DNA of 41,777 nt from Flavobacteriales bacterium (GTDB lineage Bacteria > Bacteroidota > Bacteroidia > Flavobacteriales_E > Vicingaceae), in the NCBI GenBank assembly GCA_029262875.1, contig JAJCYO010000124.1:1-41777 (forward strand), written 5' to 3'. Made by a program: the position numbers and the translations under genes. Below, piece after piece: positions 1 through 41,777 of this stretch. Numbering within the stretch: position 1 is the first letter of the stretch; each line of letters starts with the position of its first letter. The notes under the pieces were generated by a model. The model saw only the letters and a list, made by a program, of their open reading frames with translations. It searched no databases and had not been told where the DNA came from.

Positions 1-27
1 CCTCTTTTCTTGATTAATAATTATTTA

Positions 28-1872
28 ATGAAGTCCCTAAAGCATCTAAATAAATACCTATTTAAATACAAATACCGGTTATTGTTAGGGTTCATATTTA
101 TTTTTATTTCAAGTGTTTTTCCTATTCTCTCTACTACAGTAATAGGAGATGCTTTTAACTTAGCTGATGCTCAACTAAACAACTCCAATTACAGCAGTGA
201 CTCATTTATTGGCCCTTATTTACTCGTTCTTTTTGAAGGAAAATCGTTTGGAGTGACCATACTCATTTTCAGTGTTGTAGTTCTGCTTTTAGCTCTTTTT
301 AAAGGAATCTTTACATTCTTTCAAAGACAAACAATAATCATAATGTCGAGGTTAATCGAATTTGATCTAAAGAATGAAATATTCAATCACTATCAAAAGT
401 TAGATGCTACTTTCTATAAAGAAAATAATACTGGCGACATTATGAATCGAATAAGTGAAGATGTAGTAAAAGTAAGAATGTACCTTGGGCCAGCCATTAT
501 GTATTCTCTTGGGCTTTTCTCATTATTCATATTAGTTGTTCCGGTAATGTTTTCTATTAACGTTAGACTTTCAATTTATTCATTAACGCCATTACCTGTA
601 TTATCGGTCATCATATATTTAGTAAGTAACGTCATTAACAAACAAAGTGAAAAAGTACAATCGAAACTATCTGATATCACCACATTGTCTCAGGAAACCT
701 ACTCTGGAATACGGATATTAAAAACTTACGCTAAAGAAAAATACTTTTCCTCAAAATTAAATACAGAAAATGAGAGCTATCGAACACACTCCATGAACCT
801 GGTTAGAACTCATTCTTTCTTCTTTCCAGTAATGATGCTTTTAATAGGGTTAAGCACCATTTTTACCATCTACATTGGGGGCAGCGAATACATTTCTGAC
901 TCATTGAACCCATTAATTCCTGCAGCCGAAAAACTTACAAAAGGAGACATCCTAAAGTTTGTCATATACATTAATATGCTTACATGGCCAGTTACTGCTA
1001 TTGGATGGGTTACCTCAATCATTCAACGCGCAGCAGCATCTCAAACAAGGATTAACGAATTTTTAGCCACTCAACCAAAAGTAAAAAATACTTCTACTGA
1101 AGAATTAACCTTAGTAGGAAAAATTGATTTTAAGAATGTTTCTTTCACTTATCCTGAATCTGGAATCAAAGCATTAAAAAATATTTCTTTTGAAGTAACT
1201 AAGGGAAAAACGTTAGCCATTATTGGACGAACAGGTGCGGGAAAGTCATCGATCATTAATTTATTACTCAGGAATTACGATGTTGATAGTGGAGAAATTT
1301 TGATAGACGGTAAAAGCCTTAAAACTATTAACCTCAATAAATTAAGAGAAAACACAGGCTTGGTTCCTCAGGACGTTTTTCTATTTTCTGATACCATAGA
1401 AAACAATATTGCTTTTGGTTACAAAAATGAACTTCCTGATAAATCCGTAATAGAAAAAGCAGCCAAGGATGCTGCCATATACAGCAGTATTATCGAATTA
1501 CCAAAAGGATTTCAAACCAGAATAGGTGAACGAGGCGTAACACTTTCTGGAGGTCAAAAACAACGGGTTTCTATAGCTCGTGCTATTATTAAAGAACCTA
1601 AAATTTTAATCTTTGATGATTGCCTCTCTGCAGTAGATACGGAGACTGAAGATGTTATTTTGACTAACCTGCACAGAATAATGAAAGATAAGACATCTAT
1701 TATTATCAGTCATAGAGTTTCATCTGTTAAAAATGCTGACACCATTTTAGTGATGGAAGAAGGTAAAATCATCGAACAAGGAACTCATGAAAGTCTAATA
1801 GAAGCCAAAGGTAGCTACCATGAAACTTACCAAATGCAACTCCTTGAAATTGAAAAAAAGAAAATGGAATAA
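28..1872 (+). CDS. ABC exporter half-transporter (membrane domain fused to ATPase)
   Basis: A 614-residue half-transporter of the ABCB/MdlA type: an N-terminal six-helix membrane domain (about residues 15-340), then an ATPase domain. Visible motifs are Walker A (GRTGAGKSS, residues 400-408), the signature LSGGQ (506-510), Walker B ending FDD (D530-D531) and the switch His (SHR, H562). It should export a lipid, peptide or drug across the inner membrane; the substrate cannot be read from sequence. The residue after the Walker B Asp is Asp531, not the usual catalytic Glu, as in the degenerate half of heterodimeric exporters such as MdlA. No partner half-transporter is in the window. I chose the ATG at 28; a TTG at 10 lies in frame but adds only six residues. 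The rplS promoter begins just after its stop. Confidence 0.93.
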   Translation: MKSLKHLNKYLFKYKYRLLLGFIFIFISSVFPILSTTVIGDAFNLADAQLNNSNYSSDSFIGPYLLVLFEGKSFGVTILIFSVVVLLLALFKGIFTFFQRQTIIIMSRLIEFDLKNEIFNHYQKLDATFYKENNTGDIMNRISEDVVKVRMYLGPAIMYSLGLFSLFILVVPVMFSINVRLSIYSLTPLPVLSVIIYLVSNVINKQSEKVQSKLSDITTLSQETYSGIRILKTYAKEKYFSSKLNTENESYRTHSMNLVRTHSFFFPVMMLLIGLSTIFTIYIGGSEYISDSLNPLIPAAEKLTKGDILKFVIYINMLTWPVTAIGWVTSIIQRAAASQTRINEFLATQPKVKNTSTEELTLVGKIDFKNVSFTYPESGIKALKNISFEVTKGKTLAIIGRTGAGKSSIINLLLRNYDVDSGEILIDGKSLKTINLNKLRENTGLVPQDVFLFSDTIENNIAFGYKNELPDKSVIEKAAKDAAIYSSIIELPKGFQTRIGERGVTLSGGQKQRVSIARAIIKEPKILIFDDCLSAVDTETEDVILTNLHRIMKDKTSIIISHRVSSVKNADTILVMEEGKIIEQGTHESLIEAKGSYHETYQMQLLEIEKKKME

Positions 1873-1886
1873 TATTTTATCATTTG

Positions 1887-1917
1887 TTTGATAACTAATT
1901 ATTAATATCTAAATTTG
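1887..1917 (+). promoter_or_regulatory. Bacteroidota-type promoter of rplS
   Basis: TTTG at 1887-1890, a 19-nt spacer and TAAATTTG at 1910-1917 match the Bacteroidota sigma-A consensus (TTG-N17-23-TAnnTTTG). It lies between the ABC gene stop and the rplS ATG at 1951, giving a predicted leader of about 25 nt. The match is seen directly; activity is inferred. Confidence 0.75.
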
Positions 1918-1950
1918 CAGCCTCTTAAGGGGAAAAATAAATTAGGAATT

Positions 1951-2307
1951 ATGGACGCGATTAAATTTGTAGAAAACGACTTATCACCGGTTAGTGAATT
2001 ACCTTCATTTAGATCTGGAGACACTATTACGGTATATTATAAAATTAAAGAAGGGAACAAAGAAAGAACTCAGCATTTTCAAGGAACTGTTTTGCAAAGA
2101 AGAAATTCTGGAGCTAACGAAACTTTTACCATTAGAAAAATGTCTGGTGGAGTTGGAGTTGAAAGAATCTTTCCTTTAGCTTCTCCTTTTATTGAAAAAA
2201 TAGAAGTTAACAAGCATGGTGATGTTAAAAGGGCAAGAATTTTTTACCTAAGAGAAAGAACTGGTAAATCTGCTAGAATTAAAGAAAAAAAGATTATTAA
2301 AAAATAA
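1951..2307 (+). CDS. rplS: 50S ribosomal protein L19
   Basis: Ribosomal protein bL19 (118 residues, normal for the family), which sits at the 30S-50S interface. Recognisable family features are the central [20 protein letters not shown] stretch, [29 protein letters not shown] and the basic C-terminus with [20 protein letters not shown]. The open frame extends upstream to a TTG at 1915, but that codon lies inside the promoter -7 box, so the ATG at 1951 is the start. The gene has its own promoter at 1887-1917 and a hairpin terminator at 2330-2360, so it is a monocistronic unit. rpsP, rimM and trmD, its usual partners in other phyla, are not adjacent here. Confidence 0.97.
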
Positions 2308-2329
2308 TTACATTGTTAAGTTGTAATCT

Positions 2330-2360
2330 AAAAAGCCTCGAAATATTTCGGGGCTTTTTT
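2330..2360 (+). terminator. Intrinsic terminator after rplS
   Basis: Inverted repeat with arms AAAAAGCCTCGAA and TTCGGGGCTTTTT (one T-G pair) around a short AT loop, ending in a run of six T. It lies 22 nt after the rplS stop. Confidence 0.85.
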
Positions 2361-2451
2361 AGTTAATAATGTGCATGAGTGGTTATATTGATTAGATTAA
2401 TTATAAAAATTAATCGATAAAAATTTAGTTTTCTTTTATGTGATGTAACTA

Positions 2452-2482
2452 TTGATTTAAATGGAAAAGATGGGTAAATTTG
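2452..2482 (+). promoter_or_regulatory. Bacteroidota-type promoter of rpoD
   Basis: TTG at 2452-2454, a 20-nt spacer and TAAATTTG at 2475-2482, fitting the primary-sigma consensus of this phylum. The rpoD ATG is at 2515, leaving a leader of about 25 nt. The gene would be read by its own product, so the sigma factor probably supports its own transcription (inference). Confidence 0.72.
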
Positions 2483-2514
2483 TAGTCCTATCAAATTAAA
2501 CTTAAACAAAAGGT

Positions 2515-3378
2515 ATGAGGCAACTAAAAATTACCAAATCTATTACGAACCGTGATAGTGCATCTTTAGACAAGTATTTACAAGAAATAGGCAGAGAAGA
2601 TTTGATTACTGCTGAGGATGAAGTAGAATTAGCTCAAAAAATAAAACAAGGCGACCAAGTTGCACTCGAAAAATTAGTAAAAGCGAATTTACGTTTTGTT
2701 GTTTCCGTATCAAAGCAGTATCAAAACCAAGGACTTACCCTACCCGATTTAATTAACGAAGGTAACTTAGGACTAATTAAAGCTGCTCAAAGATTTGATG
2801 AGACCAGAGGCTTTAAATTTATATCTTATGCTGTTTGGTGGATTCGTCAATCAATATTACAAGCGATTGCTGAACAAGCGAGAATTGTGCGTTTACCATT
2901 GAACCAAGTTGGTTCATTGAACAGGATAAACAAAACCTTTTCTAAATTAGAACAAGAATTTGAACGTGAACCATCTCCTGAAGAAATTGCTGAATGTTTA
3001 GAAATAGAGGAAGATAAAGTAACAGAATCTCAGAAAATATCTGGCAGACATGTTTCTATGGACGCTCCTTTTAAGGATGGTGAAGATGGAACATTATTGG
3101 ACGTTCTATCTAATGGAAACTCTCCAAAGACCGATGTAAGCTTAATGAATGAGTCTTTACAGAAAGAAATAAAGCGTTCATTATCAACATTAACCGATAG
3201 AGAAAAAGACGTTATTATGTTGTTTTTTGGAATTGGAATCCCACACCCACTTTCATTAGAAGAAATTGGCGAAAAATTTGGGCTAACAAGAGAACGTGTT
3301 AGACAAATTAAAGAAAAAGGAATTAGAAGATTAAGACATACTTCAAGAAGTAAATTATTAAAATCATATTTAGGTTAA
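2515..3378 (+). CDS. rpoD: RNA polymerase primary sigma factor (RpoD/SigA, Bacteroidota type)
   Basis: The 287-residue housekeeping sigma-70 factor that directs RNA polymerase to TAnnTTTG promoters. Region 1.2 (about 18-45), region 2 with the melting/-10 helix [18 protein letters not shown] (about 101-118), region 3 (about 125-205) and region 4 with the helix-turn-helix [18 protein letters not shown] (about 249-266) are all clear. The large region 1.1 of E. coli RpoD is absent, which is normal for Bacteroidota. The N-terminus [13 protein letters not shown] is highly typical of the phylum and fixes the ATG at 2515. gap follows after only 9 nt, so the two are probably co-transcribed, an unusual link between sigma factor and glycolysis. 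Confidence 0.97.
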
Positions 3379-3387
3379 TAAAAATAA

Positions 3388-4851
3388 ATGGAAGTGTTAG
3401 AAAACAAAAGAACCGCTTACGAAGAAAAATTAAATGAGTACGTAAGTGACGAAAGAGCTGCTGTAGATCTAATAAGCTCGATAGGTCATCTGATGTATGA
3501 GAAATCAATTGAATTAATTTTATTTAGAAACCCTTTGGTTAACAAAAGTACTTCTGAGGTTTTAAACTTGCATAAAAAAGCGAAATCAATAGCTTTTAAT
3601 CCTGTTGGCATTCATGATACTTCAGCTTTAGCCAGAGAGCTAATTAATTTAAATTTAGCTCCTTCAAAATTAGATATTGGAAAATTAGCAAGTGAATGGA
3701 GTACAGAAAAAAACAACTTTAGTAGTCCTGCTGAATTCTTATCGAATAAGTTGGCTGGATTTGAGAACACTGATGATCATAACATCACGCCTAAAGATGT
3801 GGTTTTATATGGTTTTGGTAGAATTGGAAGGTTGGCTGCAAGAGAACTAATTAAACAAGCTGGAAAAGGGCAACAACTGCGATTAAGAGCAATTGTTACA
3901 AGAACAGTTAATAAGGATGCTATAACAAAAAGAGCTGCCTTGCTTAGAAATGATTCTGTCCACAATGAATTTCAAGGTACTGTTGAAGAGGATTACGAAA
4001 ATAGTACACTAATCATTAATGGTCAAATCGTTAAAATGATTGAGGCAAAAAACCCAGAAGATATTGATTATACAGAATATGGGATTAATGATGCTTTGGT
4101 TATAGATAATACTGGTGTATTTAGCAATAGAGAAGCATTAAGCAGGCATTTAAAATCAACAGGAGTTAGCAAAGTATTGTTAACTGCTCCTGGTAAAGAG
4201 ATTCCAAATATTGTTTACGGAATAAATGAAGATCAACTTGATTTAGATAGTGAAGACATCTACTCTGCTGCATCATGTACTACCAATGCTATAGCACCAA
4301 TCTTATATACCATAGAAAATTCATTGGGAGTGATTAAAGGACATATAGAAACTGTTCATGCATACACTAATGACCAGAACCTCCTAGACAACATGCATAA
4401 GAAACCTCGAAGAGGAAGATCTGCTGCCATTAACATGGTAATCACATCTACTGGCGCAGGAAATGCAGTTACTAAGGTTATTCCAAGTCTAAAAGATAAA
4501 TTAACTGCAAATGCTGTTAGGGTTCCTACTCCAAATGGTTCTTTAGCCATTTTAAATTTGAATGTTGCTAAAGAAACTTCAGTTGACAACATTAATGAGA
4601 TTGTTAGAAAGGCTGCATTGTCTGGAGATTTAGTGAATCAAATTAAATATGAAATTGATCCTGAGTTGGTATCAAATGATATCATTGGAAATATATGTTG
4701 TTCTGTTTTTGACAGTAACGCTACAATTGTTTCTAATGATAAGAAAAACATTGTACTTTATGTATGGTATGACAACGAATTTGGGTATACCAAGCAGGTT
4801 ATAAGATTAGCTAAATACATTGCAAAGGTTAGAAGATTAATCTATTATTAA
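3388..4851 (+). CDS. gap: Glyceraldehyde-3-phosphate dehydrogenase, long form
   Basis: NAD(P)-dependent GAPDH (487 residues), converting glyceraldehyde 3-phosphate to 1,3-bisphosphoglycerate. The canonical enzyme occupies about residues 130-487: Rossmann motif VVLYGFGRIGRLA near 137, catalytic Cys297 in AASCTTNAIAP, the HAYTNDQ segment, and WYDNEFGYTKQ near the C-terminus. The first roughly 130 residues are an extension found in the long GAPDH class common in marine Bacteroidota; its role is not evident from sequence. It is about 150 residues longer than classical GapA. It starts 9 nt after rpoD and ends at a terminator (4873-4908), so it is likely read from the rpoD promoter. Confidence 0.95.
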   Translation: MEVLENKRTAYEEKLNEYVSDERAAVDLISSIGHLMYEKSIELILFRNPLVNKSTSEVLNLHKKAKSIAFNPVGIHDTSALARELINLNLAPSKLDIGKLASEWSTEKNNFSSPAEFLSNKLAGFENTDDHNITPKDVVLYGFGRIGRLAARELIKQAGKGQQLRLRAIVTRTVNKDAITKRAALLRNDSVHNEFQGTVEEDYENSTLIINGQIVKMIEAKNPEDIDYTEYGINDALVIDNTGVFSNREALSRHLKSTGVSKVLLTAPGKEIPNIVYGINEDQLDLDSEDIYSAASCTTNAIAPILYTIENSLGVIKGHIETVHAYTNDQNLLDNMHKKPRRGRSAAINMVITSTGAGNAVTKVIPSLKDKLTANAVRVPTPNGSLAILNLNVAKETSVDNINEIVRKAALSGDLVNQIKYEIDPELVSNDIIGNICCSVFDSNATIVSNDKKNIVLYVWYDNEFGYTKQVIRLAKYIAKVRRLIYY

Positions 4852-4872
4852 AATAAAAACACATTATAGCTT

Positions 4873-4908
4873 AAAGCTCATTTACCAGTTGGCAGATGAG
4901 CTTTTCTT
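4873..4908 (+). terminator. Terminator after gap, just upstream of the HEAT-repeat gene
   Basis: Arms AAAGCTCAT (4873-4881) and ATGAGCTTT (4896-4904) pair perfectly across a 14-nt loop and are followed by TTCTTTTAT. The hairpin ends only about 13 nt before the next ATG (4918), so it could also attenuate or shape the next message. Confidence 0.7.
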
Positions 4909-4917
4909 TTATAGGTT

Positions 4918-5451
4918 ATGGCTGATTCAAAAAAAAACAACCGATTAAACAACATCATTAAGGATCTTGCTTCTTCTGAAAGTAAGAAAGTCTTTACTGC
5001 TCTCAAGCAATTAAGGAAACATGGAAAAAAGGAAGCTATTCTCCCGTTAATTAACACTTTACATGTTACGGATAATGAAGAGGTTAAAAACGAGATCATC
5101 AATCTTCTATTTGATTTAAAAGACCAGTCCGTTGTTGAAGAATTAATTTTAGCCATTAAAGATGATCGCTTCATTAAAGAAAAGCCTACGTTAATCTCTA
5201 TCTTTTGGCAATCATCTTTAGACAGTAGTGAATACATCTCTGTCTTTATAAAGGAAGCCATAAAAGGAGATTATATGGTAGGGGTTGAAGTTCTAAGTGT
5301 TATTGATAATTATGAGGCTACCTTTCAGGAAACCGAAATTGAAGACCTCAAATTTGATTTAGATGAAGCCATTGAGTGCGAACAAACTGAAAAAGTAAAC
5401 CTCCTCATCTCCCTTCGTGCTGCCATAGATGCCTTAAATCTTGAATTTTAG
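4918..5451 (+). CDS. HEAT-repeat protein, cytoplasmic
   Basis: A 177-residue helical-repeat protein with no signal peptide or membrane segment. HEAT-like helix pairs can be read at about residues 14-50 (SSESKKVFTALKQLRKHGKK) and 36-75 (ILPLINTLHVTDNEEVKNEI), with weaker ones following, and an acidic C-terminal helix region. HEAT repeats act as protein-binding scaffolds; the partner is unknown. It is flanked by the gap terminator and by an independent secreted-protein gene, so it is probably its own unit, although no consensus promoter fits in the 66 nt after gap and read-through is possible. The family is a conserved uncharacterised protein in Flavobacteriales. Confidence 0.85.
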   Translation: MADSKKNNRLNNIIKDLASSESKKVFTALKQLRKHGKKEAILPLINTLHVTDNEEVKNEIINLLFDLKDQSVVEELILAIKDDRFIKEKPTLISIFWQSSLDSSEYISVFIKEAIKGDYMVGVEVLSVIDNYEATFQETEIEDLKFDLDEAIECEQTEKVNLLISLRAAIDALNLEF

Positions 5452-5566
5452 ACCAGTTACTTGTTAAAATTGTGTTAAAATTTGGCAAAATTTTACTATT
5501 TTTAAAATCTCGAACTTTTATAGTTATATTTACTCAAAATATTATTAATAACTAAACATAAAAAAC

Positions 5567-6079
5567 ATGAAAAAAGTATTATTATTTACATTAAGTATCT
5601 TAATGATTAGTGCAGTATCTTATGCACAAAAAGGAAAAAAAGGAAAAGACAAACAAGCTAAAGAAATTAAGCACCCAGGTGAAATGGGGAACGCAACTGT
5701 TGATGGTTACGTAACAGAATCTTTTGGTCACCTTGATACAAAAAAAGCATTAAGTGCTGATTTGACTAAATTAGAAGAAGATGTTAAAGCTGCAGGTTTA
5801 GCTTCAACTTCTGAGGAAGATGCAACAGCAATGATGAAAAGAGCTGAAGCATTAGAAGCTGGGTACACTAAATTAGGTACTGATGTAGAAGCTACTACTG
5901 GAAAAGCTGAAGCTGCAAGTAAAGCAACTGCTGATTGCGGAATGAAAGCAATGAAATGTGCTAAAGCTGTTAAAACTGCGACTAGCGCAATGGGTGGTTT
6001 GTCTAAAGGTTTACCTGCGGATGTAAAAAGAGCTGCTGAACTTAAAGCTAAAGTTGAAGCTTTAGCAAGAGTAAACTAA
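5567..6079 (+). CDS. Small secreted Ala/Lys-rich helical protein, function unknown
   Basis: A 170-residue protein with a clear signal peptide (MKKVLLFTLSILMISAVSYA, cleavage after about residue 20), then a Lys-rich mature N-terminus (KGKKGKDKQAKEIK) and a long alanine-rich region (about 60-165) likely to be alpha-helical or coiled-coil. Two Cys (DCGMKAMKC) sit five residues apart and could form a disulfide. I do not recognise the family. It stands alone, with about 115 nt upstream and a very strong terminator behind it, an arrangement seen for abundant monocistronic envelope proteins. Expected location is the periplasm, or the outer membrane if it binds a partner. Confidence 0.85.
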   Translation: MKKVLLFTLSILMISAVSYAQKGKKGKDKQAKEIKHPGEMGNATVDGYVTESFGHLDTKKALSADLTKLEEDVKAAGLASTSEEDATAMMKRAEALEAGYTKLGTDVEATTGKAEAASKATADCGMKAMKCAKAVKTATSAMGGLSKGLPADVKRAAELKAKVEALARVN

Positions 6080-6094
6080 GAATATTCTTCTTAT

Positions 6095-6127
6095 AAAAAA
6101 GGAGTCTCACTTGAGACTCCTTTTTTT
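6095..6127 (+). terminator. Strong intrinsic terminator
   Basis: Perfect nine-base arms GGAGTCTCA (6101-6109) and TGAGACTCC (6112-6120), flanked by A6 and T7 that extend the stem. It follows the secreted protein ending at 6079. Confidence 0.92.
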
Positions 6128-6216
6128 ATGCCTGATATTTTCTCATTGATGAATAGTTGAACTTTAAAACCAACTATTCCATTGCTGTAATCGTTTTAAA
6201 GTAAAATAAATAGATT

Positions 6217-6510
6217 ATGATACATGCTAAATATAAAAGACTGCTTATTATAGTTTGCTCAACATCTTTATTACTTCTGATTCCTCTTATTGCAATGCAA
6301 TTTACACCCGAAGTAAAGTGGGATATAATCGATTTTATTGCTGCCGGTGCTATTCTTCTTAGTTTAGGCTTTGGAATTGGATTTATTATAAGAAAGGTAA
6401 GACAACCTAACACCCGCATAATTGCTGTTTTAGCTATTTTGTTTTTATTTATCTTAGTATGGATGGAATTAGCTGTTGGTATTTTCGGATCTCCTATGGC
6501 TGGAAGTTAA
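6217..6510 (+). CDS. Small membrane protein with three predicted helices
   Basis: A 97-residue inner-membrane protein. Hydrophobic segments are about residues 9-28, 40-58 and 68-90; the loop before the third contains RKVRQPNTR, suggesting a cytoplasmic loop, and the C-terminus (GIFGSPMAGS) would be outside. No catalytic motif is visible. The end pattern ELAVGIFG.P.AGS recurs in uncharacterised Bacteroidota membrane proteins. Immediately upstream is a nine-base inverted repeat (GAATAGTTG 6151-6159, CAACTATTC 6171-6179) without a T-run, possibly an operator or RNA hairpin. It shares a bidirectional terminator (6524-6556) with the opposing DUF4476 gene. Confidence 0.85.
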   Translation: MIHAKYKRLLIIVCSTSLLLLIPLIAMQFTPEVKWDIIDFIAAGAILLSLGFGIGFIIRKVRQPNTRIIAVLAILFLFILVWMELAVGIFGSPMAGS

Positions 6511-6523
6511 ACTAATTCATAGA

Positions 6524-6556
6524 AAAAAGCCTCCCAGAATAATCCAGAAGGCTTTA
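6524..6556. terminator. Bidirectional terminator between convergent genes
   Basis: Arms AAAGCCT (6526-6532) and AGGCTTT (6549-6555) with A-rich and T-rich flanks, between the plus-strand gene ending at 6510 and the minus-strand gene ending at 6581. Confidence 0.75.
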
Positions 6557-6580
6557 TTAGCATTAGAATCTCTAATCTAT

Positions 6581-7354
6581 TTAAGAATGATAATTCTCTA
6601 TGTAATTAAGTAACTTGTTCTTTGACCTCGAAAATGTGAACCCATTACTTACTAAATAATAGTTTTCTTTATCTACCGTTTTTGGGTATGCCAACTTTGC
6701 AAAAGTCAATTTATCAGAATCGAAAGTAAATTGACTCATTAAAATCGCTACCTGACTTGTATTTAAATCGTTGTACATCAATGCGATCTTGATTACATCA
6801 AGTCGATCACTATCAAACGTTTCATTTGAAACAGTTTGTAACAGTTGGTTAAAACTAACTTGATTCATCTCATAATTATAACCACCATTGCCATAATCAT
6901 CATGCCCATAGCCTCCATTTCCATAGCCACTTCCATCATCATCACAAGATGAGTTACATTCGCCATAGTGATTACATGGATGGTTACCACCGTGTGGATT
7001 ATGGTGTCCATGTTGCTTTTTTACTACTTTTAATTTTAGTCCTCTATGAGGAGTAACCATTGCGAGCACCTTAGAGTTCTTAGGGATTTTAATTGTTCCA
7101 TTGTAAAGCACCTGCACAAAACCAGAATGATGGTGTCCTTTTTTGTGTTTGGTAATTTTTACCCGATGCAATCCTGGTGAAAGGTTACCCAATTGTAAAC
7201 TTGTTGTTTTACCATACGAATGGTTGTCTATCCTTACTTTAAAATAAGAGTTATTCCAAAGTTTCAGGTTTAATTCCGATTTTCCGTGGTTAACATGCGC
7301 TGTAGCTATTAACCCAAAAAATAGTATTGATACTAATAAACTTAATTTTTTCAT
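6581..7354 (-). CDS. Secreted DUF4476 protein with Gly/His/Tyr-rich linker
   Basis: A 257-residue exported protein. A signal peptide covers about residues 1-19 (SILFFGLIATAHVNHG). Residues 25-110 form a small beta-rich domain, perhaps PEGA-like (LSPGLHRVKI). A low-complexity linker (about 112-160) is rich in His, Gly, Asn and Tyr with repeats such as GYGNGGYGHDDYGNGGY and four Cys; it might bind metal. Residues 165-255 are a DUF4476 domain with two similar helical halves (ETFDSDRLDVIKIALM and FTFDSDKLTFAKLAY). It is preceded by an unusually canonical Shine-Dalgarno (see 7362-7367). The biochemical role of DUF4476 is not known to me. Confidence 0.88.
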   Translation of the reverse strand: MKKLSLLVSILFFGLIATAHVNHGKSELNLKLWNNSYFKVRIDNHSYGKTTSLQLGNLSPGLHRVKITKHKKGHHHSGFVQVLYNGTIKIPKNSKVLAMVTPHRGLKLKVVKKQHGHHNPHGGNHPCNHYGECNSSCDDDGSGYGNGGYGHDDYGNGGYNYEMNQVSFNQLLQTVSNETFDSDRLDVIKIALMYNDLNTSQVAILMSQFTFDSDKLTFAKLAYPKTVDKENYYLVSNGFTFSRSKNKLLNYIENYHS

Positions 7355-7361
7355 AATTCAT

Positions 7362-7367
7362 CCTCCT
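7362..7367 (-). promoter_or_regulatory. Canonical AGGAGG ribosome binding site
   Basis: The minus strand reads AGGAGG followed by seven bases and then the ATG at 7354. Strong Shine-Dalgarno sequences are rare in Bacteroidota, whose ribosomes largely sequester the 16S tail, so this site stands out. Elsewhere in the window, gene starts have A-rich leaders instead. Confidence 0.8.
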
Positions 7368-7494
7368 GATTGGTTAATATTATAATCAATTTTCCAAAAG
7401 TTGTGCCAAAAAAATATGGAATACGATTTTATACAGCATCTAAAGGGTGTTAACCATTCATCACTTTTGAATTAAATTCAATCTATTTTTTAAT

Positions 7495-7502
7495 TAGATT
7501 TG
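7495..7502 (+). promoter_or_regulatory. Possible -7 box upstream of the CtpA-type protease gene
   Basis: TAGATTTG fits TAnnTTTG and ends 18 nt before the ATG at 7521. The nearest upstream TTG (7467-7469) is 25 nt away, slightly beyond the usual spacer, so this is a weak call. Confidence 0.4.
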
Positions 7503-7520
7503 TTAAATAAACGATATACA

Positions 7521-9116
7521 ATGAGAGAACTTAAGAAGACATTAGCACTATTACTTATTTTAATTAGCCAGGTTGGTTTTTCGCAATATGTACAAAGCGA
7601 TGCGAGTAAAAAGTTTGATGCCCTACTGCAATATGTAAACTACGCTTATGTAGATTCAACTGATGATAATGAATTAGTTGAGAATGCTATTGTGGCTGTC
7701 TTAAAGGAATTAGATCCTCATTCAGTATATATTCCAAGAGAGGAGTTAAAAAAAATGAATGAACCTTTGGTAGGGAATTTCGAGGGAATAGGAATTCAGT
7801 TTAATATTTTACATGACACGTTAATGGTTGTTTCCCCTATTTCAGGAGGTCCATCAGAAAAAGTAGGCTTAAGAGCTGGAGACAAAATTGTTGCAGTTGA
7901 TGGGAAAAACATTGCAGGAATTGGATTACAAAACAGTGATGTTCAAAAAAAGCTACGTGGAAAAAAAGGAACAAAAGTAAAAGTCGGTATTAAGCGTAGA
8001 AGCATTAAAGAAGTATTAAGCTTCACCATTACAAGAGATAAAATCCCTATTTTTAGTGTTGATGCTAGCTATATGGCTACACCAGATATTGGTTACATAA
8101 AAGTAAATCGATTTGCTAAAAACACCATTACTGAGTTTAGAGAAGGTTTAGGTAGGCTTCAAGCACAAAACATGAAACATCTTATTATTGACCTCAGAGG
8201 AAATGGTGGTGGATATTTAAAAACTGCCATTCAATTGGCTGATGAAGTATTGGACGATAAAAAATTGATTGTTTATACTGAAGGAAATAAAAATCCAAAG
8301 CAAGAATATTACACCACAACCAAAGGCGGTTTTGAAAAAGGGAAATTAGTTGTCCTTATTGATGAAGGTTCTGCCTCTGCTTCTGAAATTGTTAGTGGGG
8401 CAATACAAGATTATGATAGAGGATTAGTTATTGGAAGAAGGTCTTTCGGAAAAGGGTTGGTTCAAAAACCATTTTCATTGCCTGATGGATCTGCCATCAG
8501 ATTAACTGTTGCCAGGTATCATACTCCATCAGGTAGATGCATCCAAAGAGCATACGATAAGGGAAAGGAAGAATATTACAAAGAGTTCTCTCGAAGATTT
8601 GAAAATGGTGAATACATGAATGAGGATAGTATTGCCTTGCCGGATTCTCTTCAGTTTGAAACTTTAAATAGTAAACGTACTGTTTATGGTGGTGGTGGAA
8701 TTATGCCTGATGTTTTTGTGCCAATAGATACTACTATGTCCTCTGATTATTTTGGAAAAGTAAATCGTAAGGGCTTACTAAACGAATTTACATTAATCTA
8801 TATGGATGCGCATAGAAAAGACTTAAAAGCGAAATACAACGATGTTCCAAGCTTTAAAGAATCATTTGATGCAGAACAAGAGGTTTTAGCTGATTTCATT
8901 GAGTATGCAGCTAAGAATGATGTCGAAAAAGATGATGAACAAATCACTACTTCAAAACAACTTATCTTAATTCGACTAAAAGCATTAATTGCCAGAAATT
9001 TATGGGATACTTCAGCTTATTTTCAAATAGCTAATGACTTGAACGATTCCTATTTAAAAGCCATAGAGGAAATAAATAGCAATACTTTTAAAAAAGAAAA
9101 ATTAGTTTATAAATAA
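7521..9116 (+). CDS. C-terminal processing peptidase, S41 family (CtpA/Prc type)
   Basis: A periplasmic serine protease of 531 residues that trims or degrades proteins from their C-terminus. It has a signal peptide (about 1-22, ending QVGFSQ), an N-terminal helical region, a PDZ domain (about 85-170, with GIQFNIL and SGGPSEKVGLRAGDKIVAVD), and the S41 protease core (about 185-360). The catalytic dyad is Ser286 in GSASASEI and Lys311 in SFGKGLVQ, 25 residues apart as in CtpA. A C-terminal helical extension follows (about 390-531). The ATG at 7521 begins a good signal peptide; the in-frame TTG at 7500 overlaps the possible -7 box. DUF1573 follows after 39 nt and may be co-transcribed. Confidence 0.94.
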   Translation: MRELKKTLALLLILISQVGFSQYVQSDASKKFDALLQYVNYAYVDSTDDNELVENAIVAVLKELDPHSVYIPREELKKMNEPLVGNFEGIGIQFNILHDTLMVVSPISGGPSEKVGLRAGDKIVAVDGKNIAGIGLQNSDVQKKLRGKKGTKVKVGIKRRSIKEVLSFTITRDKIPIFSVDASYMATPDIGYIKVNRFAKNTITEFREGLGRLQAQNMKHLIIDLRGNGGGYLKTAIQLADEVLDDKKLIVYTEGNKNPKQEYYTTTKGGFEKGKLVVLIDEGSASASEIVSGAIQDYDRGLVIGRRSFGKGLVQKPFSLPDGSAIRLTVARYHTPSGRCIQRAYDKGKEEYYKEFSRRFENGEYMNEDSIALPDSLQFETLNSKRTVYGGGGIMPDVFVPIDTTMSSDYFGKVNRKGLLNEFTLIYMDAHRKDLKAKYNDVPSFKESFDAEQEVLADFIEYAAKNDVEKDDEQITTSKQLILIRLKALIARNLWDTSAYFQIANDLNDSYLKAIEEINSNTFKKEKLVYK

Positions 9117-9155
9117 GATTTGTAATTTTACTTTAAATTTTAAAATCAAATAAGA

Positions 9156-9725
9156 ATGAAAGAGAATATTAAATTAGGATTAATTGGAGTTATAGCGTTA
9201 ACATTAGTTATCAATACTTTTTTTATGGATGATAGCCCACAAAGAGTGAGTGCTACAGAAAATAATGTTGCTCCTCAAAGTAATATAGCTGCAAATGCTT
9301 CTCCTGGCAACATTATCAATCCTATCACTAACCAGAATTCATTACCTACTAACGCGCAACCTGCAGAAGCTACTCCTCCTGCTCCAAAACTTTCGGAGAC
9401 CAGAGCAAAAACAAATGTTAAATTTGCAGAGATGTCTCACAATTATGGGACTATAAACCAAGATACCAAAAACACTAAAATATTTAAATTCACCAACACT
9501 GGTGCTGAACCATTAATCATTGAAAGTGCTGTAGGAAGTTGTGGGTGTACAGTTCCTAAATTCCCTAAAGAACCTATTAAACCAGGTGAAGCTGGAGAAA
9601 TTGAAGTAGTTTACAGTCCTGGAAAACAACAAGGAGCTCAAACAAAAACGGTAACGATTACTGCTAACACGAATCCAATTACAACTCAATTGAACATTTC
9701 AGCTAACGTTGAAGTTCCACAGTAA
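9156..9725 (+). CDS. DUF1573 protein, membrane-anchored
   Basis: A 189-residue exported protein with an N-terminal hydrophobic anchor or signal (about residues 5-24, GLIGVIALTLVINTFFM), an Asn/Pro/Ala-rich linker (about 30-80), and one DUF1573 Ig-like domain (about 85-189). The domain carries the family hallmark GSCGCTVPKFPKEPIKPGE and the YSPGKQQGAQTKTVTI strand. DUF1573 domains resemble ASPM/MSP-type Ig folds and usually occur in Bacteroidota envelope proteins; a specific function is not established. It follows the CtpA-type protease by 39 nt in the same direction and ends at a bidirectional terminator. Confidence 0.92.
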   Translation: MKENIKLGLIGVIALTLVINTFFMDDSPQRVSATENNVAPQSNIAANASPGNIINPITNQNSLPTNAQPAEATPPAPKLSETRAKTNVKFAEMSHNYGTINQDTKNTKIFKFTNTGAEPLIIESAVGSCGCTVPKFPKEPIKPGEAGEIEVVYSPGKQQGAQTKTVTITANTNPITTQLNISANVEVPQ

Positions 9726-9746
9726 TCAAGATTCAATATAAAAGAT

Positions 9747-9783
9747 AAAAAAAAGAGGCTCAATAACTTGAGCCTCTTTTTTT
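9747..9783. terminator. Bidirectional terminator between DUF1573 and the solute-binding gene
   Basis: Perfect nine-base arms GAGGCTCAA (9755-9763) and TTGAGCCTC (9768-9776), with a TAAC loop, an A8 run on the left and a T8 run on the right, so it can end transcripts arriving from either side. It also ends the four-gene minus-strand operon. Confidence 0.9.
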
Positions 9784-10918
9784 ATTCTAATTTCCGGTAA
9801 TAATAAAGTTGATGGTCTATTAAGTTGGGATGAAACACCTCTATTAAATCTTTTAATACAATATGAGGATTTGCTACGCCCGATTCCCAATAATCATTCC
9901 CAGCAGTTGTATTTAATCGTTTGTCATTATTATACAACTGTTTTAGTTTTACCGATTTAAACCCTTTAAATTTCTCATCAAAACCTACAATTGAAGCAAT
10001 GTCTCTATAGCTATTTTGATTTAACCAAAAATCAGCATCGTACGCTTCGTCAATAATAATTTCCTTTGACTTTACTAAACTTGATTTTTCATCGTTATCC
10101 ATCCATAAATACCGTGCTCCAGCATCTTTAAACAATTGTACTTGAAATGATTTTGCTCCTGGAACATACCATGCTCCATCCCATGGCATTCCAGCAAAGA
10201 CAGTCGGTTTTTCATCAAGGTCCTGAGTTAACTCTAATAACCCTAAATACTCCTTTTCAATTTCATTAAAAATAATTGAAGCTTGCTCATCTTCTCCATA
10301 AAAAGCTGCTACAAACTTAATCCATTCAGCTTTTCCTAAGGGGTGAGTTTCCATGTATTCCGCATTTAAAACAACACTCAATCCCAAAGAATTTAATTTA
10401 TTAATATAACTGTTCGATGAAGCATCAATCCCAAAACCCATTATAAAATCCGGAGCTTGCTCCAATAACATTTCATAATTAATGCTTTGTCCTTGGCCTA
10501 TTTCTTTAATTAAATTGGTGGTTATGCGATGGTTGACTTTGGGACTACTCACATAATCACAACCTGATAAAGCTATAATAGAGTTTTCTTTTCCTATTTT
10601 TTCAATAAAAGCAACATGGGTCAAACTCATACAGGCAATGCTTTTTATAGGTGTTTTTATAAAAATAGCATCATCTATCCCTTTAGGTTTGTCATCGTTG
10701 TACAAAACATACTTAAAAGACGTATTGTCGCCAACCCAAGCATTCTTTAATGTAAGAAGTTTGTAATTCTGAAATTGTGTTATGGTAAAACCCTTCGCAT
10801 ACTTAATTTCATTCTTTTTAGATGTTTGAATAGTGTTTTCGGCTGAATTAGTTTCTTTTGTATCAGACTGGCATGCAAAAAGAAGAGGTACAAAAATGCA
10901 ATAAAATAGCTTTCTCAT
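9782..10918 (-). CDS. Iron-siderophore/cobalamin-type solute-binding lipoprotein
   Basis: A 378-residue periplasmic binding protein of the TroA/BtuF-like class (peripla_BP_2). The lipobox LLFAC places the lipid-modified Cys at residue 16. The fold is recognisable from IKSIACMSLTHVAFIEKIG (about 90-108), EIGQGQSINYEMLLEQAPDF (about 138-157), the helix-rich linker KAEWIKFVAAFYGEDEQASI, and the C-lobe with FAGMPWDGAWYVPGAKSF. It should bind a ferric-siderophore, heme or cobalamin for import, but no permease or ATPase is adjacent; instead it is the last gene of an operon with a repeat protein, a LecA-like protein and DUF4846. Its start overlaps the DUF4846 stop by 4 nt, implying translational coupling. 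Confidence 0.88.
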   Translation of the reverse strand: MRKLFYCIFVPLLFACQSDTKETNSAENTIQTSKKNEIKYAKGFTITQFQNYKLLTLKNAWVGDNTSFKYVLYNDDKPKGIDDAIFIKTPIKSIACMSLTHVAFIEKIGKENSIIALSGCDYVSSPKVNHRITTNLIKEIGQGQSINYEMLLEQAPDFIMGFGIDASSNSYINKLNSLGLSVVLNAEYMETHPLGKAEWIKFVAAFYGEDEQASIIFNEIEKEYLGLLELTQDLDEKPTVFAGMPWDGAWYVPGAKSFQVQLFKDAGARYLWMDNDEKSSLVKSKEIIIDEAYDADFWLNQNSYRDIASIVGFDEKFKGFKSVKLKQLYNNDKRLNTTAGNDYWESGVANPHIVLKDLIEVFHPNLIDHQLYYYRKLE

Positions 10919-11844
10919 TCAACATAACGTTTTAGTTGATCGGGGTAAAAAGTCCATTCAGGAGTTTCAATTACCTGTTTCAGCTCACTAACGCTGTACC
11001 AAGGTGAGTTATTATCATTAGGGTTTTTAAGGATGTGGATGCTTTGGGCCGGCATATAGCTTTGAGCTATTAGAAAAGCCTTATCGTTCGTTTTTTCATT
11101 TACAACAACATCCAAAACTGTAACAGCATGACCAGGAAACCCTCCTTTTATTAGCACATCACCGGCTTGGATGTCTGAAAGCGGTATACTTTTCATTTCT
11201 TTTTCCAAAGAAGCTGTTCCTGCATACATGAAAATATTGGTCATGTATTTTTTAAAGCTCTTGTAGGATGCATTGTTTGAAGAGTTAACCCAAACTACTT
11301 TATTTCCTTTTAAGCTTGGGTAATAGCCTCTACTCCACTTGGAGAAGGGAATGTTTACACCATTGGTATATTTAAAATGAATTTCATTGTATTGATTAGT
11401 AGCGTATAAGTACTCAGCTCTTAAGCGCATCACAGCATCAGCACATTGTTGTAAATCTTTATTACCAACATCTATGTCTAACACCTTAAACTGAGCATTT
11501 TGATTGTATTTTTTTTCTCCATTGTATAAATAGACCGTGTTATCCGTGCTAATGGGTAAATGTTGTAACCAGCTTGCAAATGAGTTTTTATTGGCCGCTA
11601 CCCTCTTATACCCTTCTGGTAATTCAATGGTGTTAATCAATGATTTTTTATAATCGTATGAAGTTTGCCAAGAATAATTATAACTCACTGTATCATCATG
11701 AGATGAAACAACAAGTTCCTGAACAGTTAAACTATCTTCTTGTATTGTTTTATGAGAAACTCCTACGTCTTGATTGTTTGTTTGACAAGATGCTATAATG
11801 CTTGTAAACAGAAATAATGGGATATACTTAATTCTTTTTATCAA
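10915..11844 (-). CDS. DUF4846 lipoprotein
   Basis: A 309-residue lipoprotein; the lipobox IASC puts the acylated Cys at residue 20. Most of the mature protein (about 65-305) matches the DUF4846 family as I remember it: FASWLQHLPI, VLDIDVGNKDLQQCADAVMRLRAEYL, and GDVLIKGGFPGHAVTVLDV, where the GxPGH segment resembles a His-containing active or binding site. No enzymatic activity is assigned. The start is TTG at 11844, directly after the TAG of the preceding gene; no ATG or GTG lies before the lipobox, and AAGGTAAGGTAG just upstream may serve as ribosome site. It overlaps the next gene by 4 nt. Confidence 0.88.
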   Translation of the reverse strand: MIKRIKYIPLFLFTSIIASCQTNNQDVGVSHKTIQEDSLTVQELVVSSHDDTVSYNYSWQTSYDYKKSLINTIELPEGYKRVAANKNSFASWLQHLPISTDNTVYLYNGEKKYNQNAQFKVLDIDVGNKDLQQCADAVMRLRAEYLYATNQYNEIHFKYTNGVNIPFSKWSRGYYPSLKGNKVVWVNSSNNASYKSFKKYMTNIFMYAGTASLEKEMKSIPLSDIQAGDVLIKGGFPGHAVTVLDVVVNEKTNDKAFLIAQSYMPAQSIHILKNPNDNNSPWYSVSELKQVIETPEWTFYPDQLKRYVE

Positions 11845-12837
11845 CTACCTTACCTTTAGCTTTACGATATAATATCCAGTATTAGAAGCATTGTATACCG
11901 TCTCGTAAATCGATAGGTACAGCATACCACTTGCATCTGCCTTACCTTTATATTTCGCTCCTGCACTTTTAGAGGTTCCGTTATCTCCTATTTTAAAAAC
12001 ACAATTGCCATAAACTGGATATGTAGAATTGGAAGCATTTGGTGTAAACTTATCACTTGTAGCTCCTTTATAAGACCCATCTGGTTTGTATTTATTCCCC
12101 GAAAGGCTTGCAAAGGCTACTTCTCCGCTGGCTATAATATCCATACTCTGCCCTTTCTTAACCATTATTCCTGTCTTTAACCAACCACCATTATTGTTAC
12201 CACTAATATGAGTAGTAGCAAAAAGTTTAAATGTTTTCATACCTCCTTCTGAAGCATCATAAAACATCACGTCAATCTTCTCTATTTTTATTCGTGGCAC
12301 CGTTAAAGTTCCATATTCTGTCTTCAATTCAACATTTTTAAAATCATATCTCCCCCCCATGTTATAAGCATAATCTATAGAAACGACATCTTTGTTCTTG
12401 TAATTATCAGAAACGTTATGTGTAGCTTTTAACTCATTAACAGCTGTAGACAATGAATAATCGCTAAACTCTCCAGGGTTGTACTCTGATGAAAACATCA
12501 CCTCCTCTATAACAGGAATAGCTGAAGCATTTAACTCTGTAATTGCTTTATATGCTTTTTCCCTCATTTCAGTATTTGAGTTAGAAAGCTGATTAACCAA
12601 ATTCTTTACATTACTTTTTTGTGCATAATCAGCATGCAACCCCAACTCAATCGAAGTCACATTTTTGATAGGAATTTCAAGTTTACCATAGTCAGTTACT
12701 AAGGATATTTTCGTAATTTTTGTTGTTCCAGTAACTACACTTCCGTCTTTAAGGCTCAGCGTAAATTCTGTTTTATTTTGTGAGTTTGCCGAAAACACTA
12801 TGGCAATTAAGAATAAGAAAAGGGTTATTTTTTTCAT
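11845..12837 (-). CDS. Secreted protein with C-terminal LecA (PA-IL)-like beta-sandwich domain
   Basis: A 330-residue protein with a signal peptide (about 1-20, LFLFLIAIVFSANSQ). Residues 25-75 are a small beta domain (SLKDGSVVTGTTKI..DYGKLEIP), whose pattern recurs at about 175-200 (KTEYGTLTVPRIKIEKIDVM), suggesting internal duplication around a helical stretch that looks HEAT-like (about 85-120). The C-terminal 120 residues resemble the LecA/PA-IL-like galactose-binding sandwich: KTGIMVKKGQSMDIIASGEV, then GNCVFKIGDNG and GMLYLSIYE near the end; sugar or calcium binding is not proven. The ATG at 12837 gives the signal peptide; the open frame extends to 12954 only as overlap with the preceding gene. 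It starts 10 nt after the repeat-protein stop. Confidence 0.82.
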   Translation of the reverse strand: MKKITLFLFLIAIVFSANSQNKTEFTLSLKDGSVVTGTTKITKISLVTDYGKLEIPIKNVTSIELGLHADYAQKSNVKNLVNQLSNSNTEMREKAYKAITELNASAIPVIEEVMFSSEYNPGEFSDYSLSTAVNELKATHNVSDNYKNKDVVSIDYAYNMGGRYDFKNVELKTEYGTLTVPRIKIEKIDVMFYDASEGGMKTFKLFATTHISGNNNGGWLKTGIMVKKGQSMDIIASGEVAFASLSGNKYKPDGSYKGATSDKFTPNASNSTYPVYGNCVFKIGDNGTSKSAGAKYKGKADASGMLYLSIYETVYNASNTGYYIVKLKVR

Positions 12838-12847
12838 TGTTATTGTT

Positions 12848-15800
12848 TTAATCGATTGACTCTTTGTCCCAAAGAGATTGTGTAATGTTAATTCCATTTT
12901 TATAGAAGAAAGTCCCTCCCCATGTATAAAATACTCTTTCATAAACATCTGCATGACTACCTGTTACTTTCGTTCTTTTAATGGTAATTGAATTCCCAGC
13001 TTCTGTTGTTTCCTCAGTAATTCCCTGCGGGTATTTTTTTGCCAACTCACTATCTTCACTTAACCGTTTTTCACCAATATAGAAATCATTTAACCCAGCA
13101 TCAGCCAACAACATTCTTTCTTTCTCCATTGTCTGTAAATCAGACATGAAATCATTGTTATTCTTTTTTTGCTCATTCAATTTCACCTGAAACTCTTCAT
13201 ATCTTTTTTCTTGTGATTGGCTTGTTACACCTAACGTCCCTATTGCATCAACTATTTTCTTGTTGGATTTTATTCTTTTATTATCGGCTTGTTTTTGATG
13301 CGCTAACTCATATTTCAAAATTGATTCTTTATACTCATCTACATATTGAATATCATCATAATACCTATCTTCCTGACGTTTTGTGTTTTTAACATAATCG
13401 CTTTCTATTTTGGTCAATACTTTTTTGTATGCCTCTCTATCCTTTTCTGCTTTTTCTATCCGTCCATTTTCTAAATCGTCTATTTTAGCTTTAAACTTCA
13501 CCAACTCATCAACATTCAATTTATAGTAATTTGTTTTTTCTACTTGTTGTTTTGTCATCTCATCAGCAAGGTCCTTAATCTCTTCTCCATTTTTGCTTGT
13601 TCTATCTATTGATGCTGAAATTAGAATTTCCTCCCCTTTAGCCAATTCATCTTTATATTCACGAACATCTACCTCCATATCTTCTCTTCTCTTTTTATTT
13701 CTTGCTTTATTTTTTTCTGTTTCAGAAACTAATGATTCTAAATCTTTTCTATTCTCGTCTCTCATTTTATCACCTCGATCTATCATCGTCAATTTTGCCT
13801 CTGTAACATTGTCAACATATACATTATGAACTTCCATCTTATCTTTATTCAACTCATCTTGTTCTTTTTTAAACGCGATTTGATCTTTAGTGTAATTGGC
13901 TAAATCGGCATCTGACTCTTCTCTTCTTTTATCCGCATCTTTAATTCTATTCTTTTCAGCTTTTTCTAATAAGTTAGTTGTAGCTAACAACGTCTCACTA
14001 TTTTCTAAATGGTATTTATTACCACGGTCTGTTTGTTCGATAAAATCTTCTGTGTATTTATCAATTTGCTCATCAGCTTCATCTGTTCTTGATATCCCAG
14101 CAGAAATTCTTATCTCCTCTTGTTCATTATAAGCTTCCTTATCACCTTGGAGTTCTTTGTCTTTTTCTATGATAGATTTATTACGCATTGCTGCCATTCT
14201 AGCTTCAATCTCTTTTTCTTTATCGTCACTAATTTTAGCTCTATTTCCACCATAGGTATTGTTTGAAACAACCACCTCCTTAGGTTTGTTTTGCTCAGCT
14301 AAAAGCGCCAATATTTCTTCCAGTTTACCTTTAGGGTATTTTTCATTGGCATAAAGGTTTAAGGCCTCTTTATACCCCACCTGAGCCTTGGTATATTCTT
14401 TTCTCTTCCTTGCCCTGTCAGCATCATAAATAAGCTTGTCGTATTCAGCTCTTTTTTCCTTTTCAGCCAAAGCAGCATCTTTATTGTTTTTATCTTCTTC
14501 AGCGATTCCAGCTAATATCTTATTTATCTCATCAATCTTCTCTTTAGGATAAGTTTTATCAGGCATTATACCTAAGGCCTGTTCATAGTTAGAAATTGCC
14601 TTTGAATATCTTTTTCCTGACAATTCAGCATCAGCTTTCTTTACAAAAGCATTGTATTGTTCTTGCTTTTGCTTTAAAGCATTGTTCGTCAATGTTATCT
14701 CAGCCTCTTTCGCTGCAATTTCAGCCAATAATCTATCAATTTCTTTTATCTGATCTTTAGGGTAAAACTCTTCACTTTTTAATAAGAGAGCCGACTTATA
14801 CTTACCCTTAGCATCTGCATATTTTTTTGTGCCAAATGATTGATCTGCCTGGGTAATCAAATCATTGTACTTCTTCTCTAATTCTTCCTTAGCCATAGCT
14901 GCATTTGCCTTATCCGCTTCAATTTTAGCTAAAATATCTTTTATCTCTTGAAGTTTGTCTTGTGGATATTTTTCTCCAGGAATTACTCCAAGTGCCTGAT
15001 TGTATTTTCCTTCCGCTTCCTTGTAATTCTTGCCAATTAACTCCCCATCTGCTTCAGCTACCAAAGCATCAAAATATTCTCTCTTTTTCTTTTCAGATTC
15101 GGCTGCAAGTTGATCTTCTGCTAACTTTTTAGCTATGGCAGCTAATGCAGCGTCAATTTCTTTTAATTTATCTTTTGGGTACTGTTCTGCTGGCTTGATA
15201 CCCAATGCTTCGCTGTATTTTATTTTAGCTTGGTCATAATTTTCAAAATTCATTGCATTATCAGCCAATGTAATGGCCTCCTGATATTTCGCATCCCTTT
15301 CCCCTTCAGCTAACTTTGCAGCTTCTTCTTCAGCTTTTTTTCTTGCTATTTCAGCTAATGCATCTTCTATTTCTTTAAGCTTATCTTTTGGATATTGTTC
15401 CTCTTTCTTTAATTCAAGTGCCTCTGTGTATTTTGCTTTAGCTGGCTCATAACTTTTATCTCCAAAACTTTTATCCGCTGCAACAATCAACGCATCGTAT
15501 TTTGCTTGCAGCTCAGCAGCGGCTTTTTCTTTCGCTAATTTTTCAGCTTCTTGCTCTGCTAACTTAGCCAGCAAACCATCTATTTCAGAAATTTTATCTT
15601 TTGGATATTGTTCGTCTTTTTTAATTGTTAATGCTTCAGTAAATTTTCCCTTTGCATCTTCATAACTCTTCCCTCCTAATAATTGATCTCCATCCGCTAT
15701 TAACTGCTGATACTTTTTTTCTTGAGCAGCTTTATCAGCTTCTTCTTTCGCTAACTCGGCCAATAACCCATCTATTTCAGAAATTTTATCCTTTGGGTAT

Positions 15801-17692
15801 TGTTCTTCTTTCTTAATGGCTAAAGCCGCGGCATACTTCCCTTTAGCTTCATCATAACTCTTGCTTCCTAATAATTTATCGGCATCCGTTATAAGCTGTT
15901 GGTATTCTTTCTCTCGAGCAGCTTTTTCAGCTTCTACTTTCGCTAATTGAGCTAATAATCCATCTATTTCTGCAATTTTATCTTGTGGGTACTTTTCATC
16001 TTTTTTAATTAATAGTGCTTCAGCATATTTCCCCTTGGCTTTATCATAGTCCTTATCTCCCAACAACTTATCTCCATCAGTTATTAATTGTTGATAAGCT
16101 TCATCTATTTCTTTTTGTTTGGCCAATTCAGCCAAAAAGCCTTCTATCTCTTTTAGCTTGTCTTTTGGGTATTGTTCGTTCTCCTTTAATGTTGCTGCAG
16201 TTTCATAAGCGGTTTTAGCTTCTTCATAATCTTTTGACCCTAAAGCTACATCTCCTTTTTTTATTGCATTGGCATAATCTGCATCCAATTTAGCCGCAGC
16301 GCTAAGTAAAGCCTCTATTTCAGTTAATTTATCCTTCGGGTATTGTTCCTTGGCTTTTAGTTTAGAGGCCTCCTCAAACTTACCTTTGGCTGTGTTATAG
16401 TCTTTACTCCCAAAGGCAGCATCACCATCAGCAATAAACTTATCGTAATTTTCTTGGATTTGTTTCATCTCGGCAATAAGTCTTGTTGCCTCATCAATTT
16501 TTCCTTTTGGATAAGTTTCATCCGGTTTAAAACCTAATGCTTTGTTATAAGTTTCAATTGATTTCTTATAATCTTCCGAATTGAATTCACTATCAGCCTG
16601 AGCAATCGCATCGTTATAATCTTTTTCCTTTTTAGCCAAATCAGCTAATAATTCGTCTATTTCTTTGAGTTTATTCTTTGGGTATTCTTCGTAAGATTTA
16701 AGCCCAGAAGCTTTCTCATAGTTGATCTTTGCCTTATCGTATTCTTTATTAGTCAAATATTGATCTGCCAGTGCTATTGCCTCATTGTAATCTTTTGAAA
16801 CCTTCTTCTCATTGGCAACAATGGTGTCAATCTCCTTGATTTTATCTTTAGGGTATTGTTCTTTTTCTTTTAGCGCGGTTGCATTTTTATATTCAGTTTT
16901 TGCCTTAGCCCATTCCTTTGCTGCAAATGCCTTATCTCCTCTTTCTATTGCCGAATTGTATTTTTTGTTTGCTGCTTCTAACCCCGCTAATTTATCCGAT
17001 ATATCAGCCAATTGAAAATCAGGGTATGTTTCCTTAGGGAAAATACTCAGTGCTTTTTCATAAAAAGGCTTTGCTTCCGCCCATTTTCCCGAATTGTATG
17101 CTTTATCTGCTGAGGCAATTGCAGCATCATAATCTTTTTGATTGGCTTTTCTGTTTTCTTCCTCAGCCTTTAGCCTTTCTGCAAGCTCCTTTTTTAATCG
17201 ATCTAATTCTTTTTTAATCGATTTGGTATAATCAGGATCATAATCCATATAACCCGTTGCTGGATTAAAAGCAACTTTGGCAATGGGTTGATTTAAAATT
17301 GAAACATCCAATCCATCCATTTCTTCAAATAGATTCATTTCCATCGGAAAATCAAATCCATATTTTGCGTCATCGGGTGGAACATTTCTGGTGGATAGTT
17401 CCATACGTTTGGTAACATGCCCTGGTTTAGAGAATTCAATAACATAAACGGCATCAGGAAGCAATTGGGCTTCAAATTTACCATTGGCAGGAGAGGTTAA
17501 TGTTTTCCATACGGTTCCATTTCTTTTAATGGTAATGGTGGCTCCTTCCATTCGTTTCTTGGTCTCTTCCTTCTTCACACTTCCCATAACATCTAACGTC
17601 CATTGAGCAACAGACGTTTGTGATTGTAACATCAATAAACCTACAATGACAAAACCAACTAATCGATATGTGAATCTTTTTCCCACTAACAC
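12848..17692 (-). CDS. Giant secreted repeat protein (about 15 TPR-like repeats plus coiled coil)
   Basis: A 1614-residue exported protein and first gene of a four-gene operon. Order: signal peptide (about 1-29), carboxypeptidase-regulatory-like beta domain (about 35-120, EGATITIKRNGTVWKT), short coiled coil (155-183), about 15 tandem repeats of 56-75 residues (about 185-1135) with a consensus like Y..AI..AD..L..K.Y..AK..Y..AL.LK..EQYPKDK..EID.LLA, a charged coiled-coil region (about 1150-1560) with an ISAxIxRT motif twice, and a C-terminal end with YPQGITEE, VYERVFYTWGG and KNG.NIT. Each repeat looks like one TPR pair plus a third helix carrying the EqYPkdK signature. The start is GTG at 17692 (another GTG at 17686); a stop lies just upstream. 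It is probably a structural or scaffold protein of the envelope; function unknown. Confidence 0.88.
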   Translation of the reverse strand: MLVGKRFTYRLVGFVIVGLLMLQSQTSVAQWTLDVMGSVKKEETKKRMEGATITIKRNGTVWKTLTSPANGKFEAQLLPDAVYVIEFSKPGHVTKRMELSTRNVPPDDAKYGFDFPMEMNLFEEMDGLDVSILNQPIAKVAFNPATGYMDYDPDYTKSIKKELDRLKKELAERLKAEEENRKANQKDYDAAIASADKAYNSGKWAEAKPFYEKALSIFPKETYPDFQLADISDKLAGLEAANKKYNSAIERGDKAFAAKEWAKAKTEYKNATALKEKEQYPKDKIKEIDTIVANEKKVSKDYNEAIALADQYLTNKEYDKAKINYEKASGLKSYEEYPKNKLKEIDELLADLAKKEKDYNDAIAQADSEFNSEDYKKSIETYNKALGFKPDETYPKGKIDEATRLIAEMKQIQENYDKFIADGDAAFGSKDYNTAKGKFEEASKLKAKEQYPKDKLTEIEALLSAAAKLDADYANAIKKGDVALGSKDYEEAKTAYETAATLKENEQYPKDKLKEIEGFLAELAKQKEIDEAYQQLITDGDKLLGDKDYDKAKGKYAEALLIKKDEKYPQDKIAEIDGLLAQLAKVEAEKAAREKEYQQLITDADKLLGSKSYDEAKGKYAAALAIKKEEQYPKDKISEIDGLLAELAKEEADKAAQEKKYQQLIADGDQLLGGKSYEDAKGKFTEALTIKKDEQYPKDKISEIDGLLAKLAEQEAEKLAKEKAAAELQAKYDALIVAADKSFGDKSYEPAKAKYTEALELKKEEQYPKDKLKEIEDALAEIARKKAEEEAAKLAEGERDAKYQEAITLADNAMNFENYDQAKIKYSEALGIKPAEQYPKDKLKEIDAALAAIAKKLAEDQLAAESEKKKREYFDALVAEADGELIGKNYKEAEGKYNQALGVIPGEKYPQDKLQEIKDILAKIEADKANAAMAKEELEKKYNDLITQADQSFGTKKYADAKGKYKSALLLKSEEFYPKDQIKEIDRLLAEIAAKEAEITLTNNALKQKQEQYNAFVKKADAELSGKRYSKAISNYEQALGIMPDKTYPKEKIDEINKILAGIAEEDKNNKDAALAEKEKRAEYDKLIYDADRARKRKEYTKAQVGYKEALNLYANEKYPKGKLEEILALLAEQNKPKEVVVSNNTYGGNRAKISDDKEKEIEARMAAMRNKSIIEKDKELQGDKEAYNEQEEIRISAGISRTDEADEQIDKYTEDFIEQTDRGNKYHLENSETLLATTNLLEKAEKNRIKDADKRREESDADLANYTKDQIAFKKEQDELNKDKMEVHNVYVDNVTEAKLTMIDRGDKMRDENRKDLESLVSETEKNKARNKKRREDMEVDVREYKDELAKGEEILISASIDRTSKNGEEIKDLADEMTKQQVEKTNYYKLNVDELVKFKAKIDDLENGRIEKAEKDREAYKKVLTKIESDYVKNTKRQEDRYYDDIQYVDEYKESILKYELAHQKQADNKRIKSNKKIVDAIGTLGVTSQSQEKRYEEFQVKLNEQKKNNNDFMSDLQTMEKERMLLADAGLNDFYIGEKRLSEDSELAKKYPQGITEETTEAGNSITIKRTKVTGSHADVYERVFYTWGGTFFYKNGINITQSLWDKESID
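14285..17140 (-). repeat. Tandem coding repeats in the giant protein
   Basis: About 15 consecutive units of roughly 170-225 bp encode the EqYPKDK-type repeats. Protein-level conservation is high for the KxYxxAKxxY and EqYPkdKxxEI segments while the DNA is diverged. Inter-repeat linkers lengthen from unit 7 on by Ala/Glu/Lys-rich coiled-coil inserts (for example KVEAEKAARE and KKAEEEAAKLAEGERDA). Units 7-9 are the most alike (each has YQQLI and ends in GLLA.LA), suggesting the most recent duplication. Confidence 0.85.
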
Positions 17693-17852
17693 CTTGAGTT
17701 AACTAACAAATATCGTAAATCCATAATTAAATCTATTATAAATCAAACAAAATAATCCCCCTACAACCTTAAACGAAATCGTTCGCAAATTGTTATCTAA
17801 TAAATAAAGTTGTTATTAAGATGTTTTATGGATAAAAATCCATAAAAATAGA

Positions 17853-18605
17853 TTAGCTAAATGAATTAGCTATAGCAACAAAATCTGAAGCGTTCAAAGA
17901 TGCCCCTCCTATTAGCCCACCATCAACATCGGGATTGGCAAACAATTCCTTGGCATTGCTTGGTTTACAACTCCCTCCATAAAGAATAGAAATGGTGTTT
18001 GCTACGTCCAATCCATATTTTTCTATCAATAAACTTCTAATAAAATGATGCATTTCTTGTGCTTGATCAGAACTTGCGGTAACCCCAGTTCCTATTGCCC
18101 AAACCGGCTCATAAGCAACAATACAGTTTTGAAGTTGATCTTCGGTTAAATGAAATAATCCCTCCTCTATCTGATTTTTAATGATATTGAAATGATTTTC
18201 GGCCTCTCTTTCCTCCAACACTTCCCCACAGCAATAGATCGGGGTTAAATCATTCGCAAGCAATTGGTCAATCTTCTTTGCCAGCACTGAATTCTGTTCG
18301 TTAAAATACTCCCTTCTTTCAGAATGACCAACAAGTACATATTCTACACCTATTGATTTTACCATAGCAGATGAAAGTTCTCCTGTGTAGGCTCCAGCAG
18401 CATGTTGAGAAGAATTTTGAACACCAACACCCATCTTACTTCCGACTACTTTCCCTACAATCTCTGAGGCGTAAACCGATGGAGGAATTGCGATTAATTG
18501 AACTGAATCATCATAAGTAGCATTAAGAATGTTTTCAATTAATTCAATGGCCTCATCATGAGTTTTATTCATTTTCCAGTTGCCAGCAACTATCTGTCTT
18601 CTCAT
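17853..18605 (-). CDS. tpiA: Triosephosphate isomerase
   Basis: Interconverts dihydroxyacetone phosphate and glyceraldehyde 3-phosphate in glycolysis. At 250 residues it has the normal TIM length with all active-site residues: Asn9 and Lys11 in GNWKMN, His94 in VGHSERR, Glu166 in AYEPVWAIGTG, the phosphate loop YGGS and the final GGLIGGASL. The ATG at 18605 begins MRRQIVAGNWK, typical of the phylum. It is the last gene of a minus-strand operon and starts 7 nt after the permease stop, consistent with co-transcription with DUF1599, the DoxX protein and the permease. Confidence 0.97.
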   Translation of the reverse strand: MRRQIVAGNWKMNKTHDEAIELIENILNATYDDSVQLIAIPPSVYASEIVGKVVGSKMGVGVQNSSQHAAGAYTGELSSAMVKSIGVEYVLVGHSERREYFNEQNSVLAKKIDQLLANDLTPIYCCGEVLEEREAENHFNIIKNQIEEGLFHLTEDQLQNCIVAYEPVWAIGTGVTASSDQAQEMHHFIRSLLIEKYGLDVANTISILYGGSCKPSNAKELFANPDVDGGLIGGASLNASDFVAIANSFS

Positions 18606-18612
18606 TGTAAAT

Positions 18613-19689
18613 CTATTTAACTCTTACTCTTGGATCGAGCATTCCGTAGGTGATGTCTACCAATATGTTTATTACTACGAAGATTGTTGCTGTTAACAAT
18701 ACCCCGCCCATTACTATTGGTAAATCAAATTTAGTCAACGCATCAAATAGTACCCAACCTATTCCTTTCCATCCAAATATCCACTCTACAAATAGAGCTC
18801 CTGCCAGCAAACTGGCAAACATTCCAGAAATAGCTGTAACTACAGGGTTAAGCGCATTTTTAAGTGCGTGTTTTATAACAACCGTTTTAAACTTTAATCC
18901 TTTAGCACTTGCTGTTCTAATGTAGTCCTGCGACATTACATCCAGCATAGAACTTCTTGTTAACTGCATGATGGCTGAAATGGGTCTTATTCCTAATGTT
19001 AATGCAGGTAAAATCAAATGATCTAAACGAATCATTTCATTATCTCCTAAATCATCAAATTCAAAGAGAGAACCGGTAGGGTTCAACCCTGTAAAATCAG
19101 AAATCACATATCCAAAGAACCACGAAAATATAATAGCAGAATAAAAAGAGGGTACTGACATCCCCAAAACAGAGATAAACAACAATGTCCTATCTAACCA
19201 GGAATCTTTTTTTAGTGCCGATATTACACCAAACAAAATTCCAACAAATGCTGCAATTATAATAGAAGCCAGCGCTAACACTCCAGTTTCCAACATGTAA
19301 TCCATCAATGTTTCTGACACTTTTCGCTTTGTCGTATAAGACCTCCTCAAATAGGGTGTCTTAATCACCATTACACTTGACGCACCATAAGAAAACATCT
19401 CAGAGTAATCATACTTCTCGTCATCTAAGTACAAATAATGTTCGGGATCTGTATCATGAACTGATATAGGGGATAAATCATTTAAATACATCACAAATTG
19501 CTTTGATAATGGTTGATCTAACCCTAAATCCTTTTGAATAATTTTTAAAGATTCTGCATCCGCTCTCTGTCCCATTAACATTCTGGCAGGATCTCCAGGC
19601 AATACATTAAAAAGTAAAAACACAACGGTTATCACTCCTGCGAGCACTAAAAAACCGTACATTATTCTTTTTGTAATAAATTGTATCAA
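18613..19689 (-). CDS. Peptide/nickel-type ABC transporter permease (DppB/OppB family)
   Basis: A 358-residue inner-membrane permease. Helix 1 (FLVLAGVITVVFLLFNVLPGDP) and the following GDPARMLMGQRAD are typical of DppB; helices follow at about 135-160, 168-190, 220-235, 270-300 and 325-350. The cytoplasmic coupling loop contains DYIRTASAKGL, the EAA-like motif of this family, and the end LVDITYGMLDPRVRVK is diagnostic. The periplasmic loop between helices 1 and 2 is enlarged (about 55-130, rich in Asp and Tyr). No ATPase, second permease or binding protein lies nearby, so partners must be encoded elsewhere. The start is TTG at 19689; starting at the ATG at residue 10 would cut into the positively charged N-terminus. 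Confidence 0.92.
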   Translation of the reverse strand: MIQFITKRIMYGFLVLAGVITVVFLLFNVLPGDPARMLMGQRADAESLKIIQKDLGLDQPLSKQFVMYLNDLSPISVHDTDPEHYLYLDDEKYDYSEMFSYGASSVMVIKTPYLRRSYTTKRKVSETLMDYMLETGVLALASIIIAAFVGILFGVISALKKDSWLDRTLLFISVLGMSVPSFYSAIIFSWFFGYVISDFTGLNPTGSLFEFDDLGDNEMIRLDHLILPALTLGIRPISAIMQLTRSSMLDVMSQDYIRTASAKGLKFKTVVIKHALKNALNPVVTAISGMFASLLAGALFVEWIFGWKGIGWVLFDALTKFDLPIVMGGVLLTATIFVVINILVDITYGMLDPRVRVK

Positions 19690-19698
19690 ATTAATCTT

Positions 19699-21174
19699 TT
19701 ACTTTAAATAATCTTTTTTAACCATCTCGTAATCAGGCAAATCACCAGCACTCCACTTACCCAATATAACTCCTTGTTTCATTAAAACAATACCTGGATT
19801 TGCCCTAACTATTGTTTTTAATGTAATTGCATCGCAGGTATAAAAATCAAACATTGTTTGGTTTTTATGCCTAAAGTCTTCCACATCATTATACAATGAT
19901 GATGTCAGTCCAATAATATAACTTCCATCAGCATTACATTGGTCGACAAAAGTATTAATCTTTTTCAATGAAGCATCATCTGTCTTGTTAATATCGTATG
20001 CTACAAACATAAAAATATAACCAGGCTCATTAAAATAATCCGCGGAATAATCATTTCCATCATCAGCGGTAATAGTAAAATCAGTAATCGCAGCTTTATC
20101 TCCTGCTGAAATTAGCTTTGTAGACCTATCAGAAAATTCATAATTATCATCATCCCATGGATATGTTGATTCTGTAAATTCCTCTACAATTCCAGTGGTC
20201 TTATTTTTGTAATAAAAGATGTTCTCAAATACATCTGGAACAGCTCCTTCTGGTAGTACCATTTGCTCAGGGATGCTTTTACCTACTGCATATGCCCTAT
20301 AATCTCTCACCGGTAAATGGTTAAGTGTATAATAAATAAACACCAATGAGATTAATGAAATGTATAAAATCGGTATCCATTTTAAAACACTGTTAAATAG
20401 CATTCGTTTAGTTGCATAATACCCTCCATAACCAACAGCAAAAAATAGTAATGGAAAATACCAATCAAACACATACGATAAGAATAGCACAAAAACCAAT
20501 GAAGCACTCGCTATAATCACATCTTCTTTTGTTGTATTGATCTTTATCTTATTTCTTGATAAGAAAATTGGAATGAGAAAAAGCATTAAAACCAAATCTT
20601 TGGTCCATGATTCCCATGGAGTAAGACTTCTACCTAATGAACCCTTCATTGCATCACCAAAACAACCACAATCTGTTACACATTGTACTGGCATTTCTTC
20701 TTGATAAGTAACTTCTTTTTCATTTGATGTCTTAATGGTAATCTTCGTATTCTCTTCCATCCTACTCACAAAGCGAGTATGTTCTGGAGATCCTACTTCA
20801 ACTGTAGTAAGTTCATTGTAACTTGCAAAAGGATCGCAAGTTGCTGTATGCAAAGTCAAAAAGAAAAACATTACTGTTAGTCCTAATAAAGAATATACCG
20901 CAAATCTTATTTTGGTCCCAAACAATATGGCAAAACCTAAAATGATTTCAGCAGCACACATTACAACTGCGAGTAGCAAAGCATACTCCATTAAAAATTC
21001 TAAAGAAAACGAATCCCAACCAAACCAATCTCTTATACGGTAAGCCAGGGCTCCATTTTCAAAATACTCCTCTAATTTATAGCTAAACCCTAAGGTATCA
21101 TTTGCTTTTATTAAGCCTGAAACAATAAATAACGCTCCAACAAAGATTCTTGATATGTAAGTTAAAATTTTCAT
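19699..21174 (-). CDS. DoxX-family membrane protein with C-terminal thioredoxin-like domain (BT_3928-like)
   Basis: A 491-residue membrane protein. Residues 1-130 are a DoxX/MauE-like helical domain (ISRIFVGALFIVSGLIKAND at the start); a periplasmic insert with CDP and CVTDCGCFGD follows (about 125-180), then three more helices (about 195-290). The C-terminal part (about 335-491) looks like a thioredoxin fold (YSADYFNEPGYIFMFVAYDI, KTIVRANPGIVLMKQGVILG) but has no CxxC active site. The Cys cluster suggests disulfide or heavy-metal chemistry of the MauE kind; this is inference. The order DUF1599 - this gene - tpiA is a conserved Bacteroidota arrangement. I chose the ATG at 21174, which begins MKILTYISRIFVG and lies just after a good promoter. 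Confidence 0.92.
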   Translation of the reverse strand: MKILTYISRIFVGALFIVSGLIKANDTLGFSYKLEEYFENGALAYRIRDWFGWDSFSLEFLMEYALLLAVVMCAAEIILGFAILFGTKIRFAVYSLLGLTVMFFFLTLHTATCDPFASYNELTTVEVGSPEHTRFVSRMEENTKITIKTSNEKEVTYQEEMPVQCVTDCGCFGDAMKGSLGRSLTPWESWTKDLVLMLFLIPIFLSRNKIKINTTKEDVIIASASLVFVLFLSYVFDWYFPLLFFAVGYGGYYATKRMLFNSVLKWIPILYISLISLVFIYYTLNHLPVRDYRAYAVGKSIPEQMVLPEGAVPDVFENIFYYKNKTTGIVEEFTESTYPWDDDNYEFSDRSTKLISAGDKAAITDFTITADDGNDYSADYFNEPGYIFMFVAYDINKTDDASLKKINTFVDQCNADGSYIIGLTSSLYNDVEDFRHKNQTMFDFYTCDAITLKTIVRANPGIVLMKQGVILGKWSAGDLPDYEMVKKDYLK

Positions 21175-21191
21175 AATTCTTAAATTTAAAT

Positions 21192-21219
21192 CAAACTTAG
21201 ACCTAAATTTAGTTAGCAA
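21192..21219 (-). promoter_or_regulatory. Internal promoter for the DoxX-permease-tpiA part of the operon
   Basis: On the minus strand TTG (21219-21217), a 17-nt spacer, then TAAGTTTG (21199-21192), matching TTG-N17-23-TAnnTTTG. It lies in the 60-nt gap after DUF1599, 17 nt before the ATG at 21174, and would give tpiA a supply independent of DUF1599. Confidence 0.6.
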
Positions 21220-21234
21220 CTTTTCGTTTAACAG

Positions 21235-21780
21235 TTATTTAACTTCCTCCTCTATTTTGATTAAAGCAAACACCGCATAATTTAACATATCGGAATAATT
21301 AGCATCTATTCCTTCGGAAATAATCGTTTGCCCATCATTGTCTTCAATCTGTTTTGTTCTCAATAACTTCATTAATATCAAATCTGTTAATGAGCTTAAT
21401 CGCATATCCCTCCACGCCTCATCATAATCATGATTTTTATTCTCCATTAACGATTTAGAAGCATAAAAATGCTTGTTGTACAATGTCAAGCATTCTTCAA
21501 ATTGTAATTCTGTGTTTTCGGCTTGACCTAATTCTAATTGAACAAGCGCCATAATACAATAATTTACAATGGCAATGTATTCAGATCTTATCCCTTCATC
21601 TACCTTGCTCACCCCTTTCTCTTCAATGCTTCTGATTCTTTTTGCCTTGATAAAAATTTGATCGGTAAGCGAACTTGTTCTTAAAATTCTCCATGCACTT
21701 CCATAATCTTTCATTTTTTTCGTGAAAATGTCAGTACAAATCTTTATTATTGAATCGTATTCTTCAGAAGTGTTACTCAT
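21235..21780 (-). CDS. DUF1599 protein (two tandem domains)
   Basis: A 181-residue cytoplasmic protein made of two copies of the DUF1599 helical unit: KKMKDYGSAWRILRTSSLTD (about 21-40) and KNHDYDEAWRDMRLSSLTD (about 114-132), each followed by an Ile/Lys-rich helix and an acidic YxxxxNY segment (EYIAIVNYC, NYSDMLNYA). The fold has been likened to nucleotide-pyrophosphatase-type all-alpha proteins, but no function is established to my knowledge. It heads the operon leading to tpiA and is divergent from folP with only 11 bp between the start codons, so its promoter must lie within folP (see 21785-21818). Confidence 0.93.
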   Translation of the reverse strand: MSNTSEEYDSIIKICTDIFTKKMKDYGSAWRILRTSSLTDQIFIKAKRIRSIEEKGVSKVDEGIRSEYIAIVNYCIMALVQLELGQAENTELQFEECLTLYNKHFYASKSLMENKNHDYDEAWRDMRLSSLTDLILMKLLRTKQIEDNDGQTIISEGIDANYSDMLNYAVFALIKIEEEVK

Positions 21781-21784
21781 ATAT

Positions 21785-21818
21785 CAAACTTATGCAATCA
21801 AAAATTGAAACTCCGCAA
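21785..21818 (-). promoter_or_regulatory. Putative DUF1599 promoter inside the 5' end of folP
   Basis: Minus strand: TTG (21818-21816), a 23-nt spacer, TAAGTTTG (21792-21785). The box ends 4 nt before the DUF1599 ATG (21780), so transcription would start at or beside that ATG, predicting a leaderless message. Its first base is the A of the folP start codon. Confidence 0.45.
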
Positions 21819-22655
21819 GATACAAATAAGTCTACAAGTTTTAAAGTGAAAGGAGTAAATTTAGACGAACCCACCATAATGGGCATACTAAATATTACTC
21901 CGGACTCCTTTTTCGATGGTGGAAAGTATCTGACCGATGAAGATATCGTTAGGAAAATTAACTCCATGGAGTACGATGGGGCTAAAATCATTGATATTGG
22001 AGGCTACTCTACTCGACCAGGTGCGGCTCAAATTTCTGAGGATGAAGAACTAAACCGAGTACTGCCTATTGTCAAATTGATCAAATCTAATTTTAGTGAA
22101 ACAATTCTATCCATAGATACTTTCAGAAGTAAAGTTGCTGAAAAGTGTATTGAAGCTGGCGCTAATATTATCAACGATATTTCTGGCGGAAGTATTGACA
22201 ATCAAATGTTTGACTGCATTGCTAACCTCAAAGTACCTTATGTCTTAATGCACATTCAAGGAACTCCTCAAGACATGCAAGAAAACCCAATTTACAATAA
22301 CGTTGTGGAAGAAGTCCATCGTTATTTTGAGGAAAAGATAACCTTACTTAACCAATTTGGCGTGTACAACATTATTCTTGACCCTGGATTCGGTTTTGGA
22401 AAAACAGTAGAACACAATTATGAATTATTAAATAATTTAGACGCATTTAAATCATTCAAACTACCTATTTTAGCAGGTGTATCAAGAAAATCAATGATTA
22501 ACAAAGTAATTGAAACAACTCCAGACGAGGCGCTGAATGGGACAACATCACTCAACACCATAGCTTTAATGAAAGGGGCAACAATTCTTCGTGTTCATGA
22601 TGTAAAAGAGGCGGATGAAACAATTAAACTTGTTAGCAAATTAAACTCAAAATAG
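21792..22655 (+). CDS. folP: Dihydropteroate synthase
   Basis: Condenses 4-aminobenzoate with 6-hydroxymethyl-dihydropterin diphosphate in folate synthesis; the target of sulfonamides. The 287-residue protein has the TIM-barrel signatures GILNITPDSFFDGGKY (about 33-48), DIGGYSTRPGA (about 73-83), the NDISGG loop, DPGFGFGKTVEHN and GVSRKSMI. Nothing in the substrate loops looks unusual. An ATG at 21792 is used; the frame is open to 21750, but that would overlap DUF1599 and extend past the normal N-terminus. xth starts on the base after its stop. Confidence 0.96.
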   Translation: MQSKIETPQDTNKSTSFKVKGVNLDEPTIMGILNITPDSFFDGGKYLTDEDIVRKINSMEYDGAKIIDIGGYSTRPGAAQISEDEELNRVLPIVKLIKSNFSETILSIDTFRSKVAEKCIEAGANIINDISGGSIDNQMFDCIANLKVPYVLMHIQGTPQDMQENPIYNNVVEEVHRYFEEKITLLNQFGVYNIILDPGFGFGKTVEHNYELLNNLDAFKSFKLPILAGVSRKSMINKVIETTPDEALNGTTSLNTIALMKGATILRVHDVKEADETIKLVSKLNSK

Positions 22656-23423
22656 ATGAAATTAATCTCCTGGAATTTAAACGGAATAAGAGCTGTACAT
22701 AAAAAAGGCTTGTACGGAAAAATAGAAGCAATGAATCCCGACATCATTTGTTTTCAAGAAACAAAAGCACAGGACCACCAAGTTGCTGAAGTATTGGAAG
22801 GGCTGGAAGGATATTACTTTTACTCCAATTCTGCGGTAAAAAAAGGTTATTCTGGAACAGCCATTGTTTCCAAGACTAAACCTTTAAATGTTAGTGTTGA
22901 TATAGGGATTGAGGAACATGACCAAGAGGGAAGAGTTATTACTGCTGTGTTTGACAATTTTTACATTACGAGAATCTATACCCCAAACTCTAAAAACGAT
23001 TTATCCCGTTTACCAGACAGACAAAATTTTGATGCCGCTTTTTTGATCTATTTAAAAGAGTTGGAAAAGAAAAAACCAGTAATTGTTTGTGGTGATTTCA
23101 ATGTAGCACATAGAGAAATTGATTTGGCTCGACCAAAACCCAATTACAACAAAAGTGCAGGATTTATGCAAGAAGAAATTGACGGAATGGACAACTTTAC
23201 CAACGCGGGGTTAATTGATACATTTAGACACCTGCATCCCGACAAAACAGAAGCTTACAGTTGGTGGAGCTTTAGAGGTGGTGCAAGAGACAGAAATGTG
23301 GGCTGGAGGATTGACTATTTCTTGACAAGCGAAAGTATTATTGAAAAAGTAAAGTCAGCAGACATTCTCTCTGACATTTACGGGTCTGACCACTGCCCCG
23401 TATCAATTGACGTTAAATTTTAA
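22656..23423 (+). CDS. xth: Exodeoxyribonuclease III / AP endonuclease
   Basis: A base-excision-repair AP endonuclease and 3'-5' exonuclease of the EEP fold (255 residues, full length). Metal and catalytic residues are visible: Asn8 in SWNLNGIRA, Glu35 in CFQETK, Asp147 and Asn149 in CGDFNVAH, and the final Asp-His in YGSDHCPVSIDVKF. The YTPNSK and RIDYFL segments are also typical of ExoA. It abuts folP with no gap, so the two form an operon, and its last 11 bp overlap the convergent TPR-SpoIIE gene. Confidence 0.96.
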   Translation: MKLISWNLNGIRAVHKKGLYGKIEAMNPDIICFQETKAQDHQVAEVLEGLEGYYFYSNSAVKKGYSGTAIVSKTKPLNVSVDIGIEEHDQEGRVITAVFDNFYITRIYTPNSKNDLSRLPDRQNFDAAFLIYLKELEKKKPVIVCGDFNVAHREIDLARPKPNYNKSAGFMQEEIDGMDNFTNAGLIDTFRHLHPDKTEAYSWWSFRGGARDRNVGWRIDYFLTSESIIEKVKSADILSDIYGSDHCPVSIDVKF

Positions 23424-25473
23424 CTCCCATCACACATATATCATCGAGTTGATCGATGTCTCCTTTCCAATTTTCCATGGTCTCAGTTAAATGGATCAAT
23501 TGTTTATCCATTGTTTGATTCTGAATGGATAAAAACATTTTTTTAAATCGTTTGTACATGAATTTTTTTTCTTTCTCACCACCAAATTGATCTGCATATC
23601 CATCTGAAAATAGGTAAACAGCATCATCTTTACTCAATTGAAATTTATGGGATCGATACTTTTCTTTATTCTGCCCTCCTCCAATAGCCATCTTATTTGG
23701 TTTGATTTCATAAAATATAGAACGTTCATCTTCCATAATAAATTCTAATCCATCTATTTTATTTTGAGGTTTTCTTAAAATATACAAAGAATTATTTGCT
23801 CCAGAATACTCCAAGGTATTATTTGATTTGTCAACAGAACAGATTGAAATATCCATACCATCTCTAATCGATATAATATCATCATCTGGATTGCTATTTT
23901 TTCCTAATGCCTGATTTACTAACTTATTGAGTTCATCTAATATCTCTCCTGTGGATTCGACCCCTAAATCTTCCACTATTTTACTCAAGGAATTAGCACC
24001 GATTATACTCATAAACGCCCCTGGAACTCCATGCCCAGTACAGTCAACCACTGAAAAGAACAATTTATTTTCCGTTTCTTTTATCCAATAAAAATCTCCA
24101 CTAACAATGTCTTTAGGTCTATAATAGATAAATGATTCGTAATGCTGTTTTAGTATTGATTCTTCAGGCAAAATAGCATCTTGTATACGCTGAGCGTAAT
24201 TGATACTATCAGTTATGTCTTTGTTTTTCTCTTCTATTATTTCATTCTTACTTGATATCTCTTCATTTTGAACATTCAATAGCTTGTTGGTCTTCTTCTT
24301 TTGATTTAAACTATAAGCAACATAAACCACAACTAATAATGACAAACCTAATCCTATCCCTAACATTTTTTGCTGATTGGATTTCTTGTCCAATTCAGCC
24401 TTATCTAACTCTTTTTCAGCAATTAGCAAACTGTTTTCAGCCTCTTTTTTTTCTGTATCATATTTTGTTTGCATCTCCGCTATTGCTTCAGCATTCTGCT
24501 GACCATACAAAGTGTCTTTCCAATCTGCATAAAGCTGCGTATATTCAAGTGCTTTACTCGTGCTCCCCATTTGAGTGTATGTTTCAGAAAGCCCCTTATA
24601 AGCTATCATAATAGACTCTGTAGCATCCAATTCTTTCGCTATTTCTAATGATTTTAAATTAAACTCTACCGCTTTTTCATATTCTTTCATCGCAATATAG
24701 ACATCAGCAATATTCAAATATGCTGTATGCAACGCAGTTTTATCATTCAATTCTATTTTTATGGTTATAGATAATTGATGAAATTTTAGAGACTTATTAT
24801 ATCGATTTATATGTTTAAGTCCAACTGCTCGACTACCATAAAGTGAAGCAACCATACTTTTATTATTCAATGGTTTAACTATTTTCATAGCCTTTTCATA
24901 ATAAATCATTCCTTTATTATAATCTGCATTAAAGAAATAATAATCAGCCATACTACTATAACTTATTGCTGCTGATTCCATATCTCCTCTTTGCTCCTCT
25001 AATTTAACTGCTTGTTCTAAATATTGAAATCCCTTTTCCGTTTCTCCCTTGAAATCATATAATGAACCAAGGTTGTATAAGGTATTAGCCATCATATTAG
25101 TATCTGTAATTTCTTCTGCCACTTTGAGTGACATTAAATAATATTTTAAAGCTTTTTCATATTTATCTAAAAAGAAATAAGCATTCCCTACATTATTCGC
25201 ACTCTGTGAAATATTTTGTTTTGTTTGTCTACTTTCATTTTTAATAGTTTTCGAAACTTTTAAAGCTTCTTGAGCATATTTTAATGCCTTGTTATAGTCT
25301 GTAGAGTATTGCTCACTAAATAGTTCGTTTAACAATTTAACTTTCTTTGATTTACTCTGTTCTGTCGCAAGTAAATCATTCAAGCTATCAAGAACCGTTT
25401 TTTCAGCAAAAATAGTTCCTCCACATAAAAAAAAGAAAGAACATAATAATAAAATATAGCGACTTAAGTTCAT
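23413..25473 (-). CDS. TPR - membrane segment - SpoIIE/PP2C phosphatase, copy 1
   Basis: A 686-residue putative signalling phosphatase. Order: signal peptide (about 1-23), about seven TPRs in the periplasm (30-330), coiled coil (340-365), one membrane helix (about 368-387, LGIGLGLSLLVVVYVAYSL), cytoplasmic coiled coil (390-440), SpoIIE-type PP2C domain (455-686). The last has YRPKDIVSGDFYWI, VDCTGHGVPGAFMS and YLFSDGYADQFGG with the metal-binding Asp residues intact. Such proteins are expected to sense envelope signals through the TPRs and dephosphorylate an anti-sigma antagonist, but no such partner is nearby. It is paralogous to the gene at 26009-28123. A possible promoter (TTG-N18-TATCTTTA, 25511-25483) fits with one mismatch. 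Confidence 0.9.
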   Translation of the reverse strand: MNLSRYILLLCSFFFLCGGTIFAEKTVLDSLNDLLATEQSKSKKVKLLNELFSEQYSTDYNKALKYAQEALKVSKTIKNESRQTKQNISQSANNVGNAYFFLDKYEKALKYYLMSLKVAEEITDTNMMANTLYNLGSLYDFKGETEKGFQYLEQAVKLEEQRGDMESAAISYSSMADYYFFNADYNKGMIYYEKAMKIVKPLNNKSMVASLYGSRAVGLKHINRYNKSLKFHQLSITIKIELNDKTALHTAYLNIADVYIAMKEYEKAVEFNLKSLEIAKELDATESIMIAYKGLSETYTQMGSTSKALEYTQLYADWKDTLYGQQNAEAIAEMQTKYDTEKKEAENSLLIAEKELDKAELDKKSNQQKMLGIGLGLSLLVVVYVAYSLNQKKKTNKLLNVQNEEISSKNEIIEEKNKDITDSINYAQRIQDAILPEESILKQHYESFIYYRPKDIVSGDFYWIKETENKLFFSVVDCTGHGVPGAFMSIIGANSLSKIVEDLGVESTGEILDELNKLVNQALGKNSNPDDDIISIRDGMDISICSVDKSNNTLEYSGANNSLYILRKPQNKIDGLEFIMEDERSIFYEIKPNKMAIGGGQNKEKYRSHKFQLSKDDAVYLFSDGYADQFGGEKEKKFMYKRFKKMFLSIQNQTMDKQLIHLTETMENWKGDIDQLDDICVMGVKI
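23426..23553. repeat. Direct repeat A, copy 1 (3' end of TPR-SpoIIE gene 1)
   Basis: 128 bp that match 26022-26149 in the same orientation with one mismatch (G versus A in GATCGAT[G/A]TC). Similarity continues at a lower level through the phosphatase and coiled-coil regions up to about 24500. Confidence 0.95.
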
Positions 25474-25482
25474 AACTAAAAT

Positions 25483-25511
25483 TAAAGATATAATTTTTTA
25501 GAGTTTAACAA
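25483..25511 (-). promoter_or_regulatory. Possible promoter of TPR-SpoIIE gene 1
   Basis: Minus strand TTG (25511-25509), an 18-nt spacer and TATCTTTA (25490-25483), one base off TAnnTTTG; the ATG is at 25473. Confidence 0.35.
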
Positions 25512-25550
25512 TTTTTTATTTATTTTTAGTTAAAATTAAACTAAATCAAA

Positions 25551-25859
25551 ATGGCTGAAAAAAAAGAAAAAAAAGTTAAATCAAAAGTTGATACTACTGA
25601 AAAAATTAGTGGCGATATTGATACTTTGTTAAACGACATGTCAAAATTATCATTAGATAAAATAACTAATGGAAAAATGAAGATAAAAGTTGTAAAGGAA
25701 AACGATGTAATAACTAAAGATGAACTTGTAATTACTGGCATCTTAAGTGAAGAACATAAAGCGTCCGCTACTAAAGCTAAAGAACACGCTCACACAACTC
25801 TAAAGGCAGTTACAGATGGAGAAATTAAAATTGAATTTGAATCTGAGTTAGAAATCTAA
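25551..25859 (+). CDS. Small charged cytoplasmic protein of unknown function
   Basis: A 102-residue protein with no signal or membrane segment, starting MAEKKEKKVKSK and ending in an acidic EIKIEFESELEI. The middle is a helix (about 20-35, DIDTLLNDMSKLSL) and an alternating region (GKMKIKVVKENDVITKDELVITG) that suggests beta strands. I do not recognise a family. It is divergent from TPR-SpoIIE gene 1 across 77 bp and sits between the two paralogous phosphatase genes; a terminator closes it. A seven-base inverted repeat (TTTAGTT 25525-25531, AACTAAA 25539-25545) lies just before its ATG. It could be a partner or substrate of the phosphatase, on position alone. Confidence 0.8.
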   Translation: MAEKKEKKVKSKVDTTEKISGDIDTLLNDMSKLSLDKITNGKMKIKVVKENDVITKDELVITGILSEEHKASATKAKEHAHTTLKAVTDGEIKIEFESELEI

Positions 25860-25884
25860 TTCAAAAAATATTTTTCTAAAAATT

Positions 25885-25916
25885 AAAAAAGGCTAATGAA
25901 AATATTAGTCTTTTTT
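25885..25916 (+). terminator. Terminator after the small charged protein gene
   Basis: Arms A6GGCTAAT (25885-25897) and ATTAGTCT6 (25904-25916), with one G-T pair and a GAAAAT loop. Confidence 0.8.
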
Positions 25917-26008
25917 GCACTTCATTTTCATATCGCTTTATGTTATTTTTCTAAAAAATATTTAGTTAGTTTTCTGAGCACTATTACTCCTCTTCCAATC
26001 ATAGCCAT

Positions 26009-28123
26009 CTATAGACGAACCCCCATCACACATATATCATCGAGTTGATCGATATCTCCTTTCCAATTTTCCATGGTCTCAGTTAAATGGATCAATTGTT
26101 TATCCATTGTTTGATTCTGAATGGATAAAAACATTTTTTTAAATCGTTTATACATAAACTTTTTTCCCTTTTCTCCTCCAAACTGATCGGCATAACCATC
26201 TGAAAATAGGTAAACCGTATCACTCTCATTCAATTGAAATCTATGCGACTGGTACTTTTCTTTATTCCGTCCTCCACCAATAGCCATCTTATTAGGCTTT
26301 ACCTCATAGAAGATGGCATTTTCATCTTCTAATATAAATTCTAAGCCATCAATCCTGTTTTGAGGCTTTCTTAAAATATAAAGCGAATTGTTTGCTCCAG
26401 AATACTCTAAAGTAGCGTCTGATTTATTGATAGAACATATCGAAATATCCATTCCATCTCGTATAGACAGGACTTCATCATCAGAAATTTGTTCCCTCCC
26501 CAATGCCTTATTTACCAACTTGTTTAGCTCATCCAATATTTCACCAGTTGTTTCAATCTTCAAATCTTCTACGATCTTATTTAAGGAGTTGGACCCTATT
26601 ATACTCATAAACGCCCCTGGAACTCCATGGCCAGTACAGTCAACCACTGAAAAGAACAATTTATTCTCTGTTTCTTTTATCCAATAAAAATCTCCACTAA
26701 CAATGTCTTTAGGTCTATAATAGATAAACGATTCGTGATGTTGTTTTAATATTGATTCTTCAGGCAAAATAGCATCTTGTATCCGTTGAGCATAATTTAT
26801 ACTATCTGTAATGTCCTTATTCTTCTCCTCAATGATGTCATTTTTTGTAGATATTTCTTCATTTTGTGCATTTAACAATTTGTTGGTCTTTTTCTTTTGA
26901 TTTAAACTGTAGGCAACATAAACCACAATAAGAAAAGCCAATGCCAAACCTAACAACAACATTTTCTGCTGGTTAGATTTCTTCTCCAATTCTACCTTAT
27001 CTAATTCCTTCTCAGCCAATAGCAAACTGTTTTCGGCCTCTTTTTTCTCTGTATCATACTTTGTTTGCATCTCTGCTATTTGTTCTGACGAAGTCTCATT
27101 GTAAATACTATCCTTTAAATTAAAAGCAATTTTAAAGTGTTCATAAGCCAATTGATAATTCCTATTACTGTAAAAAGCCATCGCTAAACTCTGATTAGAA
27201 TTTAATATGGACTTCTTATCTTCAGATAAATTAGCATTTTTAACCGCTTTCTTACCATATATCAATGCATTTGTAAAGTCATTTTTCACAGAATAGATTT
27301 CCGAAATATTACTATATATAGATGCTAACATTGCTACATCACCTTCATCTTCTTTAAGTTTTGCAGCTTTTTTAAAGTACATCAATGCCTTGTCATGCTC
27401 TCCCTTAGTCTGATAAACAATTCCTATATTAGAATAATGTGTCCCAGCTTTTTGTTCTACTTCATTTTTTATTAAAAGGTCTACCGCTTCAAAATAACTC
27501 TCTAACCCCTTCTCTACATTACCCAAAGCAACATAACACAAGCCCATATCCCCTAAAGTTGATGCCTCCTGCATTTCCCTTCCTGCCTTTTTTTCAATTT
27601 CATATACTTGAGTAAAATATTTCAGTGCCAATTTATGGTTTCGCATATAGTAATAGGTCCCAGCTAATCCTGACAAACTAACGGATATACCTGAAGTATC
27701 ATTTATAGATTCCTTAGCCTTTAATGCCTGTAACATAAAAGATATCGATTTTTCATAATTACTAAACCCTTGATAGAGGTAAGCTAAATTGTCATAGTAG
27801 TTAATCTTAGCCAAATCGTTATCAAGGTTTTCAACAAAGGTTCCTTGCAGTTTGGCATATTTCATTGCCTTAGGTGGGTCCGAGTTAAAATAAATCCAGC
27901 ACAAGGCATTTGAAATTTTAGATTTTTCGAGGTCATCATTGGATTTCTCCAAGTGTTCTATCAGCTTCTCAATCGGTTGATTTCTAAGTTTAGAAACGCC
28001 ATCGGTATAATCCTCAACATGCAACAAAATGCTATCTATCTTAGAGTCATTTGAATAGACAAAATTTGCAGGCATTAAAGCCAACATTAGTAATATGATG
28101 AAGAGAGATTTTTTCGTATTCAC
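26009..28123 (-). CDS. TPR - membrane segment - SpoIIE/PP2C phosphatase, copy 2
   Basis: About 704 residues, same layout as the gene at 23413: signal peptide (LFIILLMLALMPANFVYS), TPRs, coiled coil beginning KYDTEKKEAENSLL, one membrane helix (LLLGLALAFLIVVYVAYSL), cytoplasmic coiled coil and SpoIIE domain with VDCTGHGVPGAFMS and YLFSDGYADQFGG. The TPR half has diverged from copy 1 whereas the second half is nearly identical, so the two should sense different inputs but act through the same catalytic output. The start is uncertain: GTG at 28123 gives a standard signal peptide (MNTKKSLF); an in-frame ATG at 28171 adds 16 residues. A small gene (28240) is divergent from it, as with copy 1. Confidence 0.88.
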   Translation of the reverse strand: MNTKKSLFIILLMLALMPANFVYSNDSKIDSILLHVEDYTDGVSKLRNQPIEKLIEHLEKSNDDLEKSKISNALCWIYFNSDPPKAMKYAKLQGTFVENLDNDLAKINYYDNLAYLYQGFSNYEKSISFMLQALKAKESINDTSGISVSLSGLAGTYYYMRNHKLALKYFTQVYEIEKKAGREMQEASTLGDMGLCYVALGNVEKGLESYFEAVDLLIKNEVEQKAGTHYSNIGIVYQTKGEHDKALMYFKKAAKLKEDEGDVAMLASIYSNISEIYSVKNDFTNALIYGKKAVKNANLSEDKKSILNSNQSLAMAFYSNRNYQLAYEHFKIAFNLKDSIYNETSSEQIAEMQTKYDTEKKEAENSLLLAEKELDKVELEKKSNQQKMLLLGLALAFLIVVYVAYSLNQKKKTNKLLNAQNEEISTKNDIIEEKNKDITDSINYAQRIQDAILPEESILKQHHESFIYYRPKDIVSGDFYWIKETENKLFFSVVDCTGHGVPGAFMSIIGSNSLNKIVEDLKIETTGEILDELNKLVNKALGREQISDDEVLSIRDGMDISICSINKSDATLEYSGANNSLYILRKPQNRIDGLEFILEDENAIFYEVKPNKMAIGGGRNKEKYQSHRFQLNESDTVYLFSDGYADQFGGEKGKKFMYKRFKKMFLSIQNQTMDKQLIHLTETMENWKGDIDQLDDICVMGVRL
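26022..26149. repeat. Direct repeat A, copy 2 (3' end of TPR-SpoIIE gene 2)
   Basis: Partner of 23426-23553, 127 of 128 bases identical. Both copies encode the C-terminus of the phosphatase domain (ENWKGDIDQLDDICVMGV). Confidence 0.95.
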
Positions 28124-28239
28124 GTTCCTAAGATAGAAAAATCTGAATGTATTTCTTTGGAAAACCAGCATTTTTTTCTAAATTAGAAAAAATTTATTTA
28201 TTAATCTGTCTAGTGATAGACGCAAAAACGACATTAATT

Positions 28240-28473
28240 ATGGCTGAGCAAGGAGACATCATAAAATTACATCCTCCAATGAATAAAGGACAACACAATG
28301 GATCAGGAATGATTGTAACATTAACCGGAGAGGCACATGTTTTTCATACCCCAGGAGATAACAATAGTGTAGATTTAGCTGAAGGACAAACCGTTAACTT
28401 CACATTAAATTCAAATGGAAAGATAGATAGTGTAACAACTGGATTAGTAATTCCTCCTGGAGATGGTGGTTGA
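28240..28473 (+). CDS. Small protein, possibly OB/cold-shock-like
   Basis: A 77-residue protein (MAEQGDIIKLHPPMNKGQ start) with predicted beta strands: GMIVTLTGEAHVFHT, VDLAEGQTVNFTLN, KIDSVTTGLVI. The EGQ.V.F followed by a G.. VT strand recalls the end of a cold-shock domain, but the RNP motifs (KGFGFI, VFVHF) are not present, so this resemblance is weak. The open frame extends to 28147; I chose the ATG at 28240 because the upstream part is AT-rich and does not look coding. It is divergent from TPR-SpoIIE copy 2, with a short GTCTA-GTGA-TAGAC inverted repeat (28208-28221) in between, and is followed by a strong terminator. Confidence 0.72.
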   Translation: MAEQGDIIKLHPPMNKGQHNGSGMIVTLTGEAHVFHTPGDNNSVDLAEGQTVNFTLNSNGKIDSVTTGLVIPPGDGG

Positions 28474-28496
28474 TTAAGACAACTCAAATCATATAA

Positions 28497-28527
28497 AAAA
28501 AAGCCTCAACAATGTTGAGGCTTTTTT
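28497..28527. terminator. Strong terminator, probably bidirectional
   Basis: Arms GCCTCAAC (28503-28510) and GTTGAGGC (28514-28521), AAT loop, flanked by an A run and six T. It lies between the small plus-strand gene and the minus-strand gene ending at 28544. Confidence 0.9.
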
Positions 28528-28543
28528 AGTGCTATTGTTTGAC

Positions 28544-28945
28544 CTAATACTCTTTTAAAGCGTCTCTATACTCAAACATATCCTGTTTGTTAGTAGCATT
28601 TTCTCTATCTAACATTAACGACAATAAGTAGTCTAAACTCTCTACCCTATCATCATCATTCTTAATCTCATTTACAATCATTTCCACCTCAGGCTCTTCT
28701 TCACCTTCTTCTACTTCAGCAGCAATAGCTTCCTCTGGAGGTAATGGAATATTGAACGTTTTATTTTCTTCTAAATGTTCGTACGTTAATCGTGTTACTT
28801 TAGTTAAGGTAGGGTCCTTTTCTTCTAAAGCGTAAGGTCTTAATTCTTTTAAGCCTTTAACTAAAGCATCTACTTTTTTAATGCCATCTTTAGCCAATCC
28901 TTTTTGCAACTTTTCTATCAATTTATTTCCGTCAATACTTTCCAT
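28544..28945 (-). CDS. Acidic cytoplasmic protein of unknown function
   Basis: A 133-residue protein with no signal peptide or membrane helix. The N-terminal half is helical and basic-amphipathic (KLIEKLQKGLAKDGIKKVDA), the centre is very acidic (AAEVEEGEEEPEVE, about 82-95), and the C-terminus has a helix with LDYLLSLMLDRENATNK. I do not recognise the family. The ATG at 28945 is preferred to one at 28978 because the latter would add 11 residues of Asn/Thr-rich leader. It is convergent with the small gene at 28240 and head-to-head with the metallo-hydrolase gene (78 bp between starts). Confidence 0.75.
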   Translation of the reverse strand: MESIDGNKLIEKLQKGLAKDGIKKVDALVKGLKELRPYALEEKDPTLTKVTRLTYEHLEENKTFNIPLPPEEAIAAEVEEGEEEPEVEMIVNEIKNDDDRVESLDYLLSLMLDRENATNKQDMFEYRDALKEY

Positions 28946-29023
28946 GGTATTTGTTTTGTTTGCTTGCGAAATTATCAATCTTTATTTATTTTTCCATACG
29001 CTTAGCAAATTATTATCAAAAAA

Positions 29024-30016
29024 ATGAAAAGAAAATTTTTCACTGTATTATTGATAAGTCTATGTATTGCTTTAATAGGCTGTTCTGAGGAAGCTCCACC
29101 GCAAGAGGACATTTTAGTTCCAAAGAAAGACCTTACCCTAAAGAAAATAACAGAAACATCTCTTATTGTATTGGGCACCATCCAAGATGCTGGATCTCCT
29201 CAGATTGGCTGTACAAAAGCTTGCTGCAAACATTTATTTACAACTCCCGACTACAACAGAAAAGTAGTTAGTTTGGGTGTTATAGACCCCGAAAACAAAA
29301 AGAAATATCTATTTGAAGCTACTCCCGATTTTGTGGCACAAACAAACATGTTAAGCAATTACTGTGATTTCGAAACGAACGAAACTCCCGATGGCATTTT
29401 CTTAACCCATGCACACATTGGCCATTATACCGGCTTAATGTATTTAGGAAAGGAAGCAATGAATGCTGATAGTATTCCTGTTTATGCCATGCCTAAAATG
29501 CAAGATTTTTTAACAGAGAATGGACCATGGAGTCAATTGGTTACCAATAAGAACATTGCCATTCAGAAAATAGAACATCAAAAAGAAGTTATACTCACTG
29601 AACACTTAAAAGTAATTTCTTTTACCGTTCCCCATCGTGATGAATATTCTGAAACAGTAGGTTATTCCATTACAGGGCCTAACAAAAGTGCTTTGTTTAT
29701 TCCAGACATAGACAAATGGGAAAAGTGGTATATAGACATTTCAGATGCTTTATCTGCTGTAGATTATGCTTTTATAGATGCGACATTTTATGATGGTGAA
29801 GAAATAAACAATAGAGACATTTCTGAAATCCCCCACCCTTTTATCATTGAGAGTATGGATAAATTCAAAGACTTGCCTGCTTCAGAAAAAAATAAAATCT
29901 ATTTTATCCATTTCAACCATACCAACCCTGTAATTGATATGGAAAGCAAACAAGCTAAACAAGTTATTGAAAATGGTTATCACATTGCTCAAATAAATGA
30001 TATCTTTAAACTTTAA
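29024..30016 (+). CDS. MBL-fold metallo-hydrolase lipoprotein, PqqB-like
   Basis: A 330-residue lipoprotein (lipobox ALIGC, Cys20) with a metallo-beta-lactamase fold. Like PqqB it begins with GTIQDAGSPQIGCTKACC (about 51-68), with a Cys-rich segment, then the metal motif H129-A-H131-I-G-H134, then FTVPHRDEYSETVGY, FIPDID, and a late His in YFIHFNHTNP. The usual Asp of HxHxDH is Gly133 here, so one metal ligand may be missing or replaced. No other PQQ biosynthesis gene is nearby, so a PQQ role is unlikely; homologues of this kind in Bacteroidota are generally annotated only as MBL-fold hydrolases. A VOC protein follows after 52 nt. Confidence 0.88.
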   Translation: MKRKFFTVLLISLCIALIGCSEEAPPQEDILVPKKDLTLKKITETSLIVLGTIQDAGSPQIGCTKACCKHLFTTPDYNRKVVSLGVIDPENKKKYLFEATPDFVAQTNMLSNYCDFETNETPDGIFLTHAHIGHYTGLMYLGKEAMNADSIPVYAMPKMQDFLTENGPWSQLVTNKNIAIQKIEHQKEVILTEHLKVISFTVPHRDEYSETVGYSITGPNKSALFIPDIDKWEKWYIDISDALSAVDYAFIDATFYDGEEINNRDISEIPHPFIIESMDKFKDLPASEKNKIYFIHFNHTNPVIDMESKQAKQVIENGYHIAQINDIFKL

Positions 30017-30068
30017 ATGCAACTGAATAAATTGGATTAAACCAATTGGTGAAAAACACAATTATACT

Positions 30069-30482
30069 ATGAAAAAAGTAACAGGAGTTGGAGGTATATT
30101 TTTCAAATGCAAAGATCCGGACAACATGAAAAAATGGTACAAAACCCATTTGGGGTTAGATACCGATGAATATGGAACAAGTTTTGAATGGTTCCAAGGA
30201 GCAGACGCCACTAAAAAAGGACATACTCAATGGAGTCCTTTTCCTGATAACACCACCTACTTTGAACCTTCCCAAAAAGACTTTATGATAAACTACAGGG
30301 TTGAAGATATAGAAGGCCTGGTAAAAGAACTAAAAAAAGAAGGCGTAAACATTGTTGATGAAATTGAGTATTTTGAATACGGTAAATTTGTTCATATTTT
30401 AGATGCTGAAGGTAATAAAATAGAGCTCTGGGAACCAAATGACACGGAATATGATAAAATTGCAACAGGCAGAACTAAGTAA
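30069..30482 (+). CDS. VOC (glyoxalase/bleomycin-resistance fold) protein
   Basis: A 137-residue cytoplasmic protein with the paired beta-alpha-beta-beta-beta units of the vicinal-oxygen-chelate fold: GVGGIFFKCKDPDNMKKWYK at the N-terminus and YRVEDIEGLVKELKKEGVNI with FEYGKFVHILDAEGNKIELW at the end. The final Glu in IELWEP is the usual metal ligand position. Members include glyoxalases, dioxygenases and resistance proteins, so substrate cannot be assigned. It lies 52 nt after the metallo-hydrolase and may be in the same transcript. Confidence 0.9.
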   Translation: MKKVTGVGGIFFKCKDPDNMKKWYKTHLGLDTDEYGTSFEWFQGADATKKGHTQWSPFPDNTTYFEPSQKDFMINYRVEDIEGLVKELKKEGVNIVDEIEYFEYGKFVHILDAEGNKIELWEPNDTEYDKIATGRTK

Positions 30483-30527
30483 CTATTAATGATATAAAAC
30501 CAACCATTAAAAATAAACACCTTAATT

Positions 30528-30929
30528 ATGAGAACTACCTTAATTGTATTAATGAGCATCCTATTCACTTCAAATTGTATTGCTCAAGATGAAAAGTCGA
30601 CTATAGATGGCAAAAGCTTTACGCTGAAAGTTGTTGAGAAAGGCAGAATAGGTAAAGATGATAAAATGTCAGACGTTATCACCTTTAAAGATGGAAAGGT
30701 AAGTACTAAGTTTAGCAAAGACAATGGTTTTCCGGATGCAACCTATACTACTGAAAGTAAAGATGGCTTTGTTTCTACTATTATCAGTTTTAAAGGAAAA
30801 TGTAAGGGTAAAAAAGATAATTTGAGCTGGGAAGGTGTCATTAATGGTGATGAAATTGAGGGAACAGCCATTGTTAAACGTAAAGGTGCTATCAGAACCA
30901 TTTATGAGTTTAAGGGAGTTCTAAAGTAA
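30528..30929 (+). CDS. Small secreted protein, function unknown
   Basis: A 133-residue protein with a signal peptide (about 1-19, ending SNCIA). The mature part is beta-rich and basic (ITFKDGKVSTKF, VSTIISFKGKCKGKKDNLSW, IEGTAIVKRKGAIRTIYEFKG), consistent with a small beta-barrel or lipocalin-like fold. The alternating strand pattern with a GxVISF..KC... core is common among uncharacterised Bacteroidota envelope proteins. It lies 45 nt after the VOC gene. No catalytic motif is seen. Confidence 0.82.
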   Translation: MRTTLIVLMSILFTSNCIAQDEKSTIDGKSFTLKVVEKGRIGKDDKMSDVITFKDGKVSTKFSKDNGFPDATYTTESKDGFVSTIISFKGKCKGKKDNLSWEGVINGDEIEGTAIVKRKGAIRTIYEFKGVLK

Positions 30930-31019
30930 ACCAAGGGCTATCCATAAGTAGCTGATTAGTTAATAGTTAATTATGATTATTTAACATTAGTACGTGGATT
31001 TAAGGAGTACATTTACGTT

Positions 31020-31769
31020 GTGAAACTTTCTTACCATATGCTTATAGGGTATTTCTTACTCCTCTTCTCGTATAGCTTAACTGCCCAAACTAAGATTATT
31101 TCTGGGACAATTCTTAACGGAACTGACTCAACTCCTGTTGAATATGCACATGTGGTCAACTCCAATTCCTTGGTAGGCGTAGTAAGTGAAATTAATGGAA
31201 AGTTCACCATTGCTGCTAAAGCTTCCGACTCTTTACTCATTTCTGCAATAGGTTATGAAACACTAAAAATTGAAGCATCAAAAATTAAGACTATCATATA
31301 CGTGAAAAGAGCCATTTATTTTTTAGAAGAACACGCAGTACTTCCTTATAAAGATTTTGCCGAATTTAAAGAAGCTTTTGTAGAATTAGAGATTCCTGAT
31401 ACTGCCCGAAACAAAATCAATCAAAGCTTTGTTTTAAGTGCTGAAGAGTTAAAAATGTATGATGGATCACGAGGGTTTTCTGGAGGTATATCTGGTTTAC
31501 TGGGGAAATTTAACACCTATGTACAAGACAAAAAAAATTACGAAAGGTTATTGCAACGAGATAAATATGAGGCTTTACTGGCAAAAAAATTCAACCCAGA
31601 AATGGTTGGACGTGTTACAAGAATAAAACAAAATGAAACCATTTCTGATTTTATGGACTATTGCGATTTTACGGATCAGTTTATTCAATATTCTTCGGAA
31701 TATGATCTTGTTACTCGGATTTTAGATTGTTTTAAAGAGTACAATACCGTTGTTACTGCTCATAAATAA
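31020..31769 (+). CDS. Secreted carboxypeptidase-regulatory-like domain protein
   Basis: A 249-residue exported protein: signal peptide (about 1-22, GYFLLLFSYSLTAQ), then a CarboxypepD_reg-like beta domain (about 23-95, ISGTILNGTDSTPVEYAHVV and SLLISAIGYETLKI), then an alpha-helical region without known motif (about 105-249, LQRDKYEALLAKKFNPEMV). The first domain is the same type found at the N-terminus of TonB-dependent receptors, but there is no receptor barrel here. The start is GTG at 31020 or ATG at 31038; both leave a signal peptide. It is the first of a run of small secreted and lipoprotein genes. Confidence 0.85.
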   Translation: MKLSYHMLIGYFLLLFSYSLTAQTKIISGTILNGTDSTPVEYAHVVNSNSLVGVVSEINGKFTIAAKASDSLLISAIGYETLKIEASKIKTIIYVKRAIYFLEEHAVLPYKDFAEFKEAFVELEIPDTARNKINQSFVLSAEELKMYDGSRGFSGGISGLLGKFNTYVQDKKNYERLLQRDKYEALLAKKFNPEMVGRVTRIKQNETISDFMDYCDFTDQFIQYSSEYDLVTRILDCFKEYNTVVTAHK

Positions 31770-31816
31770 AATACCATAGCTCTTCCTGTTTACTTAATTT
31801 TTACTACCTTGCATTG

Positions 31817-32236
31817 ATGAAAAAAATAGTCCTCATTGCAATCATTTTACCGCTACTATTTTCTTGTTCAAAGAAATGGGATGGCTGTACCGATTATGTA
31901 GCCCTTAATTTTAAGGAAATTGCTGAAAAAGACGATGGTAGTTGCATTTATACTACACTTACTTTTTATGCTGATTCGGCCAACTACCCTGTCTCTCCCG
32001 TTGATTACATTGACGTTTCAGTACAAGGAAGTGGTTTGGGTGTTTTTTCTAAGGTATACTCTGTTGGAGGTCCTGCCGATTGTAATGCGGAAGGAACCTT
32101 GAATTTTTCATTTGAAGATGCCGGTAAAATCACATGGATATCTACAGTGCACCTCGTTAATGGAACGAGTAGTAGCACCACTGGCGTAGCAGTTCCAGAT
32201 AGCTCTCAAACCTGTATACTGATTAAGGTATTGTAA
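31817..32236 (+). CDS. Small lipoprotein with GC..A.N..DDGSC motif, paralogue 1
   Basis: A 139-residue lipoprotein (lipobox LLFSC, Cys18). The mature N-terminus carries the motif GCTDYVALNFKEIAEKDDGS with its following Cys, a Bacteroidota cell-surface motif with an acidic DDGSC loop that may bind calcium. The rest is beta-rich with two further Cys (DCNAEG and TCILI), giving four mature Cys besides the lipid-modified one, probably two disulfides. Paralogues are at 32357-32773 and 36890-37306. The start is ATG at 31817, with a TTG in frame just before. A short unassigned gap with a weak hairpin (32276-32297) separates it from the second paralogue. Confidence 0.85.
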   Translation: MKKIVLIAIILPLLFSCSKKWDGCTDYVALNFKEIAEKDDGSCIYTTLTFYADSANYPVSPVDYIDVSVQGSGLGVFSKVYSVGGPADCNAEGTLNFSFEDAGKITWISTVHLVNGTSSSTTGVAVPDSSQTCILIKVL

Positions 32237-32275
32237 TAATTACCCCAAATTTTACACCATTACTTTTTTAAATAC

Positions 32276-32297
32276 CTGGCGCCAGCCAGCTTGTTTT
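32276..32297 (+). terminator. Weak terminator-like hairpin
   Basis: CTGGC (32276-32280) and GCCAG (32285-32289) around GCCA, followed by CTTGTTTTTGG. The stem is short but GC-rich in an AT-rich region, and it lies between the first two lipoprotein paralogues. Confidence 0.4.
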
Positions 32298-32356
32298 TGG
32301 TTATTTTTTATTACCTTGACGACTCTAAAACAAGATAAAAACAAAAAAGAATAGTT

Positions 32357-32773
32357 ATGAAAAAGTTAATTCTAATTGCATTAGCCCTACCCCTTCTCTT
32401 TTCATGTTCAAAAAATGAAGGATGTAATGATAATTCAGCTTTTAATTTTTCTGTGGATGCAGATTTTGATGATGGAAGTTGTGTTTATACGAGACTAACT
32501 TTTTACGCAGATTCTTCAAACTATCCTGCAACACCTATTGAACGTATTGAAATTTTAATCAATGAAAGTGGTATTGGCTCGTTCTCTGGCGCAACTTATA
32601 GTGTTTTAGATTGTAGTGCTGAATCGGATATAACGCTTAGTTTTCCTATGAAAAGCTCCACTCAGGTTGAATGGAAAGCGCTTGTTTTTCTTACCAATGG
32701 GACTACAAACACTAAAACAGGAACTGTTGCTTCAGATTTAGCTCAATCTTGTATTTTAATTAATGCTTTATAG
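32357..32773 (+). CDS. Small lipoprotein with GC..A.N..DDGSC motif, paralogue 2
   Basis: A 138-residue lipoprotein (lipobox LLFSC, Cys17), with GCNDNSAFNFSVDADFDDGS before the motif Cys, then LTFYADSSNYPATPIERIEI, closely similar to paralogue 1 (TLTFYADSANYP). The two later Cys (DCSAES and SCILIN) are conserved. The pair is evidently a tandem duplication of a cell-surface or periplasmic lipoprotein; function unknown. Its stop is 12 nt before the next lipoprotein gene, so 32357 and 32786 are probably co-transcribed. Confidence 0.86.
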   Translation: MKKLILIALALPLLFSCSKNEGCNDNSAFNFSVDADFDDGSCVYTRLTFYADSSNYPATPIERIEILINESGIGSFSGATYSVLDCSAESDITLSFPMKSSTQVEWKALVFLTNGTTNTKTGTVASDLAQSCILINAL

Positions 32774-32785
32774 CCAAGGCTAACC

Positions 32786-33220
32786 ATGAGAAAATTAGCC
32801 CTCGTTTCTATCCTATTCACTTTTTTGGTTTCTTGTACACTGAATGAAGGTGGTGTTACTGTATCTAACAATATGGAGAAATATGCTTTAGACTATATTG
32901 AAGCGAACGGGCTATTAGAAGCAGAAGAAAAAATTATTGCTTACTACGACTATACCCTATCTTTAGATGGAACTGAAGCGATTATTCTTACTGATTCTCG
33001 CTTACTCTATCACAATGCAGAAACATATGATACTTCTGTTCTATTAGAAGACATTGAAGACATTGAGCATCACCAAGAAGATGTTGTTGGACATATTATT
33101 AACGTATATGATGTAGATGGAAGTATTTTAATGATAGAAATTGCCCCACTTAACAATGGAAGCACATTTGTAGAACTATTAGAATCTCGGGTATATGGTT
33201 TAGAAGAAGGTATTCTTTAA
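32786..33220 (+). CDS. Small lipoprotein, possibly PH-like
   Basis: A 144-residue lipoprotein (lipobox FLVSC, Cys17). The mature sequence is acidic, with the strand-rich pattern IIAYYDYTLSLDGTEAIILT, LLYHNAETYDTSVLLEDIED, and IINVYDVDGSILMIEIAPL, followed by a C-terminal helix (FVELLESRV). This order (strands then terminal helix) resembles bacterial PH/YokE-like folds, but the match is by eye only. It starts 12 nt after paralogue 2. Its TAA stop and the TAA of the opposing DUF6526 gene overlap in TTAA at 33217-33220. Confidence 0.82.
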   Translation: MRKLALVSILFTFLVSCTLNEGGVTVSNNMEKYALDYIEANGLLEAEEKIIAYYDYTLSLDGTEAIILTDSRLLYHNAETYDTSVLLEDIEDIEHHQEDVVGHIINVYDVDGSILMIEIAPLNNGSTFVELLESRVYGLEEGIL

Positions 33221-33645
33221 ACCCTATACGTATCAGGCCTCCAGTTTTTAATCGCTTTTTTTATTGCCGTTTCAGAAAGCTCTTCTTTTTCTGCTCTTTC
33301 ACATAAAGCAACAAATTCATCATCCCCGGCAAAACGCAAACCAATAATTTGCCTCATGGTTAACCCCTTACTAAGTTCTTTGCCAGTTAGCGTATGATGT
33401 CTCATGTTCTCCTCAAGTCTAATTACCCTATCCTGAGCCTTTAATGCAAAGGCTCTTAAAAAGTACCACATAAACAACATAACACAGGAGCTCAATAGCA
33501 ATAAGGATGCAGAATATACATTTCCATCAGAGGAATGATTCAAATTAATTAACGATCCCACTATTAATGCAATAATTGCGAAAGCAGAAAATCCATGATG
33601 TCCTACTAATAATCTTCGATGAGTTTTAAAGGTTTGTTCAGCCAT
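33217..33645 (-). CDS. DUF6526 membrane protein
   Basis: A 142-residue inner-membrane protein starting MAEQTFKTHRR, with two helices (about 18-34, FSAFAIIALIVGSLINL; about 45-67, SLLLLSSCVMLFMWYFLRAF) and a cytoplasmic, charged C-terminal half (RVIRLEENMRHHTLTGKELS, FAGDDEFVALCERAEKEELS, IKNWRPDTYRV). The pattern matches the DUF6526 family as I remember it, which is conserved in Bacteroidota and of unknown function. It is the only minus-strand gene in a long plus-strand run, and is convergent with the lipoprotein at 32786. Confidence 0.9.
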   Translation of the reverse strand: MAEQTFKTHRRLLVGHHGFSAFAIIALIVGSLINLNHSSDGNVYSASLLLLSSCVMLFMWYFLRAFALKAQDRVIRLEENMRHHTLTGKELSKGLTMRQIIGLRFAGDDEFVALCERAEKEELSETAIKKAIKNWRPDTYRV

Positions 33646-33734
33646 AATACATTAAATCTTAATTGGTTAGTGTAAATGTACATTTTTAATGTAACTTTAT
33701 TCACCATTACTATTATACCTATAAACTAATAACT

Positions 33735-34268
33735 ATGAAAGCAACTTTATCATTAACCATCCTTTTATGCCTTATCATTCCGCTATCGGTATTGAGTCAA
33801 GGAGAACCTATGAACACGGTTGATGCCAACGGAGCAAAACACGGTAAATGGATGATCTACTTAGATGCAAACTGGGCACAAATAGACGATAGAGAGAAAG
33901 CCGTTTATGTACGTTATAATTATTTTGACCATGGTGTTAGCCTTTACCCAATGGGACCATCAGGTAAAAAGGGATTTACGCTGGAGATGGACGATCAAAC
34001 TGGAAATAAGATGTTGAATGGAACCTACAAATGGATGGATAAAAATGGAAAATTAAGCGCTACACATGTTTTTAAAAATGGAAAGTACATCTCTTGTAAA
34101 GAGTATTTTCCATCTGGTCAGTTACAACAACATTTTGATTATACTAAAAAATGGGGAAATGAGCAACATAGCTGGCACCTAACCATTTACGACAAAACAG
34201 GAAAAGTAGTTTATAATTTCGATTTTCATAAAAATGAAGACGGTACATGGCCTAAAACAAAAGGCTAA
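33735..34268 (+). CDS. Secreted MORN/YwqK-like repeat protein
   Basis: A 177-residue protein with a signal peptide (about 1-21, ending SVLSQ). The mature region carries MORN-like units: NGAKHGKWMIYLDA, KMLNGTYKWMDKNGKLSATH, FKNGKYISCKEYFPSGQLQQ, YDKTGKVVYNFDF. Proteins of this shape are often labelled toxin-antitoxin YwqK-like, but there is no toxin neighbour and this one is exported. Role unknown; MORN-like repeats may bind lipids or partners. It is followed after 20 nt by the YARHG lipoprotein. Confidence 0.86.
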   Translation: MKATLSLTILLCLIIPLSVLSQGEPMNTVDANGAKHGKWMIYLDANWAQIDDREKAVYVRYNYFDHGVSLYPMGPSGKKGFTLEMDDQTGNKMLNGTYKWMDKNGKLSATHVFKNGKYISCKEYFPSGQLQQHFDYTKKWGNEQHSWHLTIYDKTGKVVYNFDFHKNEDGTWPKTKG

Positions 34269-34288
34269 TTAAATGATCTGATTGCTTT

Positions 34289-35422
34289 ATGAAAAAAACA
34301 CTTTTCCTCTTCGCTATTATTCTCTTATTTTCTTGTGCTAACGATGGTTTAGAGCAAGGGCAGACTCAATCAGAGGAAAAAGAAGAACTCAACGCTTTTA
34401 CCGTAGAATCCGTTAATGAATACCTGGCTGTATATCATTTTGGAGAATCAGAAATGGAAACAGATTTAATTATCAATGGCGCCAACGGGAAGTATTATGC
34501 CCAAATTAGAAGCGGCTCTTTTAATGATGATGCTACCCAATGGATCTATCATTATGAGAATTTAGGTCATGTAAAAATTGAAGGAAATAAGTTCTATTCT
34601 GATAAAACCAATGGTGAGTTTGTTGTAACCGACAAAGGCGATCAAGGCCTTAAAGTTTATCAATCATGGAGTGCGCTAACCGAAGACGATGGTTCTGAAG
34701 TGGGTTACTACTCCAGTTCCATTGACTATTATTATGCTGGAAAGTACAATGAAGCTTCCTTAAAACTATTAACAGCTAAAGAGCTAAGGACCAAACAAAG
34801 ATCGGAGTTGGTGTTGATGCGTAACGAAATTTTTGCACGTTACGGTTATCAATTTAAAGCTGACGGGGCTATGGATAATTATTTTAGTAGTCAAAAATGG
34901 TATGCAGCTCATCATAAAAATGTGGATGGATTTTTAACCTGGTTGGAAAAAGAAAACATCGCCCTCCTAAAAAACGAAGAGCCCAATACCTTGGATGAGG
35001 ACATTGAGATTGGTTTGAAAGAATTTCCAAAAGAATGGCATGGCCTTACCGAACAAGAAAACGGTGATTATGTTATTTTGAAACCATGCCTGGCATACAA
35101 TAAAGCCTTTACCCTTGAACAATACCCCAACGGGAAATGGTACATAGACATGGCCACAGCGTTTGACAGTGAACGCTATGATATTGTAGATTTTGAATTA
35201 ACAGGCAATCCCATTTATGAACAGTATCAAGGCCATTTTAGCATAAAAAATGTAGACCCAGAAGGTGGTGAACCGGTAGTTCATCCTTTTGTTTGGAATA
35301 AATTACAAAAACATGCCCTATTTGAAAAGTTTTATGGCGAAACTGTTCGAATGGTGAGTGACAGGAATAAAGCACATTACAAAACAGTACAAGAACCATG
35401 TGATGAAGACGAGCATTATTAA
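34289..35422 (+). CDS. YARHG-domain lipoprotein
   Basis: A 377-residue lipoprotein (lipobox LLFSC, Cys16). After a beta-rich N-terminal part (about 35-145) comes a YARHG domain (about 160-230): VLMRNEIFARYGYQFKADGA, then YFSSQKWYAAHHKNVDGFLT and ENIALLKNEE. YARHG is an extracellular peptidoglycan-associated helical domain by proposal, with the name taken from its YARHG-like residues (here FARYG). The last 140 residues are a further beta-rich region (WYIDMATAFDSERYDIVDFE) of no known family. It lies 20 nt after the MORN-like gene and is the last gene before the 377-bp gap. Confidence 0.88.
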   Translation: MKKTLFLFAIILLFSCANDGLEQGQTQSEEKEELNAFTVESVNEYLAVYHFGESEMETDLIINGANGKYYAQIRSGSFNDDATQWIYHYENLGHVKIEGNKFYSDKTNGEFVVTDKGDQGLKVYQSWSALTEDDGSEVGYYSSSIDYYYAGKYNEASLKLLTAKELRTKQRSELVLMRNEIFARYGYQFKADGAMDNYFSSQKWYAAHHKNVDGFLTWLEKENIALLKNEEPNTLDEDIEIGLKEFPKEWHGLTEQENGDYVILKPCLAYNKAFTLEQYPNGKWYIDMATAFDSERYDIVDFELTGNPIYEQYQGHFSIKNVDPEGGEPVVHPFVWNKLQKHALFEKFYGETVRMVSDRNKAHYKTVQEPCDEDEHY

Positions 35423-35569
35423 GTGCTATTTTATTATTTCGTAATCCAATCATTTTTTATTGTAACATTTTGGACGAGCTAAACGTCTAACAGTTAATTC
35501 AGCTCATTCGAGTTTGAAATAGTTTAGTTAGTGCAACACAATTATGTGAAAGTTATTGTGATTCATTCT

Positions 35570-35605
35570 CCGAGTAAAAACGCCCGTTTTTACTCGGATT
35601 TGTTT
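35570..35605. terminator. Long hairpin, probable terminator
   Basis: Perfect 13-base arms (CCGAGTAAAAACG at 35570-35582 and its complement at 35585-35597) with a two-base loop, followed by ATTTGTTTTT. It lies 147 nt after the YARHG stop, which is long for a terminator, so an untranslated 3' element or small RNA terminus is possible. Confidence 0.6.
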
Positions 35606-35646
35606 TTATCACTGCTTTTCACAGTCAATCTACCCTCATATTTTTT

Positions 35647-35662
35647 TACGTATTTATACGTA
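35647..35662. promoter_or_regulatory. Inverted repeat TACGTAT-TT-ATACGTA, possible operator
   Basis: Perfect seven-base arms separated by two T, 138 bp before the response-regulator ATG. Its symmetry would suit a dimeric DNA-binding protein such as a NarL-type regulator; no experiment or second copy supports this here. Confidence 0.4.
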
Positions 35663-35749
35663 GTTTATTGTCAACTATTTAACCTTACTTTTCCATAGTA
35701 AAAACAAGGAATCATCCATTTTTAGGCAAAAAGAAGAGCTTCCCCTAAT

Positions 35750-35767
35750 CCGTTAAAAAACGGATTG
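35750..35767. repeat. 18-base hairpin repeat, copy 1
   Basis: CCGTTAAAAAACGGATTG, with arms AATCCGTT (35747-35754) and AACGGATT (35759-35766) around A4. The identical 18 bases occur at 38445-38462, and AAGCATT follows both within four bases or fewer. This copy lies 33 nt before the response-regulator ATG. Confidence 0.9.
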
Positions 35768-35799
35768 TTAGAAGCATTTATATTATTCAATTTTGTAGC

Positions 35800-36453
35800 A
35801 TGAAAATTCACTTATCTGTAGTTGATGACCACACACTTTATAGAAAAGGGCTCATAAAGATATTAGACAGTTTTGAAGAAGTGTATCATATCAATGAATT
35901 TGGAAATGGAGAAGACTACATTAACCACCTTTTAGACGACACAAAAAAAGATGACCACATTGTGCTCTTGGATTATCAAATGCCCAAGTTGGATGGTGTA
36001 GAAGTATGCGTATGGCTTAAAAAAAATAAACCTAAGGTAAAACCCATCATTGTTTCTCAATACGATGATCAATATACCATTCAAAAATTCATTAACAATG
36101 GTGCGGTAGGGTATTTAATAAAGGCAACCACCATAGAGGAATTACGTGAAGCCATCACACAGGTGCACGACAACAACTTTTACTTTAACGAACATTTTCC
36201 TAAGAAATTAATAATTGATTTAGTCCAACAAAAAAGCATTGAACCAAAATTTAATGAAGGAGAAGAATTAACAGATAGAGAAAAAGAAATTGCAAAACTT
36301 ATTTGTCAGGAACTCTCCTACAAAGAGATTGCTACCAAATTAGAAATAAGCACCCGAACCGTTGAAACGCATAAAAACAACATTTTAGATAAAATAGGTG
36401 CTACAAAAGTGACAGGAATTGTGGTGTATGCCACTAAAAAAAGATGGATATAG
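35800..36453 (+). CDS. NarL/FixJ-type response regulator
   Basis: A 217-residue transcription factor. The receiver domain (about 1-125) has the acidic pair Asp9-Asp10 in VVDDH, phospho-acceptor Asp58 in LLDYQMP, Ser86 in IVSQYDD, and Lys108 in GYLIKATT. A LuxR-type helix-turn-helix (about 158-205) carries LTDREKEIAKLICQELSYKE and STRTVETHKNNILDKI. No histidine kinase is adjacent, so it is an orphan here. Its stop is separated by one base from the start of the Cys/His protein gene, implying translational coupling, and the shared hairpin repeat lies before it. It may control the flanking secreted-protein genes or the Cys/His paralogues (inference). Confidence 0.94.
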   Translation: MKIHLSVVDDHTLYRKGLIKILDSFEEVYHINEFGNGEDYINHLLDDTKKDDHIVLLDYQMPKLDGVEVCVWLKKNKPKVKPIIVSQYDDQYTIQKFINNGAVGYLIKATTIEELREAITQVHDNNFYFNEHFPKKLIIDLVQQKSIEPKFNEGEELTDREKEIAKLICQELSYKEIATKLEISTRTVETHKNNILDKIGATKVTGIVVYATKKRWI

Positions 36454-36454
36454 T

Positions 36455-36742
36455 ATGACACAGGTAAAAAACATTAATGGCATTACCATGCCCAACTGCA
36501 AATGCGGATGTTGGTTAACTCATTTAAAGAAACATAATAGAAAGCCTGTTGTTTTTTGTGCTGAAATTAGGTGCACGCAAATGTTTGAACTGGAAGGCGC
36601 ATTGGTACAAAACACTGAACAAAATGATGAGCAATGGTATGTTATTGCTTTGTGCGATAAGCATCGTGTGGCAACCGATGAATTAACCATTGTGAACATG
36701 GACTTAATACCAGCTATGGAAGAACCCAATTGTGATAAATGA
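36455..36742 (+). CDS. Cys/His-rich, probable zinc-binding protein, paralogue 1
   Basis: A 95-residue cytoplasmic protein starting MTQVKNINGI. It has Cys15, Cys17 and Cys19 in NCKCGCW, Cys35 in VVFC, Cys40, and a Cys67-x-x-His70 pair in ALCDKH, a spacing that fits a zinc-binding, HNH-like knot. Another conserved stretch is ALVQNTEQNDEQWYVI. It is paralogous to the 97-residue protein at 38614: Cys35, Cys40, Cys67 and His70 align at identical positions. Whether the active His of an HNH nuclease is present is unclear, since only one His follows the Cys in this copy. The ATG at 36455 is one base after the response-regulator stop; the open frame from 36419 lies inside that gene. Confidence 0.85.
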   Translation: MTQVKNINGITMPNCKCGCWLTHLKKHNRKPVVFCAEIRCTQMFELEGALVQNTEQNDEQWYVIALCDKHRVATDELTIVNMDLIPAMEEPNCDK

Positions 36743-36772
36743 CTTAACACTTAAAAAAGACGACTCTGTCAG

Positions 36773-36788
36773 TATTTTAATTAAAATA
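36773..36788. repeat. 16-base AT palindrome TATTTTAATTAAAATA
   Basis: A perfect 16-base palindrome in the 144-bp gap after the Cys/His gene, about 100 bp before lipoprotein paralogue 3. It may be an operator, but AT-only palindromes arise easily in this genome. Confidence 0.4.
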
Positions 36789-36889
36789 ACTACTGGTGTT
36801 TTTACTTAATTTAAATACCGTGTTTTAACGGAAATCAACCCTTTCAATTTCATATACCTTCAACCCCTTAACTAATTAAACTAATAATG

Positions 36890-37306
36890 ATGAAAAAAAT
36901 AATATTAATAGTAGCACTATTCCCTCTTTTCTTTTCATGCACTAAAGAAAAAGGATGCACTGAAAGAAAAGCAACTAATTACAATATAGAAGCAGATGAA
37001 GATGACGGCAGCTGTAACTTCTCAGATGTTACCTTTTATGCAAAATGGGGATCCTATTCTGGTGTACCCATTACCACAATTGATGTAACCGTAGATGGAA
37101 GTACTTTAGGATCTATAGCAACGGTGTATTCTAATGGTCCTGGCAATTGTGATGCTACCGGAACTGTTAAACACATTTTTCAAAGTGGAAATAGTGTTGG
37201 ATGGAATTCTACTGTTTTCTTAGCCAATGGTGCCATCATATATGGTTCCGGCACAATAGATCCAAGTAGTACACAAGATTGTATTAAAATAAATGTAACC
37301 CAATAA
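36890..37306 (+). CDS. Small lipoprotein with GC..A.N..DDGSC motif, paralogue 3
   Basis: A 138-residue lipoprotein (lipobox FFSC, Cys17) with GCTERKATNYNIEADEDDGS before the motif Cys, then VTFYAKWGSYSGVPITTIDV, and the two later Cys (NCDATG and DCIKIN) shared by the copies at 31817 and 32357. It is about equally distant from both, so the triplication is not very recent. The gene has two adjacent ATG codons (36887 and 36890). The M48-like protease gene begins 10 nt after its stop, so the two are probably co-transcribed. Confidence 0.86.
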   Translation: MKKIILIVALFPLFFSCTKEKGCTERKATNYNIEADEDDGSCNFSDVTFYAKWGSYSGVPITTIDVTVDGSTLGSIATVYSNGPGNCDATGTVKHIFQSGNSVGWNSTVFLANGAIIYGSGTIDPSSTQDCIKINVTQ

Positions 37307-37316
37307 ATCCATTTTC

Positions 37317-38429
37317 ATGATAAAAAAAGTAGCTATATTATTGATTATTCTTCTCCCATTAGTATCATTTGCGCAAGAAGAAAGTAAAGCCGACAAATTA
37401 AAAGAGTACAAAGAATTATTGGATGCTGGTGTAATAACACAAACTGATTACGACAAGCTTAAAAATGAAATTCTTTTTGGAAAAAAATCGGATAACCTAA
37501 CGCCCAAGCATTATTGCAGTTATACTGGTGAAGAAATAGTAAAATGGGAGACCATTGAATATAACTTCAGTGAAAAATCTGATGCTTCCTCCATCGTTAG
37601 TGAAATTTTGGGTGCCGCAGGTATCGCTCCCAACTTTATTGTTAGACCAATGAAAATAGACAATGCGGCTGCCACAATATTACCTGGAGGTCAGCAAATG
37701 ATCTATTATAACCCAGGGTTCTTTCAACGTATTAAAAACGCAACGGAAACCAATTGGGCGGTTTATAGTGTAATGGCTCATGAAATAGGACATCATGTTA
37801 ACGGACATGTTCTTAAAGCTGGTGGCAGTAGACCTCACTCAGAATTAGAAGCCGATTATTATTCGGGATTTATTTTGTATAAGTTAGGAGCTTCTTTGGA
37901 GCAAGCAAAAAAGTGTATGAATCTTATTGGTTCTTCGAGTGGTTCATCTTCTCACCCTCCAAAAGCTGAAAGATTAGTAAGCATAACAAAAGGATGGAAA
38001 GAAGCCAAAGCAAAAGACAACAGAAACGATGACAACATTGAGCATGAAAACAAAGAAAAAGAGGACATTAGAATAAAAGAACAATTAGAAGACGAGAAAA
38101 GAAAGGAAGAGTTATTGAAAGAAGAGCTTGCTTCCAAGAAAACTTCTGTTACTGTTGTTTATCGAGGCGATCCAAAAAATTGCATGTTAAACATTAACAT
38201 TCGTATTGGAAACAAAACATTTACACCAACTGGAAGTAGTTTTACAGTCAATAATTTGCCCATTGGTTCTACTGAATATGAGATTACAGGAAGCATTAAT
38301 TGTGGTGCGTTTGGTTTTTGTAAAAGTTATGGAAAGGGTTACATCACCTTAAAAGAAAATGATACGCTTTATGTGGTATGGCAAAACATCAACTATGGCA
38401 AGTGCAACATTAACCTATCGCATCATTAA
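37317..38429 (+). CDS. Secreted M48-like zinc metalloprotease with SHOCT-like N-terminus
   Basis: A 370-residue exported protease. After a signal peptide (about 1-20) comes a short SHOCT-like helix pair (LKEYKELLDAGVITQTDYDK, about 28-47), then the protease core with zinc motif H155-E156-I-G-H159 and ELEADYY supplying the third ligand (Glu178), as in M48 peptidases, but without the usual four membrane helices. A charged coiled-coil linker (about 225-268) leads to a C-terminal beta domain with Cys pairs (SINCGAFGFCKS). It may cleave envelope proteins; the substrate is unknown. It follows lipoprotein paralogue 3 by 10 nt. Confidence 0.88.
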   Translation: MIKKVAILLIILLPLVSFAQEESKADKLKEYKELLDAGVITQTDYDKLKNEILFGKKSDNLTPKHYCSYTGEEIVKWETIEYNFSEKSDASSIVSEILGAAGIAPNFIVRPMKIDNAAATILPGGQQMIYYNPGFFQRIKNATETNWAVYSVMAHEIGHHVNGHVLKAGGSRPHSELEADYYSGFILYKLGASLEQAKKCMNLIGSSSGSSSHPPKAERLVSITKGWKEAKAKDNRNDDNIEHENKEKEDIRIKEQLEDEKRKEELLKEELASKKTSVTVVYRGDPKNCMLNINIRIGNKTFTPTGSSFTVNNLPIGSTEYEITGSINCGAFGFCKSYGKGYITLKENDTLYVVWQNINYGKCNINLSHH

Positions 38430-38444
38430 CTCTGCAAAAGTACT

Positions 38445-38462
38445 CCGTTAAAAAACGGATTG
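38445..38462. repeat. 18-base hairpin repeat, copy 2
   Basis: The same 18 bases as at 35750-35767 (CCGTTAAAAAACGGATTG). Here the stem is shorter (CCGTT with AACGG) because one outer base pair is lost. It starts 15 nt after the M48-like stop and lies about 150 bp before Cys/His paralogue 2. Confidence 0.9.
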
Positions 38463-38613
38463 ACAAGCATTCTCTGAAATGTTATTTTTACCCAAGCCTT
38501 TTATTTATAGGGTATTTAAATAATATTAGTCCATTTTTGATGTAATGATTGCCTTTTTTTGTCTTTTTTATACCCAAAACGCTTACTACTTTCCATCTCT
38601 TATAAGCTTAGGT

Positions 38614-38907
38614 ATGGAAAAAATTAAAAATGTTAATGGCAAGCCCCAATGTAATTGCCATTGTATTAACTGGTTAGAGCATTGGGAAAAATACAGCGCA
38701 CGCATTGCGGTGTTTTGCTCCATTAGCGATTGCTATAACCATGAAGGGTTAATTGGTGCGCATGTGCAGAAATTAGACTCGGATGATGAGGAACATTACA
38801 TCATACCGATGTGTAAGGCCCATCACACCAACAGAAGGGAACAAAATACCAAATGGATTACCAGGTATGTGGCAGTAGACAACGTAAAAACATACGAGAA
38901 AACTTAA
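38614..38907 (+). CDS. Cys/His-rich, probable zinc-binding protein, paralogue 2
   Basis: A 97-residue cytoplasmic protein starting MEKIKNVNGK (compare MTQVKNINGI in paralogue 1). Cys13, Cys15 and Cys17 in CNCHC, Cys35 in VFC, Cys40, and Cys67 with His70-His71 in MCKAHHTNRR, reminiscent of the LCxxHH ending of HNH-type folds. The central GAHVQKLDSDDEEHYIIP aligns with GALVQNTEQNDEQWYVIA of paralogue 1. I chose the ATG at 38614 from this alignment; the frame is open to 38545, but those codons are absent from the paralogue. Hairpin copy 2 lies about 150 bp upstream. Confidence 0.82.
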   Translation: MEKIKNVNGKPQCNCHCINWLEHWEKYSARIAVFCSISDCYNHEGLIGAHVQKLDSDDEEHYIIPMCKAHHTNRREQNTKWITRYVAVDNVKTYEKT

Positions 38908-38981
38908 TAAAAAAGAACCCGTTGCAAACGAAACGTTGCCAGTGGCAGTAGTACCTGTTAGCAGCATTAAATAATTAAACT

Positions 38982-39320
38982 ATGAGAAAGATATTATTAG
39001 GGTTAATAATAGTAATACTAAGTAGTTGCGAAGATTCGAATTCTTCAGCAAAAGTTAAAGTAGAAAATTGGTATGAAGGAGGCACTCTACATAAGTCCAG
39101 TATGACCGAATGGAAGAAAGCAACAGAAAAAAACAAATTAGCTACTTGTGGTGACTACATGGCTACCGTTGACAACACTGTTAGTCTGAATGAGTTAAAA
39201 AAGAGAGCCAAAAACCTGAAAAATTGTATTGATGAAGCTACAAGAGATTTAGATGAATTTGACAATGAATCTGTATCCTCAATAGCATCATTATGCTTAG
39301 TAACTATGGGATATCAATAA
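38982..39320 (+). CDS. Small lipoprotein, function unknown
   Basis: A 112-residue lipoprotein: lipobox IVILSSC (Cys16), then a polar mature region with ENWYEGGTLHKSSMTEWKKA and KNKLATCGDYMATV, and helical segments to the end (RAKNLKNCIDEATRDLDEFD). Three further Cys are present. The WYEGGTLH..W..A...NKLATCGD pattern occurs in uncharacterised bacterial small lipoproteins as I recall, with no known function. It is 7 nt upstream of the nuclease-like gene, so the two may be co-transcribed. Confidence 0.83.
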   Translation: MRKILLGLIIVILSSCEDSNSSAKVKVENWYEGGTLHKSSMTEWKKATEKNKLATCGDYMATVDNTVSLNELKKRAKNLKNCIDEATRDLDEFDNESVSSIASLCLVTMGYQ

Positions 39321-39327
39321 AACAAAT

Positions 39328-40647
39328 ATGATTAAAAAGAAACTAAACAAGCTGGTAGGCTTGAAAAAAGAAGAATTTGACGAATATGTTAAATCGGGGC
39401 AAATTCAAGTACAACAAGCGAGATTAATCCCAACACTAAAGACGGGAGATGAAATGGCATTGACATCCATCTTCTTATCTACACTTAGACTGGTTAAAGA
39501 ATACCGAGATGAAATTTTTAAAGAAATTAAACTCAGTAGGAATGGTAAAATGTATTATTATACAGAAGCTTGTTTCCCTGATGTAGACAAATCGAGAATA
39601 GATGGTTTAATCATTATTGTGATTAAAGGAGTAATTAGAGAAGCCGCTTTCTTTGAAATGAAAAACAAAAACAATGGATTGGATGCCAAACAGATTCAAA
39701 CTTATTTGAACATTTCGAAAAAGTTAGGAGTTCAAAATTTGATTACCGTTTCCAATGAGTTTGTAGCCGATTCTTCCCATTCTCCTGTGAAGGTTAAACC
39801 TCCTTCCAAAGTTTCTTTATTTCATTTTTCATGGACTTACCTGTTAACCAATGGAGAATTGCTATTGTTTAACAATGACAAAAACATACAAGATGAAGAC
39901 CAGGTAGAGATCATGAGCGAAGTATTAGAGTACATGAGCAACCCTCTTTCTGGTGTTGCTGGATACACAAAAATGAAACCTGGTTGGAAAGAATTAGCTG
40001 AGAACATTAGGGCACAAAAAACACTTAAAGTTTCTGAAACATACATAGAAGATGCTGTGTTGAGCTGGTACGAAGAGGAAAAAGACATGGCACTACTAAT
40101 GAGCAGAAAATTAGGCGTTCATGTAAAATCTTCATCTAAAACAAAAGATAGTTTAAAGAAAGACATTGGAAAGTTGGTTAAAAGCAATTACATCTCTGGA
40201 AAACTGAGTGTGAAAAATTCTGTTTCTGATATAAAAATGATTGCAGAATTCGAACGTAGAACTGTTTCCATGTCCATTAAAGTAATCCCTCCATTAGATA
40301 GAGGGACTGTTGCTCGAATTAACTGGATGAATAAACAGTTGGAGAACAGCAAAAAGAAAAATCCAGAACTGTTCTCAAAAATAGCAGGAAATATTTGGAT
40401 AGAAGCTGATGTGAAATTTGCTAAAGCCAACCTTAAAGTGAAGCTCACTGAATTAGGAGAGCTAACAGAACTGACCAAGGGAAAAGAAATACAAGCTTTT
40501 CATGTGGTTTTGATTAATGGGTTTGGAGCCAACTTTGCCTCCAACAAAAAGTTTATCGAGCTTATAGAAAAAATGGTATTGGACTATTACGCAGGAATAG
40601 TACAACAAATTAGTAACTGGAACAGACCTGCACCTAAGTTGAATTAA
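39328..40647 (+). CDS. PD-(D/E)XK nuclease-like protein
   Basis: A 439-residue cytoplasmic protein. The N-terminal part shows the residues expected for a PD-(D/E)XK restriction-endonuclease fold: Glu80 in YTEACF, Asp92 in RIDGLIII, Glu110 and Lys112 in FEMKNKN, Gln122 and Gln124 in KQIQTYLNI, in the usual order and spacing. Such folds are found in restriction enzymes, repair nucleases and defence proteins. The middle and C-terminal parts (about 200-439) include KMKPGWKELAENIRAQKTLK and FERRTVSMSIKVIPPLDRGT with no recognised domain. It has no methylase or helicase neighbour. A small lipoprotein precedes it by 7 nt; the wHTH-membrane pair starts 59 nt after it. Family assignment is by eye only. 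Confidence 0.8.
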   Translation: MIKKKLNKLVGLKKEEFDEYVKSGQIQVQQARLIPTLKTGDEMALTSIFLSTLRLVKEYRDEIFKEIKLSRNGKMYYYTEACFPDVDKSRIDGLIIIVIKGVIREAAFFEMKNKNNGLDAKQIQTYLNISKKLGVQNLITVSNEFVADSSHSPVKVKPPSKVSLFHFSWTYLLTNGELLLFNNDKNIQDEDQVEIMSEVLEYMSNPLSGVAGYTKMKPGWKELAENIRAQKTLKVSETYIEDAVLSWYEEEKDMALLMSRKLGVHVKSSSKTKDSLKKDIGKLVKSNYISGKLSVKNSVSDIKMIAEFERRTVSMSIKVIPPLDRGTVARINWMNKQLENSKKKNPELFSKIAGNIWIEADVKFAKANLKVKLTELGELTELTKGKEIQAFHVVLINGFGANFASNKKFIELIEKMVLDYYAGIVQQISNWNRPAPKLN

Positions 40648-40660
40648 TAAAATATAAATT

Positions 40661-40672
40661 GGGTACGTATGT
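40661..40672. promoter_or_regulatory. GTAC-N4-GTAC inverted repeat, possible operator
   Basis: The dyad GTACGTATGTAC has four-base perfect arms. It lies 34 nt before the winged-helix-like ATG and could be where that protein binds. It is short, so chance occurrence is plausible. Confidence 0.3.
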
Positions 40673-40706
40673 ACTTATTTGATTCTTGAGCTTAAAAATC
40701 AAAAAG

Positions 40707-40904
40707 ATGACAATACACTATACTAAAATAGCTAAAATTTTACTCGAACTAAACGAGCCCATAAGCTTAGAGAAGTTGTCATTGAAGTCCAATATAGCTA
40801 CCACTGAACTTAAAGAAATCATTTCGTTTTTAGACAGAAATAATTTTTTAAAATATAAAGGAAATTTAGATAAAATAGAACTGAAAAAAAATATTAAAAA
40901 GTAA
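40707..40904 (+). CDS. Small winged-helix-like protein
   Basis: A 65-residue basic protein with the shape of a winged helix-turn-helix: helix 1 KIAKILLELNEPISLEKLSL (about 7-26), turn and recognition helix SNIATTELKEIISFLDRNNF (about 28-47), then a wing LKYKGNLDKIELKK. It may act as a DNA-binding repressor of its own operon or as an adaptor. The ATG at 40707 is chosen; an upstream TTG at 40686 is in frame. The stop TAA and the next ATG share one base (TAATG), so this gene is translationally coupled to the membrane protein. A GTAC-N4-GTAC element lies just upstream (see 40661-40672). Not recognised as a named family. Confidence 0.72.
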   Translation: MTIHYTKIAKILLELNEPISLEKLSLKSNIATTELKEIISFLDRNNFLKYKGNLDKIELKKNIKK

Positions 40905-41518
40905 TGATCTGGATACATTATATCATTGTATTTCTTATTGCTTTATTGTTAAGTTCTACTGAAATACTCTTTGGAAAATACAAACTAAATTTTAATCTTT
41001 TATTGAGAAGACCAAAGTTTCTCATTTTTTATGACCTTTACTATGGAGTAGTTGGTGCTCTAACTTTGTGTTTAGTTGATTATACTGAACTAACTATTAA
41101 TACAATTGAAATTGGAAAATCTCCATATATTACAGCTGTGATTATTGGTTTGACAATAAAATCAATATCGAGATTGAATCTATACACAGTGAGTGCGGGA
41201 GATAAAGAAATTCATATCGGATTTAAACAAATAAGTAGTTTTTTTGATGATATAACTTTGAAAAGAATTAATGATTCTGTAGACAACAAGATAATAGAAG
41301 CGGTCAAAAAAACAGAAGCTAAACTTAAAAAGAAAACTTTAAGACAAATCAATGAATTAATTGAAAGAAGTCTTCCAAGCGATTTTCCAAAAATAAAAAA
41401 AGTCACTTTTCTTAAGGAAATAGATGATGAAAGGAAAAAATTTGACAAACTAAGATATTTCGCAGTCAAATTTGGTGCACATAAACTGGAAACAATATTA
41501 ATGCAGATTGAAGATTGA
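40904..41518 (+). CDS. Membrane protein with cytoplasmic coiled-coil tail, function unknown
   Basis: A 204-residue protein. Three hydrophobic segments at about residues 1-19 (IWIHYIIVFLIALLLSS), 42-58 (YDLYYGVVGALTLCLVD) and 72-90 (SPYITAVIIGLTIKS), then a soluble tail with a basic-acidic coiled coil (SVDNKIIEAVKKTEAKLKKK) and a C-terminal helical domain. The tail is predicted to face the cytoplasm, which would suit signalling or a toxin-like pore. I found no family. Coupled by one-base overlap to the winged-helix-like gene. Three hand-counted 60-base lines (40921, 41101, 41281) average about 26 percent GC, lower than the adjacent nuclease gene, suggesting a different origin for this pair. 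Confidence 0.8.
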   Translation: MIWIHYIIVFLIALLLSSTEILFGKYKLNFNLLLRRPKFLIFYDLYYGVVGALTLCLVDYTELTINTIEIGKSPYITAVIIGLTIKSISRLNLYTVSAGDKEIHIGFKQISSFFDDITLKRINDSVDNKIIEAVKKTEAKLKKKTLRQINELIERSLPSDFPKIKKVTFLKEIDDERKKFDKLRYFAVKFGAHKLETILMQIED

Positions 41519-41571
41519 AATACTACTTCTAAAACCCCTACCTTTACTCTCCTATTTATAAACTATAATAG

Positions 41572-41777
41572 TTGAAACCATTAAAGGATAAACATTTCAT
41601 CAACCACCAACTTCACCCCCATTATGAAGTCATTAAATCCTATCAAAAGAAAAAAGCCTTTGTGGCTTCAGCATTTTATCAGGAGCACCAAGAGGCCATC
41701 AACACTGTAATTAATGGCTTAGAATGGGACAACACCATTGCCAACCAAGTACCTAAAGAAGAACTTAGAATTGTTTC
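41572..41777 (+). CDS. Partial ORF running off the window end, product not recognised
   Basis: An open frame starting at TTG 41572, directly after an in-frame TAG, and continuing to the last base (68 codons visible, starting MKPLKDKHFINHQLHPHY). The sequence is polar and helix-prone (KSYQKKKAFVASAFYQEHQE, NGLEWDNTIANQVPKEELRI). No family recognised. GC is about 42 percent in the line from 41641, far above the preceding membrane gene. A TTG start is used elsewhere in this genome (for example 11844), so a true start here is plausible, but the gene could also begin elsewhere. Confidence 0.55.
   Translation, partial: MKPLKDKHFINHQLHPHYEVIKSYQKKKAFVASAFYQEHQEAINTVINGLEWDNTIANQVPKEELRIV

Follow-up and report, generated by a model that had tools for sequence, protein, structure and literature searches.

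What kind of protein is built from about 15 tandem units that share an EqYPkdK signature, and what might it do for the cell? We examined a gene of this kind on a 41,777-nt contig from a Flavobacteriales bacterium (GTDB family Vicingaceae); the whole contig is referred to here as the window. The original prediction, made from the letters of the DNA and their translations, had described an open reading frame of 1614 residues at 12848–17692, and exactly this frame was recovered on the minus strand (Table 1). A second GTG, six nucleotides further in, is the likelier start, and the relatives that begin with ATG align there. The first two codons are thus probably unused, which would leave a protein of 1612 residues.

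Table 1. Coordinates in the window of the repeat gene, the parts of its product and the neighbouring features
Feature	Position	Strand	Basis or remark
Repeat gene	12848..17692	-	1614 codons from GTG 17692; likelier start GTG 17686 (1612 residues)
Signal peptide, residues 1-30	17603..17692	-	By inspection
N-terminal beta-sandwich domain, residues 31-152, carboxypeptidase-regulatory/transthyretin-like	17237..17602	-	PF13620, 28.7 bits (below cut-off); model; 5aq0 match
15-unit array, residues 186-1138; TPR-type helix pairs, EqYPkdK signature, long helix shared between units	14279..17137	-	Sequence and model
Long helical, coiled-coil-like segment, residues 1157-1532	13097..14224	-	Model; pLDDT largely 55-85, under 50 in places
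Conserved C-terminal domain, residues 1542-1614 (YPQGITEE ... WGGxFYxKNGxxIT), beta meander and helix	12851..13069	-	Conservation and model
c14, exported by inspection	11845..12837	-	No Pfam match; ATG 10 nt past the stop of the repeat gene
DUF4846 lipoprotein-like gene	10915..11844	-	PF16138, 328.6 bits
c1, ABC transporter substrate-binding lipoprotein-like gene	9782..10918	-	Overlaps the DUF4846 gene by 4 nt
Conserved promoter-like box TACGATATTTGT	17706..17717	-	19 nt before the likely start

Domain organization of the repeat protein

Secretion of the protein, which the original prediction had taken as given, is plausible. By inspection, the protein begins with a type I-like signal peptide (...TSVAQ/W), and it has neither a lipobox nor a cysteine. 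The domain that follows is predicted to have a transthyretin-like fold. CarboxypepD_reg (PF13620) matched residues 35–96 at 28.7 bits, below its cut-off of 32.3, and the one match obtained when the PDB was searched by sequence, a weak one, also fell on this domain. Its predicted model superposed on 5aq0 (Z 10.2, 2.1 Å over 81 residues) and on the N-terminal extension of SusC (9hfj; Z 9.4, 3.0 Å over 80 residues). Whereas the SusC extension belongs to a TonB-dependent transporter, the domain here caps a repeat array. Paralogues of the N-terminal domain are encoded elsewhere in the same genome. One is a protein of 495 residues with a repeat-like stretch and an Ala/Lys/Glu-rich tail (locus L002, 1453..2940), and others are short proteins of about the size of the domain itself (L004; L003, 1489..2004, 171 residues).

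At the opposite end, the WGG/KNG segment noticed earlier corresponds to a conserved domain of ~70 residues that is retained in the relatives. No Pfam match over the cut-off was obtained for 31 of these C-terminal domains (scanned at E up to 1), and PDB matches were weak and partial; in the comparison by fold, the match lists were dominated by the helical part of the protein. No Pfam model exists for the C-terminal domain of the family. The T9SS sorting domain, Por_Secre_tail, was absent from Pfam scans of the whole protein (E up to 10) and of the 31 C-terminal domains (E up to 1). PorE, a part of the T9SS in the cell envelope, combines TPR, carboxypeptidase-regulatory and OmpA domains. A PorE-like component was considered here, but an OmpA domain was not listed in the Pfam scan (E up to 10).

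TPR-type modules and the helices that join them

The array consists of 15 units anchored on the dipeptide YP, in line with the estimate of about 15 EqYPkdK units in the original prediction. Their spacings are, in order, 57, 57, 57, 57, 57, 60, 64, 64, 71, 71, 71, 68, 71 and 71 residues, and the growth toward the C-terminus that had been described is evident. YP occurs 16 times in the protein (15 of them in the array), whereas 1000 shuffled sequences had 1.8 on average and never more than 7. Many positions of the unit are invariant or nearly so across 25 aligned sequences.

The helix pair in each unit had been called TPR-like, and this was borne out: TPR_2 (PF07719) scored 37.8 bits against a cut-off of 27, and with a profile of the N-terminal half, TPR chains were retrieved from the PDB at E values around 1e-4 to 1e-3. 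In the Pfam search, TPR_2 stood above its cut-off with five matched stretches among the 15 units at E up to 10. The view that the repeat belongs to no nameable family therefore held in part. The helix pair is TPR, whereas no sequence match in Pfam, NCBIfam or the PDB covers the 57–71 period together with its signature; in NCBIfam, nothing exceeded the cut-off for the repeat protein.

Two AlphaFold2 models were built. The first covered residues 31–720 and used 24 of 29 listed N-terminal relatives (mean pLDDT 88.1, pTM 0.36), and the second covered residues 1005–1614 and used 33 of 37 listed C-terminal relatives (pLDDT 75.6, pTM 0.26); the relatives left out of the alignments were near-duplicates and distant rows. 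As the pTM values are 0.36 and 0.26, the overall shape of the protein is not established by these models. AlphaFold2 readily predicts long helices in sequences rich in Lys, Glu and Ala. After the N-terminal beta-sandwich, long and short helices alternate in the models, with one of each per unit. The short helix is predicted to have a constant length of 14 residues, and the long helix measures 35–36, 39, 43 and 49 residues at spacings of 57, 60, 64 and 71, respectively, with one case each for spacings 60 and 71 and with the 49-residue helix taken from the second model. In the models, length variation thus sits in a single helix. The original prediction had given each unit a third helix, but the models show two per unit: the EqYPkdK.xEI segment opens a helix that runs on into the first helix of the next unit, so that the supposed third helix would be the first helix of the following unit. 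On the basis of the model, in which this helix is unbroken across the unit border, a three-helix unit was rejected. After the array, where a long coiled coil had been expected, long coiled-coil-like helices are likewise predicted.

Single stretches comprising helix A, helix B and the following half-helix A′ superposed on solved TPRs with 0.6–3.3 Å over 53–62 residues, including the TPR of PP5 (1a17; Z 9.7, 1.4 Å over 57 residues) and 3fp4 (Z 9.8, 0.6 Å over 57 residues). Z values below ~13 are common for helical repeats, and the TPR call leans on the local superposition and the Pfam score. The A/B helix pair is what the units share with the TPR families (PF07719 and TPR_8, PF13181). They differ from TPRs in having a period of 57–71 residues instead of 34, in the extra YPkdKxxEI segment and in the helix after B, which is common to the next unit. 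Among the chains compared, no TPR superhelix matched several units closely, and the multi-unit structure alignments listed for the first model had rmsd values of 22–109 Å. Spectrin-type rods also consist of consecutive helical modules joined through a continuous helix, a likeness that none of the search tools returned. The spectrin repeat is ~106 residues long, however, and the units here are of TPR type with a period far below that length; Pfam gave no spectrin match in the repeat protein at E up to 10.

The spacing of the units was analysed across the family. Among 686 spacings from 71 non-redundant members, peaks were found at 57 (181), 60 (49), 63 (25), 64 (83), 67 (138), 68 (17) and 71 (114), and spacings between the peaks were rarer, for example 56 (11), 66 (9), 69 (16) and 70 (11). 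To reduce relatedness, one member was taken from each of 14 clusters, and 129 of the 148 spacings in these representatives lay on a 57 + 3.5k grid, to which 11 of the 22 integers in the range 55–76 belong. Periods of 3.5–3.8 residues fitted the spacings about equally (R 0.62–0.67), a range within which the coiled-coil value (3.5) and the straight-helix value (3.6) are not distinguishable. Seven-residue steps were also considered and were weak (R 0.09 among the non-57 spacings), the shorter steps fitting better. A period of 3.5–3.8 residues means that the step is one helical turn, and the spacing is therefore quantized by one helical turn, independently of any structure prediction. The simplest meaning would be that insertions are tolerated only as whole turns of the shared helix, so that the modules stay in rotational register. 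Locally, and from the spacing, there is good support for an architecture in which shared helices connect TPR modules into an exported rod.

The array had also been proposed to be expanding, with units 7–9 the most alike, and this was supported in part. These units are 70–75% identical in amino acid sequence, and their best partners are found among themselves (74–75%) and not among the units of 12 relatives (at most 70%). Arrays of 12 units are present in two close relatives. In L044, one of the two, 71-spaced units follow directly on the 57-spaced ones, without the 60- and 64-spaced units. At identical residues, however, the same codon is used in only 26 of 43, 26 of 42 and 27 of 40 positions in comparisons among units 7–9. 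Since 33–40% of these codons differ, any expansion was not very recent. The sequences thus indicate turnover in the middle of the array, though not of a very recent date.

Distribution, gene neighbourhood and a promoter-like box

A profile of the C-terminal domain gave one match each in 43 of the 46 genomes of the window's order, and matched all 32 of those that are at least 90% complete. Across the phylum, 4 of 395 genomes were matched, including the window's own, a first-pass count with a short query that may miss some. In G034, a genome of the order, there is a second locus, which ends at a contig edge before the C-terminal domain and may be a strain or assembly duplicate. In another (G026, locus L057), the family gene is present as two open reading frames of 1257 and 420 residues. 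Relatives from named genomes include those of Vicingus serpentipes and Acidiluteibacter ferrifornacis, both Flavobacteriales, and of Cryomorpha ignava.

In the window, the repeat gene is followed after 10 nt by c14, then by the DUF4846 gene and by c1, whose start overlaps the DUF4846 stop. The c14 gene adjoins the repeat gene in several relatives as well. For c1 of the window, the sole NCBIfam match was to the haem-binding protein IsdE (21.5 against a cut-off of 298.65), and no PDB relatives were found at E up to 0.1; a relative of c1 in locus L053 matched Peripla_BP_2 at 35.1 bits (cut-off 27.5). In many relatives, c1, a FecCD permease and an ABC ATPase lie downstream of the repeat gene. Upstream of it, many have genes for a T9SS-tailed protein, a BtuB-like receptor, a DUF5074 propeller and a Diphthami_syn_2 ATPase (Dph6-like), and sometimes for a BtuF-like protein. 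The best NCBIfam matches were TonB-B12 for the BtuB-like receptor (100.9 bits, cut-off 599.7), BtuC for the permease (209 bits, cut-off 334) and FecE, below the cut-off, for the ATPase. Solved relatives of the DUF5074 propeller include BtuG2 and BtuG3, and their structure codes are named as BtuG structures in PMC10404256.

Of these genes, the window keeps only that of the binding protein downstream of the repeat gene. Elsewhere in its own genome, an operon with a cobalamin riboswitch (DUF4465, T9SS protein, BtuB-like, DUF5074 and Dph6-like genes) lies on another contig, and the only FecCD permease lies with an ATPase on a third. We scanned the best 80 of 178 relatives in named genomes, a set that leans toward the window's order. 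Among these 80 loci, c1 was present within about 2.1 kb downstream in 30, including one (L103) in which the repeat ORF is a fragment, and BtuB-, DUF5074- or Dph6-like genes were present upstream in 13; several of the contigs end early, so that misses of context are partly technical.

Rfam searches of 11 upstream regions detected a cobalamin riboswitch in 10, two of which came from other families. Fourteen such regions had been fetched, and L085–L087 stood outside the Rfam search, the riboswitch of their genomes being on another contig. Of four further loci outside the order, two (L144 and L148, both with short family members) had the riboswitch upstream. It was not found in L083, L130 or L151, the sequences of the latter two beginning inside the operon, nor in the window or the ten repeat-gene loci themselves. 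On the same contig and within about 8 kb upstream of the repeat gene, it was present in 9 of the 46 genomes of the order. All 32 near-complete genomes of the order have both the repeat gene and the riboswitch, so that a phyletic profile is uninformative. In L148 (8388..12121), BtuB- and DUF5074-like genes under a cobalamin riboswitch are immediately followed by a tandem row of one gene with only the N-terminal domain and two short family members; these are among the smallest B12-linked members.

Just before the start of the repeat gene lies a conserved 12-base box, TNCGATATTTGY. At least 9 of its 12 bases were found in 43 of 72 family members, in a count made without a chance control, so that 9/12 matches may be chance; at least 10 bases were found in 39 members and all 12 in 18. 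The other 29 members have none and, as far as they could be mapped, lie outside the order. The 3.94-Mb genome contains two exact copies, against one for the reversed control pattern, and six degenerate matches, against two for the reversed pattern; three of the six lie 19–31 nt upstream of a gene start. Within the window, 3 matches with two mismatches or fewer were observed, below the 5.65 expected. Since the reversed control gave 2 matches against 6 and the window fell below expectation, the box is notable for its place and not for its number.

In the same genome, the box also stands 20–31 nt upstream of an RND/MMPL-like gene and of an ABC-F-like one (L171 and L204, at about 1501 in each; both named by eye). 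The box looks like a promoter element, and its occurrence suggests a rare promoter class common to a few genes. Its copies before the RND/MMPL-like and ABC-F-like genes weaken the idea of a gene-specific operator. Direct control of the repeat gene by the riboswitch is weakened in turn, as the conserved box stands after the Dph6-like gene and ahead of the repeat gene. Inside B12 operons too, the repeat gene seems to have a promoter of its own, so that the riboswitch need not control it.

Several other genes of the window were characterized by eye. Two neighbouring paralogues on the minus strand (23413–25473 and 26009–28171) combine a TPR-like N-terminal half with a SpoIIE/PP2C-like C-terminal half, and a third protein with a similar C-terminal half is encoded beside one of the N-terminal domain paralogues (L003, 2..1102). 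On the plus strand, genes at 31814–32236, 32357–32773 and 36887–37306, two in tandem and one about 4 kb away, encode small lipoprotein-like proteins that are related to one another and show a C...AxNF...DDGSC-like pattern. A GAPDH-like protein encoded at 3388–4851 (plus) has 487 residues, including a long N-terminal extension.

Possible roles in the cell envelope

Our leading interpretation, to which we assign a probability of about 0.4, is that the repeat protein is an exported rod or tether of the cell envelope, most likely periplasmic, with the uptake of corrinoids (vitamin B12) as its most likely client. Such a rod would be stiff and non-lipidated. It would start with the transthyretin-like domain and continue with 12–24 minimal TPR modules in the window's order, each comprising helices A and B and, packing back as A′, the first half of a long helix whose remainder would serve as helix A of the following module, in the manner of spectrin repeats. 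If this shared helix were lengthened by whole turns, the spacing would change and the rotational register of the modules would be kept. The rod would end in the long coiled-coil-like helices and the small conserved C-terminal domain. Its task would be that of a spacer or tether that holds inner- and outer-membrane parts, or a binding protein, in place. For its client, the best functional lead is the corrinoid link, which gene order suggests in several lineages; it is no more than a lead.

As described in four papers (PMC10404256, PMC8941943, PMC12751083, PMC13398666), BtuG, BtuH and BtuJ of Bacteroides are likewise exported accessory proteins from cobalamin-riboswitch loci of Bacteroidota, but they are beta-propeller, Ig/BtuH or jelly-roll B12 binders. 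The words "tetratricopeptide" and "TPR" are absent from the main text of these four papers, and "coiled" from that of the three in which it was looked for. In the literature covered, which left preprints and most subscription papers outside its scope, we found no mention of EQYPKDK, no description of the repeat family, nothing that joins Vicingaceae with tetratricopeptide and nothing that joins TPR, spectrin, "continuous helix" and rod. A more specific form of the rod interpretation would be a trans-periplasmic scaffold, in which a TPR-built, spectrin-like rod of adjustable length links outer-membrane BtuB–BtuG to inner-membrane BtuFCD across the whole Bacteroidota order and whole-turn spacing keeps its binding faces in register. 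We regard this form as unlikely.

It is quite possible, if doubtful, that the rod is instead a general structural element with nothing specific to B12, the gene linkage being inherited synteny. It could serve as a spacer among the outer membrane, peptidoglycan and inner membrane, or as a platform for wall remodelling together with the DUF4846 lipoprotein. In a survey (PMC10318531), DUF4846 was suggested as a possible NlpC/P60-like wall-modifying domain, and its gene follows the repeat gene in the window's genus and in L049 and L063, from two other families; in L049, this link exists without B12 genes. The promoter-like box of the repeat gene would also fit a general role, as would its retention in every near-complete genome of the order, even away from B12 genes. 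Among loci L126–L169, 38 of 44 lack same-strand B12 genes within 9 kb, and outside the order most of the family loci read are without a B12 link. However, a B12 linkage turns up again beyond the order, there beside different neighbours and for the most part in shorter members (L072, L063, L068, L130, L144, L148 and L151), and in L130 and L072 with frame-to-frame gaps of 38–40 nt after the Dph6-like gene. Judged from gene order, synteny inherited from one operon would explain this less well.

That the protein acts in the periplasm and not outside the cell is what we infer, and a cell-surface or secreted TPR-type binding protein or adhesin, with a repeat number that tunes reach or the avoidance of predators or phages, seems very unlikely. 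The signal peptide recognized by inspection would suit such a protein, as would the variable number of units (12–16 among close relatives, reaching 24 within the order) and the turnover of the middle units. However, Pfam (E up to 10) gave neither a T9SS sorting domain nor a known adhesin domain, and there is no lipobox. Furthermore, the end units mostly hold their position across congeners, most of them matching best the same-numbered unit of the 15-unit arrays (11, 12 and 10 of 15 in L092, L095 and L096, respectively), and the C-terminal domain is single-copy in the order. Finally, there is only a slight chance that this is an ordinary TPR or low-complexity charged protein (Lys 15%, Glu 12%, Ala 12%; TPR_2 above its cut-off) with a 57–71 period that reflects drift without structural meaning, a reading already disfavoured by the helical-turn quantization in several lineages, the near-invariant unit positions and the conserved terminal domains.

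If the interpretation as a rod of TPR modules is true, shared helices would offer a natural route from such modules to a long linear rod. The spacing of the modules would be tunable by single helical turns, which would be useful for understanding how repeats evolve and for designing proteins. If the B12 link is true, the repeat protein would be a structural component of corrinoid uptake that is absent from the descriptions of the Escherichia coli and Bacteroides systems that were read, and the crossing of the periplasm by the cargo would become testable.
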